A stretch of 64,000 nucleotides of DNA, taken from the NCBI GenBank assembly GCA_027063785.1, contig JAMORC010000063.1, positions 62,001 to 126,000 of the forward strand. The letters are read 5' to 3'. The translations under genes were made by a program, and so were the position numbers. Below, piece after piece: positions 1-64,000 of this stretch (position 1 is the stretch's first letter; each line of letters opens with the position of its first letter). A model generated the notes under the pieces. That model had not been told where the DNA came from. It worked only from the letters and a program-made list of their open reading frames with translations, and searched no databases. The stretch is from Desulfurobacteriaceae bacterium (GTDB lineage Bacteria; Aquificota; Aquificia; Desulfurobacteriales; Desulfurobacteriaceae).

Positions 1-32
1 GTAAGTTTCCGGGGGAGGAACACTCCTATTGA
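1..32 (+). CDS. 3' end of an upstream gene, probably another ABC transporter component (partial)
   Basis: Reading from base 3, a frame runs KFPGEEHSY and stops with TGA at 30-32. That stop overlaps the TTG start of the next gene (29-31) in the same translationally coupled way seen at many junctions in this window. Only nine codons are visible, so identity cannot be read. A sister ATPase of a peptide transporter would be the usual neighbour, and this is inference only. Confidence 0.35.
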   Translation, partial: KFPGEEHSY

Positions 33-991
33 AGTTAGTTACCTTAGAAAGGGTTTACAAGCAGTTTCCCGTAAAGAGGAGCTTTCTCGGAAAAGTATTG
101 GAGCGTATAAGTGCCCTGTCTGACGTTTCCCTTTCTGTCGGGAAGGGGGAGACTGTCGGCGTTATAGGGGAGAGCGGTTGCGGTAAGTCTACTCTTGGGA
201 AGATAATCCTCGATATTGAGAAGCCGGATAGAGGGAGGGTTCTCTACAAGGGGAAAGAGATTTCCGAATTGAAGGGGAAGGAATACAAAGATTACAGGAT
301 GAATGTTCAAGCGGTTTTCCAAAACCCCCAAAGTTCCCTTAATCCAAGGTGGCAGGTGTGGAAGCTGGTTACGGAGGGGATTTCGATAAACTTCCGGTAT
401 TCGAAGGCAGAGCTTAAGGAGAAAGCCGAGGAACTTCTGAGGGTTGTAGGTCTTCCTCCTTCTTTTTCCGAAAAGTACCCCCATCAGCTTTCCGGAGGGC
501 AGAAGCAGAGGGTTGCTGTGGCAAGGGCTATTGCCCTCAAGCCCGAGCTGATAGTTGCAGATGAACCCACCTCCGCACTGGATGTTTCTGTTCAAGCTCA
601 GATAGTGAACTTGATGGTTGAGCTTCAGGAGGAGCTTGGCATTTCTTATCTCTTCATATCCCACTCCCTTCCCGTTGTTGAGTCTATAAGTGACAGGGTA
701 GTAGTGATGTACAGGGGATTTATAGTTGAAGAGGGGACTTCGAGAGAGGTTTTTTCGGAGACTGCCCATCCTTATACCGAGCTTCTTATCTCCTCTACCC
801 CCCTTTCCGGTAGAAAAGTTTCTCGGTTTCCCTACCTTGGAGAAGGACACGCTGTTTTTTCGAGATGTCCTTTTTATCCCAGGTGTACCAGAAGAGTTCC
901 CGAGTGTAGAAGCTATGGAATGCAAGTCCTTCGACTTTCAGAAACCCACAAAGTTCGCTGTATTAACCCTATACCGAGCGGGCAACGGTGA
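29..991 (+). CDS. Oligopeptide/dipeptide ABC transporter ATP-binding protein (OppF/DppF type)
   Basis: This is a cytoplasmic ATPase that powers a peptide or nickel-type ABC importer. The 320-aa protein has a Walker A GESGCGKST at residues 47-55, an LSGGQ signature near 155 and a Walker B (LIVADEPTSALD) near 175. It ends in the oligo_HPY domain of this family, with the Cys-containing FSRCPFYPRC segment and HPYT. Length is normal for OppF/DppF. The start is TTG at 29, preceded by GGGGGAGG at 12-19. Permease and binding-protein genes must lie upstream, outside the window, so substrate cannot be assigned. Its 3' end overlaps the convergent comF gene by 23 bases. Confidence 0.9.
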   Translation: MKLVTLERVYKQFPVKRSFLGKVLERISALSDVSLSVGKGETVGVIGESGCGKSTLGKIILDIEKPDRGRVLYKGKEISELKGKEYKDYRMNVQAVFQNPQSSLNPRWQVWKLVTEGISINFRYSKAELKEKAEELLRVVGLPPSFSEKYPHQLSGGQKQRVAVARAIALKPELIVADEPTSALDVSVQAQIVNLMVELQEELGISYLFISHSLPVVESISDRVVVMYRGFIVEEGTSREVFSETAHPYTELLISSTPLSGRKVSRFPYLGEGHAVFSRCPFYPRCTRRVPECRSYGMQVLRLSETHKVRCINPIPSGQR

Positions 992-1670
992 AAAGGTATA
1001 CTTCCCTCGCTCCCGCTTCTTTTAGGGCTTTGGCACACTCGTCGGCTGTGGCTCCTGTGGTGAGGATGTCGTCAAAGAGCAGAACAGTGTCACCGTTTAG
1101 TCCGGTTAGTGGATAAAAGGCGTCTTTTACGTTTTTTCTTCTTTCTCTTTTTCCCAATAAGGACTGCTTCATTATGCCTTCTTTTTTGCCGAGCACCCTC
1201 CTGAATTGAATGCCCGCTCCTTTCAAGATTTCCTCTACCGGGCTGAATCCCCTTTCTTTAAGCATTTCTTTGCTTTCCGGAACGGGAACTACCAAGTTTG
1301 CTTCTGTACGGTGGATGAAGTTCAGAAGCCTTCCCCTTATTGACTTACCTATTTCTCCGGCAACGGGCAGCAGCTTTTTCTGCTTTAATTCCCTTATTGC
1401 AATTTCTACTAACCCGTCGTAAAGGCCGAAGTAGTCAACGCCTTTGAATTCGAAGTGCTTTCCGGTTTCAACGCACTCCCGGCAGTAAGGGAAGCTTCCG
1501 GGTTTCAATTTGAGCGGGTAACCGCAGGTTTTGCACTTTACTCCCGAGTAGGGAGCAAAGTGTTCTTTCCAGCAGTCGCTACATGCAACAAAGTGATGGC
1601 TGCCCAGGAGGAGCTTTCCGCACACGAGGCAGTAGCCGGGAAAGAGGAGGTCGAGAAGTATGCCGAGCAC
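969..1670 (-). CDS. comF: ComF family protein (phosphoribosyltransferase fold)
   Basis: This ComF-type protein is linked in other bacteria to DNA uptake and in some to DNA repair. It has 233 aa. Four CxxC pairs (Cys14/17, 30/33, 46/49, 63/66) suggest an N-terminal zinc-binding region, followed by a PRTase domain with the PRPP-binding motif LLFDDILTTGAT near residue 200. The start is GTG at 1670 with only a weak GGGG upstream. It lies 4 bases after sbcD on the same strand and may be translated by coupling. Enzymatic activity has not been shown for most family members. Confidence 0.85.
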   Translation of the reverse strand: MLGILLDLLFPGYCLVCGKLLLGSHHFVACSDCWKEHFAPYSGVKCKTCGYPLKLKPGSFPYCRECVETGKHFEFKGVDYFGLYDGLVEIAIRELKQKKLLPVAGEIGKSIRGRLLNFIHRTEANLVVPVPESKEMLKERGFSPVEEILKGAGIQFRRVLGKKEGIMKQSLLGKRERRKNVKDAFYPLTGLNGDTVLLFDDILTTGATADECAKALKEAGAREVYLFTVARSV

Positions 1671-1674
1671 CCCA

Positions 1675-2814
1675 TTACTCTTTCAGCAGGTTTATGACGT
1701 CCTCTTCAAGTTCTTTTTCGAGGAAGGATAGCAGGAAGCTTTTTACTTCTTCGGGGGGTGTTTTTAGAAGTTCTTTCCCTATTTCTATTTCCTTCCTTCC
1801 GAAGTTTCTGCGCAGGAAAAAGTTCTCGAGGAAGTCTTCGAGCTTCATCCCCTTCGGGCTTACTTCGCAGCCTTCTTCTAAAAGCTTTTCTTTGGAAACT
1901 CTGAGCACGAGGGCGTTTCTCTTTATCCTGTTGAGGAGCTCGGAAAATACCTCAAGTTCGGTCTGTTTGTAGGAATAATCGATTACCACTACCGCCCTGT
2001 CCTTGCAGTTTTCAAGCTCCTCGGCTATGTCTTTTAGTTTTTCTTCGGCTTCCTCTTCCGAGAACTTCTCGACTATAAAGGGTCTCAGACCTTCAAGTTC
2101 AATTCTTTCCAGCTGTTTTTTCTCAAGGTCGAATATATTAAAGCCTCTTCTGCCCCTTCTGGCTTCCACTTTTGACCGGAATTCCGTCGCGCCGGGGTAG
2201 CTCAGTATCCCACCTTTTACTTCTTGAACGAGGAAAGCGTGAATGTGGCCTGCTGCGTAGTAGCTGAAGTTTTCCGGCAGTTCGCTGATTAGAAGCTCGT
2301 AAGCTCCTTCGTAGTCGATGAACTGGTCGATTCCCTGGTGGAAAATGAGGATTGAAGCTCCGGACTTTTCTGCCCTTTTTGAAAACTGTTCAAAAAGGTC
2401 TGACTTAAGCTCGGACATGTAGTGTTTGGAGTAGTACCTGAAACCAGCTATGTAAACGCCTTTAACTTCGGTTTCCCCGTAGGGATCTATAAGAGTCAAT
2501 AGACCCAAATCTTTCAGGATTTTATGAGGCGGAACGATTCCTTTCCTTAAGGTTCTATCGTGGTTTCCCGTTATGGCAATGAAGGGGATGCCAGCCTCTC
2601 TTACTTTCTGAAGGATCTTTATCGTTTCCGAGAGGGTGGCCATGTCGGGGTGGTATGTTTCGAAAAGATCCCCCGAATGGACAATCAGGTCAACTTCCCT
2701 GTCGACGGCCTCGTCAATTGCCTTCTTGAAAGCTTTGAGGAAGTCAGCCCTTCTTTCAAGGAGCTGGTACTGGGCAAAACCGAGGTGGCTGTCAGAGAGG
2801 TGCGCTATCCTCAT
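1675..2814 (-). CDS. sbcD: DNA repair exonuclease, SbcD/Mre11 family
   Basis: This Mn-dependent nuclease of the calcineurin-like phosphoesterase superfamily normally acts with the SbcC/Rad50 ATPase on DNA ends and hairpins. The 379-aa protein shows all metal motifs: DSH at 8-10, GDLF at 48-51, GNHD at 83-86, then FHQG and AGHIH. The C-terminal half carries the capping and Rad50-binding region. The ATG overlaps the hisC stop codon by 4 bases, so the two are co-transcribed. No sbcC/rad50 is in the window, although bacteria usually place it next to sbcD. Confidence 0.9.
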   Translation of the reverse strand: MRIAHLSDSHLGFAQYQLLERRADFLKAFKKAIDEAVDREVDLIVHSGDLFETYHPDMATLSETIKILQKVREAGIPFIAITGNHDRTLRKGIVPPHKILKDLGLLTLIDPYGETEVKGVYIAGFRYYSKHYMSELKSDLFEQFSKRAEKSGASILIFHQGIDQFIDYEGAYELLISELPENFSYYAAGHIHAFLVQEVKGGILSYPGATEFRSKVEARRGRRGFNIFDLEKKQLERIELEGLRPFIVEKFSEEEAEEKLKDIAEELENCKDRAVVVIDYSYKQTELEVFSELLNRIKRNALVLRVSKEKLLEEGCEVSPKGMKLEDFLENFFLRRNFGRKEIEIGKELLKTPPEEVKSFLLSFLEKELEEDVINLLKE

Positions 2815-3923
2815 ATTGCCTCGTCCTTTAGTTCCTCAAGGACTTCCCTTAGTTTGTTTACAAAGACAATGTTTTCCTTCATGGTTCCTACCGTGACTCT
2901 TATGTGGTCTGGAAAGCCGTATCCGTCCATAGCCCTTACTATTACTCCTTTTCTGAGGAGCCTGTTAAACACTTCCCTGCTCGGAAATCCAACCTTAACG
3001 AGTATAAAGTTTGCATAAGTGGGGACGTATTCAAGTCCCATTAGCTCAAACTGCTCGTAAAGGTACTTCTTCCCCTCTTCATTTACAACCTGGGAGTGCT
3101 TTATGAAAGTCTTATCGTCAAGGGCTGCAGCTCCACCTACTTGAGCGGGTCTGGTTACGTTGAAGGGCTGTCTGATCCTGTTCATATCCTCGATTATTTC
3201 CTTCCTTGCCACTGCGTAGCCGAGCCTCAAGCCTGCAAGGCCGTAAATTTTGGAAAAAGTCCTTGTTACGACTATGTTCTTTTCGTGTATGTACTCGACG
3301 CCGTTTTCTATGTCAAAGCCGGCTCCCACTGCGTATTCGTAATAAGCTTCATCCAGAACCAGTAAAACATCGTCGGGAAAGTCCTTCAGAAAAGCTTCAA
3401 ACTCCTTTCGGGTAAATGCTGTTCCGGTCGGATTGTTCGGGTTTGCAAGGAAGACTACGGCTGTTTTGTCATCTATTGCGTCAAGGTGTGCTTTAAGGTC
3501 CATATAATAGTTATCCTTTGCTTTTACTACCCTGTGCTCTGCCCCGGCAAGCTGGACAACTATCGGGTAGACTGCAAAAGATTTCTCGCTGTAAACGGCG
3601 TTTAGTCCGGGCCTTAGGTATGCCCTGGCCAGTATATCGAGGGCTTCGTTCGAACCGAGGCCGACAAAAAGGTTTTCAACTTCCACTCCTAAATGTTGTG
3701 CAAGCTTTTTCTTCAGGTAGTAAGAATTGCCGTCTGGATACCTGTTGAGGTTTTTGAGGTCTTCAATTATTGCCCTGATTGCTGCGGGGCTTGGTCCGAG
3801 GGGATTTTCATTGGAAGCCAGTTTGACTATTTCTTTTAACCCTAATTCTCTTTTAAGTTCCTCTTCCGGCTTTCCGGGTTCGTAGACGTGGACTTTCCTT
3901 ATGTGTTCTGGCAGGGAGAACAT
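2811..3923 (-). CDS. hisC: Histidinol-phosphate aminotransferase
   Basis: This is a PLP-dependent class I/II aminotransferase of histidine biosynthesis (imidazole acetol-phosphate plus glutamate to histidinol-phosphate). The 370-aa length is typical. SNENPLGPS lies near the N terminus, the cofactor region includes VLDEAYYEY, and the Schiff-base lysine is in TFSKIYGLAGLRLGY near residue 230. The ATG at 3923 has AGGAGG upstream. Paralogues of this family can act on tyrosine or phenylalanine, but the overall match favours HisC. It leads the hisC-sbcD-comF unit and is divergent from pncC across 90 bases. Confidence 0.92.
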   Translation of the reverse strand: MFSLPEHIRKVHVYEPGKPEEELKRELGLKEIVKLASNENPLGPSPAAIRAIIEDLKNLNRYPDGNSYYLKKKLAQHLGVEVENLFVGLGSNEALDILARAYLRPGLNAVYSEKSFAVYPIVVQLAGAEHRVVKAKDNYYMDLKAHLDAIDDKTAVVFLANPNNPTGTAFTRKEFEAFLKDFPDDVLLVLDEAYYEYAVGAGFDIENGVEYIHEKNIVVTRTFSKIYGLAGLRLGYAVARKEIIEDMNRIRQPFNVTRPAQVGGAAALDDKTFIKHSQVVNEEGKKYLYEQFELMGLEYVPTYANFILVKVGFPSREVFNRLLRKGVIVRAMDGYGFPDHIRVTVGTMKENIVFVNKLREVLEELKDEAI

Positions 3924-4013
3924 CTCGCCTCCTGGAGTTTTTTAGTTGTCTGCAACTGATAAGCCTGTTTCTTCAAAATGTTAGAATAATTATAGCTTCA
4001 GAAAGGGGGAAGT

Positions 4014-4511
4014 ATGAGGCCGGAGTTTGAGCTAAAGGAGCTTTTGCTGGAGCGGGGATTGAAGCTTTCAACTGCAGAAAGCTGTACCGGGGGATTGGTT
4101 GCGGGCAGGATTGTAAACGTGCCCGGGAGTTCAGAGTACTTTATGGGGGGAATTATTGCTTATGATAATTCCGTTAAGATGAAGCTCCTCAATGTTAAAG
4201 CAGAAACCCTGCTAAAGTACGGCGCTGTCAGTAAGGAAACGGCGCGGGAGATGGTTCTGGGGGTTAAGAAACTGCTCGGCACCGATTGCGGAATATCCAC
4301 TACCGGAATTGCCGGTCCTACCGGAGGAACTCCGGAGAAGCCGGTTGGCCTTACTTACATCGGGATGTCTGTGGGTGACCGGGTTGAAGTGTTTGACTTT
4401 ATTTTTAAAGATGATGATCCAGATGAGGTTAACAGGAGAAACAACAGGAGGAGAAAGGCGGCCAAAAAGGCCATTAAGTTGCTCGTCTCAATGTTAAAAG
4501 GGGAGCTGTGA
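4014..4511 (+). CDS. pncC: CinA-family nicotinamide-nucleotide amidohydrolase (PncC)
   Basis: This enzyme deamidates nicotinamide mononucleotide to nicotinic acid mononucleotide in pyridine nucleotide recycling. It has 165 aa, the length of a stand-alone CinA C-terminal domain. The motifs AESCTGG (residues 21-27), VPGSS, and [15 protein letters not shown] are all present. The N-terminal molybdopterin-like domain of full CinA is absent, which is normal for PncC. The ATG follows GGGGGAAGT. The stop overlaps the folK GTG start (GTGA), so the two genes are coupled. Confidence 0.9.
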
Positions 4512-4915
4512 AGGTTCTCCTAATCCTCGGTTCAAATCTCGGAAACAGGGAAGAAAACCTGTTCAGGGCAGATCGGCTTTTAAACCTTTTTGCGGGTAAA
4601 GTTATTGCCAGGAGCGAAACTTTAGAGACTGAGCCTTTCGGAGTTCCAAACCAACCTCGATTTCTGAATAGAGGCGTGGTAATAGATACCTGTCACCCTC
4701 CTTTTGAGCTTCTTAAGCTGATTAAGTGGATTGAAAGCAGAGTAGGCCGCTATCCCACCTATCGTTGGGGCCCCAGGGTTATTGATATTGACATAGTTTA
4801 CTTTGGAAGTCTAAAGGTAGAAACTCCCTCCCTGAAAATACCCCATCCGGGTTTGTTTGAGAGGGAGTTCTTTAAAAGGATTTATGAGGAGCTTTCAAGC
4901 TCTTTGACGACGTAG
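4508..4915 (+). CDS. folK: 2-amino-4-hydroxy-6-hydroxymethyldihydropteridine pyrophosphokinase
   Basis: FolK transfers pyrophosphate from ATP to hydroxymethyldihydropterin in folate synthesis. The 135-aa protein carries GSNLGNRE near the N terminus and the signature [15 protein letters not shown], with the Mg-binding DID in the middle. It is slightly shorter than the usual 155-160 aa but has all core motifs. The GTG start at 4508 overlaps the pncC stop. Its last 34 bases overlap the 3' end of the convergent FAH-family gene, so the two 3' ends share coding DNA. Confidence 0.93.
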
Positions 4916-5667
4916 TTTATGAGCGTTCCTATTCCTTCTATCTCGATTTCAACCTTGTCTCCCTCGGAGAGTGGGCCTACACCGGGAGGAGTTCCTGTTG
5001 CCACGATATCTCCCGGAAGCAGGGTCATTATTTGGGAGATGAAGGATACAAGCTCAAAGGGAGAAAAAATCATGTCTTCGGTGTTGCCTTCCTGTTTTAC
5101 TTCGCCGTTGACTTTGGTGGTTATCCTCAGCCCGATCGGATCTATGTCGGTTGCTATCCATGGACCGTAAGGGGCAAAAGTGTCGAAGGACTTTGCTCTG
5201 GTATACTGTATATCCTTCTGCTGCAGATCTCTTGCCGTTACGTCATTAAAGCAGGAGTACCCCAGTATGTAATCCTTTGCTTCTTCCGGAGAGACTTTCC
5301 TGCATTTTCTACCGATAACAACAGCCAGTTCCCCTTCGTAGTCCACCCTTTCCGACATCTCGGGCAGGACTATCCTCATCTTGTTTGCTATTACGGCAGT
5401 TGACGGTTTCATGAAGAGTAACGGTTCTTCAGGCAGCAGTTTTCCCATTTCTTCTGCGTGGGCTCTGTAGTTAAGTCCTACCGCAATGATTTTCGTCGGT
5501 CTGGTAGGGGAGAGGAACTTAACATCTTTGAATGTGAGGGTTTCATCGAGAGGAGTAACTCCTTCCATTAGCTCGGAAACTCTTTGTTCCTTTACGGGAA
5601 TGATTTCCTTTCCCCTTACGATTCCGTATATTGTCCTTTCTCCGTGCTTAAACCTTCCCAGCTTCAC
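4882..5667 (-). CDS. Fumarylacetoacetate hydrolase (FAH) family protein
   Basis: This is a cytoplasmic metal-dependent hydrolase, decarboxylase or isomerase acting on 2-oxo acids; the exact substrate cannot be told. The 261-aa protein has the FAH core: [12 protein letters not shown], the PSTAV loop, the metal-binding [11 protein letters not shown] (E-x-E) and [10 protein letters not shown], and the end GTPPGVGP. Many bacterial members are oxaloacetate tautomerases or decarboxylases, which would fit a TCA-centred metabolism, but this is speculation. It is the last gene of the long minus-strand run, 19 bases after the 272-aa unknown. Confidence 0.88.
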
Positions 5668-5686
5668 TTTTCCCCCTCAACCAGAT

Positions 5687-6505
5687 TTATACTGCAACAC
5701 CGAACATTTTACCATTTAGAATTACTCTTTCTTCGACTTTTACATTGGCTTCTGGAGTAAGGATATTAAGTTCAAGTTCTTCTGAGTATATGTCGACAGA
5801 GTAGAGCTTCTGACCGTTGATGGTTAGCGGGTTGACTGCTGTTACTATACCTATTACTTTGTAGTTCCCCTCGTGGGGGATTATGCAGGTATCGAAGAGT
5901 TTTTCTGGACTTGCTTTGAATTCCTTGATGAGCCTTTCCGCTTCTGCTTCTCCGAGTTCCCTTTCGAGCTTCTCCGAAGCTCTGGGGTTCCCCTTTACGG
6001 CCAGTTTGAGGATTTCCCTGTTTTCATCAGCCATCTGGTCAAACCGCCCCAGAGGAGGAAGGGATTTAAGGTGGCGGGTGTATATGGAAATAGAAACGTC
6101 AAGTTCCGGGGGCAGAGTTTCGGGAAGTTTACATAGGTTGCATAGTTCGAAGAAAAAGCTATTCCCGGTGGTGACTTCAACGGCTTCGGTCATTAAAGTG
6201 AACCTTTCGAGGGATTCAATTTTAAAGTTGAAATCTTCGAAGGTCAGGATAACTCCTCCGAAGAATCCGAGGTAACAGCCGAGTTTTTTCTCCTCTACTT
6301 TGGAAAAGATAGTTCCCTTCTCTTTTTTAAGGATGTAGTTAAAGACCGCAAATTCTTCATTAATTCGGTAACTGTTACAAAGGAGCTTTTCTTCGGTATC
6401 CAGTAGGTCTTCAAATACGTAATGTTTGACTTCCACTGTTCTGCCTGAATCTTCACGGCAGTACTTTTCGTGGTCGAGGTTTAGCAGACTAAAACTCTCG
6501 TCCAT
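5687..6505 (-). CDS. Conserved-looking protein of unknown function, 272 aa
   Basis: I do not recognise this family. The protein is acidic and soluble-looking, without a signal peptide or membrane helix. The N-terminal part (1-150) is mixed alpha/beta. It is followed by a helical segment rich in Glu/Lys/Arg (about 160-200) and a C-terminal beta-rich part from about 205 that includes GIVTAVNPLTINGQ and reads like a small beta-barrel domain. Coding use matches the neighbours. It sits between ndk and the FAH-family gene on the same strand, behind a hairpin at 6528-6544, so it may be partly uncoupled from ndk. Confidence 0.7.
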   Translation of the reverse strand: MDESFSLLNLDHEKYCREDSGRTVEVKHYVFEDLLDTEEKLLCNSYRINEEFAVFNYILKKEKGTIFSKVEEKKLGCYLGFFGGVILTFEDFNFKIESLERFTLMTEAVEVTTGNSFFFELCNLCKLPETLPPELDVSISIYTRHLKSLPPLGRFDQMADENREILKLAVKGNPRASEKLERELGEAEAERLIKEFKASPEKLFDTCIIPHEGNYKVIGIVTAVNPLTINGQKLYSVDIYSEELELNILTPEANVKVEERVILNGKMFGVAV

Positions 6506-6527
6506 TCAATCTCCGCATAAGGTTAAG

Positions 6528-6544
6528 GGGGGAATACTTCCCCC
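6528..6544 (-). terminator. Hairpin after ndk, possible terminator or attenuator
   Basis: GGGGGAA-TAC-TTCCCCC forms a perfect 7-bp stem with a 3-base loop at the ndk stop codon. On the minus strand it is followed by CCTTAACC rather than a U-run, so termination may be partial. RNA processing or stabilisation of the ndk mRNA is equally possible. Confidence 0.45.
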
Positions 6545-6972
6545 TAATACTGATCGTGAATTTCCATCTGGTTAAAGAAGAAAGGAATTTCGTAAGCTGC
6601 GGATTCCGGGGAGTCGGAAGCGTGGACGGCATTCCTGCCTACATCGGTTCCGTACTTCTTCCTGATCGTTCCCTCTGCGGCCTTTGCCGGGTCTGTGGCG
6701 CCGATGATTTCCCTTACCCTTGATATTGCATCTTCGCCTTCAAGAACCATTGGAACACACGGCCCTGAGGACATAAAGTCTGTAAGCTCATCGTAAAAAG
6801 GTCTGTCCTTGTGGACTATGTAGAACTTCTTGGCCTGTTCTTTGGTGAGGTGAACCATTTTGATGGCAAGGAGCTTCAGGTCATTCTCTTGAAGTATCCT
6901 TACGATGTCGCCGACTGCGTTTTTCTTAACGGCGTCGGGCTTTACGATTACCAGTGTTCTCTCAACCGCCAT
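6544..6972 (-). CDS. ndk: Nucleoside diphosphate kinase
   Basis: Ndk moves the gamma-phosphate between nucleoside tri- and diphosphates. The 142-aa length is normal. It starts with the family pattern ERTLVIVKPDAV and has the catalytic histidine in NAVHASDSPESA near residue 118. The stretch FMSSGPCVPMVLEG is also typical, and the ATG has a GGAGGAGAAGG site upstream. It lies 17 bases downstream of nfi. The C-terminal extension IPFFFNQMEIHDQY is slightly longer than in E. coli and is common in thermophile Ndk proteins. Confidence 0.96.
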   Translation of the reverse strand: MAVERTLVIVKPDAVKKNAVGDIVRILQENDLKLLAIKMVHLTKEQAKKFYIVHKDRPFYDELTDFMSSGPCVPMVLEGEDAISRVREIIGATDPAKAAEGTIRKKYGTDVGRNAVHASDSPESAAYEIPFFFNQMEIHDQY

Positions 6973-6989
6973 CCTTCTCCTCCGGAAGT

Positions 6990-7670
6990 TTATGAATTTC
7001 GGCTAATTATACATTTTCGAACATGCTGAAGGTAGTTGTGGGCAAGCCTTGTAGGTTCAGGCAGTCTGTATTTCTTCGACAGGTTTAACACGATTTCTGC
7101 ACTTTCAGAAACGGTTATTCTATGGCCGGGAGAGACATAGACGGGTTTTACGCCTTTCTTCGTTCTTAAAGCGTAACCGATAACCTCTCCGGTTTCCGGA
7201 TGGAGTATGGGTTCTCGGCATCCCCTTTCACTGCAGGGTTCTTTAAAACTTCCGAAAAGGGGTTTTTTGGCGCACCCTATCGTCGGAATTCCGGTAACGA
7301 CGCCGAAATGGGCGGCTATCCCGAGCTTCCTAGGGTGAGCTATTCCGTGGCCGTCTACAATCACGATGTCGGGAGTTTCCCCGAGCAACTTAAAAGTTTT
7401 CAGGAGTAAGGGAATTTCCCTGAAGGCTAAAAACCCCGGAACGTAAGGAATTTTTATCTCCATAGTGGAGTAAATTTTCTTGACGACTTTCAGCTCCGGG
7501 TATGATAGGAGAACAAACGCTCCGATTCCCAGCGTCGGAGTTTTGAACGGGTCAATGAAGGTAAGGTCGCAGCCTGCGACAAGTCTTACGTCCCCCTTGA
7601 GGGGAGTAAGTTCTACTTTCCGAGAAAGTACTTCCTGGGCCTTCTTGGCTTTGGAAAAATTAAACTTCAT
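6990..7670 (-). CDS. nfi: Endonuclease V (deoxyinosine 3' endonuclease)
   Basis: Endonuclease V nicks DNA on the 3' side of deoxyinosine, a product of adenine deamination that is favoured by heat. The 226-aa protein has the full signature set: AGCDLTF (first metal Asp), YVPGFLAFREIP, DGHGIAHPRKLG, GCAKKPL and PVYVSPGHRI, ending with RLPEPTRLAH. It overlaps the lptG-like stop by 4 bases and is therefore part of the secD-to-nfi transcription unit. Confidence 0.95.
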   Translation of the reverse strand: MKFNFSKAKKAQEVLSRKVELTPLKGDVRLVAGCDLTFIDPFKTPTLGIGAFVLLSYPELKVVKKIYSTMEIKIPYVPGFLAFREIPLLLKTFKLLGETPDIVIVDGHGIAHPRKLGIAAHFGVVTGIPTIGCAKKPLFGSFKEPCSERGCREPILHPETGEVIGYALRTKKGVKPVYVSPGHRITVSESAEIVLNLSKKYRLPEPTRLAHNYLQHVRKCIISRNS

Positions 7671-8725
7671 GTTTCCACTCTTTCAAGCAATATAAGGCCT
7701 AAAGCTCCGTAAAAGAAAAGGGGGGCAAAGGCTGCATAGGATGGCGGAAGCACTCCGCTTTTTCCGAGGCTTAAAAAGAAGGAAATAGTAATCCACATGG
7801 CGACAATGAGAGCTGCTGCAATGGCGAGGGTGTATCCTTTCTTGTTCCTCGGGTTGTAAATCCCGAGGGGTATTCCTATGACAGTTACAACCACCGGCAG
7901 GAGTGCCATTGCAAGCCTTGAAAAGAGTTCGATTTCGAGATCGGTTGTATTGTAGCCGAGCCTTTTAAGCTGTCCGGTGAAGAGGTAGAGTTTTAAAAGT
8001 CCCATAGTTTCCGGAGAAAAACCGGTAACTTTTATATCCTTTGAGCTGACTCCGAGGTTTACTTTAAGCTTTTCGATTTTCCTGCTTTTTAGCTGGTTGA
8101 GGTTTCTGAGAAAGACGCCGTTAAGCTCCCATGTACCGTTTTCTCTTTCTATTCCCTTTAAGGCATCGATTCTCTCAACCGGCGAGAAGTCCTTTACTTT
8201 AAGGATTGATATCCTTTTTCCTTCACCTTTTGAGGTGTCCAGTTCCCAGAAAAATACAAAGCGCCCCTTTTTGTCTTTAAACCACACTCCCCTGAGAGTT
8301 TTTTCCTCTGTGACTTTTCCGATTTCTCTTTTTATGTTCCGTGCTTTCTCCATTCCGGGAGGAATGAGGAACTCTTCAACGGCGAGTGAAACTCCTGAGG
8401 TAAAGAAGGAAAGAACTACTAAAGGAATGGAAAAGCGGTAAACACTGATTCCCAAGGCCTTGACGGCAACAAGCTCGCTTGTTGCAGAAAAAGTAGAGAG
8501 GGTGACCATCGTTGAAACCAGTACGGCTATGGGTATAACTCTAACCGTATATAAGGGAACTCTGGAAAGGACGTAGGTCAGCTCTTTATAAAATCCGAGT
8601 TTCATCATCATTTCAAGGTTACTTACAAAGTCAACGATTACGAAAAGTGTGATAAATGTGAGCAGGGACAGGATGAAATACCTCAGGGCTTCCCGAAAAA
8701 CATAGCTGTCTAAAAGCTTTACCAT
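7667..8725 (-). CDS. lptG: LptF/LptG-family permease, second copy (LptG-like)
   Basis: This is an inner-membrane permease of the LPS export ABC transporter LptB2FG, which extracts LPS and passes it to LptC/LptA. The 352-aa protein has the YjgP/YjgQ layout: helices near 15-35, 55-80 and 95-120, a periplasmic beta-jellyroll domain (about 125-255), then three C-terminal helices from about 265. It overlaps lptF by 7 bases. Assigning F versus G rests on gene order only. LptB, LptC and LptA are not in the window. Confidence 0.82.
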   Translation of the reverse strand: MVKLLDSYVFREALRYFILSLLTFITLFVIVDFVSNLEMMMKLGFYKELTYVLSRVPLYTVRVIPIAVLVSTMVTLSTFSATSELVAVKALGISVYRFSIPLVVLSFFTSGVSLAVEEFLIPPGMEKARNIKREIGKVTEEKTLRGVWFKDKKGRFVFFWELDTSKGEGKRISILKVKDFSPVERIDALKGIERENGTWELNGVFLRNLNQLKSRKIEKLKVNLGVSSKDIKVTGFSPETMGLLKLYLFTGQLKRLGYNTTDLEIELFSRLAMALLPVVVTVIGIPLGIYNPRNKKGYTLAIAAALIVAMWITISFFLSLGKSGVLPPSYAAFAPLFFYGALGLILLERVET

Positions 8726-9798
8726 CTTGCACCTACGTTTACCGAAATCTTTTCTTCACAGGCTTTTCGGTAGAGGAACAGGGCTACTGCTCCGAAAACG
8801 AAGTCGGGGATAAAGGCAACTAAAGGGTGGCCTGTCTTCAGCGCCAGCTTCTTTGAAAAGGTGTACACGATGTAATAGGAAACGATGAGTATCAGTGAGG
8901 TGATTACTCCGATTCCTACCGAACCTCGCGGAATGGAGACCGCTATGGAAAAGGCTATTATTCCGACTATTAGAGGGGCAAGGGAAAGGGTGGTTCTTTT
9001 AACGATTTCTACCTTTGCTTCAATTTCGCCTGATGAAATAAGCTGCGGCAGTGTTTTGTACTTGGATGCTCTAAACTTTTCTTTTTCGCTGAATGTGTAG
9101 AGTTTTACTGTGTAGTCCTTGAATTTAAGGACTCTGAATTCACTCGGTTTTTTCCAGTCAACAACTTCGGCACTTCCGTTTTTTATGTCCAGGAAAACTG
9201 AATCATTTTCGGTTCTCAGTATTCCCGCCTTTCCGAAGATGGTTATGAGTTGCTCGTCTTTTTGGAGGGATACCATGAAATTCTCGAGATATCCTTTTTC
9301 CGGGAATAACCGCTCTGCGTAAAATGTAACGCCTGGAAAGTTTGAGGAAAAATTTTTCGGAGAGATGCTCATTGTAAGTTTTCTCTTCAAAAGTTCCTGA
9401 ATTTCCTTCTTAACGGCGACGTTACTCTTTGGAGCCAGGAACATGAGTGAGTAAAAGGAGAAGAGGGAAAACAAAGCTCCTAAAATGAAGACGGGGTAAG
9501 AGATCGATTTTAGACTTATTCCACAGGACTTAAGGGCGATAAGCTCGTTGTTGCTTCCCATTTGGATGAAGGCGATAAGGACGGAAAGAACGAATGACAT
9601 GGGGATGATTATTCCGAAGAAAGAAGGGAGGCTTTTAAGCAAGACGGAAATAAAGTCAGCGGCAGAGACACCCTGGCCGAGGATAAGCTCTGCTATGGAA
9701 GAAGCCCTGTCCATAAGGATAATAAAGAGGAAAAGTCCCGTGGATAGGGCAACTATCCTAATAATCTCGACAGATATGTACCTATACAGAACTTTCAT
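8719..9798 (-). CDS. lptF: LptF/LptG-family permease, first copy (LptF-like)
   Basis: This is the partner permease of the LPS transporter. The 359-aa protein begins LYRYISVEIIRIVALS, as in YjgP/YjgQ proteins. It has three N-terminal helices, a periplasmic domain with many beta-strand stretches (about 130-260) and C-terminal helices (about 270-345). The ELIALKSCGIS segment matches the cytoplasmic coupling helix that contacts LptB. The ATG overlaps the secF stop by 4 bases, so LPS export and protein export genes share one message here. Confidence 0.83.
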   Translation of the reverse strand: MKVLYRYISVEIIRIVALSTGLFLFIILMDRASSIAELILGQGVSAADFISVLLKSLPSFFGIIIPMSFVLSVLIAFIQMGSNNELIALKSCGISLKSISYPVFILGALFSLFSFYSLMFLAPKSNVAVKKEIQELLKRKLTMSISPKNFSSNFPGVTFYAERLFPEKGYLENFMVSLQKDEQLITIFGKAGILRTENDSVFLDIKNGSAEVVDWKKPSEFRVLKFKDYTVKLYTFSEKEKFRASKYKTLPQLISSGEIEAKVEIVKRTTLSLAPLIVGIIAFSIAVSIPRGSVGIGVITSLILIVSYYIVYTFSKKLALKTGHPLVAFIPDFVFGAVALFLYRKACEEKISVNVGARW

Positions 9799-10682
9799 TT
9801 TTCCTTTTTGGCATACTTGTACCAGTCAACTATCAGGGAGCTTGCTATGAAGATTGACGAGTAGGTTCCGACTACAATGCCTACAAGGAGAACAAAGGCG
9901 AAGTCGTTAATTACACCTCCTCCGAACAGGTAGAGGCATAAAACCACAAATAGTGTGGTTAAGGAAGTTATCACGGTTCTCGAAAGGGTTTGGTTTATGC
10001 TATCGTTTACAAGCTCTTCAAAAGGTTTACTTCTCAAGTACACCTTCATGTTTTCCCTTATCCTGTCATAGACTACGATGGTATCGTTTATGGAGTATCC
10101 TATAACCGTGAGGAGAGCGGCAATTACCGGGAGGCTGAACTCCCTTCCGGCAACCATAAAGAGGCCTGTTGTTGCAAGCGTGTCGTGGATGAGGGCGACG
10201 ATTGCTCCGGCCGCGAATATCGGTTCGAACCGCCAGGCTGCGTAGATAAAGATTCCGATCAGTGCGTAGATGAGTGCCATTATTCCCTTTTCCCTCAGCT
10301 CTTTTCCAACCGTTGGACCTATCATTTCAACTTTCAGGATTTCTGCCTTTCCGTTAAACTTTTCCTTAAGTTCCTTTCTTATCGCGGTAACGACTTCGTT
10401 GGGATCTTTCCCCGTTACGGGAACCCTTATCAGAAACTGATTGGACTCTTCAATATTCTGGACTGTAACGCTTTCAACGCTTTTCTTGAAAAGTTCCCTG
10501 AGCTTTTCCGTTGTAATACCTTCCTCTGAAATCCTTACCTGTATGAGGACTCCGCCGGTGAAGTCGATGCCGAACTTTGGACCTTTTACAAAAGCACCGT
10601 AGAACCAGCTTCCTGCTATGAGCAGAAGAGAGAAGAGGTACGCTAGATGCCTTTTTCCTATGAAGTCAAACGTCCTTTCCAT
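9795..10682 (-). CDS. secF: Protein translocase subunit SecF
   Basis: SecF works with SecD to use the proton or sodium gradient to complete Sec protein export. The 295-aa protein has TM1 near the N terminus (LAYLFSLLLIAGSWFYGAF), then FGIDFTGGVLIQVR, a periplasmic P4-like domain and five further helices. The conserved VIGYSINDTIVVYDRIREN is in TM4 and the following loop. It lies 15 bases downstream of secD. No yajC is seen nearby. Confidence 0.95.
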   Translation of the reverse strand: MERTFDFIGKRHLAYLFSLLLIAGSWFYGAFVKGPKFGIDFTGGVLIQVRISEEGITTEKLRELFKKSVESVTVQNIEESNQFLIRVPVTGKDPNEVVTAIRKELKEKFNGKAEILKVEMIGPTVGKELREKGIMALIYALIGIFIYAAWRFEPIFAAGAIVALIHDTLATTGLFMVAGREFSLPVIAALLTVIGYSINDTIVVYDRIRENMKVYLRSKPFEELVNDSINQTLSRTVITSLTTLFVVLCLYLFGGGVINDFAFVLLVGIVVGTYSSIFIASSLIVDWYKYAKKEK

Positions 10683-10697
10683 TTTTGTTGACTCCTT

Positions 10698-12368
10698 TTA
10701 AATCCTGAATATCTGGGGTCTATACTTAACTATGAGGTCGAGAATAACCTTTGTGACGAAAACGGCCGTGAACATGCTCGTCAGTATACCGAGGGATAGG
10801 GTGACGGCAAATCCCCTTATCGGGCCTGTTCCGAACTGGAAGAGAACGGCGGCAGCAATAAGCGTTGTGATGTTGGCGTCAAGTATTGTTCCCCATGCCC
10901 TCGAAAAGCCGGCCTCTACGGCCGAGAAAAGGTTTCTGCCCTTTTTAAGCTCTTCCCTTATCCGTTCGAAGATGATGACGTTGGCATCGACGGCCATGCC
11001 TATTGTGAGGATGAATCCTGCAATTCCGGGAAGTGTCAGCGTGGCTTCAAGTAGAGCCATGGCTGCCCAGAGAATAACGACGTTCATGAGAAGTGCCGAG
11101 TCGGCTATTACCCCTGCAACTTTGTAGTAGAGAATCATGAAGAGCATAACGATTATTATTCCGGCCACTCCTGCTTTTATCCCCTTTTCTATTGACTCCT
11201 TTCCGAGGGACGGTCCTACTGTTGTTTCCTCAATGAACTTAACAGGAGCCGGAAGTGCTCCTGCCCTGAGGACGATGGAAAGATCCCTTGCTTCCTGGTA
11301 GGTAAACTGGCCGGTTATCTGCCCTCTGGCGCCTATTGCTGACCTTATTACCGGAGCCGACTGAACTTTACCGTCAAGGACTATTGCGAGCCTGGTTCCG
11401 ACGTGTTTTGATGTGTATTTCTTGAAAATCCTTGCTCCTTCGGAGTTAAGTTCGAAACTTACTGCCGGCATTCCGAGTTCGTCCCTGCTCGGGTACGCAT
11501 CCCTCAGGTATGCTCCCGTCAGTATCGGTTCTTTCTTGAGAACAAAGTAGGTATACCCTACTACTTTTCCCGACTTGTTTTTTATCTCTTGTATGGAAAT
11601 CTGCTGATCGTCCGGGACTGCTCCGCCGAATTTTTCGACAAGTTCCTTGATATCTTTTACTTTCAGTTTTTCTTCCTTTCCGTCTTTAACTTTGTAGAAC
11701 TCTATTCCCGAAGGGCCGGGCTTTGCCTCAATGCTGATGCCCGGCGGTACGGTACCCCCCAGCTTTGTTATAAGTTCCTCGGGAGTCCTTGCGGTAGTTA
11801 CAACTTCCTTAAATTCCAAGTTAGCAACTCTGCCTATAATTTTCTTTGCCCTTTCGGGGTCTTTGACTCCCGGAAGCTCAACAATTATCCTGTCCTTACC
11901 GTTCCTGACAATGACAGGCTCGGCGACGCCCAGTTCATCAATCCTGTTCCTTATGGTCTCGAGGGCCTGTTCGGTTAACCTGTCTATCTCCTTTGCCACG
12001 TAGGAGGGTTTCATCGAAAGGGTTATTGTTTTGCCGGCAACTTTCACGTCGAACATTTTTCCGTAGTTTTCTTTGATAATCGACAGGGCTTTTTTAAGGG
12101 ACTCCGGCTCTAATAGGGATATTTCTATGCCGGTTCCCTTGCGGTTTACTGAAACTACGGGAATACCCTCTTCTTCCAGGAGTCTTTTTATTTCCCTTGC
12201 GGCTGCTGATGTTTCTGCTTCAAGGGCTTTTTCTGTTTCCACTTGAAGGACGAGGTGGGTTCCCCCCTTGAGGTCGAGTCCGAGGGTTATCGGCTTTGTC
12301 GCCATTACGTAGATGGATCCGAGCAGTGTAGCTATGACAAGGAGGAGTTTCCACTTTAAGTTCTTCAT
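10698..12368 (-). CDS. secD: Protein translocase subunit SecD
   Basis: The 556-aa protein has a short N-terminal helix followed by LGLDLKGGTHLVLQVE. A large periplasmic region (about 45-385) includes the P1 base and head, with the end LRAGALPAPVKFIEE. Six C-terminal TM helices carry the conserved GMAVDANVIIFERIREE. The length is shorter than E. coli SecD (615 aa) but normal for Aquificota and Firmicutes. It precedes secF directly. The 46 bases upstream hold no obvious promoter, so it is probably read from the HD-domain gene. Confidence 0.95.
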   Translation of the reverse strand: MKNLKWKLLLVIATLLGSIYVMATKPITLGLDLKGGTHLVLQVETEKALEAETSAAAREIKRLLEEEGIPVVSVNRKGTGIEISLLEPESLKKALSIIKENYGKMFDVKVAGKTITLSMKPSYVAKEIDRLTEQALETIRNRIDELGVAEPVIVRNGKDRIIVELPGVKDPERAKKIIGRVANLEFKEVVTTARTPEELITKLGGTVPPGISIEAKPGPSGIEFYKVKDGKEEKLKVKDIKELVEKFGGAVPDDQQISIQEIKNKSGKVVGYTYFVLKKEPILTGAYLRDAYPSRDELGMPAVSFELNSEGARIFKKYTSKHVGTRLAIVLDGKVQSAPVIRSAIGARGQITGQFTYQEARDLSIVLRAGALPAPVKFIEETTVGPSLGKESIEKGIKAGVAGIIIVMLFMILYYKVAGVIADSALLMNVVILWAAMALLEATLTLPGIAGFILTIGMAVDANVIIFERIREELKKGRNLFSAVEAGFSRAWGTILDANITTLIAAAVLFQFGTGPIRGFAVTLSLGILTSMFTAVFVTKVILDLIVKYRPQIFRI

Positions 12369-12414
12369 CCGAAGCTCCGATTCCTTTGTTTTTGAACAAC
12401 TGAATGATACACGA

Positions 12415-13089
12415 TTAGAGATCTGTCTCGTTAATTTTTAACCTGAATCTGTAACCGAGTTTTTCCGTTGCTTTTCTGCACATTTCCATTCTCGGCTGGA
12501 ATATCGAAAAGTAGTCAAGTAAGTCTGATATTTCTGTGTCTATCTTTAAAACGAGTTTTACGGTTTTTTCTTTTCGGTCTATTTCAAGGTCGCTGAAGAG
12601 GACGGCGTAGTTTACCCTGTCGTGGATGTCTGTGTGAATCGTTTTCCGGCTCCTCACCCTGCTCCTGTGGACGTGGGACTTGTCGGCAATTACTAAGGCA
12701 GCGGCTACTTCTGTTGCCGGGAATCCCGTTTCTTCTTCGTGGTTGCCTATTGCAAAGGTTATCTCTGTCAGGTCGTCGTCGAGGAATCCTTTTCCCTTAA
12801 GGAGGTCGTAGGCGATAATGGCCCCGCTCTGGGCGTGGTCGTGACGGGATATAATGTGGCCTATATCGTGTAGCAGGCCGGCTACTCCTGCAAGTTCCGC
12901 TTTCCTCAGGTCTTCGGTGGTTTCCAGGAGCAGTTTCCTGGCTTTCCTTGCGACCCAGGTAACGTGGTTTATTCCGTGGTCTGTGTACCCCATCTGATCT
13001 AAAAAGTAATCAGCCCTTTTGATGTAGTAGAGGATTCTTTTGTCCCTGAGCAGTTCTCTGAAGGTCGGAAACTCAATCTCCCTCTTCAA
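12415..13089 (-). CDS. HD-domain metal-dependent phosphohydrolase
   Basis: This 224-aa cytoplasmic protein has the HD superfamily pattern: GINHVTWVARKA (first His), AGLLHDIGH with the His-Asp pair near residue 76, then FAIGNHEEE and ADKSHVHRSR with the last Asp. The C-terminal part (150-224) is a small beta-rich domain. Substrate is unknown; related proteins cleave nucleotides. The TTG start at 13089 overlaps the birA stop by 4 bases. It may act in nucleotide signalling, but context gives no proof. Confidence 0.82.
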   Translation of the reverse strand: MKREIEFPTFRELLRDKRILYYIKRADYFLDQMGYTDHGINHVTWVARKARKLLLETTEDLRKAELAGVAGLLHDIGHIISRHDHAQSGAIIAYDLLKGKGFLDDDLTEITFAIGNHEEETGFPATEVAAALVIADKSHVHRSRVRSRKTIHTDIHDRVNYAVLFSDLEIDRKEKTVKLVLKIDTEISDLLDYFSIFQPRMEMCRKATEKLGYRFRLKINETDL

Positions 13090-13799
13090 CTCTTTTTTTC
13101 CTCCCTCACGCTCACGTTTCCAGAAAAGAGCCTGACGATTCCGGAATCGGTTTCTACTATGAGACAGCCGTTTCTATCAATGCCGAGGGCTTTGCCGCAG
13201 TAAGAGCCTGTTTCTTCGATGACGGTTACCTCTTTCCCGATCATCGGACAGAATTCTTCGAACTCCCTGACGGAAAACTCGCCTCTTTCGAGCTTTCCGT
13301 AGTAGTTCAGGTAGGATTCTAACAGTTTGTAGGTGAGTTCCTCTTTGTTAAACTCGATTCCTTCGAGCTTCAGGGACGTTGCCGGCTGTTCGATATTAAA
13401 AAGCTCGTCCGCCGTATGTTCCAGGTTTATTCCGGTTCCGATTATAAGGCGGTCGGGGAGAAGCTCCGGCAGTATTCCTCCCACCTTTTTCCCTTCTATG
13501 TAAATGTCGTTGGGCCACTTTAAGTAAAACCTATCGGATAGGGACAGTAGCACTTTTACGGTTGCGACGCCGAAAGCGAGAGATGAGAGGGGAGCTTTTA
13601 CGGGGTCAAGGGTGGGAAACATGACGGAAAGGTAAAGCCCCTTACCGTAGGGTGAAAGCCACCGTTTTCCCCTCCTTCCTTTTCCGGATAGCTGCCTCTT
13701 TGCAATAACTGCAAGGCCGTAATTTGGGGGGATTCTCTTTAGGTACTCGTTTGTGGAGTCGACTTCCTCCAGGATTTCCACTTTCAGCTTGATTTCCAC
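13086..13799 (-). CDS. birA: Biotin--[acetyl-CoA-carboxylase] ligase
   Basis: BirA makes biotinyl-AMP and attaches biotin to carboxyl-carrier lysines, here perhaps also of pyruvate or 2-oxoglutarate carboxylases. The protein has DSTNEYLK near the N terminus, the biotin-binding GRRGKRW (residues about 40-46) and KWPNDIYI with the KVGGIL motif. It lacks the N-terminal helix-turn-helix domain, so it is not a repressor. I chose GTG at 13799 (237 aa), because GAGG lies 5 bases upstream. A TTG at 13817 in frame would add six residues but has no ribosome site. Confidence 0.9.
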   Translation of the reverse strand: MEIKLKVEILEEVDSTNEYLKRIPPNYGLAVIAKRQLSGKGRRGKRWLSPYGKGLYLSVMFPTLDPVKAPLSSLAFGVATVKVLLSLSDRFYLKWPNDIYIEGKKVGGILPELLPDRLIIGTGINLEHTADELFNIEQPATSLKLEGIEFNKEELTYKLLESYLNYYGKLERGEFSVREFEEFCPMIGKEVTVIEETGSYCGKALGIDRNGCLIVETDSGIVRLFSGNVSVREEKKS

Positions 13800-13806
13800 T
13801 TTAGCC

Positions 13807-14808
13807 TCAGAAGACAAAGTCTACCGGTCTTCCGCACTCCGGACACTTCCCGTCCGGTGTAAAGAGAACGTCAACGTTGTAACCGACCCTTCTGACGAGA
13901 AGTGCCCCGCAGGCAGGACAGTAGGTGGACTCCCTCTCCGGCTCTATGACGTTTCCTACGTAGACGTAGTAAAGGTATTCTTTAGTGACGTCGTAAGCCA
14001 TGTCAATAACCTCAACGGGAGTCGGCGGAGTGTCCATGAGCTTGTAAGCCGGGAAGAATCGGGAGTAATGAATGGGGACGTCTTTGCCGAGGTTCTCGGC
14101 AATCCACTTTCCGAACCTTTCAAAGTACTCAGGTGTAAATTGGTCAAAACCGGGAACGATAAGCTTTGTAAGTTCTAAGTGTTTTCCGGCCTTCTTAATT
14201 TCCTCACAGACTTCCCAGACGTTCGGGTTCGGGAAAGCGGAAAACTTAAGGTAGTACTCCTTGTCCATTCCCTTTAGGTCGACGTTAAAGGCGTCTATAA
14301 GGGGGAGAAGCTCTTTAAGGGCTTTTAAGTTTATGTTGCCGTTGGTGACCATGACGTTTTTGAGTCCGGCTTCCTTTACTTTTTTTGCTGCATCCTTTAC
14401 GTATTCAAACCATATTATCGGGTCGTTGTAGGTGTAGGCTATACCTATTGATCCGTACCTGCCTGCGTACTCTGCAGCCATTTCGGGAGTGAACAGCTGT
14501 CTTGCCGTTTCCCTCCTTGAGATTTCCCAGTTCTGGCAGGATTTACAGTCCAGGTTGCACCCGTTAGTTCCTATGGAGAATATTACTGAACCGGGGTAGA
14601 AGTGGTAGAGCGGTTTCTTCTCGACCGGGTCGTAGTTGGCAGAGGTTATTTCGCCGTATATAGAAGTGTAAAGCTTCCCATTCTTGTTTTTCCTGACAAG
14701 GCAGAATCCCTTACCTCCCGGAGGGATCTGGCATTCCCTCGGACAAAGAGTGCATTTAACCCTTCCTCCTTCAAGCTCCTCCCAGTATTGAGCAACGATC
14801 TCCGGCAT
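13807..14808 (-). CDS. amrS: AmmeMemoRadiSam-type radical SAM enzyme (AmrS-like)
   Basis: This is a radical SAM protein of the AmmeMemoRadiSam group, for which no reaction is settled. The 333-aa protein has an N-terminal cysteine set (C19, C22, C26, C36), the radical SAM CxxxCxxC (C84, C88, C91) in NGCNLDCKSCQNW, and a C-terminal zinc ribbon made of CPACG and CPECG. This is the domain order of AmrS, and PflA-type activases lack the zinc ribbon. Its usual partners (AMMECR1 and MEMO1 domains) are not in this window. The ATG has GGGAGG upstream. It overlaps the extended 5' end of birA. Confidence 0.88.
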   Translation of the reverse strand: MPEIVAQYWEELEGGRVKCTLCPRECQIPPGGKGFCLVRKNKNGKLYTSIYGEITSANYDPVEKKPLYHFYPGSVIFSIGTNGCNLDCKSCQNWEISRRETARQLFTPEMAAEYAGRYGSIGIAYTYNDPIIWFEYVKDAAKKVKEAGLKNVMVTNGNINLKALKELLPLIDAFNVDLKGMDKEYYLKFSAFPNPNVWEVCEEIKKAGKHLELTKLIVPGFDQFTPEYFERFGKWIAENLGKDVPIHYSRFFPAYKLMDTPPTPVEVIDMAYDVTKEYLYYVYVGNVIEPERESTYCPACGALLVRRVGYNVDVLFTPDGKCPECGRPVDFVF

Positions 14809-14843
14809 ACCGACCTCCCGTTATCTTTTCCTACTAACTCAAT

Positions 14844-15884
14844 TTAGTCCTTGGAAGAGGAAGTTAGGTTCAGGAGGAGTTCTTTTAATTTCCTGTAAAG
14901 CTTTTCGGAGTTTTCGGCTGAGACTGTAATTTCCACTTCCGGGGTTGAACGGCTGTATAGCTTATCGTAGTAGTTCACCATAAGTTCTCTCACTGCTTTT
15001 TCAAACTGTTTTTCTTTAATCAGCGCTTCAATTTCTCTGAACTTTTCATCTCCCAATATCTTTCTGATTCTCTTTAAAGCCTCTATATAAACTTCGGGCG
15101 GGAACCTGTTTACCTGGTAGTCTTCCATGGATATCTTTATCCTTTCTTCCAGGGGGAGGGTTATTAGGATTTTCCTGCCCCTTTCCATGGCTTTCCAGAA
15201 AGGCTCCGGTATGTAGAGCTTCCCTATTTTCTTGCTTTCACCTTCGACAATTACCGTTTCCGAATCCTTAAGAGTTTCAAGCTCCTGCCAAAGCAGGGCG
15301 TCAAACATTTTCTGGCTGGGCTGTGAGAGTCCTATTCCCCCAAAAACTGAGCCTCTGTGACCGGCAAGTCCTTCAAGGTCGATAACCGGAAAACCTTCTT
15401 CCTTTAATCTTCTCAGGATTCTTGTTTTCCCGACGCCGGTAGGGCCGTAAAGGACTATGAGGTTCAGCTTCTCACTTATTTTCTCTATTCTCCCCAGGAT
15501 GTACTTCCTGAAAGCTCTGTAACCTCCCGAAAGCCTGCCGACTGAGACTCCGACCAGGTTACAGACCGTTGCAACGGCAAGACTCCTGAGCCCTCCCCTC
15601 CAGCAGTAGATGACTACTTCTCCCCTTTTCTCTTTAAGTTCTTTTATTCTGCTGACTATGTCGAAAAGTTTCGGGCCGACGATCTTTAGCGCGTAAAGTC
15701 TTGCTTCCCTTTCCCCTTTTTCGTAGTAGACCTTTGAGATTTTTTCTTTCTCTTCTTTTGAAAACAGAGGTACGTTAACGGCACCCGGAATCCTGAATTC
15801 TTCAAACTCTTCTGGAGTTCGGACGTCAATAAAAGTGACTCCTTTACTAAGAGCTTCTTCAACGCTCCACTCTTTCACTCTCAT
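14844..15884 (-). CDS. mnmH: tRNA 2-selenouridine synthase (SelU/MnmH)
   Basis: MnmH replaces sulfur of 2-thiouridine at the tRNA wobble base with selenium, through a geranylated intermediate and selenophosphate. The 346-aa protein has an N-terminal rhodanese domain with the catalytic cysteine Cys94 in VIYCWRGGLRS, then a P-loop domain with GPTGVGKT at 147-154. It also carries the family sequence LEGLAGHRGSVFGGIG. Its presence implies a selenophosphate supply (SelD) elsewhere in the genome. The ATG overlaps the methyltransferase stop by 4 bases. Confidence 0.93.
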   Translation of the reverse strand: MRVKEWSVEEALSKGVTFIDVRTPEEFEEFRIPGAVNVPLFSKEEKEKISKVYYEKGEREARLYALKIVGPKLFDIVSRIKELKEKRGEVVIYCWRGGLRSLAVATVCNLVGVSVGRLSGGYRAFRKYILGRIEKISEKLNLIVLYGPTGVGKTRILRRLKEEGFPVIDLEGLAGHRGSVFGGIGLSQPSQKMFDALLWQELETLKDSETVIVEGESKKIGKLYIPEPFWKAMERGRKILITLPLEERIKISMEDYQVNRFPPEVYIEALKRIRKILGDEKFREIEALIKEKQFEKAVRELMVNYYDKLYSRSTPEVEITVSAENSEKLYRKLKELLLNLTSSSKD

Positions 15885-16570
15885 CCTTCCACCCTAAAAA
15901 GGGCTGCGCCGAAAGCTCCGAAAGGGGAGTTGAAGCCCAGCCGCTTTTCAAGTTTATAGCTTACGAAACTGCCGGAAGTAAAGTTAAGCGTTGTTTTAAA
16001 GGAACTCAATACCGCTTTTTTGCCGGTAATCCTGGATGCGGATAGGGCGATTCTTTGTAGTTCTCCTATTGTGAGAAATCGGGTGTAGGAATATACGGAA
16101 TCGGAGAGCGCTGACTTTAAGCTCCTTACTAAGTTAAGTAGTGAGTATCTGTTAAGAAAAGCGACAACAATTCCCTTTTTAGTGACCCTGAGGGCTTCAG
16201 TAAAGGCCTTTACTCTGTCCGGGATAAATTCCAGGCTTGTAATGAAAAGCGTAAGGTCAAAGGAGTTATCTCTGAAGGGGAGGTTAAGTGCCGTTCCCCT
16301 TACGAGTTTTTTGAGCCCTTTTTTCCTTGCAATCCTTAACATATCCGCTGAAATGTCGAGACCCACCGGTTCGTGGAATCTTTCACCTTTTAATGCCTTT
16401 ATCCAGATACCTGTGCCGCAGCCGACTTCAAGGATAAGGGAGTTTTTAAAGGGATTCAGTAGCTCGAGGAGTATTTCTTTTTCGAGCTTAAATACTTTTC
16501 TGCCGTATTCGGTTGAAAAGAAGGTGTCGTATTTTTCTGCCTTTTTTCCCCTGAAGGGATTATTCTCCAA
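15881..16570 (-). CDS. Class I SAM-dependent methyltransferase
   Basis: This is a cytoplasmic methyltransferase of unknown substrate. It has LILEVGCGTGIW (motif I) near residue 50, VGLDISADML (motif II) and NSFDLTLFITSLEFIPD (motif IV region). It resembles the UbiE/BioC-type Methyltransf_11 group. I start it at TTG 16570 (229 aa), since a GGAGG-rich run lies exactly 7 bases upstream. A GTG at 16591 would put that ribosome site inside the gene. Overlap with nurA is then 11 bases. The adjacent ahcY removes SAH, the product of such enzymes. Confidence 0.82.
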   Translation of the reverse strand: MENNPFRGKKAEKYDTFFSTEYGRKVFKLEKEILLELLNPFKNSLILEVGCGTGIWIKALKGERFHEPVGLDISADMLRIARKKGLKKLVRGTALNLPFRDNSFDLTLFITSLEFIPDRVKAFTEALRVTKKGIVVAFLNRYSLLNLVRSLKSALSDSVYSYTRFLTIGELQRIALSASRITGKKAVLSSFKTTLNFTSGSFVSYKLEKRLGFNSPFGAFGAALFRVEG

Positions 16571-17624
16571 GTCCCTCCCTCCCGGTAACACCGGTGGCTT
16601 TTAAGGTTTTAAGAACCCTTTCCATTTCTTCCCGGCCGATTTTGACCCTCTTATGAGCTTCTGTGAGCAGGTAGGGATAGCCGTTAATAGAGAAGCCGGA
16701 AAGGATGTTCCAGACTTCCTCCGGCGGTTTTACTGTTTCGCACTTGTAGACACCGCCTCCCGGAAGCTTAAAGAAAAAGGTTTCCAGTTCGAGTTCTCTG
16801 AAAAATTCCTCAAACTCTTCCGGGTACGAAAACTTTATTTCGCGGGTAAGCTTTGTCGAGTTTGGCCTTGAAAAACCTTCGGGGAGGTGTAGGGAAACGG
16901 CGTTTAAAACTGCAATGTCGGAAACGATTTGATCAAAACCGTAAATTCTGCTTTCCGATCTTTTCGAGACGGCGATGATTTTTTCTTTCCCTGTTTCTAA
17001 CAGGATTTTGTAAGAGTGGAGATACTCAAGGTATTCCAAGTATCCTGCAACGACGGCGTATTCCCTACCGGTGAACCGCTTCTGCAGTTCGGAATAGAAT
17101 TCCTTGCTGTTTATAGTGTTAGTAGAGAAGGAGGAGACCATTTCCCTGTAAATGGATTCTGCGTATGACTTTCCCTCTTCGGATATTTCGTAGTTAAACA
17201 CGGCCGGCCTTATGAGGTTTCCGATTAGAGAGCCGTCAATCAGCAATACTTCACAGTCTTTTAAGGATGATACGGCCTCCTTTGCCTCGAGTATTCCCAT
17301 CAGGATTCTGAGCCTTGATTCGGAATACTCTTCGGGTTTCAGGACATCGACGTCGACAAGATAGTGAGTTTCGAGCTTATCGGTATGGGGTTTGGAGAGG
17401 ACGGAAGCTGCGGCAATTGCGTATACCGTGTAGCCGACGTATTCTTTCCTGTTTCTGCTTCCGTCAACTGCAGAAACGGAAAGCCCTGCCGGCTCGGGTG
17501 AAGGTTCCTTTTCTATCCAGACTTCAAGAACCTTATCAAGGTACTGTTCTGAATTTCCCGAGGGAAGGGCAAGGCCTTCCCTCCTTTTCAGGGCTTTTTC
17601 AATGAGGTGGGTAATAAGTCCCAC
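16560..17624 (-). CDS. nurA: NurA-domain nuclease
   Basis: NurA is a 5'-to-3' nuclease that works with the HerA helicase in DNA end resection, mostly in archaea but also in thermophilic bacteria. The 354-aa protein has the NurA motif I, SAVDGSRNRKEYVGY, near residue 50, with the metal Asp. The second acidic motif VLLIDGSLIG is near 135. Later come a YLEYLHSYKILLE stretch and the C-terminal EAHKRVKIG segment. It lies 1 base after the ahcY stop codon. No HerA or Rad50 gene is visible, though Mre11/SbcD is at 1675-2814. Confidence 0.8.
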   Translation of the reverse strand: MGLITHLIEKALKRREGLALPSGNSEQYLDKVLEVWIEKEPSPEPAGLSVSAVDGSRNRKEYVGYTVYAIAAASVLSKPHTDKLETHYLVDVDVLKPEEYSESRLRILMGILEAKEAVSSLKDCEVLLIDGSLIGNLIRPAVFNYEISEEGKSYAESIYREMVSSFSTNTINSKEFYSELQKRFTGREYAVVAGYLEYLEYLHSYKILLETGKEKIIAVSKRSESRIYGFDQIVSDIAVLNAVSLHLPEGFSRPNSTKLTREIKFSYPEEFEEFFRELELETFFFKLPGGGVYKCETVKPPEEVWNILSGFSINGYPYLLTEAHKRVKIGREEMERVLKTLKATGVTGREGLGE

Positions 17625-17625
17625 T

Positions 17626-18888
<1,263 letters not shown>

Positions 18889-19899
18889 TTACCTCCCGTG
18901 TTTTTTCAGAATTTCCCTTACCTTTTGGTAAAGTTCGGGAAGTCTGTCAATAAGAGCTTGAATCTTTTTCCATTCTTTGTATGGTCTTGCGGGAAATCCG
19001 GCATACGTTCCCGGTTCCTTTATGCTCTTTGTTATTCCAGATTTAGCAGCAACTGTTACGTTGTCGGTAATCTCTATGTGGCCGGCAACTCCTACTTTCC
19101 CGGCCAGAGTTACGTAGTTTCCTATTCTCGTACTTCCCGATATACCGACTTGGGATACTATGAAGCAGTACTTCCCGATTTTTACGTTGTGACCCACCTG
19201 AACAAGGTTGTCTATCTTGCTTCCTTCTCCTATAACGGTTTCTCCTATTGTCCCCCTGTCTATCGTCGTGTTGGCACCTATTTCGACAAAGTCCTCAATT
19301 ACGACCCTTCCTACCTGGGGAACTTTGTAAATTTTCATTTCTTCCTTGCTGAAGGCGTATCCAAATCCGTCAGAGCCTATGACTGCTCCGGCGTGGATTC
19401 TGACGAACTTGCCGATTTTGCTTCTGTCGTAAATAGTTACATTGGGAAAGATTACAGAGTTGTCACCTATTTCACATTCGTTGCCTATAAAGACTCCCGG
19501 AAATACTACTGCGCCGTTACCGATTTTTGTTCCTTTTCCGATGTAAACGTTGGCTCCTATGTAGCACCTGTCTCCTACTGATGCTCCTTCCTCGATAACG
19601 GCCCTTTCTGAGATTGAAGGGGGAGGAAGCTTCTCGGGATAGAGTATTGATAGGAGTTTTGCGAAAGCAACGTACGGTTCCTTGCATATAATTTGGGGTA
19701 GCGTTAGTTCCTCTGCGGGTTTGTCAATTATAACGGCCGAAGCTTTGGTTTTTTTTAAGAATTTCCTGTAGCGGGGGTTTGTTAAAAAGGTTATCTCCCC
19801 GGGCTGTGCCGATTCTATTTCCCCTATTCCCTTTATTTCGACGCTGCCGTCCCCTATTAGCCGGCATCCCAGGATTTCTGCAATCTCCGATAACTTCAT
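18889..19899 (-). CDS. lpxD: UDP-3-O-acylglucosamine N-acyltransferase
   Basis: LpxD adds the second acyl chain in lipid A synthesis. The 336-aa protein has an N-terminal uridine-binding domain (1-100) with ITFLTNPRYRKFL, followed by many left-handed beta-helix hexapeptide repeats (about 105-290), e.g. IGANVYIGKGTKIGNG, with the catalytic His in VQVGHNVKIG. It closes with a C-terminal helix pair. It follows ompH with a 4-base overlap, the usual bamA-skp-lpxD order. The fabZ and lpxA genes that often come next are replaced by ahcY. Confidence 0.95.
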   Translation of the reverse strand: MKLSEIAEILGCRLIGDGSVEIKGIGEIESAQPGEITFLTNPRYRKFLKKTKASAVIIDKPAEELTLPQIICKEPYVAFAKLLSILYPEKLPPPSISERAVIEEGASVGDRCYIGANVYIGKGTKIGNGAVVFPGVFIGNECEIGDNSVIFPNVTIYDRSKIGKFVRIHAGAVIGSDGFGYAFSKEEMKIYKVPQVGRVVIEDFVEIGANTTIDRGTIGETVIGEGSKIDNLVQVGHNVKIGKYCFIVSQVGISGSTRIGNYVTLAGKVGVAGHIEITDNVTVAAKSGITKSIKEPGTYAGFPARPYKEWKKIQALIDRLPELYQKVREILKKHGR

Positions 19900-20435
19900 T
19901 TCCCTGCCTGCTTGTTGTAGATATCCAGTATCTTGTCGCTGAGGTCGTACTTGGGATCGGCCGCGACGATACCGGCTTCCCTTACTTCAACTATTATCGG
20001 GATGTTGTGTTCTTTCCTGTACTGTTTAACGACCTTGACAATTTCCTGTATGATTTCCATCGTGTACTTCTGTTCCAGGTTTGAAATCTCTATCTGGGTA
20101 TCCTGCTGAAACCGCTGAAGTTCCCTGATTTTCTGCTGGAGTTCAATTTCCTTTTTCTCCCTTGCTTCCTTGCTGAGGACGGGGCTTTGAAGCTCTTTCT
20201 TCAACTTTTCAATTTCCTCTTTCATCTTCTTAATCTTTTCCCTGGCGCTGTTTATCTTTGCCTCGAGAAGGCTCTTGGCCTGCTTTCCTTTTACTGAGCT
20301 GTTTAAGATCTTCTGCATGTTGATGTAGTAAACTGCAAAGGTCTGCTGACTCTTTGCTTTTTCCTTCGGTGCTGCAACTGCCGTTTCGGCGCTTAAAAGC
20401 GCAGTAAGGATTGCTGCTGTTAATAACCTCCTCAT
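19896..20435 (-). CDS. OmpH/Skp-family periplasmic chaperone
   Basis: This protein probably guards unfolded outer-membrane proteins in the periplasm on their way to BamA. The 179-aa protein has a signal peptide (RRLLTAAILTALLSAETAVA), a short beta segment (FAVYYINMQKILNSS), then a long charged coiled coil (about 55-125) with KKMKEEIEKLKKELQS, and a final beta strand IPIIVEVREAGIVAADPKYDLSDKI... pattern typical of OmpH. It sits between bamA and lpxD with short spacings. Confidence 0.9.
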   Translation of the reverse strand: MRRLLTAAILTALLSAETAVAAPKEKAKSQQTFAVYYINMQKILNSSVKGKQAKSLLEAKINSAREKIKKMKEEIEKLKKELQSPVLSKEAREKKEIELQQKIRELQRFQQDTQIEISNLEQKYTMEIIQEIVKVVKQYRKEHNIPIIVEVREAGIVAADPKYDLSDKILDIYNKQAGK

Positions 20436-20446
20436 CTATTCCTCCT

Positions 20447-22747
20447 TTAGAAGTAGCTTCCCATTCCGAAGTGCCATTCAGAAGAGCTTTCTCCGCTCTT
20501 TCTGTCAAGTTTCCATCCGAGGTCAAGCCTTATTGGACCCATAGGAGTTAGCACTCTGAGTCCAATACCGGCGGATTTCCTCATATCTCCCAGCTTGTAG
20601 GTGTCCCACCATCCTCCGCCTACATCAATAAAGCTTATAAGTCTCAGGAATTTCGTTACATCGTAGCCGAGCTCGAAGTTGAAGATAAGTTCCCTGTTTG
20701 CTCCTTCGGCATCTCCGTCTTCGTCCTTCGGTCCGGCTTCACCCCAGCTGAAGCCTCTTACGGAGGTGTCTCCTCCCACGTAGAACCTGTAGTCTATGGG
20801 TAGCCTGCTTGTGCTGCCAAAAGCATCGGCATAACCCGCTTTTGCGTGAACGGAGGCTATGAACGGAAGGTCGAAGTCAATCGGTAAATCGTTGAAATTG
20901 AAGTAGTAAGCATACTCGCCGATGATTTTGTAGAAGTTCTTGTCCCCCGCAAGGAAGTTCCCGGCAAGCTGAGTTGTTACTTTAAAGTAGTCACCTTTAT
21001 GCGGGAGGAACCTGTTGTCCCTTAAGTCCCTTGAAATGAAGAAAGTGGAGAGGCCGATCTTTTCACTTCCTTCCTCTTCCCTGACGATGTCCGGAGCGTC
21101 TTCGTCGATATCCGTAATTTTGTCCTTCTCGAAAAGGTACCCCAGTCCGACTTTCCAGTCTTCCCAGAGCCTTCTCGTTACCATGGCGGAAAAGCCGGTT
21201 TTCTTGCTGGTGTAGGTGAAGTACTCCATTCTGGTATTAAAAAGTCCAAGGGATAGTGTCTGAGGCCTGTCAAGCCACCACCTGTGGTTGTAGGTTATAT
21301 TAAAGTCGAGGACTCTCGAGCCGGCTTGAAGGCTTATAGAGCCCGAATCCCCTGTTCCGAAGAGGTTTCCTTTTGAAAGGCTTACCATAGCTACGAGCTT
21401 CGATACAGAGCTGTAACCCGCACCGACCGAGAACATTCCGGTAAGTCTTTCTTTAACGTCGACGTTGACGTCAACCTTATTCCCTTCAACGACTTTCGGC
21501 TTGACGTCAACGTTCTCGAAATACCCGGTGTTAAACAGCCTTCTTACCGATCTTTCGAGCCTGACGGTGTTGAATATTCCGGTTTCGTAAAGGTCAAGTT
21601 CTCTCCTTATAGTTCTGTCCCTTGTAGCTATGTTTCCGGTTATCCTTATCCACCTGACGTAAGCCCTCTTACCTTCGTAGATGTGGAAAATAACGTCAGC
21701 CGTGTGAGCTTTAGGGTTCAGTTTTACCTCAGGTCTTGCATCTGCGAAGATAAAGCCGAGTTCTCCGTACTTCCTTACGATTTTCTTTGAGAGCTTATCA
21801 ACGAGTTCTTGGTTGAAACGCCTTCCCGGCTTTAGCTTTTTCGTAAGCTTCAGAAGTTCCTTCGAGCTAAAGAGGGTATTTCCTTCAAACTTTATCTGAC
21901 CGAACTTGTAAGGTTTTCCTTCTTTAACTATTGTGTAAATGACTTTGTAGCAGTTTCCTTTTTCCCTGATTACTTCCGGTTTTGCTACCTCAACGTCAAG
22001 GTAACCTTTCTTGTAGTAAAGTTCCTTTATTTTTTTAACATCCATTTCAAGGTTTTCCCTTGATAAAGGTGCGTTAAATCGAAGGTGGAGAATCGATTTT
22101 TCTTTTGTTATCAGGACATCCTTTATATCGCCGGAGCTTATTGCCCTGTTGCCTTTTATCTCTATGTCGCAGACGTTTGCTTTCTTACCTTCGTTTATGT
22201 AAAAGGTTGCAACGGCGCGGGTCGGGGAAATCCTTTCAATTGTGTAATAAACCTCGGTTCCGGGATATCCCTTCTTCAAGTAAAGAAGTTCGATCTTTTC
22301 TTTGAGTTCATCCAGGAACTTATAGTCGAGAGGCTTTCTGATCTGCTTTTCCTTCTCTTCTTCGTCTTCTTCGGAGATGAGCCCTAGTTCTTCTTTTAGC
22401 TTCTTTGAAGATATGCTTTCATTCCCTTTAAATACGATGTCGGTTATTATCGGTTTTTCTTTTACGAAATACCTGAGAACAACGCCTTTTTTGCCTTTTT
22501 TTACGTCAACGGATATGTTTTCAAAGTACCCCAGCTTAAAGAGGGTTTTTATGTCCCTTGCCACAGCCCCGGGATAGAACTTCTTCCCGGGTTTTTCTGA
22601 TATGTAATAGAGAATTGTGCTTTTCGGCACTGCTTCGTTCCCTATTACTTCAACCTTTTCTATGATTTCTCCCGGTTTCTGGGCAAACGTCGCTGCTGGA
22701 GAAACAAAGAGCATTAAAAACAAAAGGAGCGCTACTAACCTACTCAT
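20447..22747 (-). CDS. bamA: Outer-membrane protein assembly factor BamA
   Basis: BamA inserts beta-barrel proteins into the outer membrane. From the ATG at 22747 it has 766 aa: signal peptide (MSRLVALLLFLMLFVSPAATFAQ region), then five POTRA repeats (about 25-415), then a C-terminal 16-strand barrel (about 420-766). The barrel has the conserved VRGFSWGEAGP loop (VRGF motif) and ends in Phe. An in-frame start 13 codons upstream would put the GGGGG ribosome site inside the gene and precede the signal peptide, so it was rejected. No other Bam lipoprotein is nearby. Confidence 0.95.
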   Translation of the reverse strand: MSRLVALLLFLMLFVSPAATFAQKPGEIIEKVEVIGNEAVPKSTILYYISEKPGKKFYPGAVARDIKTLFKLGYFENISVDVKKGKKGVVLRYFVKEKPIITDIVFKGNESISSKKLKEELGLISEEDEEEKEKQIRKPLDYKFLDELKEKIELLYLKKGYPGTEVYYTIERISPTRAVATFYINEGKKANVCDIEIKGNRAISSGDIKDVLITKEKSILHLRFNAPLSRENLEMDVKKIKELYYKKGYLDVEVAKPEVIREKGNCYKVIYTIVKEGKPYKFGQIKFEGNTLFSSKELLKLTKKLKPGRRFNQELVDKLSKKIVRKYGELGFIFADARPEVKLNPKAHTADVIFHIYEGKRAYVRWIRITGNIATRDRTIRRELDLYETGIFNTVRLERSVRRLFNTGYFENVDVKPKVVEGNKVDVNVDVKERLTGMFSVGAGYSSVSKLVAMVSLSKGNLFGTGDSGSISLQAGSRVLDFNITYNHRWWLDRPQTLSLGLFNTRMEYFTYTSKKTGFSAMVTRRLWEDWKVGLGYLFEKDKITDIDEDAPDIVREEEGSEKIGLSTFFISRDLRDNRFLPHKGDYFKVTTQLAGNFLAGDKNFYKIIGEYAYYFNFNDLPIDFDLPFIASVHAKAGYADAFGSTSRLPIDYRFYVGGDTSVRGFSWGEAGPKDEDGDAEGANRELIFNFELGYDVTKFLRLISFIDVGGGWWDTYKLGDMRKSAGIGLRVLTPMGPIRLDLGWKLDRKSGESSSEWHFGMGSYF

Positions 22748-22789
22748 TTTACCCCCGGTAAGCTTCGGTGGTGGTAATGATAGCATAAA

Positions 22790-23932
22790 CTAACCTTTTG
22801 GCAGGTAAATCCTGAAACAGGTGCCTTTTCCTTCCTCTGACTCAACTTCAACCTTTCCTCCCATTCTGTCCGTAGCAAGCTTTACTATAGAAAGGCCGAG
22901 TCCCGTTCCTCCCAGTTTCCTTGAACGGGAGCGTTCAACTCTGTAGAACCTTTCAAATATGAACGGAAGGTGGGACTTCGGAATGCCCCTTCCTGTGTCG
23001 CATACCGATATTTCGTACTCATTCTTAAGTTCTTTAAAGGCTATTTCTATTTTCCCGCCGTCCCTGTTGTACTTAATCGCGTTATCGATGAGGTTTTTAA
23101 GTATAGCGTGGAGCATTTTTTCATCTGCCCGTACTTCGGCGTTGTTGGGGATTTTTATCTCGACTTTTAAGTTTTTCTGGACTATGAAGTCTGAGAGGTC
23201 TTTCAGGATATTCCTTACAAACGGGAGTAACTTTATTTCTACCGGACTGAGCTTATAGTCTACGCTTTCAAGCTGAGAAAGGGTTATGAGGTCCTCTATT
23301 AACTGTTCCATGTAATTTACTCTTTCCAGTGCTTTTCTTATAAAGGGAATGGCCCTCGGGTTATTTTTGCACTCTTCCTCGATCGTTTCCAGGGAGAGCT
23401 TCATAGCCGCAACCGGCGTTTTAAGTTCATGGGAAACGTTTGCTATGAAGTCTTTCTTAAGGTTTTCGTACTTTTTCATGGGGGTTAGGTCTATGAGGAG
23501 GAGGACTTTTTCATCCATGTCGGAGCCGAAAATCATCTGAACGTAGCGATCTTTTATTTTCTTTTCCTGCCAGACTCTGTACGTTTTATTGAAGCTCTCG
23601 TTTATCATGCTGACAACGTCGAAGTTCTTTATGGCTTGGTAAAAGAACTTCCCCGCATCCTCCGGAGAAATGTCGAGAAGCTCTCTGGCCAGTTTATTGG
23701 TAAAGACTATTCTTCCGTAGGGATCCATTATTACTATTCCTTCTCTTATAAGGCTTAAGGCCCTTGTCAGAAGCTTTGACTTATCAAAACCTTTACTCTC
23801 TCTGTCCCTCTCTTTTCTCCTTATCTGTTCGATCAGCTTTCGCCTTTTCTCTCTCTCTTTAATGACCAGGTATCCCAGGATAAAGATCAGGGTTGCAAGG
23901 AGAATAACGATTCCTAAAAGAATCCCTTCCAA
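22790..23932 (-). CDS. PhoR-like sensor histidine kinase
   Basis: This 380-aa inner-membrane kinase has one N-terminal TM helix (about 2-22), a basic linker, a PAS domain (about 55-150), HisKA with the phosphorylated His in NVSHELKTPVAAMK near 170, and HATPase_c with NLIDNAIKYN, DTGRGIPKSHLPFIF and GGTGLGLSIVK. No periplasmic sensor domain is present, so it probably reads a membrane or cytoplasmic signal. The start is TTG at 23932 with AAGGAG upstream. No response regulator gene is in the window. It lies directly upstream of bamA on the same strand. Confidence 0.92.
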   Translation of the reverse strand: MEGILLGIVILLATLIFILGYLVIKEREKRRKLIEQIRRKERDRESKGFDKSKLLTRALSLIREGIVIMDPYGRIVFTNKLARELLDISPEDAGKFFYQAIKNFDVVSMINESFNKTYRVWQEKKIKDRYVQMIFGSDMDEKVLLLIDLTPMKKYENLKKDFIANVSHELKTPVAAMKLSLETIEEECKNNPRAIPFIRKALERVNYMEQLIEDLITLSQLESVDYKLSPVEIKLLPFVRNILKDLSDFIVQKNLKVEIKIPNNAEVRADEKMLHAILKNLIDNAIKYNRDGGKIEIAFKELKNEYEISVCDTGRGIPKSHLPFIFERFYRVERSRSRKLGGTGLGLSIVKLATDRMGGKVEVESEEGKGTCFRIYLPKG

Positions 23933-23943
23933 GGAGTTCTCCT

Positions 23944-25009
<1,066 letters not shown>

Positions 25010-25012
25010 TTC

Positions 25013-25585
25013 CTAGGGGGAGTTTTCCCCCTTCCACTTCTTAAGGTTTGAAAGCAGGTATTTTCTGGCTTTTTTCCAGTTTCCCTCAACCATTTTCCTG
25101 TCATTTTCGGGGATTAGACCGGTTGCGAATTCAAGTGCTTTGTCAATCACAGGAACGGTAATTCCTCCTATGTAGCTTCTCTTTATCAGATAACCGTCGG
25201 GAGAGAGTATTGAAACTGCAAAAACAATAATTGAAGCAATTGCTATTCCCCTGACTATGCCGAACAGGAATCCCAGCAGGTTGTTAACTATTCCGAAAGC
25301 GGTTTTGTTTACCGACTTTTCAATGTAGAAGGCGAAGTATTTAAAGGTCAGAAATACGGCCGTAAAGATGATAAACCCGGCGGTCAATACCTGGGAAAGG
25401 TCTGGTGAGGAGTAGAGGAAGTTTGCAAGGGGATGGGATAGTTTAAAGGCCAGTAAAACGCTGAGGGCCAGCCCGGATATCGATATTATTTCCTCTACGA
25501 ATCCCTTGTTAAAACCTCTTACTATGTTCCATCCGATTGTAATTATGACGAGACCGTCCAGTACGTTTAAAGGATGAAGATTCAT
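25013..25585 (-). CDS. CvpA family membrane protein
   Basis: This CvpA-type membrane protein (colicin V production family, molecular role uncertain) has 190 aa from the ATG at 25585, which has GGAGGTGGT upstream. It shows about four TM helices (near 8-25, 32-52, 65-85, 105-130), with the FNKGFVEE motif after the first and NNLLGFLFGIVRG in the last. A start nine codons earlier would put the ribosome site inside the gene. It overlaps nadC by 4 bases and shares its last codons with the gap hairpin. Confidence 0.8.
   Translation of the reverse strand: MNLHPLNVLDGLVIITIGWNIVRGFNKGFVEEIISISGLALSVLLAFKLSHPLANFLYSSPDLSQVLTAGFIIFTAVFLTFKYFAFYIEKSVNKTAFGIVNNLLGFLFGIVRGIAIASIIVFAVSILSPDGYLIKRSYIGGITVPVIDKALEFATGLIPENDRKMVEGNWKKARKYLLSNLKKWKGENSP
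25015..25032. terminator. Bidirectional-looking hairpin between gap and cvpA
   Basis: AGGGGGA-GTTT-TCCCCCT forms a perfect 7-bp stem and 4-base loop, 6 bases after the gap stop and overlapping the last codons of convergent cvpA. There is no long U-run on either side, so it is a plausible but not strong intrinsic terminator. Confidence 0.55.
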
Positions 25586-26424
25586 ACCACCTCCATACTT
25601 ACGTCTACCCAAGTTGCTCCCGTTATGATCTTGCTGGTGGAGATGAAGTCGACTTTTAATCCTTTCACTTTCTCTAAGGATTCAAGCGTTATTCCGCCGG
25701 ACAGTTCAATCTTTATACCCGGTTTTCTGCTTTTAAGGAGTTCGACGGCAGCGTTTACTTCCTCAAACTTCCAGTTGTCGAGCATTACTATATCGACCAT
25801 TTCAATTACCTGGAGGAGTTTTTCCAGCTGATCCCAATTTTCCACTTCTACTTCAATGCTCGCTGTTGCAGGGATAGTATTGTAAACCGCTTTGACGGCT
25901 TCTGCTACTCCGCCGTAGGCTCTTATGTGGTTATCCTTTACCATGGCGGCGTCAAAGAGGCCGAACCTGTGGTTTCTCGCGCCTCCGATCCTTGTTGCGT
26001 ACTTCTCCAGCGCTCTAAGTCCGGGGGTTGTTTTCCTGGTGTCAAGTAGCGTAATTCCTGTTTCCCTCAGCCTCTCTGCGTATTTCCTTGTTTCGGTGGC
26101 TATTCCGGAGAGTCTCTGCAGCAGGTTAAGTGCAGTTCTCTCACATATAAGAATTGTTTTAAGGTTTCCGCTTACCTTTCCGATGATTTCTCCTTTTTTA
26201 ACTTCCTCTCCCTCTTCCTTCCTCCAGCTAAAAGTGACTGAGGGGTCGTAAAGTTTGAAGACCATTTCGAAGAAAGGAATTCCGCAGAGAATGAAGTCTT
26301 CCTTTGCAATGACTTCTGCTTTTCCTTCCCGGGGGGGAAGGGAGGCGGTGGATAAATCCCCGATTGACGAGAGATCTTCGTTGAGAAATCGTAAAATTAA
26401 ATCCCTTATCCAGGGAATCTCCAC
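25582..26424 (-). CDS. nadC: Nicotinate-nucleotide pyrophosphorylase (carboxylating)
   Basis: NadC turns quinolinate and PRPP into nicotinate mononucleotide in NAD synthesis. The 280-aa length is typical. Seen are GDLSTASL, CERTALNLLQRLSGIAT, LDTRKTTPGLR, GGARNHRFGLFDAAMVKDNHI and the C-terminal ELSGGI with the SSKI-like ISTSKI. The GTG start at 26424 sits behind GGAGG, which is one arm of a palindrome shared with pgsA. It overlaps cvpA by 4 bases. Confidence 0.96.
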   Translation of the reverse strand: MEIPWIRDLILRFLNEDLSSIGDLSTASLPPREGKAEVIAKEDFILCGIPFFEMVFKLYDPSVTFSWRKEEGEEVKKGEIIGKVSGNLKTILICERTALNLLQRLSGIATETRKYAERLRETGITLLDTRKTTPGLRALEKYATRIGGARNHRFGLFDAAMVKDNHIRAYGGVAEAVKAVYNTIPATASIEVEVENWDQLEKLLQVIEMVDIVMLDNWKFEEVNAAVELLKSRKPGIKIELSGGITLESLEKVKGLKVDFISTSKIITGATWVDVSMEVV

Positions 26425-26426
26425 GT

Positions 26427-26438
26427 TTCCTCCGGAGG
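26427..26438. promoter_or_regulatory. Palindromic shared ribosome-binding sites of nadC and pgsA
   Basis: The 18-base gap between the divergent starts (GTG ending at 26424, ATG at 26443) contains TCCTCCGGAGGA, a perfect 12-base palindrome. Read on either strand it gives GGAGGA, the Shine-Dalgarno site of each gene. There is no room for promoters here, so transcription of both genes must begin inside the opposing gene or further away. Confidence 0.7.
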
Positions 26439-26442
26439 ATAG

Positions 26443-26982
26443 ATGATAAACGCACCTAATGCCGTTACCCTTTTAAGGGTCTTTATAGTGCCGGTCTTCA
26501 TTATGGCCATTTTTTACAGGGATTTCAAGTTGGCGCTTTTCGTATTCCTTATTGCCGCCCTCAGTGATGCCCTTGACGGTTTTCTTGCGAGGAGGCTATC
26601 TCAAGTTACTGCTATAGGGATAATTCTCGATCCTATAGCCGATAAGGCTCTTATCGATTCGGGTTTTGCTCTTCTTTCGTATATAGACAGGATAATTCCC
26701 GTGTGGCTTGCCGTTATTGTTTTAAGCAGGGATGTTCTGCTGCTCTTCGGAGGGTGGCTCCTTGCAACTTTCGGAAAGCTCGATAAGATAAGGCCTACTC
26801 TTTTGGGAAAAGTAACTGCATTTTCGCAATTTTTTACCCTTTTCTTAACACTTTTGAACTTGAACTGTTCTATCTGTCCGAAATATTGTTTAAGTGGAGT
26901 CTTTTCCTTGACAGGTTTACTGACTATTCTGTCGGCATTTGACTATGCCTTCAGGGGGCTTAAGGAGATTAGCAGTGCGTAG
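26443..26982 (+). CDS. pgsA: CDP-diacylglycerol--glycerol-3-phosphate 3-phosphatidyltransferase
   Basis: PgsA makes phosphatidylglycerol phosphate at the inner membrane. The 179-aa protein has the CDP-alcohol phosphotransferase signature SDALDGFLARRLSQVTAIGIILDPIADK in pattern (D-x2-D-G-x2-A-R-x8-G-x3-D-x3-D) at about residues 41-67. It has about five TM helices and starts NAPNAVTLLRVFIVP, typical of PgsA. It heads the 13-gene plus-strand run. A cardiolipin-type function in the same family is less likely because of length and N-terminal match. Confidence 0.93.
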   Translation: MINAPNAVTLLRVFIVPVFIMAIFYRDFKLALFVFLIAALSDALDGFLARRLSQVTAIGIILDPIADKALIDSGFALLSYIDRIIPVWLAVIVLSRDVLLLFGGWLLATFGKLDKIRPTLLGKVTAFSQFFTLFLTLLNLNCSICPKYCLSGVFSLTGLLTILSAFDYAFRGLKEISSA

Positions 26983-28036
26983 GTATATGCCGGAACTGTA
27001 CTTTATTGCAAGCCTTGCTGTTCTTCTGTTCATGCTTTTTTACCTTAAACCGGCGATAATGCCTTTCTTTGTAGCTTCGGTGCTTGCTTATATTTCTTTC
27101 CCTATTTTCAACCTGTTTATAAGAATTACGGGAGAGAAAAAAACTCTTTCTGCCCTTTTTACCCTGTTTACTATTTTTGCCTTCATTGTTATTGCCCTCT
27201 TTGTAATACTTCCTACGGTTGTAGAGCAGGTGCAGAGCTTCATAAACTACCTTCCGATCCTTGCAAATAAGCTCGATGCTTTTCTTTACAAGTTTGTCGG
27301 GAAACACTTTCCCGAGAAGTTTCACTTCGATTTTTCGAGTATCGGTGCTTTCCTCGGAAGTCTATACTCACAGATCGGAACCATTCCTATAGGTAACTTC
27401 GTCTCCAAAGTGTTTTCCGGATTCTTCTCCGCTGTTGCCCTTTTGATTAACGCCGTTCTTATTCCCCTTCTCATTTACTACTTCCTGGTAAATGCTGAGA
27501 AAATTTACAGGCTTTATATAGCTGTTGCTCCCTCTTCAATTCAAGGTGAGTTAAAGTTACTGGTAGATAAAGTCCACAGTTCTCTGTCCAGTTACCTTTT
27601 GGGGCAGATCCTTGTTGCTTTCTTTGTCGGTTTTTACATAGCCGTTGGTCTCTACTTTGTAGGCATAAAGTACTCTTTCCTTATAGGTTTTGTTGCCGGC
27701 ATTCTGAATATGATCCCTTACGTAGGCTTCTTTTCCGGGCTTATTCCGTCTTTACTGCTTGCCGTGTTTGATAACGGAGAGCTTGCGGCTGTCGTCGGAG
27801 TCCTTGTTGTTTTCCTTTCGGAGGCCGGGATAGAGAACCTCCTTTACCCGGTTGTTATGAGCCACGCAACGGGGATAAATCCCCTTCTGATCCTCTTCTC
27901 GATATTCGTCGGCGGATACCTGGGAGGCTTTCTCGGAATCGTTATATCTGTTCCCGTCGCCGTTATGATAGTTCCGGTGTTTGAGAGCTTCCTCGAGAAG
28001 AAAGGAGATCCCTTTGCTGGTGGGAATAACCGGTAA
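26975..28036 (+). CDS. AI-2E family transporter (PerM-like membrane protein)
   Basis: This multi-pass membrane protein of the AI-2E/PerM exporter family has an unclear substrate; some members export autoinducer-2 or act as Na+/H+ antiporters. I place the start at GTG 26975 (353 aa), because AAGGAG lies 7 bases upstream. A TTG at 26939 in frame lacks a site. It shows eight or so helices with the usual soluble stretch between the third and fourth (about 60-150), then GILNMIPYVGFFSGLIP, the family's conserved segment. It overlaps pgsA by 8 bases and coaE by 23. Confidence 0.88.
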   Translation: MRRYMPELYFIASLAVLLFMLFYLKPAIMPFFVASVLAYISFPIFNLFIRITGEKKTLSALFTLFTIFAFIVIALFVILPTVVEQVQSFINYLPILANKLDAFLYKFVGKHFPEKFHFDFSSIGAFLGSLYSQIGTIPIGNFVSKVFSGFFSAVALLINAVLIPLLIYYFLVNAEKIYRLYIAVAPSSIQGELKLLVDKVHSSLSSYLLGQILVAFFVGFYIAVGLYFVGIKYSFLIGFVAGILNMIPYVGFFSGLIPSLLLAVFDNGELAAVVGVLVVFLSEAGIENLLYPVVMSHATGINPLLILFSIFVGGYLGGFLGIVISVPVAVMIVPVFESFLEKKGDPFAGGNNR

Positions 28037-28583
28037 CATAGGTTCTGGAAAGTCAACCGTTTCAAACTTCCTGAAAGCTATGGGTTATTCCGTCTACAAT
28101 GCTGACAAGATGGCCAAGGAGCTTCTCCTTCCGGATTCTCCCTGCTTTGAAGAGGTACTGAGAGCTTTTGGAAGCGAAATACTTACTCCCGACGGACTGA
28201 TAGATACGAAAAAGCTCGGGAAGATAGTCTTTTCTGATCCCGGGAAGCTGAACATCCTTACATCCATAACTCATCCGGAGCTTCTTAAAAGAATTGAGAG
28301 TTTAAGGGAAAAAAGTTTAGTCTTCGTTGAGGCGGCAGTTCTCGTTGAGTACGGCTGGCAGGAGAGGTTTGACAGAATCGTTCTTGTTTACGCTTATAAG
28401 GGACAGAGACTCCTCAGAGCGGCGAGGCGTTTTGGATTTAAAGAAGCCGTAAGGAGGGATTCTCTTCAGCTTCCGTACGCGGAAAAGATAAAATACTCCG
28501 ACTACCTCCTGTGTAATACGGGAGATCTACTGCACCTTAAGGAGCAGGTAAAATCAATGGTTTCTGAACTGGAGGTGCTGTGA
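28014..28583 (+). CDS. coaE: Dephospho-CoA kinase
   Basis: CoaE performs the last step of coenzyme A synthesis. It has the P-loop GITGNIGSGKST right at the N terminus, the DADxxA-like YNADKMAKELL, and FVEAAVLVEYGW. I use TTG 28014 (189 aa), 6 bases after AAGGAG; GTG at 28020 is almost as good. Longer in-frame starts at 27981 would run through the ribosome site. The gene overlaps the AI-2E gene by 23 bases, and its TGA overlaps the next GTG. Confidence 0.92.
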   Translation: MLVGITGNIGSGKSTVSNFLKAMGYSVYNADKMAKELLLPDSPCFEEVLRAFGSEILTPDGLIDTKKLGKIVFSDPGKLNILTSITHPELLKRIESLREKSLVFVEAAVLVEYGWQERFDRIVLVYAYKGQRLLRAARRFGFKEAVRRDSLQLPYAEKIKYSDYLLCNTGDLLHLKEQVKSMVSELEVL

Positions 28584-29383
28584 AAGTACTCTTTGTTGGG
28601 GACGTTGTGGGTCGTCCGGGAAGGAGGGCGCTTCACATCTGGCTTGAGGAGAACAGGGACAGGTTTGATCTCTGCATAGCTAACGGGGAAAATGCTGCGG
28701 GGGGATTTGGCCTTACTGAGAAGATAACGAAAAACCTTGTAAACTACGGTGTAGATGTTATAACCGGGGGAAACCATATCTTTGACAAGAAGGATATTTA
28801 CCAGTTCATAGATAAGTATCCCGTTCTGCGGCCTGCAAACTATCCTCCGGGGACTCCGGGAAAAGGATTTACTCTTGTGGATGTTAACGGAGTCAGAGTG
28901 CTTGTGGTTAATCTAATGGGAAGGGTATTTATGGAATGCCTCGATAACCCGTTTAGGGTTTTTGATTCTATATGCGAGGAGATGGCTGGAAGTTACGACC
29001 TGATGGTCGTTGATTTTCACGGAGAGGCCTCCTCGGAAAAGCAGGCTTTCGGCTACTATGCCGACGGTAGGGCAACGGCAGTTTTCGGCACCCATACTCA
29101 CGTTCAAACGGCGGATCTCAGACTTCTTCCGAAGGGGACTCTTTATATGACGGACGTGGGGATGTGCGGAGCTGTCGATACGGTAATAGGTATGGGAGTT
29201 GAAGAGGGAATTGAGAGGTTTGTTAAGCAACTTCCCGTTAAGTTTAAAGTTCCCGAAAAACCGCATCTTATTCAGTTTTGTGGCGTTTTATTTGAAGTTG
29301 ATGATTCGGGCAAAGTGATAAACTACGAAAGGGTCTTTGATCTTTACGAGAGGAGAGAAGATGGCAGTTATACTCGACGGTAA
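28580..29383 (+). CDS. ymdB: YmdB-type metallophosphoesterase (TIGR00282 family)
   Basis: This belongs to the YmdB family, some members of which hydrolyse 2',3'-cyclic nucleotides or cyclic AMP. The 267-aa length is typical. Metal motifs visible are FVGDVVGRPGR, CIANGENAAGGFGLTEK, TGGNHIFDKKD, DFHGEASSEK and GTHTHVQTAD. Start is GTG 28580, overlapping the coaE stop. It overlaps folD by 23 bases. In other bacteria this gene often sits near rny or folD, so the context is ordinary. Confidence 0.9.
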   Translation: MKVLFVGDVVGRPGRRALHIWLEENRDRFDLCIANGENAAGGFGLTEKITKNLVNYGVDVITGGNHIFDKKDIYQFIDKYPVLRPANYPPGTPGKGFTLVDVNGVRVLVVNLMGRVFMECLDNPFRVFDSICEEMAGSYDLMVVDFHGEASSEKQAFGYYADGRATAVFGTHTHVQTADLRLLPKGTLYMTDVGMCGAVDTVIGMGVEEGIERFVKQLPVKFKVPEKPHLIQFCGVLFEVDDSGKVINYERVFDLYERREDGSYTRR

Positions 29384-30218
29384 AAGGCTGTCCGAGAAGA
29401 TAAGAAGTGAGCTTAGGGAGGAGGTTGAGGAGCTTAAAAGGAAAGTCGGTCGCCCTCCCAAACTGGTGGTTGTTCTTGTGGGGAATGATCCGGCCAGTGA
29501 GATTTACGTCAGAAACAAGGAGAAGGCTTCTCAAAAAGTCGGGATCGAGTCGGTTGTTAAAAGGCTACCTGAAGCTACCACACAGGAAGAGTTAAACAAG
29601 GTGGTATCTGAGATTAATAATGACGAAACGGTTGACGGAATAATTGTTCAGCTTCCGCTGCCCGGCGGACTTTCCTGCAGGGAGGTTGTAAACTACATCT
29701 CCCCGGAAAAGGACGTTGACGGTTTCCATCCCGTTAACGTGGGAAAGTGCACTCTCGGCCTCTACGATGAAGGACTTATGCCCTGCACACCTGCCGGCGT
29801 TATGAAGTTCTTTGAGGAGTACGGCATAGAGCTGCAGGGGAAGAACGCCGTTATGGTCGGTCACAGTAACATTGTAGGGAAGCCTCTGGCTAATATGCTT
29901 TTAAATGCAAATGCCACGGTTTCCGTCTGTCATGTTTATACCGAAGACCTCTCTTCCTATACCAGAAGAGCTGATATCCTCTGTGTTGCCACCGGTGTTC
30001 CTCACCTGATAAAGGCAGATATGGTTAAGGAGGGGGCGGTAGTAATTGATATAGGAATAAGCAGGGTTGACGGTAAAATAGTCGGTGATGTGGATTTTGA
30101 TGCGGTAAAGGAGAAGGCCTCAGCCATTACTCCTGTTCCTGGCGGTGTGGGCCCTATGACCGTAACGATGCTTCTTTTTAACACGGTAAAAGCGTTTAAG
30201 ATGAGGTTGGGTATTTGA
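29361..30218 (+). CDS. folD: Methylenetetrahydrofolate dehydrogenase/cyclohydrolase
   Basis: This bifunctional enzyme interconverts 5,10-methylene-THF and 10-formyl-THF. From the ATG at 29361 (AGGAGAG upstream) it has 285 aa. Motifs are VGNDPASEIYVRNKEKA with the YxxxK catalytic pair, PLPGG, DVDGFHPVNVGK, PCTPAGVMK, GHSNIVGKP, and the C-terminal TPVPGGVGPMTV. With the formate-dehydrogenase-like gene at 48133-50166 it could connect formate to C1 metabolism, but nothing in the sequence proves that link. Confidence 0.96.
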   Translation: MAVILDGKRLSEKIRSELREEVEELKRKVGRPPKLVVVLVGNDPASEIYVRNKEKASQKVGIESVVKRLPEATTQEELNKVVSEINNDETVDGIIVQLPLPGGLSCREVVNYISPEKDVDGFHPVNVGKCTLGLYDEGLMPCTPAGVMKFFEEYGIELQGKNAVMVGHSNIVGKPLANMLLNANATVSVCHVYTEDLSSYTRRADILCVATGVPHLIKADMVKEGAVVIDIGISRVDGKIVGDVDFDAVKEKASAITPVPGGVGPMTVTMLLFNTVKAFKMRLGI

Positions 30219-30409
30219 AGGTTGTTCCTTATATTGATCAGGCCGGCTGTATCGGCTGCTGCATCTGCGTTGAGGTCTGTCCTAACGAGGTTTTTGTTAT
30301 GAGCGGGGATAAAGCGGTTGTTATGCACCCTGAAAGGTGTAACGGTTGTGGTGTCTGTGTTGAGAACTGCCCCGTGGATGTAATAAGCCTTAAGTGGACA
30401 GACCTTTAG
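30215..30409 (+). CDS. 2[4Fe-4S] ferredoxin
   Basis: This 64-aa electron carrier has two complete clusters: Cys12, 15, 18, 22 (followed by Pro) and Cys42, 45, 48, 52 (followed by Pro). This is the clostridial-type arrangement used with low-potential oxidoreductases such as pyruvate and 2-oxoglutarate synthases. The TTG start at 30215 overlaps the folD stop (TTGA). No partner oxidoreductase lies next to it. Confidence 0.92.
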   Translation: MKVVPYIDQAGCIGCCICVEVCPNEVFVMSGDKAVVMHPERCNGCGVCVENCPVDVISLKWTDL

Positions 30410-30418
30410 GAGGAAAAG

Positions 30419-30880
30419 ATGTACTTTTTCTTGAAGTCGGCATACCTGTATGCCCTTACTCTGTGGGTGGGTGGGATTTTCTTCTTTACCGTTGTAGGTG
30501 CGCCGACTGCCTTTAAGGTTTTGCCGAAGGAAGAGGCCGGTAAGTACACCGGGTCTGTCTTTCCCAAATACTTCCTTCTCGGTTACGTGTTTGGATTGAC
30601 GGCACTGATTTCTTTCTATTTTTTGGAAAAGGGGAATATAACTGTTTTCGGATGGCTTAATTTACTCCTGCTCCTTGTTATGAACTTCTTGAACTTCGTA
30701 AACGGTTTCTTCATCGTGCCGAAAGCCGGCCTTTTAAAGGCTGAATTTTACAGGAGCGGTAACAGGGATCTGTACGATAAGTTTAAGAGGCTGCATGCCG
30801 TTTCAATGGTCCTTAACGGAGCTGTCCTTTTACTCGGTTTAATGTCCGTCGGGATAACGGCGATATTTTTAACTTTTTAG
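30419..30880 (+). CDS. DUF4149-like integral membrane protein
   Basis: This 153-aa protein has four predicted TM helices (about 8-28, 50-70, 77-97, 128-150). The first carries the pattern ALTLWVGGIFFFTVVGAP, which fits DUF4149 (TMEM205-like) proteins. The loop before the last helix contains KFKRLHAVSMVLN, with a conserved His also typical of this group. The ATG has AGGAGG upstream. Function is unknown. It lies 9 bases after the ferredoxin gene. Confidence 0.75.
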   Translation: MYFFLKSAYLYALTLWVGGIFFFTVVGAPTAFKVLPKEEAGKYTGSVFPKYFLLGYVFGLTALISFYFLEKGNITVFGWLNLLLLLVMNFLNFVNGFFIVPKAGLLKAEFYRSGNRDLYDKFKRLHAVSMVLNGAVLLLGLMSVGITAIFLTF

Positions 30881-30891
30881 CGGGGAAGCTT

Positions 30892-31227
30892 ATGACTCTT
30901 AAGCAGAACTTTTATGCAGTTGTTATTGCAGTGATTGTTATCGGGGTCACGCTCTTTGCCCTGCATAACTTTCAAGATGTTGAAGTTACCATTCCGCTTA
31001 TCGGTGTCTTCCGCACGAAGGTTTTTGTCGTTATTGTCTTTTCTTTCATTGCCGGTTTTTTGACTGCCGGGTTCCTGTCGTTGCTCTTCAAGATATTTTC
31101 AATTCCGTCAAACATCAGGAAGAAGAGGGAAAGAGGTGAGGATAGATCAATTTCTGAAGCTGGCAAGAGTGGTAAAGAGGAGAACTCTGGCCAAGGAGCT
31201 GTGCGACAGGGGAGTGGTGAAAATTAA
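30892..31227 (+). CDS. LapA-domain (DUF1049-like) membrane protein
   Basis: This small inner-membrane protein resembles LapA/YciS, which in E. coli is linked to LPS assembly control. It has 111 aa with two TM helices (about 8-26 and 44-66). The motif ALHNFQDVEVTIPLIGVFRTKVFVV lies between them, as in LapA. The last 30 residues are read from DNA that also codes for the start of the S4 gene in another frame, an overlap of 92 bases. This tail (rich in Gly, Ser, Glu) may be a by-product of that overlap. Confidence 0.75.
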   Translation: MTLKQNFYAVVIAVIVIGVTLFALHNFQDVEVTIPLIGVFRTKVFVVIVFSFIAGFLTAGFLSLLFKIFSIPSNIRKKRERGEDRSISEAGKSGKEENSGQGAVRQGSGEN

Positions 31228-31423
31228 CGGCCAGGCGGTAAAGGCTTCAAAGGAAGTTAAGCCCGGTGATGTGGTGGAAATTGATACTGTAACAAGGTTT
31301 TTGAAAGTGAAAGTTCTCAGAGTTCCTGAAACCAAGAGTGTTTCGAAAAAGGAAGCCAGAGAACTCGTTGAGGTTTTGGAGGAGAGGAAAAAGGATATAA
31401 GGGACATCATAGACCTTGTTTAG
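31136..31423 (+). CDS. S4-domain RNA-binding protein (RqcP/Hsp15-like)
   Basis: This 95-aa protein is an S4 RNA-binding domain with a short helical tail. It begins RIDQFLKLARVVKRRTLAKELC, continues GVVKINGQAVKASKEVKPGDVVEID, and matches RqcP (YlmH/YabO-like) and Hsp15 proteins that act on stalled 50S subunits. The GTG start at 31136 lies inside the LapA gene, with AAGAGG just upstream. It overlaps LapA by 92 bases. It is followed, after 14 bases, by the acyl-CoA synthetase gene. Confidence 0.85.
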   Translation: MRIDQFLKLARVVKRRTLAKELCDRGVVKINGQAVKASKEVKPGDVVEIDTVTRFLKVKVLRVPETKSVSKKEARELVEVLEERKKDIRDIIDLV

Positions 31424-31437
31424 GAGCGGGTGCGGTA

Positions 31438-33012
31438 GTGTTTCTGGACAGAGTAAGAGAGAATATAGAGTCTATGCCCGAGAAGGAAATTTTAATCGGA
31501 AAAAAGAACGGAAAGTACTTTCCTGTTACTTATAGAGAGTTTGGAAGGCAGATAGCCGCGGTTCAGTCGGAACTTGGTATCTCCCCTGAAGATAGGGTGG
31601 TCATATTTATGGAAAACAGACCCGAGTGGGTTTCTTCTTTTTACTCCGTCCTCTTCTCGGGAGGCATTGCCGTTCCGGTAGATTACCTCCTGTCTGCAGA
31701 GGAGCTTTTTAACATACTGAAGGACTGCCAGCCGAGGTGCGTTATAACCAGCAACCAGAACTACGGGAAGGTTAAGGAAGCTTCTAAGAATATAGGATAC
31801 CATGTTAAGGTGATGAACGTTGATGCCCTTAAGGAAGTTGAGAACGGGAAGTTCAGGGTAGTTTCAAGGAATGCAGAGGAAGTTGCCGTAATCCTTTACA
31901 CCTCCGGTACTACGGGAAATCCCAAGGGGGTTATGCTTACGCTGGGAAACTTAGATCACAACGTCAAGGCGGTGGAGGAGCTTGGGTTCTTGACGCCCGA
32001 GGATAGGTTCGTTGCTATACTGCCCTTTCACCATACTTACCCGCTGACGATTACGGTTCTTCTCCCTATGGCTTTGGGATTGCCTCTTGTTTTTATAGAA
32101 AAAATGACTCCGACGGACATACTTTCGACTATTAATGAGCAGGAAGTGACTATAGTGGTCGGGGTTCCGAAGCTCTATCAGGTAATCCATCACAACATTA
32201 TGATAGAGATAAAAAGGCTTCCGGCTCTTAAACGGAGGGTTGTTCTCGGTGCTTTGAAGCTTTTTAGACGGCTTGATGTTAAGCCTATGGAAAGAAAGTT
32301 TTTTAGGCAGGTTCACGACAGGATAGGCAGGAAGCTCCGCTTTATGATAAGCGGAGGGGCTAAGCTCAGCGAAGAGGTTTGGAAGGATCTGGAGGCTTTC
32401 GGTTTTAATATACTCGAAGGGTACGGCCTTACAGAGACTTCTCCCCTGATCTCCGTTAACAGGCCTGACAGGAAGAAGATAGGGAGTGTAGGTCCTCCTG
32501 TAAAGGATGTTGAGGTAAGGGTAACTGAGAAGGGAGAGATAATAGTGAAAGGCCCTAACGTTATGAAGGGCTATTATAACAAGCCTGAAGAGACGGAAAG
32601 AGTAATAAAGGACGGATGGTTTCACACGGGTGATTTGGGTTACGTGGATGAGGACGGATTCATCCACATAACCGGGAGAGCAAAGGAAGTCATCGTTCTT
32701 GACAACGGTAAGAATGTTTATCCCGAGGATGTAGAGATAGAGATACTCAAAAGCCCTTATATTCTGGAAGCCGGCGTTTTCTACGATGGAACATTGAAAG
32801 CCCTCGTGAGACCGGATTTTGAGCTTCTCGTTGAGGAAGGTGTTAAGGACGTCAGGAAGTTTATAAAAGAGGAGCTTCACCGCGTAACGAAGCACTTCCA
32901 GCCCTACAAGAGAGTTAAGGAGTTTAAGGTCGTTGACAGGGAGCTTCCCAGAACCCGCGTAGGGAAGCTCCGGAGATTTCTACTCCCTCAAGTTTGGGAA
33001 GAGGCGGAGTGA
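31438..33012 (+). CDS. AMP-binding long-chain acyl-CoA synthetase
   Basis: This ligase forms an acyl-adenylate from ATP and a carboxylic acid, then an acyl-CoA. The 524-aa protein has the P-loop-like ILYTSGTTGNPKGVML near 150, GYGLTETSP near 325, the hinge GDLGYVDEDGFIHITGR near 400 and the catalytic Lys region RTRVGKLRR near the C terminus. GTG start at 31438. The strongly hydrophobic substrate pocket of the long-chain class is suggested by overall resemblance only; other acids are possible. Its TGA overlaps the dapF ATG. Confidence 0.87.
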   Translation: MFLDRVRENIESMPEKEILIGKKNGKYFPVTYREFGRQIAAVQSELGISPEDRVVIFMENRPEWVSSFYSVLFSGGIAVPVDYLLSAEELFNILKDCQPRCVITSNQNYGKVKEASKNIGYHVKVMNVDALKEVENGKFRVVSRNAEEVAVILYTSGTTGNPKGVMLTLGNLDHNVKAVEELGFLTPEDRFVAILPFHHTYPLTITVLLPMALGLPLVFIEKMTPTDILSTINEQEVTIVVGVPKLYQVIHHNIMIEIKRLPALKRRVVLGALKLFRRLDVKPMERKFFRQVHDRIGRKLRFMISGGAKLSEEVWKDLEAFGFNILEGYGLTETSPLISVNRPDRKKIGSVGPPVKDVEVRVTEKGEIIVKGPNVMKGYYNKPEETERVIKDGWFHTGDLGYVDEDGFIHITGRAKEVIVLDNGKNVYPEDVEIEILKSPYILEAGVFYDGTLKALVRPDFELLVEEGVKDVRKFIKEELHRVTKHFQPYKRVKEFKVVDRELPRTRVGKLRRFLLPQVWEEAE

Positions 33013-33821
33013 TGGAGTTCTCAAAGCTTGAAGGAACCGGGAACGACTTCATCATCGTTGATAATAGGGACGGGAAGTTTGAGAAATTTGTCGGAAAGCA
33101 CCCCGTCTCTTTTGCGGTTAGGAAGATCTGTAACAGGAAAAGGGGGATAGGGGCAGACGGTCTCATACTCATTGAGGATTCTGGCCGGGCTACTGTAAAG
33201 TGGAGGTTCTACAACTCTGACGGTTCGACTGCCGAGATGTGCGGGAACGGTGCAAGGTGCGCCGCCCGGTTTGCTTATGAGAGGGGAATTGCACCGAAAA
33301 ACCTGACGATTGAGACAGGAGCAGGCGTTATCTCTGCGGAGGTTAAAGGTAGAAGTGTAAAGGTAAAGCTTACCCCTCCGAGGGACTTTCTCTTTGATTT
33401 AAAGGTTGAAGGCCTTAACCTTCACTTTGTTAATACGGGAGTTCCCCACGCTGTTGTTTTCGTTGATAGAGTTGATGCGGTCGATGTAGAAGGGGTCGGC
33501 AGAAAGGTGCGGTTTAGTGAGTTTTTCTCGCCGGCCGGGGTAAACGTTAACTTTGCCGAGGTAAGGGCTGACAGAGTTGTTGTTAGGACTTACGAAAGAG
33601 GCGTTGAGGGGGAAACCCTTGCCTGCGGAACGGGGTCGGTTGCTTCTGCGCTGGTGGCTGCAAGGCTGTTTAGCATTCCCTCGCCTGTAGAAGTTGAGGT
33701 AAGAAGCGGAGAAAGGCTCAGGGTTTACTTTGATGCGGAGATGAAGGAAGTCTATCTGGAAGGTGAAACGACTTGGATAGCCGACGGCAATCTGAGGGAG
33801 GAATTTATTGGAGGAGCTTGA
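33012..33821 (+). CDS. dapF: Diaminopimelate epimerase
   Basis: DapF converts LL- to meso-diaminopimelate for lysine and peptidoglycan. From the ATG at 33012 it has 269 aa. It begins with EGTGNDFIIVDN and has both catalytic cysteines, in MCGNGARC near residue 77 and in ACGTGSVAS near 207, with YERGVEGETLACG. The six extra residues from a possible start at 32994 lie before the ribosome site and were dropped. The stop overlaps the next gene by 14 bases. Confidence 0.95.
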   Translation: MEFSKLEGTGNDFIIVDNRDGKFEKFVGKHPVSFAVRKICNRKRGIGADGLILIEDSGRATVKWRFYNSDGSTAEMCGNGARCAARFAYERGIAPKNLTIETGAGVISAEVKGRSVKVKLTPPRDFLFDLKVEGLNLHFVNTGVPHAVVFVDRVDAVDVEGVGRKVRFSEFFSPAGVNVNFAEVRADRVVVRTYERGVEGETLACGTGSVASALVAARLFSIPSPVEVEVRSGERLRVYFDAEMKEVYLEGETTWIADGNLREEFIGGA

Positions 33822-34476
33822 AAAGTTTGTTTCTTTCCTGAAACTTTTGGGATACGAGGACGTCAGGTTAGGGACTGAGGAGGCGAACTTGGGCAGTTCG
33901 GTTGATGAGCTGAAGAGGCTGGAGGAAGAAGTAAAGAAGTGCTGCAAGTGCAGGCTGTGTAAAACCAGGACGAACGTGGTTTTTGGGGAAGGAGATCCCG
34001 AAACGAACCTGATGTTTGTGGGTGAAGCTCCGGGAGAGCAGGAAGACCTTCAGGGCAGACCCTTTGTCGGAAGGGCCGGACAGCTCTTAACCCGCTTCCT
34101 TAACCTTTACGGGATAAGCAGGGACAGGGTTTACATAACCAACGTGGTGAAGTGCAGGCCTCCCAACAATAGGAATCCTGCTCCGGATGAAATAGAGGCT
34201 TGCTGGCCTTACCTTGAAAAGCAAATTGAGCTTATAGCTCCTAATGTGATTTTGTGTCTCGGTGCTTTTGCGGCAAGGACGATTTTAAACCTTCCCGAAA
34301 AAGCAGCCATTTCAAAGATAAGGGGCAAAGAGCAAAAAATTAGGGTGGGAGAAAGAGAGATATCGGTTATTCCCACTTTTCACCCGGCATACCTCCTGAG
34401 GAACAGAAAGGGAGAACCGGAATTTCAAAAGGATTTGGAAAAGGCTTTAAAGCTTGCCGGATTTTTGAATGGATGA
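33808..34476 (+). CDS. Family 4 uracil-DNA glycosylase
   Basis: This thermostable glycosylase removes uracil arising from cytosine deamination, and carries a [4Fe-4S] cluster. The 222-aa protein has cysteines at CRLC near residue 50, the motif A GEAPGEQEDLQGRPFVGRAG, then VVKCRPPNNRNP and a Cys in EACWPYL. Motif B is HPAYLLRN. TTG start at 33808, after GGGAGGAA. Together with endonuclease III just downstream and nfi elsewhere, it forms a heat-damage repair set. Confidence 0.93.
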   Translation: MEELEKFVSFLKLLGYEDVRLGTEEANLGSSVDELKRLEEEVKKCCKCRLCKTRTNVVFGEGDPETNLMFVGEAPGEQEDLQGRPFVGRAGQLLTRFLNLYGISRDRVYITNVVKCRPPNNRNPAPDEIEACWPYLEKQIELIAPNVILCLGAFAARTILNLPEKAAISKIRGKEQKIRVGEREISVIPTFHPAYLLRNRKGEPEFQKDLEKALKLAGFLNG

Positions 34477-35140
34477 GAAACAGCTTCTTGAAAAGATCAG
34501 GGAAGTAGCTCGTAGGCTCAGGGAAAGATATCCGAAAGCCTACCGTCCCGGAAGAACTCCCGTTGAACAGATGGTTTTTACTATCCTTAGCCAGAATACT
34601 ACCGATAAAAATGCCGAAAGGTGTCTTGAAAACCTGAAAGAACTTACAAAGGGAAATTTGCTGAAAGTTCCTGAACTTCCCCGGGATAAAGTACTGGGAG
34701 CAATCAGGCCTTGTGGAATGTTTAATCAAAAACTTGAAGCCCTTAATTCTGTTCTCGGCGATTGGGAAAGACTCGAAAAGGAGCTTAAAAAACTTTCGGA
34801 GAAGGAAGCGATAAAACTTCTTACCTCTTATCCCTTTGTTGGTTCAAAAACGGCAAGGGTTGTTCTGACGTTTGCTTTCGGTAAAAACACCTTTCCGATA
34901 GATACCCACTGTTTCAGAGTTCTGAAGAGATTGGGAATTTTTCCGGAGGGTTGGAGCCGAGAAAAAATTTCTGAGTTTATGGAAAGCCACTTTGACGCGG
35001 AGTTTAACAGGAGATTTCACTACGACCTCATCCGGTTAGGAAGGGAGTTTTGCAGGGCTAGGAATCCCCGGTGTAAAGAGTGTCCCCTAAGGGATCTCTG
35101 CTCCTATCCGGCTAAAAACTCCCCCGATAGGGGGAGTTAG
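34469..35140 (+). CDS. nth: Endonuclease III-family DNA glycosylase
   Basis: This HhH-GPD enzyme excises oxidised pyrimidines. The 223-aa protein has ILSQNTTDKNA, the helix-hairpin-helix YPFVGSKTARVV with the catalytic Lys, the catalytic Asp in PIDTHCFRVLKRLG, and a C-terminal iron-sulfur loop CRARNPRCKECPLRDLC. The HhH reads FVGSK instead of the more usual GVGRK, so it may be a divergent branch of the family. The stop falls inside the 35117-35138 hairpin region, closing the pgsA-to-nth run. Confidence 0.88.
   Translation: MDEKQLLEKIREVARRLRERYPKAYRPGRTPVEQMVFTILSQNTTDKNAERCLENLKELTKGNLLKVPELPRDKVLGAIRPCGMFNQKLEALNSVLGDWERLEKELKKLSEKEAIKLLTSYPFVGSKTARVVLTFAFGKNTFPIDTHCFRVLKRLGIFPEGWSREKISEFMESHFDAEFNRRFHYDLIRLGREFCRARNPRCKECPLRDLCSYPAKNSPDRGS
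35117..35138. terminator. Strong bidirectional terminator
   Basis: AACTCCCCC-GATA-GGGGGAGTT is a perfect 9-bp stem with a 4-base loop. On the minus strand it is followed by TTTTTAG, ending the frd1 operon. On the plus strand it ends the pgsA-to-nth run, with CTTTTTC 7 bases later. Confidence 0.85.
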
Positions 35141-35141
35141 G

Positions 35142-35990
35142 TTAGTCTTTTTCTACCTTAATGAGGTGGTGAGAAAGTCCCGATTCCTCCTTGCTTATTC
35201 CGAAGGCGTAGGCCATCAGTTCCGGTAGGAATGAGGAAGGGACACCGGGAGGGTTTTCCATATTGGTCTGGTAAATGTCGAACGACTTAAAACAGAGGGG
35301 ACAGGGGGTTGCAATGATGTCTGCTCCCGCTTCCCTTACGCTTCCGAGGATTTTATCGAGCTTTTTCAGCGTCATGTTTTTATCCGTGTAAAAGGAGTGG
35401 TAACCGCAGCAGGCATCCTTATTTTCGTATTCATCTATAACTTTTGCCCCGAGGGCTTTAAGGATTTCCTGAAGGGAAGATGGGTTATCGCTGTTATCTA
35501 CTGCAGTCTCCCTAGGGTAGAGGACGTGGCAGCCGTAATATGCTGCTACCTTCCAGCCCTTAAGAGGCCTTTTAACGGCTTTTCTTATCCTATCGTATCC
35601 GACAACGTCTCTGAAGAAGTCCAGCAGGTGGTATATCCTGTTTGTCCCCCTGTATTCAAGTCCCTCTTCCTTCAGTAAATTGTTAATTTCCTCTCTCAGT
35701 TTCTTGTTTTTGTCCATTGCTCTCTTTGCTTTTGCTATGACCATGTAACAGGTATTGCAGGAAATAAGCATGTCTAATCCTTTTGCCTCTGCTAAAGCGA
35801 TGTTCCTTGCATTTATAGCGTAAGAGAGCTTCCTGTTTTCCTCGTCAATTGTATTGCCGCCGCAGCACGTTGTTTCTTCAAGGAGTACAAGCTCAACGTC
35901 AATGGCCTTAAATGTTTTCTTCATCGTTTCAAACATGTGCGCATCTTGCCCCTGAAAACAGCAGCCCTGGTAGAAGCCGACCTTAACCAT
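35142..35990 (-). CDS. CCG-domain subunit of fumarate reductase/succinate dehydrogenase, set 1 (HdrB/SdhE-like)
   Basis: This is the probable third subunit of the set 1 complex, holding cysteine-rich CCG domains like HdrB, TfrB C-terminus and SdhE. The 282-aa protein (ATG 35990, GGAGG 5 bases upstream) has one CCG motif at ETTCCGGN with CNTC and a second at DACCGYHSF with CPLC, plus YYGCHVLYPR. These bind a [4Fe-4S] cluster that in the family works on thiols or quinones. The 5' end overlaps the iron-sulfur gene by 8 bases. It is the last gene before the terminator at 35117. Confidence 0.87.
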   Translation of the reverse strand: MVKVGFYQGCCFQGQDAHMFETMKKTFKAIDVELVLLEETTCCGGNTIDEENRKLSYAINARNIALAEAKGLDMLISCNTCYMVIAKAKRAMDKNKKLREEINNLLKEEGLEYRGTNRIYHLLDFFRDVVGYDRIRKAVKRPLKGWKVAAYYGCHVLYPRETAVDNSDNPSSLQEILKALGAKVIDEYENKDACCGYHSFYTDKNMTLKKLDKILGSVREAGADIIATPCPLCFKSFDIYQTNMENPPGVPSSFLPELMAYAFGISKEESGLSHHLIKVEKD

Positions 35991-37101
35991 TATCACCTCC
36001 GAAAAGCCCCTTGAGCTTCTCTATGAGTTTCCCGCCCTTCCCTTCCTCGTGGACTCTGTCAACGATCGTGCAGATGTCCGCCTTGAAGATATCGCTGACC
36101 ATTTTGTCGATTTTCCTGACGTGGGAAAAATCGAGGTCGAGGGCTTTTTCTTCCTTAGAGAGAATTTCAAGGTAAATATCCCTGAACTTCATAAGTCCCT
36201 TTGTGGGTTTTGGAACTTCCCATACCTCTACGCCCATTTCCTCGTAAGCTTTTGTAAGTTTTTCCCTGGCTTCCCTGTTTCCATAAACCTCTTCGGGAAG
36301 GTAGAGCCTGTTGATCTGGCCGGTTGCGTATATCCAGTCAACATAGTGCTTGAGTTTCTTAGCTCCGGGTTTATCGGTAAACCCTTTTCTTACGGCCTGG
36401 CCTCTAAGGTTCTGGATATCCTCGGCCGGCTTTACTCCCTTGGGACACACGTACAAACACTTCTGACACTGAACGCAACTCCAGAGGCCTCCCGATATTG
36501 CGTATCTGATCCTTTTTTCCTTCGCCGTCTCTATATCTCTCCTGTCTACTTGAAACCTGTAGGCTCTTGAGAAAGCGAAGGGTCCCCTATACCTCTCGTA
36601 GTCCTCGACAGCCTCACAGGCAGAATAGCAGGAGAAGCAGAGCATACAGTGGATTTGATCTTTGTAGGCTTCAAGCTCTTCGGGGTATATTATGCTCTCG
36701 TGCATCGGATCTGTGGGGACAACCCGAGGGTCGGGGACGAGCCACGGAATAAGGGTTTTCATCTTCTCAATGGGCTTATCTATGTCGACTACGAGGTCTC
36801 TTATAACTTTAAGGTGATCCAGGGGGTCAATCCTTAGCGGTTTTCCCTTCCATGTCTCCACTAACTCCTTCATGGGCGTTTTGCAGGCCAGTTTTGTCTT
36901 CCCGTTTACTTTCATTGCACAGGAACCGCAGACCTCACTCCTGCAGAATGCCCTGAAGGAGAGGGTCGGGTCAAGGTTGTCCTTTATGTAGAGGAGGGCA
37001 TTAAGGAGCGTTCCTTCGACTGGAACTTCGTAATCCTGGTAGTAAGGTACTTTATCCTTATCGGGATCAAACCTGAAGACCTTTAGGGTTGCTGTTTCCA
37101 T
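35983..37101 (-). CDS. frdB: Fumarate reductase/succinate dehydrogenase iron-sulfur subunit, set 1
   Basis: This subunit passes electrons between the flavoprotein and the CCG subunit. The 372-aa protein has a [2Fe-2S] ferredoxin domain (CRSEVCGSC near residue 60, then CKT), followed by two 4Fe-4S-type motifs: CMLCFSCYSAC and CVQCQKCLYVCPKG. Both look like Cx2Cx2Cx3C, unlike classic SdhB, where the last is 3Fe-4S. A C-terminal helical extension of about 110 residues follows. It lies 11 bases after the flavoprotein gene. Direction of the reaction in the cell cannot be read from sequence. Confidence 0.9.
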   Translation of the reverse strand: METATLKVFRFDPDKDKVPYYQDYEVPVEGTLLNALLYIKDNLDPTLSFRAFCRSEVCGSCAMKVNGKTKLACKTPMKELVETWKGKPLRIDPLDHLKVIRDLVVDIDKPIEKMKTLIPWLVPDPRVVPTDPMHESIIYPEELEAYKDQIHCMLCFSCYSACEAVEDYERYRGPFAFSRAYRFQVDRRDIETAKEKRIRYAISGGLWSCVQCQKCLYVCPKGVKPAEDIQNLRGQAVRKGFTDKPGAKKLKHYVDWIYATGQINRLYLPEEVYGNREAREKLTKAYEEMGVEVWEVPKPTKGLMKFRDIYLEILSKEEKALDLDFSHVRKIDKMVSDIFKADICTIVDRVHEEGKGGKLIEKLKGLFGGDNG

Positions 37102-37112
37102 TTAGCTCCTCC

Positions 37113-38804
37113 TTAGTACTTCCTCTCTTCCGGCGGGAACTTGGTTATCTTTACGGGCTTCCACGAGAGCTTGTACTCCCCGTTCTTTAGCTCGACTACT
37201 GAATGCTTCAGGAAGTTTTTATCGTCCCTGTTTGGGTAGTCTCTCCTGGCGTGAGAACCCCTGCTTTCCCTTCTCTCAATTGCCGGCACTGCTACCGCCG
37301 GGGCAAGGTCAACGAGGTTTAAGAACTCCAGAACGGAGATGAGGTCGGTATTGAACCTTTTTCCCGTATCGTGGACTTTAACGTGTTTTGCCCTTTCCCT
37401 TATCTCCATGAGCTTTTCAAGGCCTTTCTTCATTGAAGACTCTTCTCTGAATACGCCGAAGTGTTTCATCATGGTCTCTCCAAGTTCTCTCCTTAGTTCG
37501 GGCAATTTTTCCTTTCCTTCTGATTCCATGAGTTCCAGAATCCGCCTCTCGTCGTCTTTCTGCTTTGCCACAGATGGGTTCGTCTCGGGGGCTTCATCGG
37601 CGTACTTGACGGCCTCGAGGGCAGTAAGTCTCCCGTAAACTAAAACGTCAAGGAGAGAGTTTCCCCCGAGCCTGTTCGCTCCGTGGACGGAGACGCAGGC
37701 GCATTCTCCTGCGGCGTACAGTCCCTTTATTCCAGTCCTTCCGAGCTTGTCAGTATCTATGCCTCCCATAGAGTAGTGGGCTGTGGGAGCGATCGGTATC
37801 GGTTCTCTTACCGGGTCAACTCCCTCGTAGAGTATTGCGTGTTCTCTCGTCTGAGGGAGTCTTTCGTTTATCCTTTCTTCCCCGAGGTGGGTGAGGTCTA
37901 AGCAGATGTAATCCCCCCGGGGACCGCACCCCCTTCCTTCGTCTATTTCCGTCTGGATAGCCCTGGCAACGATGTCCCTTGGCGCCAGTTCCATTTTCTC
38001 CGGCGCATACCTTTTCATGAACCGCTCTCCGTCCCTGTTCCTCAGGTATCCTCCCTCTCCCCTTGCTCCTTCAGTTACGAGAATTCCCGTTTTTGCAAGT
38101 CCGGTCGGGTGAAACTGTATAAACTCCATGTCTTTCAGGGGAAGACCTGCCCGGAGGGCAGCCGCTGTTCCGTCCCCTGTATTTCCGAGAGCGTTGGACG
38201 TTCTGTTCCAGTAGATTCTCGCGTGACCGCCGGTTGCAAGGATTACGGCCTTGGTCTTTATCAGGTGAACACCTCCGTTCCTTATGTCCCAGGCGGTAAG
38301 CCCTTCAACTCTCTCGCCGTTGTGGATTATTGAGAGGAGAAACCACTCGTTGAGGAATGTAACGTTGTTCTTCAGACACTGTTCGTAAAGCGTTTGGAGT
38401 ATATAGAAACCTGTTTTGTCGGCGGCGTAGCAAGTTCTGGGGAAAGAAGCTCCCCCGAAGGGCCTTTGGGCAATTCTGCCGTCAGGCCTTCTGGAGAAAG
38501 GAACTCCCCTGTGGGCAATGTCGTAGATTACAGCAGCTCCCATCTTGCACATGATGTCAACGGCATCCTGATCGGCCAAGAAATCGCTTCCCTTAACCGT
38601 GTCGTAAGCATGGGCTTCCGGACTGTCTCCGATGGAGTGAGTGAGGACGGCATTTATTCCTCCTTCTGCGGCACCTGTGTGGGATCTGGTCGGGTATACC
38701 TTGGTCATAACGGCAACTTTCAGTATCGTGTTTTCCGCTGCCCACAGAGCAGCATAGAGTCCGGCTCCGCCCCCGCCGACGATTACTATATCGTACTCGA
38801 GCAT
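37113..38804 (-). CDS. frdA: Fumarate reductase/succinate dehydrogenase flavoprotein, set 1
   Basis: This catalytic subunit interconverts fumarate and succinate and carries covalent or tightly bound FAD. The 563-aa protein has the FAD motif VIVGGGGAGLYAA, the SHTGAAEGGINA flavin region (with the His normally linked to FAD), HPTGL, RGEGGYL, the catalytic Arg region APRDIVARAI, TAHYSMGG and HGANRLGGNSLLD. ATG at 38804, with GGAGG 5 bases upstream; a TTG three bases earlier is too close to that site. It begins the set 1 operon. It is clearly homologous to set 2, including the ending KPVKITKFPPEERKY. Confidence 0.95.
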   Translation of the reverse strand: MLEYDIVIVGGGGAGLYAALWAAENTILKVAVMTKVYPTRSHTGAAEGGINAVLTHSIGDSPEAHAYDTVKGSDFLADQDAVDIMCKMGAAVIYDIAHRGVPFSRRPDGRIAQRPFGGASFPRTCYAADKTGFYILQTLYEQCLKNNVTFLNEWFLLSIIHNGERVEGLTAWDIRNGGVHLIKTKAVILATGGHARIYWNRTSNALGNTGDGTAAALRAGLPLKDMEFIQFHPTGLAKTGILVTEGARGEGGYLRNRDGERFMKRYAPEKMELAPRDIVARAIQTEIDEGRGCGPRGDYICLDLTHLGEERINERLPQTREHAILYEGVDPVREPIPIAPTAHYSMGGIDTDKLGRTGIKGLYAAGECACVSVHGANRLGGNSLLDVLVYGRLTALEAVKYADEAPETNPSVAKQKDDERRILELMESEGKEKLPELRRELGETMMKHFGVFREESSMKKGLEKLMEIRERAKHVKVHDTGKRFNTDLISVLEFLNLVDLAPAVAVPAIERRESRGSHARRDYPNRDDKNFLKHSVVELKNGEYKLSWKPVKITKFPPEERKY

Positions 38805-38833
38805 CAAGCCCTCCTCGGTAAAATAATAAGAAC

Positions 38834-38849
38834 TTTATAATTTTATAAA
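38834..38849. promoter_or_regulatory. Perfect inverted repeat in the frd intergenic region
   Basis: TTTATAA-TT-TTATAAA is a 7-bp perfect inverted repeat, 30 bases upstream of the frdA (set 1) ATG. It also contains TATAAA on both strands, so it may be the -10 region of the minus-strand promoter, an operator, or both. Confidence 0.4.
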
Positions 38850-38863
38850 ATCTCTTCAGCTTT

Positions 38864-38885
38864 AAAATTTTACAAAATTTTTACA
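38864..38885. repeat. Overlapping AT-rich direct repeats
   Basis: AAAATTTTACA (38864-38874) and AAAATTTTTACA (38874-38885) form a near-perfect tandem pair. They sit between the two divergent frd operons and could be a regulator site shared by both, or A-tract DNA that helps promoter activity. Confidence 0.4.
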
Positions 38886-38899
38886 ATTCTTTAAAGGAT

Positions 38900-38928
38900 T
38901 TGTTACTTAAAGGCTGCTCCCGTATAGG
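38900..38928 (+). promoter_or_regulatory. Candidate promoter of frd set 2
   Basis: TTGTTA (38900-38905) and TATAGG (38923-38928) are 17 bases apart, leaving a leader of about 45 bases before the ATG at 38983. The match to consensus is moderate. Confidence 0.45.
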
Positions 38929-38982
38929 TTTTTAGAGTCTAATAAAATCTTTAAAACAAAGTTCGAAAGAACCGGAGGAGAA

Positions 38983-40683
38983 ATGCTTCAGTACGACATT
39001 GTAATCGTCGGAGCAGGGGGAGGCGGTCTTTACGCGGCCCTTGAGACGAGTAAGAAGAAAGGACTGAAGGTTGCAGTAATCAGTAAGGTTTTTCCTACCC
39101 GTTCTCACACGGGGGCAGCACAGGGAGGTATTAACGCAGCCCTGGGAAACGTTGCTCCCGATAGTCCGGAGAAGCACTCTTATGATACGGTCAAAGGGAG
39201 CGACTTCCTTGCCGATCAGGACGCAGTAGAGCTTATGTGTGAAACGGCTCCTAAGATCATCAGGGAAATGGAGCACATGGGGCTTCCCTTTTCCAGGTTG
39301 GAGGACGGAAGGATAGCCCAGAGGCCTTTCGGGGGAGCTTCCTTCCCGAGAACCTGCTATGCCGCCGACAAAACAGGTCACGTGATGCTTCAAACCCTTT
39401 ATGAGCAGTGTTTAAAGAACAACGTTACTTTCCTCGATGAGTGGTTTGCCCTCTCCTTGGTTCACAACGGAGAGAGGATTGCCGGAATTGTTGCTGTTGA
39501 TCTTAAAACGGGAGAAGTTCACGGCATAAGGGCAAAAGCTGTGATCCTCGCAACTGGCGGTCACGCAAGGATTTACTGGAAAAGGACTTCAAACGCTCTT
39601 GGTAATACCGGAGACGGTCCGGCAATGGCTTTAAGGGCCGGTATTCCCCTAAAAGACATGGAGTTTGTTCAGTTTCACCCGACCGGCCTCAGGAGAACGG
39701 GAATCCTGGTAACCGAAGGAGCGAGAGGAGAAGGCGGGTACTTGATAAATAACAAGGGCGAGAGGTTTATGAAGAGGTATGCCCCGGAGAAAATGGAGCT
39801 TGCCCCTCGGGATCTCGTTTCGAGGGCAATTGAGACAGAAATCCTCGAGGGTAGGGGATTTAAGGATGATGAGGGGAATGAGTTTGTTTACCTTGACTTA
39901 AGGCACCTGGGAAGGAAGAAGATGCTGGAAAGGCTTCCCCAAATCAGGGAGCTGGCAATTGACTTTGAAGGGGTTGATCCGATTGAGGAACCGATTCCTG
40001 TTAGGCCGACTGCTCACTACTCGATGGGCGGAATAGATACCGATATTTACGGAAGAACAAGGATTAAAGGTCTATACGCCGTGGGGGAATGCGCCTGCGT
40101 TTCCGTTCACGGTGCAAACAGGCTCGGTGGGAACTCACTGCTTGATATCGTCGTTTTCGGAAAAATAGCGGGTGAGGATGCTGCAAATTATGTTTCTGAA
40201 GTTTCCTTCATTCCCTTTGAGGAAAGCAGGGTAAGGGATGAGGAGGAGAGGATAGAGTCTCTCTTTAGCGGGGATGGAACGGAGAGGTTGGCGGATCTCA
40301 GAAACGAGCTGAGCGACGTTATGACGTACGGTGCCGGGATATTTAGGGAAGAGAAGAAAATGAGAGAAACACTTGAGAAGGTAAGGGAAATAAAGGAGAG
40401 GGCTAAAAGGTTAAAGATTGAAGACACTGAAAGGGTGTTCAATACAAACCTTCAGCAGACGTTGGAGTTCCTTAACATGGTTGAGGTTGCCGAGACGATA
40501 GTCTTGGGTGCGATAGAGAGGAAGGAGAGTAGGGGAGCCCACTTCAGGCTCGATTATCCGAAAAGAGACGATGAGAACTTCTTGAAGCACTCGATAATAG
40601 AGAAGGGAGAGGACGGTGATCTCAGGATTTCTTGGAAACCCGTGAAGATAACCAAGTTCCAGCCGGAAGAGAGGAAGTACTAA
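38983..40683 (+). CDS. frdA: Fumarate reductase/succinate dehydrogenase flavoprotein, set 2
   Basis: This is a paralogue of the set 1 flavoprotein (566 aa). It has VIVGAGGGGLYAA, PTRSHTGAAQGGINA, HPTGL, RGEGGYLI, APRDLVSRAIETE, TAHYSMGG and HGANRLGGNSLLD, all catalytic elements intact. It also has GGAGGAG directly upstream of the ATG. The two flavoproteins align from end to end without gaps of note, so both are probably active. Set 2 could work in the opposite direction, or with a different electron donor, compared with set 1. Confidence 0.95.
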   Translation: MLQYDIVIVGAGGGGLYAALETSKKKGLKVAVISKVFPTRSHTGAAQGGINAALGNVAPDSPEKHSYDTVKGSDFLADQDAVELMCETAPKIIREMEHMGLPFSRLEDGRIAQRPFGGASFPRTCYAADKTGHVMLQTLYEQCLKNNVTFLDEWFALSLVHNGERIAGIVAVDLKTGEVHGIRAKAVILATGGHARIYWKRTSNALGNTGDGPAMALRAGIPLKDMEFVQFHPTGLRRTGILVTEGARGEGGYLINNKGERFMKRYAPEKMELAPRDLVSRAIETEILEGRGFKDDEGNEFVYLDLRHLGRKKMLERLPQIRELAIDFEGVDPIEEPIPVRPTAHYSMGGIDTDIYGRTRIKGLYAVGECACVSVHGANRLGGNSLLDIVVFGKIAGEDAANYVSEVSFIPFEESRVRDEEERIESLFSGDGTERLADLRNELSDVMTYGAGIFREEKKMRETLEKVREIKERAKRLKIEDTERVFNTNLQQTLEFLNMVEVAETIVLGAIERKESRGAHFRLDYPKRDDENFLKHSIIEKGEDGDLRISWKPVKITKFQPEERKY

Positions 40684-40693
40684 GGGGGATGAA

Positions 40694-41659
40694 ATGGAAA
40701 AGAGGGAAGTAACCTTCAGGATATTCAGGTTTAACCCTAAGCGGGATGAAAAGCCCTGCTACCGGGATTATAAGCTGCCGGTTCCTAAGGGGATGACGAT
40801 ACTCGAAGCTCTTCAGTTTATAAAGGATAATCTCGATCCGACACTCTCTTTCAGGGCTTTCTGTCGAAGCGCGATATGCGGTTCCTGTGCAGTAAAGATA
40901 AACGGATTTCCGAAACTGGCTTGTAAGACGCAGGTTCTTAACGAGGTTGAAAAGTTTGGGACGGATATTCTCACGGTTGAACCTATTGATAACTTCCCCG
41001 TTATAAGGGATTTGATAGTTGACTGGGAGCCGGCAATTGAAAAGCTCAGGGAAGTTTACCCCTACCTGATACCTGATCCGGAAGTAGTTCCACATACGCT
41101 TGAGGAAGAGAGCAGGGTTTATCCGGGAGAGTTAAAGAAGTTTGATATCTTCACGGACTGTATACTCTGCACTTCCTGTTACTCTGCCTGCACTGCGGTA
41201 AAAATCGATGAAGAGTACGGTGGGCCTTTTCAGCTTGCGAGGAGCTACAGGTTTGCAGTTGACCCGAGGGATGCCCTTAAGAAAGAGAGGGCAAAGGTCG
41301 GGTTGGCCTTTAATATGTGGAACTGCGTGAGATGCGAAAAGTGTGCCGACGTCTGTCCCAAGCACATAGCTCCTGTTGATGGGATCATGAAGCTGAGAGG
41401 ACTGTCGATAGAAATAGGAAAGAGGGACAACCCCGGTGCAAGGCACGTTATGGCTTTCTACAAGTCACTGCTTGAGTCGGGAATGCTTAATGAGGTTCTC
41501 CTGCCTCTTAGAACTAAAGGAATTAAGGGAATTATTGAGAACCTGCCTCTTGGGGTAATGATGATTTTGAAGGGTAAAGCCCACTCCCCGATTGTGAAGC
41601 CAATAGATGAACATGAAACGCTTGTCGGAGTTATGAAAGCGGCGATGGAGGTGGAGTAA
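40694..41659 (+). CDS. frdB: Fumarate reductase/succinate dehydrogenase iron-sulfur subunit, set 2
   Basis: This is the set 2 electron-transfer subunit (321 aa). It has the [2Fe-2S] motif CRSAICGSC with CKT, then CILCTSCYSAC and CVRCEKCADVCPKH. The C-terminal extension is about 50 residues shorter than in set 1, the clearest difference between the sets. It lies 10 bases after its flavoprotein gene and overlaps the CCG gene by 1 base. Confidence 0.9.
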   Translation: MEKREVTFRIFRFNPKRDEKPCYRDYKLPVPKGMTILEALQFIKDNLDPTLSFRAFCRSAICGSCAVKINGFPKLACKTQVLNEVEKFGTDILTVEPIDNFPVIRDLIVDWEPAIEKLREVYPYLIPDPEVVPHTLEEESRVYPGELKKFDIFTDCILCTSCYSACTAVKIDEEYGGPFQLARSYRFAVDPRDALKKERAKVGLAFNMWNCVRCEKCADVCPKHIAPVDGIMKLRGLSIEIGKRDNPGARHVMAFYKSLLESGMLNEVLLPLRTKGIKGIIENLPLGVMMILKGKAHSPIVKPIDEHETLVGVMKAAMEVE

Positions 41660-42516
41660 TGGCTAAGTTTGCTTTTTATCCCGGATGTGCGGCAAAGGGG
41701 GCTTCTAAGGAACTTTATGAATCAACTGTTGCTGTGGCTGAAGAGTTGGGGATTGAACTTCTTGAGCTACCCCAATTCAGCTGTTGCGGTGCAGGAGTTC
41801 TCGAGGAAATAAAAGATGTTATGGATATTGCAGTTAATGCCAGAAACCTGGCGTATGCAGAAAGAGAAGGACTTAATATCGTTACTGTCTGTAGTACCTG
41901 TCTTCTCGTTCTCAGAAAGGCCAAGTTTCATCTTGATAACGACGATGAACTTAGAGAGGGGGTTAACGAGATACTTTCCCGTTTCGGCCTCAGGTATGAA
42001 GGGAAAGTTGAGGTTAAACACTTTCACTGGATTTTGCTCGATGAATTGGGAGAAGATGGGCTTAGGGAAAGAGTAAAGAGGCCTTTATCTGGCCTTAAAG
42101 TATACCCTTATTACGGCTGTCACACTGTTAGGCCTGAAAGTGTTCTCGGATATGAACCCTCGGAGAATCCTCAGTCGCTGGAAAGAATAATAAGGGCTTT
42201 AGGAGCTGAAGTGGCTTTAGGGGAGAGGAGACTTGAGTGTTGTGGTTTCCATGCCTTTTGGCCGGCTCCTCAGCTCTCGATGAAACTTACCGGAATGAAC
42301 TTGAAGGATGCTAAAATTTCCGGAGCTGACTGTATTGTTACGCCTTGTCCCCTCTGCCACATGAACCTGGATGCCAACCAGAAGAGAGCATTAAAGGCAA
42401 TTGGAGAGAGCTTCCAGATTCCCGTTCTTCACCTTCCCCAGTTGGTCGGAATCGCCCTCGGAATTGATGAGAGGAGGCTCGGCCTTCAGAGGAACATAGT
42501 TCCCGTTAGGTGTTAG
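41659..42516 (+). CDS. CCG-domain subunit of fumarate reductase/succinate dehydrogenase, set 2 (HdrB/SdhE-like)
   Basis: This is a 285-aa homologue of the set 1 CCG subunit. It has YPGCAAKGAS, the first CCG site QFSCCGAG with CSTC, YYGCHTVRP, and the second site LECCGFHAF with CPLC. All clusters look intact. No membrane anchor subunit (SdhC/D type) is found in either operon, so these complexes may be soluble, or bind membranes through an amphipathic part of the CCG subunit as proposed for type-E enzymes. Ends at the 42513-42536 hairpin. Confidence 0.87.
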   Translation: MAKFAFYPGCAAKGASKELYESTVAVAEELGIELLELPQFSCCGAGVLEEIKDVMDIAVNARNLAYAEREGLNIVTVCSTCLLVLRKAKFHLDNDDELREGVNEILSRFGLRYEGKVEVKHFHWILLDELGEDGLRERVKRPLSGLKVYPYYGCHTVRPESVLGYEPSENPQSLERIIRALGAEVALGERRLECCGFHAFWPAPQLSMKLTGMNLKDAKISGADCIVTPCPLCHMNLDANQKRALKAIGESFQIPVLHLPQLVGIALGIDERRLGLQRNIVPVRC

Positions 42517-42536
42517 GGGGAAGTTCCTCCCCCTAA
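42513..42536. terminator. Bidirectional terminator after frd set 2
   Basis: TTAGGGGGA-AGTTCC-TCCCCCTAA is a perfect 9-bp stem followed by ATTTTATC on the plus strand. It covers the stop codons of both convergent genes. Confidence 0.8.
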
Positions 42537-43111
42537 ATTTTATCGTGACCGACAACTACTTTTCCGTTCCAATCCTCCAGGATTTTGCAGGCGACATCAA
42601 CGCCGCTTCCGCAGGCGGTTGCTATCATCGTTATCTCCCCGGCTGCAAGTCCTGCAACAAAAACCCCTTCAGCTTTCGGCCTTAAAGCCACCTTTCCGGG
42701 CCTTGGGGACCTGGGATGAGGAATTACTTCAACGAGTTCTGTTTTAATGTTAAAAGAGTGAAATCCGGTTGCGAAGACGACCCTCTCGGCTTCGAGTTCC
42801 CTTCCGTCGGAAAGAACGATCTTGAACTTCCCCTTTTTCCCGAAAACCTCCGAAACTTCTCCGTCGATTAGGTTGACGGATTCAAATTCTTCAACTTGAG
42901 ATTTAAGAGCTTGAAGGAACTCTTCCCCGGTTGTTCCTTTCTTTATTCCTGGAACGTTGTTTAGTACAGCCTTTAGAGCGTCGGAGCTTCCAGAGTCAAC
43001 TACAGCAAACCTTTTACCCCTAACTGCTTCAAATCTCTTTTCTCCGTCGGCCAAAGTCAGGGCACAGGAAAGACCTGCCGGTCCGCCGCCTATTATGACT
43101 GTTGCATACAT
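42533..43111 (-). CDS. Short thioredoxin-reductase-like FAD/NAD(P)-binding protein
   Basis: This 192-aa protein has the FAD-binding VIIGGGPAGLSCALTL at its N terminus, RVVFATGFHSF near 115 and GVFVAGLAAGEITMIATACGSGVDVA near the C terminus. These match the FAD-binding domain of thioredoxin-reductase-type flavoproteins. The NADPH domain and the CxxC redox site are absent, and length is about 60% of the family's. It may be a stand-alone FAD domain that takes electrons from a partner protein. The ATG is 38 bases downstream of a perfect TATAAT. Confidence 0.72.
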   Translation of the reverse strand: MYATVIIGGGPAGLSCALTLADGEKRFEAVRGKRFAVVDSGSSDALKAVLNNVPGIKKGTTGEEFLQALKSQVEEFESVNLIDGEVSEVFGKKGKFKIVLSDGRELEAERVVFATGFHSFNIKTELVEVIPHPRSPRPGKVALRPKAEGVFVAGLAAGEITMIATACGSGVDVACKILEDWNGKVVVGHDKI

Positions 43112-43148
43112 GTTAGCCTCCGGTTTGATTTGAACTTCATAGGTTTCT

Positions 43149-43154
43149 ATTATA
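43149..43154 (-). promoter_or_regulatory. -10 element of the short flavoprotein gene
   Basis: TATAAT on the minus strand, with a weak -35 region (CCATCA at 17 bases). It leaves a leader of about 30 bases before the ATG at 43111. Confidence 0.4.
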
Positions 43155-43281
43155 GCTTCCTTTAAGGTACGTGATGGACTTCAACAGTTTCGTCTTCGGG
43201 AAGCTAAAGTGAAAAGCGCTTTCCGGCTTCGGAGGCTTCTTGTAAAATACTTCCCCGACTTTTTAGTTTTGGAGGAGGAAT

Positions 43282-43695
43282 TTGAAAGCATACACCGAGT
43301 ACCTGCTCTTTAATACCGAAAAGAGAAGGGAACTGATAAAGATTACTGATAGAGTAAAGGAGGCCGTAGAGAAGTCGGGAGTAAGGGAAGGACTATGTCT
43401 GGTCTCTGCAATGCACCTTACAGCAGCGGTGATAGTTCAGGATGACGAAGAAGGCCTTCATGAGGACATTTGGGAGTGGCTTGAGAGGCTTGCTCCTTTC
43501 CGTTCCGATTACAGACATCATTTGACCGGAGAGGATAACGGGGACGCTCACTTAAAGAATTTGTTGGTTCATTTCCAGGTTGTCCTGCCTATAACCAAAG
43601 GTAAGCTCGACCTTGGACCTTGGCAGGAGATATTCTATGCCGAATTTGACGGTCAGAGGCCGAAGAGAGTGATAATAAAGATAATCGGGGAATAG
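43282..43695 (+). CDS. YjbQ family protein (secondary thiamine-phosphate synthase-like)
   Basis: This 137-aa protein is of the YjbQ/UPF0047 family, which has weak thiamine-phosphate synthase activity in E. coli and an unclear true role. It shows [48 protein letters not shown] and [18 protein letters not shown], with the three metal-binding histidine sites. The TTG start follows GGAGGAGGAA. It is 1 base from hemH and could be co-transcribed with the heme genes. Confidence 0.9.
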
Positions 43696-43696
43696 A

Positions 43697-44635
43697 TTGA
43701 AAGAGGCGGTTTTAATTACCTATATGGGTGCGCCCTCCGGCCTTGAGGAAATCCGCCCCTTCCTTTACAGACTGTTTTCTGACAGGGACTTAATAAACTT
43801 TGGGGTTCCAAGCTTTTTTCAAAAGCCTCTGGCCTTTTTGATATCGCTTTTTAGAACTCCGAAGGTATCGCCTCAGTACAGGGCAATAGGTGGCGGAAGC
43901 CCTCTTGTTGCATACTCCCTTGAGCAGGCCGGGCTTCTTGAAAAACGGCTGGGGTTAAAGGTTTTTGTCGGTATGCTTTATTCTGAACCTCTTCTTTCCC
44001 GAACGGTTAAGGAACTCAAGGCCTACAACCCTGATATTGTTTATCATCTGACCCTTTACCCTCACTATTCGAGGGCAACGGTCGGAGCCTGTGTGAGGGA
44101 TGTAGAAAGGCATATCGGGCAGGAATTCAAGATTTTCCATGTTAAGTCATGGGCTGATAATTCCCGTTATGTGGAATGGATTAGGAAGTCTTTGAAATCT
44201 GAGCTTAATAGTGCTAATCCTGAAGAAACTGTTGTTCTCTTTTCGGCCCACAGTCTTCCGAAATACTTTATAGAAAAGTTTCAAGATCCCTATGTAAACG
44301 AAGTGAAGAGGACGGTTGGGCTTGTTATGGAGAGCTTCCCCCGGTTTCGAAGCCGCATCTCTTATCAGAGCAAGGTTGGTCCGATAGAGTGGTTGAGGCC
44401 GTCAACAGAAGAGGAGTTAAAGAAAATTGCTGAAGAGGGTTTCAAAAGGGTAGTGGTATTTCCGGTGAGCTTTGTCTCTGAGCACATAGAGACTCTCTAT
44501 GAGCTTGATGTTGAGTATAGGGAACTGGCAGAAGGGCTTGGCCTGGAGTTCCGCAGGGTTCCCCTTAACCATAGGGATCCTCTCCTTATCGAGGCGATGG
44601 CTATGGAGGTTGAAGGGCTTAGGAGAAATTTATAA
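43697..44635 (+). CDS. hemH: Ferrochelatase (HemH/CpfC)
   Basis: This enzyme inserts iron into a porphyrin, protoporphyrin IX or coproporphyrin III. The 312-aa protein begins with AVLITYMGAPSG, has LYPHYSRATVGAC, the metal-binding His in VVLFSAHSLPKYFI near 190, YQSKVGPIEWLRPS, and PVSFVSEHIETLYELDVEYRE with the second His and Glu. TTG start at 43697. Placed just before hemG, as in the hemEHY order of monoderm bacteria, but no hemE is here. Confidence 0.92.
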   Translation: MKEAVLITYMGAPSGLEEIRPFLYRLFSDRDLINFGVPSFFQKPLAFLISLFRTPKVSPQYRAIGGGSPLVAYSLEQAGLLEKRLGLKVFVGMLYSEPLLSRTVKELKAYNPDIVYHLTLYPHYSRATVGACVRDVERHIGQEFKIFHVKSWADNSRYVEWIRKSLKSELNSANPEETVVLFSAHSLPKYFIEKFQDPYVNEVKRTVGLVMESFPRFRSRISYQSKVGPIEWLRPSTEEELKKIAEEGFKRVVVFPVSFVSEHIETLYELDVEYRELAEGLGLEFRRVPLNHRDPLLIEAMAMEVEGLRRNL

Positions 44636-44672
44636 CTTAAGAATTTGCTAAATATCTTTTTCGGAGGACGTT

Positions 44673-46034
44673 TTGAGGGTTGCTGTTGTTGGAGGAGGTA
44701 TATCGGGCCTTTCTACTGCTTACTACCTAAAGGAGAGGGGAGTTGACGTTACGCTCTTTGAGAGGAATCCCTTCCCCGGCGGGAAGATGAGGACGGTCAG
44801 GGAGAAGGAGTATATCGTTGAGACCGGACCGAACGGTTTCCTTGACGGAAAGCCGTATACACTGAACCTCGTAAAGAGCTTGGGAATAGAGGATAGGCTT
44901 TACAGAAGTTCTGATAAGGCCAGGAAGAGGTTTATATATACCGGCGGAAGGCTTGTGAGGCTTCCGGAAAACCCGATTGCTTTTCTTTCTTCGTACCTTC
45001 TTTCCTGGAAAGGGAAGTTCCGGCTTCTGGGGGAAGTTTTCGTCCCGCCCAGAAGAGATGACAGTGATGAGAGCCTTGCTCAGTTTGCAAGGAGGAGGAT
45101 TGGGGAAGAGGCGCTGGAGAAGCTTTTAGATCCGATGGTTGCCGGGATATTTGCCGGTGATCCCGACAGGATGAGCCTTAAAGCGGCTTTTCCCGCCATA
45201 TATAACCTTGAAAGGCAGTACGGGGGTTTAATCAGGGGATTAGTTGCCAAGATGAGGGAGTCGAAGGGAAAGAAAAAAACATCGGGTCCGGCAGGACCGG
45301 GAGGAGTTCTTACTTCTTTTGTCGGCGGCGTTTCAGACCTTGTAAATGCCCTTGCGGTTAGGCTGGGATCTTCCCTCAGAACGGGATCAGAGGTAAAAAC
45401 TCTAAAAAAGGAAGGCGGCAAGTGGAAAGTAGTTCTTCCCGAAGGAGAAGAGGAGTTTGATGTTGTTGTTCTCTCAACCCCTTCTTACATTTCTGCGGAT
45501 CTCCTGAAGGACGTTGACGGAGAACTCTCAAATCTTCTCTCTCAAATTGAGTACTCTCCTATTTCCGTTGTTGCTTTGGGTTTTGAGAAGAAAGGGCTGG
45601 GGCACGACCTTGACGGCTTCGGATTCCTCGTTCCGAGGAGTGAAAAGAGGAAGATACTGGGAGCGCTTTGGGATAGTTCTGTCTTTCCCAACAGGGCCCC
45701 TGAAGGAAAGGTTCTTATAAGGGTTATGTTAGGGGGAGCCAGGCAGCCGGAACTTGCCCTTCTGCCCGAGGAGAAGCTTGTGGAGATAGCTTTAAAAGAG
45801 ATAAAGAGGATAATGAAGATACGGCACTATCCGGAGTTTGTGAAGGTTTTTAAACACGAAAAGGGTATACCCCACTACACCGTCGGTCACGCAGAAAGAG
45901 TGGAAAGGGCGTTTGGGCTGGCAGGGAAGCTCGGAGGCCTCTACTTCTGCAATAACGCCTATACTGGGGTCGGAGTTAACGATTGTACAAAGGCAGCCCT
46001 TGAGACGGCAGTTAAAATTCTCCAAAACACTTGA
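44673..46034 (+). CDS. hemY: Protoporphyrinogen/coproporphyrinogen oxidase, HemY type
   Basis: This FAD enzyme oxidises a porphyrinogen to the porphyrin used by HemH. The 453-aa protein has the FAD-binding AVVGGGISGLSTAYYLKERG, ETGPNGFLDGKP (the active-site ETGPN), AGIFAGDPDRMS, FVGGVSDL and the C-terminal LGGLYFCNNAYTGVGVNDC. Known HemY enzymes use oxygen, which is noteworthy if the organism is an anaerobe. TTG start at 44673, GGAGG upstream. Confidence 0.9.
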   Translation: MRVAVVGGGISGLSTAYYLKERGVDVTLFERNPFPGGKMRTVREKEYIVETGPNGFLDGKPYTLNLVKSLGIEDRLYRSSDKARKRFIYTGGRLVRLPENPIAFLSSYLLSWKGKFRLLGEVFVPPRRDDSDESLAQFARRRIGEEALEKLLDPMVAGIFAGDPDRMSLKAAFPAIYNLERQYGGLIRGLVAKMRESKGKKKTSGPAGPGGVLTSFVGGVSDLVNALAVRLGSSLRTGSEVKTLKKEGGKWKVVLPEGEEEFDVVVLSTPSYISADLLKDVDGELSNLLSQIEYSPISVVALGFEKKGLGHDLDGFGFLVPRSEKRKILGALWDSSVFPNRAPEGKVLIRVMLGGARQPELALLPEEKLVEIALKEIKRIMKIRHYPEFVKVFKHEKGIPHYTVGHAERVERAFGLAGKLGGLYFCNNAYTGVGVNDCTKAALETAVKILQNT

Positions 46035-46046
46035 TTCGGAGGAAAG

Positions 46047-47369
46047 ATGGTTCCGCGGTACACGCTTCCTGAGATGGGGAAGATATGGGATGAGCAGAAC
46101 AAGCTAAGGAACTGGCTGAAAGTCGAAATTGCAGTTGCTGAAAGCTGGGCAGAGCTTGGTAAGCTCCCTAAAGAGGCAATTGGAAAGATCAAGGAGAGGG
46201 CAAAGCCCTACCTTGAGGGAGAAAAGGACTTTAACCTCGATAGGATACGGGAGATAGAGGAAGTAACGAATCACGACGTAATAGCTTTTCTGACCTATGT
46301 TAGGGAGATCGTGGGTGATGAAGCAAAATACCTCCATTTCGGTATGACTTCTTCGGACATGCTTGACACGGCTTTTGCCCTTCAGATAAAGCAGGCGGGA
46401 GAACTGCTACTTGAGGATATTGATAGAGTTATGGAAGCAATTAAAAAGAGGGCCTTTGAACACAAAAATACTGTTATGATAGGGAGAACTCACGGGATTC
46501 ACGCAGAGCCTATAACTTTCGGTTTGAAGCTTGCCATCTGGTATGACGAAATGAGGAGAAACAGAGAAAGGCTTGAAGCAGCCCTTGAGAGAGCGGCTGT
46601 AGGTAAGATTTCGGGGGCGGTCGGTACTTTCGCCAATATAGATCCCAGGGTTGAAGAAATGACCTGCCGGAGGCTCGGTATCGGTTATGCAAAGGCCTCC
46701 AACCAAGTCGTTCAAAGGGATAGACATGCGGAATTCCTCAACGCACTTGCCCTGACGGCCTCCTCAATAGAGAAGTTTGCCACCGAAATCAGGCACCTCC
46801 AGAGAACAGAGGTAAGAGAAGTTGAAGAGCCTTTCAGGAAAGGTCAAAAGGGGTCTTCTGCAATGCCCCACAAGAGGAATCCCATACTCTCGGAAAGGCT
46901 CTGCGGGCTTGCAAGGGTTGTAAGAAGCGCTTCAATTGTAGGAATGGAAAACGTTCCCCTGTGGCACGAAAGGGATATATCCCACTCTTCTACCGAGAGA
47001 ACGGTTTTCCCTGATGCCTGCATAGCTCTTGACTACATGCTTCAGAAGTTTGCAGGACTTATGGAAAATCTCGTAGTTTACCCGGAAAACATGATGAGGA
47101 ACTTAAATCTCCTTAAGGGACTTATCTTCTCTCAGAGAGTTCTCCTGACGCTTATAGAGAAAGGCGGGCTTACGAGAGAAGATGCCTACGCAATAGTTCA
47201 GGAAAACGCCATGAGGGTCTGGAACGAGGGAATAGAGTTTAAGGAGCTTTTGAAAGCCGATGAGAGGGTCAGGAAGGTTCTAACTGAAGATGAGATAGAG
47301 GAGATTTTTGACCTCTCTTATCACACTAAGCACGTTGATTATATCTTTAAGAGAGTATTCGGGGAGTAG
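46047..47369 (+). CDS. purB: Adenylosuccinate lyase
   Basis: PurB acts twice in purine synthesis (SAICAR to AICAR; adenylosuccinate to AMP). The 440-aa length is typical. Seen are YTLPEMGKIW, THGIHAEPITFGLK with the catalytic His, TSSDMLDTA, the signature GSSAMPHKRNPI near 275, and HERDISHSSTERTVFPD. It lies 12 bases after hemY. Ends at a good terminator. Confidence 0.97.
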   Translation: MVPRYTLPEMGKIWDEQNKLRNWLKVEIAVAESWAELGKLPKEAIGKIKERAKPYLEGEKDFNLDRIREIEEVTNHDVIAFLTYVREIVGDEAKYLHFGMTSSDMLDTAFALQIKQAGELLLEDIDRVMEAIKKRAFEHKNTVMIGRTHGIHAEPITFGLKLAIWYDEMRRNRERLEAALERAAVGKISGAVGTFANIDPRVEEMTCRRLGIGYAKASNQVVQRDRHAEFLNALALTASSIEKFATEIRHLQRTEVREVEEPFRKGQKGSSAMPHKRNPILSERLCGLARVVRSASIVGMENVPLWHERDISHSSTERTVFPDACIALDYMLQKFAGLMENLVVYPENMMRNLNLLKGLIFSQRVLLTLIEKGGLTREDAYAIVQENAMRVWNEGIEFKELLKADERVRKVLTEDEIEEIFDLSYHTKHVDYIFKRVFGE

Positions 47370-47384
47370 GCTGTTCCTGCTCCC
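47362..47384. terminator. Bidirectional terminator between purB and ksgA
   Basis: GGGAGTAGG-CTGTT-CCTGCTCCC pairs over 9 positions with a single G-T wobble, and is followed by TAACTTTTC on the plus strand. It lies at the stop codons of both convergent genes. Confidence 0.75.
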
Positions 47385-48136
47385 TAACTTTTCGCATTAA
47401 GCTTTCTGAATAGCCAGAGGAGTTTTTCCGGTTCAAGTTCCTCGGCTCTCTTTTCAAGGAATTCGGCGATATCTTGGGAAGGTTTTTTAATTCCGAGATT
47501 CTTTTTAAGTTTTTTTCTCCTGGCAGAAAAGGCTTTTTTCAGGAAAGATTCAAAAGATTTTAATTCACTTTCTTCTATATCGAAGCCGGTAGGTGTAAGG
47601 GTAATTACGCTTGAGACTACCTTTGGCGGCGGGACGAAAGCTCCGGGGTGAACGTCAAAGAGTTTCTTAATCTTGAAGAAAAGCTGAAGCAGTGCCGGTA
47701 AGTAGCCGTATTCTTTTCCCTGCCGTGCCGATAGCCTTTCGGCAACCTCTTTCTGAACCATGAAGGTTCCCCTCTTGATGGATTTCCTGTGGTTAAGGAG
47801 ATTTCTGAGTATTGAAGTGGAAACGTTGTAGGGCAGGTTTCCGAAAACGTTTAATTCTTTCCCGAGAGATGAGAAATCAAATGTTGTTGCATCGGCCTCT
47901 ATTAAACGAATCCTGTTGCCAAACTTTTCCGTAAGGTACTTTACCCATTCCGGATCTATCTCAATCGCGATGAGTTCAGAAGGCTTCCTCTTCAGTATTT
48001 CTTCGGTTAAGGCCCCACCTCCCGGCCCTATCTCTACGACTCTGTCCGTTGACTTTACCTCTCCCGAGTCAACGATCCGTTTTATAATTCCTCTGTCTTT
48101 CAGGAAATGCTGTCCAAAGCGCTTTTTGAGTTTCAT
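47384..48136 (-). CDS. rsmA: 16S rRNA dimethyladenosine transferase
   Basis: RsmA/KsgA dimethylates two adjacent adenines near the 3' end of 16S rRNA. The 250-aa protein starts KKRFGQHFLKDRGIIKRIV, has EIGPGGGALTEEIL (SAM site), NVFGNLPYNVSTSIL (the NLPY catalytic motif) and FVPPPKVVSSVITLTP. It is slightly shorter than in E. coli (273 aa). It overlaps the formate-dehydrogenase-like gene by 4 bases. Confidence 0.96.
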   Translation of the reverse strand: MKLKKRFGQHFLKDRGIIKRIVDSGEVKSTDRVVEIGPGGGALTEEILKRKPSELIAIEIDPEWVKYLTEKFGNRIRLIEADATTFDFSSLGKELNVFGNLPYNVSTSILRNLLNHRKSIKRGTFMVQKEVAERLSARQGKEYGYLPALLQLFFKIKKLFDVHPGAFVPPPKVVSSVITLTPTGFDIEESELKSFESFLKKAFSARRKKLKKNLGIKKPSQDIAEFLEKRAEELEPEKLLWLFRKLNAKS

Positions 48137-50166
48137 TCCACGACTTCCACAGATACCTTTATTGACTTAAACTTTGCCGTTCTGACAAGGATGTCGGACT
48201 CGTCGCCGAAAAGCCGATTTATTTCGCTGTCGGGGTTGTGGAAGGAAGCGAAGAGCGTTCCCTTTTTGATATGCCTGTTAAACTCAATGGGTAGTGGATT
48301 TGTTTCTCCGTATGCCGAGCGCAACTTAACCCTCTTTGCATTTTTGAGCCTTTCCCTATCCTCCTCGCTTGCATAAACTGTGTCTTCCCTGAAGGTCTTG
48401 AACTTTTTAAGCGTTTCACACTTTTCGGTTTGGTTCCTGTTATTGTAGTGGACGAGGATTCTGCCCGTTGTCAGATAAAAGCCTTCGAAATCCCCCTTTG
48501 AAATTAGTTCCTTGACCATTCCCCTTATCCTGTATTTGTTATACCTCAGCCTGGCCATGCCGTCTGCCGTGGGGAAATTTTCCATGTATAGCCTTTCGGT
48601 TCCTTTTCCCTCCATAACGGGCCACTGAGGAGCGTTGAGAAAGTTCTCCTTAAGCAGGGAATAGTCGGCTCCTCCGAACCTGATTGGAGCGTTTCTGCGT
48701 AAGTCGTTCCAGACATCTTCTGTTTTAAAGAATCCGAAGTCATATCCCATTTCTCTTGCTACTCCCGCAATTACTTCCCAGTCATCGGGAAGGTCGGAGT
48801 CAAAAAGGGGCTGAGAGAGGTGAAGCCTCCTTTCGGCGTTAACGTAGACACCTTCCTTTTCGTAGCAGCTTTTTACGCCGAATATGACATCGGCGTACTC
48901 CGTCGTTCTGCAGGGAAAAAGCTCGTTAACAACGAGCAGTTCAGCTTTCTCCAGGGCGTTTCTTACCTTATTCTGATTTGGGTGAACGTGAGCAATGTCT
49001 TCTCCCATTATCCAGATGGCTTTTATTTCTCCGCTGAGTACTGCATCAATGATTTGAGGAGTCATATATCCGATTTTTTCGGGCGTTCTGTAATCGGGCA
49101 GGAAGTAGGGAAGCATTCCGACGTCGCAGGCTCCCTGAACGTTGTTCTGTCCCCGTAGGGGTATAAGCCCCGTTCCTTCCCTTCCGACGTTTCCCGTAAG
49201 GAGGGCAAGGTTTGCAATCGCCATAACGGCTTCGCTGCCGTCCTCGTGTTCTGTTACTCCGAGCCCCCACAGGAAAACAGTTCTCCTTTCGGAAATGAAC
49301 TCTGCTAACCTGTATATCTCGTCGGTAAGGAACTCGTATCCGGGGATTTTCCTGAAGATTTCCGGTTTTGATAGGTTATCGGAGAGTAGTTTTTCCTTGA
49401 ATTCCTTAAAGTTCTTTACCCTCTTCTTCAGGAACTCTTCATCGTAAAACCCTTTTTCCACTACTGCCCTTGCTAGGGCGTTTAGGAATAGCAAGTTACT
49501 TTCAAATGGAAGCAGGAGCTTAAACTCTGCGAACCGGAAAAGGCCGATTTCCCTTACGTCGGCTACTGCCAGCGGAATTCCCTTCCTTGCCTGCTCTACA
49601 ATTCTGTGGCTGACTATGGGGTGGGCTTCCGTTGTGTTTGATCCTATAACAAAGATAAGCTCAGCCCTGTATATCTCATCAAACGGGGCGGATGCTGCCC
49701 CCTCTCCGAGGGTTTCCCTGAGGCCTTTGAGAGATGGAGCGTGACATATCCTTGCGCAGTTATCAACGTGGGGAGATCCTATGATTTCCCGGGCAAACTT
49801 CTGAAAGAGGTAAGCACTCTCGCAGTTTGTCCTTGCCCCGCCTATGGCTGCAAAGCTTTCGGGGTTTTTTGAGGTTATCCTTTCAAGCTCTCGGGCTACA
49901 ATGTTGTAAGCGATCTTATAGGGAATTTTCCTGTAGTTTTTCCGTGCTTTAAAGTCATCCGGATTGTAGCCGTATTTTCTTAAAAGTCCTTCGCGGACGT
50001 AAGCTCCCGTAAACCTTTCGGGATGGTTTATGAACTGATGGCCGAATTTTCCCTTTACGCAAAGCTTTCCTTTGCTGACTACTCCGTCTTTTAGCGGGAG
50101 TATTGAGTCGTTGCTAAAGCCTATCTCGCATCCGACACCGCAGTAAGTGCAAACGCTCCTCTTCAA
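48133..50166 (-). CDS. Formate-dehydrogenase-like molybdopterin oxidoreductase (Cys form)
   Basis: This 677-aa protein is of the molybdenum/tungsten bis-MGD family. It has an N-terminal [4Fe-4S] set at C6, C9, C13 and C36. Cys141-His142 (in NCARICHAPS) sits at the position of the active-site Sec-His of E. coli FdhF (140-141), and its codon is TGT. Next come VIGSNTTEAHP and GKGTGLIPL-like RGQNNVQGACDVG. These favour formate dehydrogenase, but no NADH or hydrogenase partner subunit is adjacent. No Tat signal, so it is cytoplasmic. It may use a ferredoxin directly. Confidence 0.82.
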   Translation of the reverse strand: MKRSVCTYCGVGCEIGFSNDSILPLKDGVVSKGKLCVKGKFGHQFINHPERFTGAYVREGLLRKYGYNPDDFKARKNYRKIPYKIAYNIVARELERITSKNPESFAAIGGARTNCESAYLFQKFAREIIGSPHVDNCARICHAPSLKGLRETLGEGAASAPFDEIYRAELIFVIGSNTTEAHPIVSHRIVEQARKGIPLAVADVREIGLFRFAEFKLLLPFESNLLFLNALARAVVEKGFYDEEFLKKRVKNFKEFKEKLLSDNLSKPEIFRKIPGYEFLTDEIYRLAEFISERRTVFLWGLGVTEHEDGSEAVMAIANLALLTGNVGREGTGLIPLRGQNNVQGACDVGMLPYFLPDYRTPEKIGYMTPQIIDAVLSGEIKAIWIMGEDIAHVHPNQNKVRNALEKAELLVVNELFPCRTTEYADVIFGVKSCYEKEGVYVNAERRLHLSQPLFDSDLPDDWEVIAGVAREMGYDFGFFKTEDVWNDLRRNAPIRFGGADYSLLKENFLNAPQWPVMEGKGTERLYMENFPTADGMARLRYNKYRIRGMVKELISKGDFEGFYLTTGRILVHYNNRNQTEKCETLKKFKTFREDTVYASEEDRERLKNAKRVKLRSAYGETNPLPIEFNRHIKKGTLFASFHNPDSEINRLFGDESDILVRTAKFKSIKVSVEVVE

Positions 50167-50229
50167 GCTGTTCCTCCGAGGGAAAGTCTTCGTTAATTTT
50201 ACAGCAAGAAAGATTTTGATTATTAGAAC

Positions 50230-50304
50230 CTAAATAACATGATAACACTTGACAGGTTGTAATATTATGTCCATATTATCCGTCGCCCTCCTTCCGATTC
50301 CCAT
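50230..50304 (-). CDS. Possible 24-aa leader peptide upstream of the molybdoenzyme
   Basis: An ATG at 50304 has a perfect AAGGAGG five bases upstream and opens a 24-codon frame, MGIGRRATDNMDIILQPVKC followed by YHVI and a TAG. It overlaps the end of lolA in another frame and ends 63 bases before the molybdoenzyme start. It has no membrane or cysteine-rich feature beyond one Cys. It could be a translated leader, or chance. Confidence 0.25.
   Translation of the reverse strand: MGIGRRATDNMDIILQPVKCYHVI
50249..50279 (+). promoter_or_regulatory. Possible antisense promoter at the lolA 3' end
   Basis: TTGACA (50249-50254) and TATTAT (50274-50279), 19 bases apart, point into lolA on the opposite strand. 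A good -35 with an over-long spacer. It has no downstream sense gene before rsmD at 50976. Confidence 0.2.
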
Positions 50305-50926
50305 GGTGCCCTCCTTGCCGGCCTTCGGGCCGGTTTCCTTTACAGGGAACGAGCCTGAACAGGTTTTCCGGGAGTTTCTTGTTAAGCTGTACCGAAACGA
50401 TTTGGTAAGTCGATTCTGTACCGTCCTCGGAGGTGGTTTTGATTGCAATCAGCTTTTTTCCCTTGAAGAATAGCTTTACTTCTTTAAAGTAGCTATCTTT
50501 TGTTCTGGGTTCTAAACTCAAGACGGTCAGATTTCCGCTCCTTTCTGTTTCCTTTAATTTGAAACTTTTGTTAAACAGACTTTCTCCTTCCAGTAGCTTA
50601 ATCAGCGGAAGCAGGGTGGTTTCCTCTATGGGAAGGATTCGACATTCCTTTTCGGACGGGAAAACGGTTTCGACAAACTTTCCGTCTGAAACGATGAAAA
50701 TCCTGCTGCCCCTGGTGTACTTCCAGAGGAGCTTCATCGGCTTTTTTAAGTAAAGGATTCCTTCGTAGAGGTCGACGGTATCCCCTGCTACCGGGATTTT
50801 TGTCAGCTGTTTAAACCTTACTTCTACTGTTCTTGCCTTCCAAAAAGGCGTAAGAAGCGGTTTAACGTCTCCCCTTGCAGGAGTTGAGAGGATTATCAGT
50901 GCTATTATAAGTTTCAGGAGCTTCAA
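50276..50926 (-). CDS. lolA: LolA-like outer-membrane lipoprotein carrier
   Basis: LolA ferries lipoproteins across the periplasm. The 216-aa protein has a signal peptide (about 1-19, cleaved near ARGD), then a half-barrel domain with WKARTVEVRFKQL, GILYLKKPMKLLWKY, IVSDGKFVETVFP and GTESTYQIVSVQLNKKLPENLFRLV, in the family order. After this the last 25 residues are Gly/Arg/His-rich and come from a GC-rich hairpin and purine-rich DNA. This tail looks like read-through of a control region rather than part of the fold. It lies upstream of the molybdoenzyme on the same strand. Confidence 0.78.
   Translation of the reverse strand: MKLLKLIIALIILSTPARGDVKPLLTPFWKARTVEVRFKQLTKIPVAGDTVDLYEGILYLKKPMKLLWKYTRGSRIFIVSDGKFVETVFPSEKECRILPIEETTLLPLIKLLEGESLFNKSFKLKETERSGNLTVLSLEPRTKDSYFKEVKLFFKGKKLIAIKTTSEDGTESTYQIVSVQLNKKLPENLFRLVPCKGNRPEGRQGGHHGNRKEGDG
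50318..50333. other. GC hairpin with UUCG-type loop
   Basis: CCGGCC-TTCG-GGCCGG is a perfect 6-bp stem with the extra-stable TTCG loop on the plus strand and CGAA on the minus strand. It lies within the last codons of lolA, just before the ribosome site of the 24-aa frame. No U-run follows on either strand, so it may stabilise or pause RNA rather than end it. Confidence 0.6.
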
Positions 50927-50975
50927 CTTTTCCCTCCGGGACTAAATTATTCTGCAAAGTCATAGGGGTGAGAAG

Positions 50976-51551
50976 ATGAAAGTTACAGGAGGAAAGTACA
51001 AGGGCAGGCGGATAAAGTCAATGCCGAAGAGGTCGGATACGAAGTTGCTCAGGCCGACTACCGGAAGGGTGAAGGAGTCCGTTTTTTCCATACTCAATAA
51101 CTACCTTGAAGGGGTTAAGTTCCTCGACCTGTTTGCCGGAACCGGAGCTGTCGGTATAGAAGCTTTGAGCAGGGGTGCCGGGAAAGTCGTTTTTGTGGAG
51201 AGCGACAGGCGCTTCTGCAACTTGATAAGGGAAAATCTGAAGTCTCTTAAGGTTCCGCCGGAGAAATATGAGATTATGTGTATGGATTATACTGAGGCTC
51301 TTAAGAAGCTCGGTAAGAGGGGAGAGAAGTTTGACTTTATCTACGCCGATCCGCCCTACGAAAGGGGTTACTACACCAGGATCGTGAATATGGTAAGGAA
51401 CTTGGACCTCCTTGATAGGGACGGGCTCCTTATACTTGAGGAGCCGAAGAAAAACCCGTTTATTCCGGAGGACGAGGATTGGGTAGTTGAGAAAAGACAC
51501 TACGGAACTACAACGGTTTCGTTTATAAACTTCCATCCGGAGGAAGAGTAG
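50976..51551 (+). CDS. rsmD: 16S rRNA (guanine-966-N2)-methyltransferase
   Basis: RsmD methylates G966 of 16S rRNA. The 191-aa protein starts KVTGGKYKGRRIKSMP, then RPTTGRVKESVFSILNNYL, LDLFAGTGAVGIEALSRGA (SAM site) and DFIYADPPYERGYY with the DPPY catalytic motif. All are family-typical. The TAG overlaps the next GTG by 1 base, so translation is coupled to the QueD-like gene. Confidence 0.95.
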   Translation: MKVTGGKYKGRRIKSMPKRSDTKLLRPTTGRVKESVFSILNNYLEGVKFLDLFAGTGAVGIEALSRGAGKVVFVESDRRFCNLIRENLKSLKVPPEKYEIMCMDYTEALKKLGKRGEKFDFIYADPPYERGYYTRIVNMVRNLDLLDRDGLLILEEPKKNPFIPEDEDWVVEKRHYGTTTVSFINFHPEEE

Positions 51552-52195
51552 TGTTCATAATATCAAAGACCTTTGAGTTTTCGTCGGCCCATTCCGTTCA
51601 TTCCCAGAGGCTTAATCCTGATTGGGCAGCAAATACCTATCCGAAGTGCAGGAGATTACCCGGGCACGGTCACAATTACAGGTTGGTGGTGTACCTTGCT
51701 TCGGAAAAGCTTGACGGTTCGCAGATGGTTACCGATTTCGGTCACCTCGGTTGGTTGAAGCGGTTTATTGACGATTGCTTTGATCACAAGCTGATCCTTG
51801 GGATAGACGACCCTGCGTTTTCAGTTCTCTTTGAAAAGCTCGAACTCCTGCGGGGTGATTTTCTACTCCTTCCCGGGAAGGCTACTGTAACCCTTGTTAC
51901 TCGGGAGTACAGAGTGAGGAACTTTACTGCTGATAGAGTTCCGCTGGAAGAAATTTCCGCCTCGAGGTTTTTAACTTTTAACAACTTTTCTTCTCCGGAT
52001 GGTTCACCTGTTGCCGATTTCTACCAGAGGCTTATTGACGGAATTGCACTTTTTGAAGGGTCACCCACATCTGAGAACCTGGCTCGATTTTTTTACTACT
52101 TCGTTAGGGAGAACGTTAGGCCTTTGGGCGTTGAATGCCTTAAAGTTGATATCTACGAAACCTCAACTTCCTGTGCCTCTTACGGAGAAAGATGA
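51551..52195 (+). CDS. QueD/6-pyruvoyl-tetrahydropterin synthase-like protein with insertion
   Basis: This 214-aa protein has the zinc and catalytic sites of QueD: Cys33, His14 and the GHGHNY pair His39/41, with DHKLIL and the late PTSENLA plus YETSTSCASYG. QueD makes 6-carboxytetrahydropterin on the queuosine path. The usual length is about 120-140; here about 70 extra residues (roughly 90-160) split the domain. It may be a variant acting on another pterin. GTG start overlaps rsmD by 1 base, and uvrC overlaps its end by 4. Confidence 0.8.
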   Translation: MFIISKTFEFSSAHSVHSQRLNPDWAANTYPKCRRLPGHGHNYRLVVYLASEKLDGSQMVTDFGHLGWLKRFIDDCFDHKLILGIDDPAFSVLFEKLELLRGDFLLLPGKATVTLVTREYRVRNFTADRVPLEEISASRFLTFNNFSSPDGSPVADFYQRLIDGIALFEGSPTSENLARFFYYFVRENVRPLGVECLKVDIYETSTSCASYGER

Positions 52196-53943
52196 GGGAG
52201 AAGCTGAAGGAAGTTCCGGAGCTTCCCGGCGTTTATTTGTTTAAAGATGAGGAGGGGAAAGTACTCTACGTCGGGAAGGCCAAATCCCTAAAGGACAGGT
52301 TGTCCACTCACCTCAACTGTACAGACCCGAACCAGAAGAGTTACAGAATTGTCAAGGCTTCTGCCGATTTTGACTACATTGTCGTAAAAAACGAAAGGGA
52401 AGCCCTCGCTCTTGAGGCGGAGCTTATAAAAAGACACCTTCCTCCCTTTAACGTTCTCATGAAAGACGATAAAAGCTATCCCTACCTCGTGATAACTGAT
52501 GAAGAGTTTCCTACTGTAAAGCTTGTGCGGAAGAGGGATTCGGTTTCGGGGGAGAAGTTCGGACCTTTTATCCCGGCCAAGAATGCCAGGAGCCTCAAAG
52601 AGCTTCTCCATAAAGTTTTTAAACTGAGAAAGTGCAAGGAGCTTTCAAGCAGGAGTAAGCCCTGCCTTCAGTACTACATAGATCGATGCACAGCTCCCTG
52701 CTGCGGTTATGTCTCAAAAGAGGACTACCGAAAGCAGGTTGAGGGAGCTTCTTCTTTTCTCAAGGGGAACGTAAGAAGCTACATTCAAAAACTTTACAGG
52801 GAAATAGAGGAGGCGGCGGAGAACCTCCAGTTTGAGAGGGCTGCTCTGCTGAGGGATCAGCTGATAGCCCTCAAGAACGTTTATGAAGAAGGAGCACTTC
52901 TCTTTGAAGAGTATCCCAACTGCGACGTTTACTATGTTGAAGAGAGGGGAGGTCTTTTCTCCGGCGTTAAGCTTACTGTCAGGAACGGGATAGTTTACGG
53001 GAAGGAAAACTTCAGCTTTGACCCTGTTGACCCGTGGGACGAGGGACTTTTGGAGACCGTTTTTACTTACGGTTCACCTTCGATAGATAAAGATGTTGTA
53101 GGTACCATGTGGCTTATGAACTCTGAAAGGGAAGAAGGGGTAAAAATCCTTGCAAACTTCAATCCCCTTGATACTTCCTTGAAAGTTGAGCCTATACCCG
53201 AAAAGCTTTTACCGCTAGTTAAAAGAAACAGGTCTCCTTCCCGCTACTGTGTGAGTCTCTCTAACTTAAAGGAGGAATATGAAAGGGTTTTCCTTGATGC
53301 TTTCCCCGATAGGGTTGAAGTTTTTGACATCTCCACGCTCCAGGGTACGGGAACCGTCGGATCCTGCGTTGTCTGGGAGAAGGGCGGTTTTAAGAAGGAG
53401 GACTACAGGAGGTATAGGGTAAAGAGCGTTAAAGGAGTTAACGACTACGCTTCAATGGAGGAAGTGCTTACCAGGCGCTTCAGGAGGATAAAGAGGGGAG
53501 AAGTGAAAAAGCCCGATCTTGTTCTTATCGACGGGGGAGTCGGGCAGTTAAACGTTGCCTTGAAGGTAAGGGATTCCTTCAGCCTCGACTTCAGGGTTTT
53601 CTCAATTGCCAAGAGGGAAGAAATCGTGTACACCGACGACGGTGAGGTGGTGGAGACGAAGCGTTATCCTCACCTGTACCGTTTCTTTACGTCGTTAAGG
53701 GATGAAGCCCACAGGTTTGCTTTAGCTTTTAACAGGAAAGTGAGAAGCAGGGAGATGGTGAAGAGTATTTTGGACGGCATAAAGGGGCTCGGGGTAAAGA
53801 GGAGGAAACTTATTGAAAGGCTTTATCCCGACCTCAGAGAGCTTCTTCACCTTACACCCGAGGAACTTAGAAAGGTTGGAATTCCCCTTCCCGTTGCCGA
53901 AGCGGTTCTCGAGAGGGTTAGAGAAGTTTTTGGAAAAGGATAG
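52192..53943 (+). CDS. uvrC: Excinuclease ABC subunit C
   Basis: UvrC makes the two incisions in nucleotide excision repair. The 583-aa protein has a GIY-YIG domain (PGVYLFKDEEGKVLYVGKAKSL), a Cys-rich patch (CLQYYIDRCTAPCCGYVS), a UVR domain (ENLQFERAALLRDQL), the RNase H-like nuclease half (DISTLQGTG, VLIDGGVGQLN, HRFALAFNRKVR), and two C-terminal HhH motifs. A tail-to-tail overlap of 26 bases joins it to the DUF72 gene. Confidence 0.96.
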   Translation: MREKLKEVPELPGVYLFKDEEGKVLYVGKAKSLKDRLSTHLNCTDPNQKSYRIVKASADFDYIVVKNEREALALEAELIKRHLPPFNVLMKDDKSYPYLVITDEEFPTVKLVRKRDSVSGEKFGPFIPAKNARSLKELLHKVFKLRKCKELSSRSKPCLQYYIDRCTAPCCGYVSKEDYRKQVEGASSFLKGNVRSYIQKLYREIEEAAENLQFERAALLRDQLIALKNVYEEGALLFEEYPNCDVYYVEERGGLFSGVKLTVRNGIVYGKENFSFDPVDPWDEGLLETVFTYGSPSIDKDVVGTMWLMNSEREEGVKILANFNPLDTSLKVEPIPEKLLPLVKRNRSPSRYCVSLSNLKEEYERVFLDAFPDRVEVFDISTLQGTGTVGSCVVWEKGGFKKEDYRRYRVKSVKGVNDYASMEEVLTRRFRRIKRGEVKKPDLVLIDGGVGQLNVALKVRDSFSLDFRVFSIAKREEIVYTDDGEVVETKRYPHLYRFFTSLRDEAHRFALAFNRKVRSREMVKSILDGIKGLGVKRRKLIERLYPDLRELLHLTPEELRKVGIPLPVAEAVLERVREVFGKG

Positions 53944-54634
53944 TTTTCAGTTTCAGGCAGTTAAGGGGAGCATTTCCCCCTGATGTATTGTTGAAAAAGG
54001 CAAGAACTTTTTCGCTCCCGGATTTCAGAATTCTGTCTGCAAGTTCTTTAATCTCGCTTTCTGAGTAGCTGTCCCTGTAAAGTTTTCTCCTGCCGTGAAA
54101 CCTGAAGTAGGAGACTTCCTTTGTCGGCCTGCACTCCTTCAGCCAGTTGAGGCTTTCCGGAAAGTCTGCACAGACCACGGAGATTCCCCCGACTTCTTTA
54201 AGTAGGCTACTCCAGTCGGGATTTCTCAGTTCAACGGCGAGGAGTTCTTTAAAGTTTTTCTTTAAGTTCAGGAGGAAAGTCAGGTTTTCTTCGGAAGGTT
54301 TGAAGCTTTTTGGAAACTGGGCAAGGAAGCCGAGGAGCTGTTCTCCCATCTTTTCTTTTAGTTTGAGAAAGGGGATGATGTTTTCTTCGGATAGGTTCCG
54401 GTAGTGGGTGATGCCCCTATACAGCTTGAAGACGAACTTGAGGTCGGGGACCCTTTTCGCGTAGGAGTAAACGGAGGAAGGGTTGGGAAGCCTGTAAAAG
54501 GAGGAATTTATTTCAACGGCGTTAAAGTGCTCTGAGTAAAACTCTATCCACTTGTGGCGGGGAAGTCCCTCGGGGTAAAAGACTCCCCGCCAATCGGAAT
54601 ACATAAAACCGCTGGTGCCCAGAAAAAGTTTCAC
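53918..54634 (-). CDS. DUF72 (YecE-like) family protein
   Basis: This 238-aa protein of the TIM-barrel-like DUF72 family has unknown function. It starts LFLGTSGFMYSDWRGVFYP, has FNAVEINSSFYRLP and FAVE-like LAVELRNPDW, and ends with the characteristic FFNNTSGGNAPLN. Some members have been linked to sugar or Fe-S chemistry, without a settled reaction. It lies 1 base after the flavoprotein gene on the same strand. Confidence 0.9.
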   Translation of the reverse strand: MKLFLGTSGFMYSDWRGVFYPEGLPRHKWIEFYSEHFNAVEINSSFYRLPNPSSVYSYAKRVPDLKFVFKLYRGITHYRNLSEENIIPFLKLKEKMGEQLLGFLAQFPKSFKPSEENLTFLLNLKKNFKELLAVELRNPDWSSLLKEVGGISVVCADFPESLNWLKECRPTKEVSYFRFHGRRKLYRDSYSESEIKELADRILKSGSEKVLAFFNNTSGGNAPLNCLKLKTILFQKLL

Positions 54635-54635
54635 T

Positions 54636-55217
54636 CTACTTTCCCTTTAGCAGGGTTAGGACTTCCCTTACTCTTTTTCCGACGCTTCGTGCCGTCTTGA
54701 TTCCCCACTCGTCGATTTCGAACTGATCCTCTACCTGTTTGGCAACGGCGGCTCCGCCGAAGTGGGCGGTCGGATCCGAGTCTGCTACGAGGATCATTCC
54801 GTGAATCAGCGCCCAGGCGTGAATAGCCTGAAGTGTGTGTTCCTGACCTCCGTGCTTCGTTGCACCGACGGCAATGGCAGCACAGACCTTGTCCTTTAAA
54901 TCCCAGTTTACCCTTAGAGTCCTTGATCTGTCAAAGAGGGTTTTAAGCATTCCGGTTATTGAACCGAAGTAAACGGGAGACCCTATTATTATCCCATCGG
55001 CTTCTTTCATTTTCTGCTCGATTTCTTGGTAACCGTCCTTGACGATGCAGATGCCACCATTCCTCTTGCAAGCGTTGCAAACCTTACAATAGGCAAGCTC
55101 ATAGTCACAGAGGGAGATGATTTCTGTTTCGAAGCCCTCAAGCTCCTTTAGAGCCTCTTCAAGGAGTAGAAGCGTTGAGCCTTTCCTGTGGGAGCCGTTG
55201 ATTGCCAGAACCTTCAT
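54636..55217 (-). CDS. Iron-sulfur flavoprotein (Isf-like) / NADPH-dependent FMN reductase
   Basis: This 193-aa flavodoxin-fold protein has VLAINGSHRKGST for FMN phosphate binding, GIIIGSPVYFGSITGMLKTLFDR for the ring, and a compact cysteine motif Cys44-x2-Cys47-x2-Cys50-x6-Cys57. This matches archaeal Isf, which holds a [4Fe-4S] cluster and FMN and detoxifies O2 or peroxide with ferredoxin. It is the third gene of the der unit. The substrate is not provable from sequence. Confidence 0.87.
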   Translation of the reverse strand: MKVLAINGSHRKGSTLLLLEEALKELEGFETEIISLCDYELAYCKVCNACKRNGGICIVKDGYQEIEQKMKEADGIIIGSPVYFGSITGMLKTLFDRSRTLRVNWDLKDKVCAAIAVGATKHGGQEHTLQAIHAWALIHGMILVADSDPTAHFGGAAVAKQVEDQFEIDEWGIKTARSVGKRVREVLTLLKGK

Positions 55218-55218
55218 T

Positions 55219-56664
55219 TTACCTCCTTTCCCTCTTTTTAAAGACCAACCTTATGGGTATCTTGTTGAAACCGAACTTTTCCCTAAACCTGTTTTCCAGG
55301 AAGCGCCTGAAGGACTTAGGAATTCCCTCTGGATAGTTTGAGAACATCAGGAACGTCGGAGGTTTCGTCTTTACTTGCGTTCCGTAGTAAATCTTGACCA
55401 CCTTGTTTTTATAAACGGGAGGTTGGTGTATTTCCATAAGCTCCTTCAAAGTCCTGTTGAACTCACCCGTCCTCACCTTCTTGGTGTACTGGCGGTACAG
55501 GTCTTTTATCTGTTTTAGAAGCTCGTTGAGTCCTTTCTTCTCCTTTGCAGATATGAATACCCGCGGGGCGTACGGAATAAAATCGAAAGTGAGATCAAGT
55601 TCCCTTTGAATTCTCTCCCAGTCCTTTTGATCCTTGAGCTTGTCTATTTTGTTCACGGCTATGATTATCGGCTTAAACTTCTCAAGGGCTATTCCGGCAA
55701 TCTTTGCATCCCTGTCGGTAGGTCCCTCCTCTGCGTCAATCAGGAGAACAACGACGTCTGCCCTGTCTATTGCGTCGAGCGCCCTCAGGTAGGAGTAAAA
55801 CTCTATGTCCTTTATCTTTCCCCTTCTCCTTATTCCCGCCGTGTCGATAAATATAAACTCATCGTCTCCTATCTTTATGTACGTATCTATGGCGTCCCTC
55901 GTTGTTCCCGGGATGTCGCTGACTATTGCCCTTTCCTCACCGACCAGGGCGTTGAGAAGGGTGGATTTTCCCATGTTGGGCCTGCCGACTATGGCGACCT
56001 TTATCGGTTCCTTCTCTTCTTCGATCAAGAATTCTTCACCGGCCTCGAGGTTCTCTGCAAGTTCCTCAAGGCCCGAGACATCTTCCCCCGAGATCAGTTT
56101 CTCCGCTCTTTCCCTTCTCTCTTCTCTTTCTGCCGCTTCCCTTGCAGCTTCTTTGAGATCTTCGGGGAGCTTTTCCAGGATTTTTTCTATCAGCGTGGGA
56201 ATGCCTATCTTATGGATTGCCGATACGGGGATAATTTCTTCAAAGCCGAGCCTGTAGAAGTCGTAGATAAGGTCTTCCATGAAGGGCTCGTCGACCTTGT
56301 TTACGGCGACAATTACTGGCTTTTTCCACTTTCTCAGGATTCTGGCCACCTCTTCGTCCAACGGCGTGACTCCCTCCTTCCCGTCGACGACGAAGACGAT
56401 GACGTCGGCCTCCTCCATTGCCCTCTTTGCCTGTTCTGTCGTTTCCTTTGCAAAGTCGTGAACGGAGGCGGTAGGATCAACTCCTCCGGTATCGACGAGG
56501 AGAACTTTGTGGCCGTCTAAATCTGCTTCTTGGACTATCCTGTCCCTTGTAACTCCGGCGGTGTCGTCGATGATTGCAACTTTCTTCTTAAGCAACCTGT
56601 TGAACAGGGAGGACTTGCCGACATTCGGCCTTCCGACGATCGCGACTACGGGGAGTCTTTTCAT
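55219..56664 (-). CDS. der: Ribosome biogenesis GTPase Der (EngA)
   Basis: Der is a double-GTPase needed for 50S ribosome assembly. The 481-aa protein has two G domains (GRPNVGKSS near 11 and GRPNMGKST near 228), each with DTAG and NKxD (NKVD, NKID), and a C-terminal KH-like domain from about 395 with the ending PIRLVFKKRERR. The linker of about 45 residues between the G domains is acidic and somewhat long. The ATG overlaps the upstream unknown gene by 4 bases. Confidence 0.96.
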   Translation of the reverse strand: MKRLPVVAIVGRPNVGKSSLFNRLLKKKVAIIDDTAGVTRDRIVQEADLDGHKVLLVDTGGVDPTASVHDFAKETTEQAKRAMEEADVIVFVVDGKEGVTPLDEEVARILRKWKKPVIVAVNKVDEPFMEDLIYDFYRLGFEEIIPVSAIHKIGIPTLIEKILEKLPEDLKEAAREAAEREERRERAEKLISGEDVSGLEELAENLEAGEEFLIEEEKEPIKVAIVGRPNMGKSTLLNALVGEERAIVSDIPGTTRDAIDTYIKIGDDEFIFIDTAGIRRRGKIKDIEFYSYLRALDAIDRADVVVLLIDAEEGPTDRDAKIAGIALEKFKPIIIAVNKIDKLKDQKDWERIQRELDLTFDFIPYAPRVFISAKEKKGLNELLKQIKDLYRQYTKKVRTGEFNRTLKELMEIHQPPVYKNKVVKIYYGTQVKTKPPTFLMFSNYPEGIPKSFRRFLENRFREKFGFNKIPIRLVFKKRERR

Positions 56665-57281
56665 GCCTCCTCCATTACGATGTCGTATAGCCTCCGGAAA
56701 ACGCAGGTGAACTCGATGTTTTCATCGTAAGCGAAGGGGACGGTTTCTATTTCCCAGATTTCCTCCCCGTTATAAAGGTACCTTGCTCCTAAAAAGGCAA
56801 TATCTTCCAGTTCTCGGTAGTAATACTCTACGTCTCCTTCTTTCTTCGCCTTTTCGGCAAATTTCCTGAGTTCTTCGACCGAGTCGAAGTTTGTAGTTGT
56901 CGGTATTGTAAATCGAACTGCTGCGTAGGTGTTCCCGCACTTTCTGCACTCGCCGTAGAGCTGAGTGGCGTCAACTACCGTCCTGAACTTACCGTTCTTT
57001 ACAAGTTCCTCTACCATTTCGATAAAGTCCGTAAAGGGTTCGTCTTCTTCCCCGAAGTAGAGGTTCTGCTCCGTTTCCTCTACCTTACTTGGAAAGACTT
57101 TTAGGAGGGTGGCACCGCAGTAGGGGCATTCAAGGTTTATTCCGTCCTGTCCTACGGGTTCTACAATGGCTACGAGCCTGTCGAAGAAGTCTGCAATGTC
57201 GTATTCATCGGCGAGAAGCTCTATCGGCTCGTTACACATGGAAAAATCGTACCTGTAGTTCTTTTCAATAAAATCCTCCAT
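56661..57281 (-). CDS. Zinc-ribbon protein of unknown function, 206 aa
   Basis: I do not recognise this protein. It has CPYC at Cys52-55 and CRKC at Cys112-115, a zinc-ribbon pair, 57 residues apart. Both flanks are acidic and helical. There is no signal peptide. It is the first gene of the der unit and shares ATGA with der, so the pair is made together. A role in ribosome assembly or RNA binding is a guess from context. Codon use is as in neighbours. Confidence 0.75.
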   Translation of the reverse strand: MEDFIEKNYRYDFSMCNEPIELLADEYDIADFFDRLVAIVEPVGQDGINLECPYCGATLLKVFPSKVEETEQNLYFGEEDEPFTDFIEMVEELVKNGKFRTVVDATQLYGECRKCGNTYAAVRFTIPTTTNFDSVEELRKFAEKAKKEGDVEYYYRELEDIAFLGARYLYNGEEIWEIETVPFAYDENIEFTCVFRRLYDIVMEEA

Positions 57282-57351
57282 CTCTCCTCCCTAAGGCTTT
57301 TTAAAAGTAAATTTAAGTTTCCTGTGAGCTTATGGAAACCTGTTTGGAGAA

Positions 57352-57385
57352 GGGCGGCCGAAGGGCGGCCGAGCCGCCCCGGCGG
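57352..57385 (-). terminator. GC-rich double hairpin at the end of the prefoldin/RAMP cluster
   Basis: GGGCGGC-CGA-GCCGCCC (57363-57379) is a perfect 7-bp stem. The 10-base GGGCGGCCGA occurs twice in tandem (57352-57361 and 57363-57372), so the GCCGCCCC arm can pair with either copy. It lies 2 bases after the stop codon of the four-helix membrane gene, before the start of the der unit. The minus strand shows only a weak pyrimidine tail, CTTCTCC, after it. Confidence 0.65.
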
Positions 57386-57386
57386 T

Positions 57387-57929
57387 TTATGCGTTTTTGG
57401 ATAAGAGCTTTTCGAGGGCGGAACTTACCTGCTGGCGGGCAAGCCACTCGAGGGACCAGACAAGGAGTGTTGGAACTGCGGCTCCGAGCGTTACTGCCTC
57501 AACGACCGGGCCGAAGATAACGGAGGATAGTATGTTTAACTCAAAGAAGGCGGCTACCAGGAACAGGAGGAAGAAGCCGAGGTAGTAGGCGTACTTGAAC
57601 GGTTCAAGAACGCCGTACCACATGGATAAAAGGGTTGCAACTTCCAGCTCTTCAAGCCTTTGTGCTTTGGCCGCTTCGGGACTTTTCGCCACTTTCTCGG
57701 CAATCTCTTCCCTGTTGACATCTTCTCCTTCTATAACTTTCTCCGCCGTGTTTGATATCGCTCCGTAGCCGAATATCAGCCTGTTTGCAAAGAGCCAGAA
57801 GCCTAAAAGCCCCAGTATAAAAGCTGCGGCTTCAGGATTTGCTGCAACAGAGGCGGTCATCAGGAAAAGGCCGAAAGCTATGGTGAGAGAGAAGAGAGTT
57901 AATGCTATCCACCAAACTGCCCGTTGCAT
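57387..57929 (-). CDS. Four-helix membrane protein, unknown function (last gene of the prefoldin/RAMP cluster)
   Basis: I do not recognise this 180-aa protein. Four TM helices are predicted at about 5-28, 33-52, 112-135 and 143-163. A charged cytoplasmic or periplasmic loop (about 58-100), GEDVNREEIAEKVAKSPEA, separates the second and third. It ends SSALEKLLSKNA. The ATG overlaps the stop of the anchored beta protein by 1 base (TAATG). It probably provides the membrane part of whatever complex this cluster encodes. Confidence 0.72.
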   Translation of the reverse strand: MQRAVWWIALTLFSLTIAFGLFLMTASVAANPEAAAFILGLLGFWLFANRLIFGYGAISNTAEKVIEGEDVNREEIAEKVAKSPEAAKAQRLEELEVATLLSMWYGVLEPFKYAYYLGFFLLFLVAAFFELNILSSVIFGPVVEAVTLGAAVPTLLVWSLEWLARQQVSSALEKLLSKNA

Positions 57930-58414
57930 TACTTACCTCCCTTGTTCTCTTCCTTCTTTTCCGCCTTTACCCCCATTTTGAACGGATGGGCGACGGTATA
58001 AAGGTCCGGAGAGAGGGGGTGCACGTAAGTGAAGGTTGCCAGGACGGCGTCTCCCAGCTTCAGCTTTTCTGTTCCTTCTTTCAGTTTAAGCTCTACTGCC
58101 GTTATTGTTCCCGGGGGAAGATTTACGTGAACCGGGACATGAGAAACGATGTAACCCTTCTCTTTTGTCTCTTTACCGGGAGTGAAGACAAACGATTCGT
58201 TGACAATAGTTAAAGGAGTTCCTCCCGGGTTGAGGATTGAGTAAACTATGGAGTGGTGTTCTTTGTTATAAACGGCGTTGACTACTATGGGGGAGCCGGG
58301 GATTGATGCAATTACTTTCTCAACATTCCTTCCGGTAAAGAAACTTCCGATAGTCCATCCGAGTACCAGTGCAACAAAAATTGAGACAACGAGAACGATA
58401 GATGCCCTTTTCAT
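57929..58414 (-). CDS. Membrane-anchored beta-rich protein, unknown function
   Basis: This 161-aa protein has one N-terminal TM helix or uncleaved signal (about 5-25), then a beta-rich domain (about 35-145) with VYSILNPGGTPLTIVNESFVF and GTITAVELKLKEGTEKLKLGDAVLATF. The pattern resembles Ig-like or LEA14-like sandwich domains on the outside of the membrane. It ends in a charged tail KAEKKEENKGGK. The ATG overlaps the 52-aa gene by 4 bases. I cannot name the family. Confidence 0.72.
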   Translation of the reverse strand: MKRASIVLVVSIFVALVLGWTIGSFFTGRNVEKVIASIPGSPIVVNAVYNKEHHSIVYSILNPGGTPLTIVNESFVFTPGKETKEKGYIVSHVPVHVNLPPGTITAVELKLKEGTEKLKLGDAVLATFTYVHPLSPDLYTVAHPFKMGVKAEKKEENKGGK

Positions 58415-58569
58415 TTTTCTTCCTCCTTTTCTTCAAGTAGTCTTAGTGCTTCTTCTTTTGTAACCTCAACCATAATTGAACCGAAGTTGAAAAAGAGTCG
58501 CCTCCCTTCCGGGAGGGACTTGACAAACTCAATTACTTTATTTTTGTTCTTCTTTTCCTTCTTCTCCAC
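58411..58569 (-). CDS. 52-aa prefoldin-beta-like mini-protein
   Basis: From GTG at 58569, with GGGGAGGAA four bases upstream, the frame gives 52 aa: a Lys/Glu-rich helix, then EGRRLFFNFGSIMVEVTKEE and a Glu-rich C-terminal helix. The last part follows the pattern of archaeal prefoldin beta just after its first coiled coil: beta hairpin with G-x-(I/L)-(M/L)-V, then charged residues and a long helix. It is too short for the coiled-coil arms. It overlaps prefoldin alpha by 32 bases and the next gene by 4. The beta-like assignment is inference; the coding frame itself is well supported. Confidence 0.6.
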   Translation of the reverse strand: MEKKEKKNKNKVIEFVKSLPEGRRLFFNFGSIMVEVTKEEALRLLEEKEEEK

Positions 58570-59020
58570 TTTCTTCCTCCCCTTTAGAGGCTTCGGACTG
58601 TCCGTGCTCTCTGATTTTCTGAGAGAGTTCCTCGACCCTTCCGTAAAGTTCTGCCATTGCTTTTTCAAGGGCTTCCCTTAAAGCCACGAGGGCAACGATT
58701 TCCTTCTCTATCTGTTCTACTGCCTCGTCAAAGGGAAGCTCGACGGATATTCCGCTACCTATGCTGATTACAATCTTCTCGACTTCCTCAAGTTTTGCGG
58801 CTACCTGAGCGATTCTTCCTACGGGCAGTAAGACTTCCTTGCCGGCTCCGAGGTCTTTAAGGTTTTTGAGGGTCGTTATGGTGCTCCTGTATTCAGAGAT
58901 CAGGATGTCGATGTTTGAGATTTCGACCCTCAGTGCCTCAATCTGGGCGATGAGGCTTCTGAGCTGGCGGTTGAGGTCGGCCATTTTCTTGTCGTCCTTC
59001 TTGAGAATCTTCTTCAGCAT
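58538..59020 (-). CDS. Prefoldin alpha subunit-like protein
   Basis: This 160-aa protein has a first coiled-coil helix (about 12-60, ADLNRQLRSLIAQIEALRVE), then the alpha-type double beta hairpin (KEVLLPVGRIAQVAAKLEEV and EKIVISIGSGISVELPFDEA), then a second helix (about 110-145) and an acidic tail. Length and order match archaeal prefoldin alpha (140-150 aa), a jellyfish-shaped chaperone that holds unfolded proteins. It is rare in bacteria and suggests transfer from archaea. The ATG at 59020 has GGAGG six bases upstream. Confidence 0.82.
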   Translation of the reverse strand: MLKKILKKDDKKMADLNRQLRSLIAQIEALRVEISNIDILISEYRSTITTLKNLKDLGAGKEVLLPVGRIAQVAAKLEEVEKIVISIGSGISVELPFDEAVEQIEKEIVALVALREALEKAMAELYGRVEELSQKIREHGQSEASKGEEESGEEGKEEQK

Positions 59021-59036
59021 GTTCCACCTCCCTTAA

Positions 59037-59756
59037 TTAGAGTTTTATTTCACACCAACCGGTAGTGCACCTTTCCCGTGGAAGGAAAATGACCCTTTTT
59101 GGCCTTATGTCCGTTTTCAGCTCGGCCATAAGTCTTTCCCTCACTTCCTTTATTCTCCAGAAGAAGAGGAGGTTTCCCTTGTACCTCGTTTCAGTCCACA
59201 TGCCGATCCTGAGAGGGATTTCCCATTTCTTCATATCGTTGAGGAGCGGGCGGTAAAACTCTTCGACTAAAGGGTGATCCCTCAGCATTCCCATTTCCAT
59301 CCTTACGAGGGCTTCACAGAAGGAATGTCCAGCCGCCTTGAGCTTTTCCAGATGAGGCGAGGAAATCGGAAGGGTTACCGTTCCTCTGAAGGCTTCTACT
59401 TTAAACGTTTCAACCTCTTCCCACCTTTTAAGGTCGAATACTTCGGCTGTTGTTTCGAATACTTCACCTTCGCTGAGCGGAATCCTTTCGGGGACGGATA
59501 GCCCGGAGAGAACCGGGTAGCGGTCGGTTATTATTTCCGTTATTCTGTCGATAACCTCGTTGGGATTCAGTTTTCCTCCGAGCAGGTACTTCTTAACTCT
59601 GGTTTCGATATCCCTGTCTTTCTTTATGTAGTAGTAGATGACGGCCGATCTAATGGCTTCTTTTAAAGCGTTTCCGGGAAGGAAGGGTCTGCCCGCCTCG
59701 TCCCGGGGAAAACCGTGCCTCGTAAAGAGGACGGGAGTCCAGGTCAGAAGTTCCAT
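59037..59756 (-). CDS. Orphan RAMP-superfamily protein, Csm5-like
   Basis: This 239-aa protein resembles type III CRISPR RAMP proteins. Near the N terminus, RPFLPGNALKEAIRSAV (23-39) follows the (I/L)PGS(S/T)LKGA(I/L)R pattern of Csm5 and Cmr-type subunits. Near the C terminus, IPLRIGMWTETRYKG then RPKRVIFLPRERCTTGWCEIKL in pattern matches the Csm5 end (RLG, later PxT and GWV). It is shorter than Csm5 (about 350-400 aa). No cas10, cas6 or repeat array is near, so it may have been recruited to a different complex. Family assignment is moderate. Confidence 0.55.
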   Translation of the reverse strand: MELLTWTPVLFTRHGFPRDEAGRPFLPGNALKEAIRSAVIYYYIKKDRDIETRVKKYLLGGKLNPNEVIDRITEIITDRYPVLSGLSVPERIPLSEGEVFETTAEVFDLKRWEEVETFKVEAFRGTVTLPISSPHLEKLKAAGHSFCEALVRMEMGMLRDHPLVEEFYRPLLNDMKKWEIPLRIGMWTETRYKGNLLFFWRIKEVRERLMAELKTDIRPKRVIFLPRERCTTGWCEIKL

Positions 59757-59765
59757 CTCTCCCTC

Positions 59766-60458
59766 CTACTTGAAGGCTGCCAGTATTTTGTCCGCCTTTT
59801 CGGCGATGTCTATTTCAAAGAGAGCTATTGTCGGCAGCAGCCACGAGACCCTGAACCTGGCATTACCGTCCTTGTTTTCCCCGAAGTAGGCGAGGGCAAC
59901 CCTTCCGAAACCTGCTTCCTTTTCGACCTTCTTTGCTTCCCTCAGGAATCGCCTGGCGACGTTCGGGAGTTTTTCGAAGGGATACGGTTTGCCTTCCTGT
60001 CCCCTCTGTTTTACAAGCTCAGTTGCCGTTCCGACGTTTCTTAATGCTTCTATCAAGTGATGAAGTCGGTGTTTCTTGAAGTAGGCCAGCAGTAGTGAAG
60101 CAGCGGGAAGCCTCAGGATCTCAATGTTCTGGTTATTTTCCCTCAGCTCTCCTACTATGTAAGCCCTGCCCTCTTCCATTTCTATGTGGGCGTAGAGCTT
60201 CTTGTTCTTCGGCATTTCTGTAAGGACTTCATTTACCTCGTACTTAATACCGGATTCTTCGTAAACATCTCCTGCCCGCCTTTTACCGTATTCGGCAACA
60301 AAGTAGGTTTCCACTCCTCCCTTTTTTCCGGCGATAAGGTCAAGACCCCACCTCTTGAGGGACTTGAACTTGAACTCCCTTTCTTTCTCGGGTTGTCCGA
60401 GAGTTTCGAAGACAAGTGTGTTTAAAGCCTGTATTTCTCTCAGCTCGAGTAAGTTCAT
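59766..60458 (-). CDS. Unknown protein, 230 aa, first gene of the prefoldin/RAMP cluster
   Basis: I do not recognise this protein. It is soluble, with mixed alpha/beta character. A first part (1-110) with beta strands [16 protein letters not shown] and [17 protein letters not shown] is followed by a helical part (115-190) containing [20 protein letters not shown], and a last beta strand pair with [24 protein letters not shown] at 60458, with TAGGAGGAG upstream and a good promoter at 60496-60524. It starts 10 bases before the RAMP-like gene. Confidence 0.7.
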
Positions 60459-60495
60459 CTCTCCTCCTAGGAAATTTTATAACTTCTAAATAAAA

Positions 60496-60524
60496 AATTT
60501 ATTTCTCCTAAATGATTGTGTCAA
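60496..60524 (-). promoter_or_regulatory. Promoter of the prefoldin/RAMP cluster
   Basis: On the minus strand TTGACA (60519-60524) is followed after exactly 17 bases by TAAATT (60496-60501). It is 38 bases upstream of the ATG at 60458, in an AT-rich intergenic stretch. TTGACA is a perfect -35. It shows that the cluster is read on its own and not from murB. Confidence 0.65.
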
Positions 60525-60602
60525 GTAATCTACAATGAAACTTTAAAATAAGTGGAGTGCTTCTATGAAGAATTGAAGATTGATCCGGTATTTGCGGGTT
60601 GT

Positions 60603-61424
60603 TCAGTCTATTACCTTTACTTCAAGGGGAAGTGAGATGCCGAAGTGGTAGAGGACTTTTTCTCTGGCGATATCAATTAGCTTGGAGAAGTCGTTGAAAG
60701 TTCCCCCGTAGTTAACGGCGAAGTTTGCGTGTTTTTCGGAGAACCCGACGCCTCCGACGCGGAATCCCCTTAGTCCGCATAAGTCGAGGAGCTTCCCGGC
60801 GGGAGCAGTTTCGGGATTCTTAAACGTTGATCCTGCGGTTTTCAGGTAAAAGGGAGGTTGTTTTGAAAGTCTCAGGTTTACGAACCTTTCTATTTTCTCC
60901 TTAATGAAAGTGTCGGGGGTTGTTTTAAACGTGGCTTCGACAACTGCTCCGAGTTCCGGAAAGGGGGAGGAGCGGTAGGAAAATAGGGAAAAGTTTTTTA
61001 GTTCTTTTAATTCACCGCTCTGCCTGTCCAGGTACTTTACGGAAATCAGGACATCCTTAACTTCCCTGCCGAAGGCTCCTGCGTTTTGAGCTACTATTCC
61101 TCCGATGGTTGCCCTGGGAATCCCTGCAAGGAATTCCAGGATTGAGATTTTCCTTTTCACTTGAAACCTTAAAACTCTTGAAATCGGTGTTCCGGCGCCG
61201 ACTGTGAGGTTATCTCCTTCCTGCTTGATGTATGAGAACTTTTTTAGGGATATAAGGGGTGTTTTACTTTCTGACAGTATGACGTTTGAGCCTCCTCCGA
61301 TGATGGGATAGCCTTTGAGGAGCAGTTTCAGAAGCTCTTTAACGTTTTTCGGGAAATAAACAGGCCTCGGGGATCCGAGGCCGATCGTTGTTATCCTTTC
61401 CGGGGAAAGAACCTTAACTTCCAA
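60603..61424 (-). CDS. murB: UDP-N-acetylenolpyruvoylglucosamine reductase
   Basis: MurB completes UDP-MurNAc synthesis for peptidoglycan. The 273-aa protein has the FAD site [32 protein letters not shown], the substrate-binding FSYRSSPF, the catalytic Ser in [10 protein letters not shown] and a final ...[11 protein letters not shown] strand. It lacks the extra Tyr loop of E. coli MurB, so it is a type II enzyme. TTG start at 61424 after AAAGGAG; overlaps pyrG by 11 bases. Confidence 0.94.
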
Positions 61425-63030
61425 AGCTCTCCTTTAACTCTTTTGCGGCTTTTACGAAGTTTACAAATAGCGGATGGGGAGAGCGGGGTCTTGACTTAAA
61501 CTCCGGGTGAAACTGGACGGCAACGAACCATGGGTGATTCTTTACTTCTACGATTTCAACGAGCTTCCCGTCGGGAGAAGTTCCGGCAATCACCAGTCCT
61601 GCCTTTTCCAGGATTTCCCTGTATTTATTGTTAAACTCGTACCTGTGTCTGTGGCGTTCGGATATTTCCTTTGTTCCGTAGGCCTCGTAGCTGAAAGTTC
61701 CTTCCTTGAGGATGCAGGGGTATGCGCCGAGCCTCATCGTTCCACCTTTCTCTTTTATGCCCTTTTGCTCTTCCATCAGGTCGATAACCGGATAGGGAGT
61801 TGAAGAGCTAAACTCGGCACTGTGGGCGCCTTCAAGCCCGGCGACGTTCCTTGCAAACTCTATGACGGCGCACTGCATTCCCAAACATATCCCGAAGAAG
61901 GGTATTTTGTTTTCCCTTGCGAAGTTTACCGCTTTTATTTTTCCCTCAACACCCCTTTCGCCGAACCCTCCGGGAACGAGAATGCCGTAGACGTCGGAGA
62001 GGAACTCTTCCGGACTGCCGTCGTCGAGTTCCTCGGCATTTACCCACTTTATTTCTACCTTAACGTCGTTTGCGGCTCCGGCATGGACGAACGACTCTAT
62101 AATGCTTTTGTAAGCGTCGGGAAGCTCGACGTACTTTCCGACTACGGCAATTTTTACGCTTCCCGAGGGCTTTTTAACCTTTTCAACAAAGGCTTTCCAT
62201 TCGGATAGTTCGGGTTCTTTTGTAACGGGAAGCTGGAGTTTATCTATTATCAGCTCGTCAATCTTTTCCCTCTTTAGAACAAGGGGGACTTCGTAAATGG
62301 TCGATAGGTCTTTTGCCGTTATTACCTCGTGTTCTTTGAGGTTTGCAAAGAGAGCGATTTTCCTCTTAACCGACTGGGGAATGCTTCTTTCTGCCCTGCA
62401 GACGATTATGTCCGGTTGAATACCTATCGCCCTCAGTTCTTTAACCGAGTGCTGGGTCGGTTTTGTCTTCAGCTCACCTGCCGCTCTTACGTAAGGAACA
62501 TAAGTTACGTGAACGTATATTGCGTTGCTCCTTCCGACTTCCGTTCCGAGCTGTCTGATTGCTTCGAGAAAGGGGAGTCCTTCTATGTCTCCTACCGTTC
62601 CTCCTACCTCTACGATAACGACATCTACGTCCGAGGACATAAGCTGCCTGATTTTTTCCTTTATGAGGTTAGTTACGTGGGGTATTACCTGAACGGTTCC
62701 TCCCAGGTACTCTCCTTTTCGCTCCTTCTGGATTATTTCAAGGTAGATTTGGCCGGAAGTAACGTTGTTGATTCTCTTCATCGTTGCAGAGGTGAACCTC
62801 TCGTAGTGGCCGAGGTCAAGGTCGGTCTCTGCTCCGTCGTCGGTGACGTAAACCTCCCCGTGCTGGTAAGGGTTCATCGTTCCGGCGTCAACGTTGAGGT
62901 AAGGGTCGAGTTTCTGAATTGTTACCTTGAGGCCTCTGCTTTCTAAAAGCGTTCCTATCGAGGAGGCAGTTATTCCTTTACCTATCGAAGAGAGAACACC
63001 GCCGGTGACGAAAATTAGCTTTGAAGCCAT
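61414..63030 (-). CDS. pyrG: CTP synthase
   Basis: PyrG makes CTP from UTP with glutamine. From ATG 63030 it has 538 aa, the family length. It has [61 protein letters not shown], and the class I glutaminase domain with [17 protein letters not shown] (Cys) and FHPEF (His). An open frame 74 codons longer is Arg/Lys-rich, lies entirely over kdsB, and is not part of the protein. Overlaps kdsB by 16 bases. Confidence 0.97.
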
Positions 63031-63752
63031 CGATTCTCTCCCTTTAGCATTTTCTCTGCAAGTTTCAGGTCTTCTTCGGTGTCTATTCCGAAAGTTCCTT
63101 CCTTGACTACGGAAACGTGAATTTTGCGACCGTTTTCTAAAATCCTCAGTTGCTCGAGTTTTTCGGCTTTTTCGAGTTTGCCGACCGGCCACTTGACAAA
63201 CTGTTCGAGCGACTGCCTCGTGTACCCGTAAATTCCGATGTGTTTTAAGCACATGGAGAGGTTCGGCTCTCCATCCCTGAAGTAGGGGATGGGGCTTCTT
63301 GAAAAGTAGAGAGCGTGACTGCTGTTGTCGACCACAACTTTAACTTTTGATGGGTCGTGAAGCTCTTCAATGTCCTTAAGGAGAGTGGCAACTGTTGCGT
63401 ACTCTTCTCCCTTTAAAAGGGCCCTTACTATGGGGAAGACATGTTCTTCTTTCACAAAAGGCTCATCTCCCTGAAGGTTAACTATAAGCTCGGCTTCGAT
63501 TTCCTGAACTGCCCTGTAAACCCTGTCAGTTCCGCTCGGAAGGTCTGATGGCGTAATGATAGCGGCGCCGCCGGCCCTCTCTACAATTTCCTTTACCTCT
63601 TCACTGTCGGTTGCAACGATTACGGAGTCCGTTATCTTCCTGGCGGATTCAAGAACCCAGAGTATCAAAGGCTTTCCTAATAGATTGACGAGCGGCTTTC
63701 TCTTAAGCCTCTTGGAACCTATCCTTGCAGGAATAACTATTGTGAATTCCAC
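63015..63752 (-). CDS. kdsB: 3-deoxy-manno-octulosonate cytidylyltransferase
   Basis: KdsB activates Kdo with CTP for LPS core synthesis, so it sits logically just before pyrG. The 245-aa protein starts [19 protein letters not shown], then [47 protein letters not shown] and the end [12 protein letters not shown] start at 63752 after AAGGAGAGG. Its presence confirms a Kdo-containing outer membrane. Confidence 0.96.
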
Positions 63753-63761
63753 AGCCTCTCC

Positions 63762-64000
63762 TTAAGCTTTGAGAAGAGATTGAACTATTGATTGAAACAT
63801 TTTGAGGCCGTCGGTAGATCCCAGTATAGCTTCTGAAGCCCTTTCCGGATGGGGCATGAGCCCGAAAACGTTGCCCTTCTTATTGCAGATACCGGCTATG
63901 TTGTTAAGGGAACCGTTGGGATTGAACTCTTCGGAAACTTCACCGTCCGGTGAAGAGTACCTCACGACGACCTGACCGTTTTCCTCTATTTCTCTTAGAG
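63762..64000 (-). CDS. purQ: Phosphoribosylformylglycinamidine synthase subunit PurQ (C-terminal part, cut by the window edge)
   Basis: PurQ is the glutaminase subunit of FGAM synthase. The visible C-terminal 79 codons include [30 protein letters not shown] and the glutaminase [11 protein letters not shown] with catalytic His and Glu. The N-terminal part with the nucleophile Cys lies past the window end. It is 9 bases before kdsB and likely co-transcribed with kdsB, pyrG and murB. Confidence 0.92.

Follow-up and report, generated by a model that had tools for sequence, protein, structure and literature searches.

The window (the whole 64,000-nucleotide stretch of DNA analysed) carries six genes in a row on the minus strand between positions 57387 and 60458, in the order UPF0128, RAMP, gamma-prefoldin, mini-beta, TM161 and TM180 (Table 1). 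They lie where an earlier note on this DNA had placed them, on one strand and with small gaps or overlaps of at most 32 bases. That note had also proposed a single promoter and a terminal GC hairpin; both sequences exist and neither stands above chance. Sites like the candidate promoter number 2 in the scanned region against 3.2 in shuffles, and the hairpin 3′ of TM180 is about as stable as shuffled sequence (z = -0.58) and is followed by no T tract on the minus strand, so that its reading as a terminator is unsupported.

Table 1 Genes and candidate promoter of the operon, in window coordinates
Feature	Position	Strand	Product	Remarks
Candidate sigma-70-type promoter, TTGACA-17-TAAATT	60524-60496	-		10/12 consensus; upstream of gene 1
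Gene 1, UPF0128/TIGR00703	60458-59766	-	230 aa	
Gene 2, stand-alone Csm5-like RAMP (predicted fold)	59756-59037	-	239 aa	9-base gap after gene 1
Gene 3, gamma-prefoldin (by sequence)	59020-58538	-	160 aa	16-base gap after RAMP
Gene 4, mini prefoldin-beta	58569-58411	-	52 aa	32-base overlap with gene 3
Gene 5, TM161	58414-57929	-		4-base overlap with gene 4
Gene 6, TM180	57929-57387	-		1-base overlap with TM161

Profile searches place the product of gene 1 in UPF0128, with the whole domain covered (PF03673, E = 1.5e-98, 329.1 bits against a cut-off of 21; TIGR00703, E = 3.6e-99, 330.7 bits against 155.4). This named family is broader than the module, Methanocaldococcus jannaschii having a member too, and the 230-residue protein is therefore not the system-specific part that it had been taken for. 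It is highly conserved, with a mean pairwise identity of 64% across 35 loci. An AF2 model (pLDDT 94.7) had no Foldseek match in the PDB at E ≤ 0.001 and none among viral structures (BFVD); judged from this model, the fold is apparently new with respect to those two collections. An apparent TM180-UPF0128 fusion at locus L158 was rejected, being in fact overlapping frames in GC-rich DNA. Among open-access papers, as distinct from subscription papers and preprints, we found none that names UPF0128, TIGR00703, DUF505, MJ0648 or MJ1463.

Sequence matches of gene 2 to RAMP families fall below cut-off (TIGR01899, the Csm5 model, E = 2.9e-5 and 23.7 bits against 38.3; PF03787, E = 0.0013). An AF2 model built from 59 relatives (pLDDT 95.3) gave ten Foldseek matches in the PDB at E ≤ 0.001, all of them to Csm complexes or Csm5, the best being 6o7e_Y (E = 7e-8, TMq 0.65). 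In its predicted structure, gene 2 is a RAMP of Csm5-like fold, which bears out the identification made in the earlier note.

Gene 3 had been called a prefoldin alpha subunit, and at the level of the family this holds (PF02996, E = 2.5e-23). A canonical alpha it is not: the protein matches 6vy1_A at E = 1.2e-32 (116.6 bits) and canonical alpha 2zdi_C at E = 1.1e-9 (42.3 bits), and its family profile scores 172.5 bits against gamma (6vy1) versus 55.4 bits against canonical alpha. Gene 3 and the M. jannaschii gamma-prefoldin share 47% identity over 128 columns. A small tree, in which the archaeal rows sit on long branches, splits the gene 3 clade together with archaeal gamma-prefoldin from canonical alpha (support 96/99). 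The entry 6vy1, labelled prefoldin subunit alpha 2, is what we take to be the M. jannaschii gamma-prefoldin filament; its 14 chains, near-identical to a Methanococci protein, agree with that identity. Judged by its sequence, gene 3 is a gamma-prefoldin of the filament type. According to PMC11117396, lethal heat shock raises M. jannaschii gamma-prefoldin 26-fold; the protein assembles into filaments inside cells and binds neither alpha nor beta, its cellular role being given there as unknown. In PMC4895442, filaments are described as growing where the hairpin sheets X1 and X2 make contact; a gamma-prefoldin engineered to have a dead X2 and one working hairpin caps the filaments and stops their growth.

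Mini-beta starts at a GTG codon at 58569, with the Shine-Dalgarno sequence AAAGGGGAGG six bases upstream, which gives 52 residues. Prefoldin_2 matches the longer ORF below threshold (E = 1.1e-5), gimC_beta matches 9 of 13 members of the family, and the family profile matches the PDB prefoldin beta 2zdi_A at E = 3.3e-6; the two family matches uphold its earlier description as a mini prefoldin-beta-like protein. It consists of a beta hairpin flanked by short helices; the two long helices of full-length beta are absent, and its length runs from 52 residues in the window through about 60-70 in most module versions to 93-99 in Aquifex-like genomes. In Methanococcales, a mini-beta overlaps the 3′ end of all seven gamma-prefoldin genes and of none of 23 canonical alpha genes. 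The gamma-prefoldin/mini-beta pair is common to bacteria and hyperthermophilic archaea. Canonical prefoldin has an alpha core that is terminated by single-hairpin beta subunits. A hairpin-only beta whose gene neighbours that of gamma-prefoldin in both bacteria and archaea is most simply read as a natural cap or nucleator; mini-beta would thus cap the gamma-prefoldin filament or nucleate it, and it could instead be a structural component. The available sections of PMC11117396 and PMC4895442 contain no mention that we found of a mini-beta partner of gamma-prefoldin.

The two membrane proteins proposed earlier are confirmed by hydropathy. TM161 has one hydrophobic segment (residues 1-28), a predicted N-terminal membrane anchor that would leave the remaining conserved domain outside the membrane, and TM180 is multi-pass with about four transmembrane segments. 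Pfam gave no convincing match among all relatives of TM161 (family A6) and none in a search of 21 TM180 members (family A5). Of the 136 Aquificota genomes, 43 have TM180. Its gene mostly stands immediately beside that of TM161, and the pair is also present where the rest of the module is absent. DUF505 occurs in 47 of the 49 genomes with the RAMP and in 18 other Aquificota genomes; it adjoins TM161-TM180 in genomes of genus g4 and the module in Aquifex-like genomes, lies next to gamma-prefoldin with a beta in between in f2 Aquificota, and is on another contig in the window's own genome. Modules of Hydrogenothermaceae include an added YfdX-family protein (PF10938, E = 3e-20); YfdX proteins of the tLST island have been described as chaperones of the periplasm on which heat resistance depends (PMC8290217). 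The membrane pair, together with the YfdX-like protein of some lineages, points to the envelope.

The association is strongest in co-inheritance. UPF0128, the RAMP and prefoldin occur in 47, 49 and 47 of the 136 Aquificota genomes, respectively (one more prefoldin lies below cut-off); 45 genomes have all three, 85 have none and 6 have a partial set. Their co-occurrence gave Fisher p values of 9e-29 to 1e-34 across the 136 genomes with phylogeny ignored. Of 19 Aquificota loci, 9 have all six genes in one same-strand cluster, as do 16 of the 80 loci from the database; the two sets overlap, and many contigs end early. The six-gene unit is far beyond chance. Homologues are neighbours in related genomes and are inherited together, which is what the earlier note's own test had called for. 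The order seen in the window is that of its family (Desulfurobacteriaceae, going by the closest relatives that carry a name), UPF0128-RAMP-gammaPFD-mini-beta-TM161-TM180, and recurs in Hydrogenothermaceae with a YfdX-like gene, DUF1931 and UPF0114 added; one Aquifex-like genus has gammaPFD-TM161-TM180-UPF0128-RAMP-mini-beta-DUF505. DUF1931, UPF0114 and YfdX come and go between versions. TM180 was undetected in 12 of the 49 genomes with the RAMP, some of them incomplete, and in f2 and f5 genomes UPF0128, the RAMP and prefoldin lie at two or more separate places and still co-occur. Presence and absence of these three genes alternate inside genera g4, g9, g20, g21 and g26, which makes more than one gain or loss likely.

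Beyond Aquificota, UPF0128 was present in 80 kept database loci, most of them in metagenome bins of apparent hydrothermal-vent origin, to judge from isolate names and taxa. Some bins are possibly misassigned, such as WOR-3-labelled contigs whose UPF0128 is 87% identical to that of the window. UPF0128 and the RAMP occur as a pair in 54 of the 80 loci, 23 of which have only those two among the profiled genes. Campylobacterota (Nautiliaceae, Nitratiruptor) have the pair, and prefoldin is absent from the genomes tested, which implies that the pair has an independent function. Next to the pair lie a PTPS-domain protein and a radical SAM protein in Nautiliaceae, and Rho and DNA polymerase III delta in Bacteroidetes; these have the appearance of housekeeping genes, and we did not take them for partners. 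Among Methanococcales, gamma-prefoldin occurs in 7 of 36 genomes, at about 170-177 bits with all others at ≤51, and UPF0128, the commoner of the two (16 genomes), is found in 6 of these 7 genomes versus 10 of the 29 others (p = 0.03). A similar RAMP was absent from all three archaeal UPF0128 genomes tested. In an Archaeoglobaceae bin, genes for a gamma-like prefoldin, a beta of 106 residues and DUF505 follow one another.

We propose that the six genes specify a holdase for proteins under heat stress, one that forms filaments, is linked to the membrane, is capped by mini-beta and has a UPF0128-RAMP arm that probably binds RNA, a reading to which we give a probability of about 0.45. Gamma-prefoldin would polymerise through its two beta hairpins, like its M. 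jannaschii relative. Mini-beta, with one hairpin and no tentacle, would bind the filament end, cap or nucleate it and set its length, and TM161 and TM180 would hold the assembly at the inner membrane. RAMP and UPF0128 would make up a second unit, which by analogy probably binds RNA, this being the least certain step of the proposal; the RNA bound may be mRNA or ribosome-linked RNA, by which the chaperone would be brought to nascent chains. DUF505 is a further likely partner. We infer filament formation here, membrane tethering and a role in heat stress, and a membrane-attached complex that handles RNA or unfolded protein in stress appears to be the best reading of the six genes.

A part in CRISPR type III or another anti-virus defence (the earlier note had entertained defence) would suit the Csm5-like fold of the RAMP and its weak matches to Csm5 models, yet it is highly improbable. 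Strong Cas10, counted only at PF22335 E < 1e-20 in a tally made by hand from match lists, is present in 25 of the 49 Aquificota genomes with the RAMP versus 49 of the 87 without it (p = 0.59). No convincing Cas10 occurs in 24 of the 49 genomes with the RAMP, including the window's own genome, where PF22335 gives a weak match only (E = 4.4e-4); this model is noisy, and its weak matches, likely to GGDEF domains, extend to 129 of 136 Aquificota genomes and to E. coli as well. Direct repeats of CRISPR length are absent from the window between 40 and 64 kb, PADLOC returned weak Csm5/Csm3 fragments only for the RAMP, and viral contigs encode no recognisable relative of it. The genes are also conserved, single-copy and syntenic, in which most defence genes differ. 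The RAMP is a Csm5 relative outside CRISPR.

The other alternatives divide the operon differently. It is unlikely, though well worth weighing, that UPF0128 and the RAMP form a ribonucleoprotein for a cellular RNA, with gamma-prefoldin and the membrane proteins joining it as optional chaperones or anchors. Theirs is the most constant pair of all at database loci, often alone and, in Campylobacterota, in genomes that lack prefoldin; UPF0128 is strongly conserved, and the RAMP fold resembles Csm5, a crRNA-binding subunit. Against such a particle, neither an RNA partner nor a nuclease motif was found, and no RAMP of this kind accompanies UPF0128 in the archaeal genomes tested. Its possible tasks include processing, decay, translation or a stable RNA. 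Harder to credit is a chaperone for envelope biogenesis or export, with gamma-prefoldin handing membrane or exported proteins to TM161/TM180 (and, in Hydrogenothermaceae, also to a secreted YfdX-like protein) and the RAMP serving as a scaffold that lost RNA binding. In its favour, the operon encodes two to four proteins of the envelope (TM161, TM180, YfdX-like, UPF0114), the TM161-TM180 pair is stable even when alone, and the tLST YfdX is described as a periplasmic chaperone; the failure to detect TM180 in a quarter of the genomes with the RAMP (12/49, some incomplete) speaks against it. Still less credible to us is a loose regulon of independent heat-stress genes that share one promoter without physical contact. 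Gene order does vary, the genes are dispersed in f2 and f5, and DUF1931, UPF0114 and YfdX are variable; such a regulon would nevertheless leave aside the near-perfect co-inheritance of three otherwise unrelated proteins, the overlapping genes and the gamma-prefoldin/mini-beta pairing across two domains of life.

Gamma-prefoldin, RAMP and UPF0128 are each known families; no published system that combines them is known to us, and a search of the open-access literature, as distinct from subscription papers, found none. At somewhat less than even odds, we suggest that the six genes make up an undescribed chaperone system of heat-loving bacteria, based on gamma-prefoldin filaments whose ends mini-beta would control, which TM161/TM180 would anchor in the membrane and which a Csm5-derived RAMP and UPF0128 would link to RNA. 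Genetic partners of gamma-prefoldin can now be named, and the small gene beside it, present in archaea as well, could be a natural filament cap. A Csm5-type RAMP outside CRISPR proves to be inherited together with a chaperone and with a protein whose fold is apparently new, and the module offers a way into genes found repeatedly in organisms near the upper temperature limits.

Compared with known systems, gene 1 is a clear member of the uncharacterised UPF0128/TIGR00703 family, for which partners are now described. The likeness of gene 2 to Csm5 of CRISPR type III-A lies in the predicted fold; Csm5 has about 360 residues against 239 for the RAMP, which scores below the family cut-offs, has no association with Cas10 and adjoins UPF0128. 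Hydrogenothermaceae versions of the module resemble the tLST/LHR heat-resistance island in having a YfdX-family protein beside membrane proteins and a chaperone. The island carries YfdX, HdeD, ClpK and small heat-shock proteins, whereas the module has the YfdX-like protein only, and in some families only; ClpK, small heat-shock protein and HdeD were not recognised in module versions, the window's operon is without YfdX, and the likeness is one of analogy only. With canonical prefoldin (alpha2 beta4) and group II chaperonin the operon shares the alpha and beta families by profile, but its alpha is of the gamma type and its 52-residue beta is without the long coiled-coil tentacles. The window's genome has no thermosome above cut-off (TIGR02339 gives 51.8 bits against 671, in a GroEL-sized frame of 549 residues), an absence that favours either a holdase role or some other recipient. 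Among solved structures, gene 3 is closest to M. jannaschii gamma-prefoldin (6vy1) and falls in its clade, apart from canonical alpha; gene 3, however, is bacterial and belongs to an operon that also encodes UPF0128, a RAMP and two membrane proteins.

Several loci in the family to which the window belongs show the succession of operon, 206-residue protein with two CxxC pairs and GTPase Der. The 206-residue protein matches no Pfam family. In Hydrogenothermaceae versions, a secreted YfdX-family gene is inserted 3′ of the mini prefoldin-beta gene, and DUF1931, of histone fold, closes the locus together with UPF0114.

Coordinates of features in the window and in other genomes
Feature	Position	Strand	Context
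Two-CxxC-pair protein	window 56661-57281	same as operon	3′ of operon
Hydrogenothermaceae versions	L072:7159-10231; L073, L098, L105
Apparent module remnant, G004	L200:6888-9442
Gamma-prefoldin/DUF505 neighbourhoods	L182:2073-4938; L181:4264-7039; L205:5774-8156
Mini prefoldin-beta gene, Methanococcales	L204:8933-9112; L209-L215		overlaps gamma-prefoldin 3′ end

Parts of the module also occur separately. Bins labelled WOR-3 or Thermotogota (L097, L101, L096) carry a TPR-repeat protein followed by TM180-UPF0128, with the RAMP on a separate contig in the L097 genome. An apparent remnant in G004, of an Aquifex-like genus, retains intact TM161 and TM180 and a short UPF0128 fragment carrying two stops, lacks the RAMP and mini-beta, and is immediately adjoined by DUF505. 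At a distance from UPF0128, DUF505 adjoins gamma-prefoldin in f2 Aquificota and an Archaeoglobaceae bin, with one small or beta-like gene between them. Four f5 genomes (G108, G109, G111, G112) each encode two UPF0128 paralogues, one divergent (about 40% identity to that of the window).

The consulted passages of the gamma-prefoldin papers (PMC11117396, PMC4895442) do not mention an adjacent mini prefoldin-beta gene. Every Methanococcales genome examined that has gamma-prefoldin carries such an overlapping gene, encoding about 56-60 residues.
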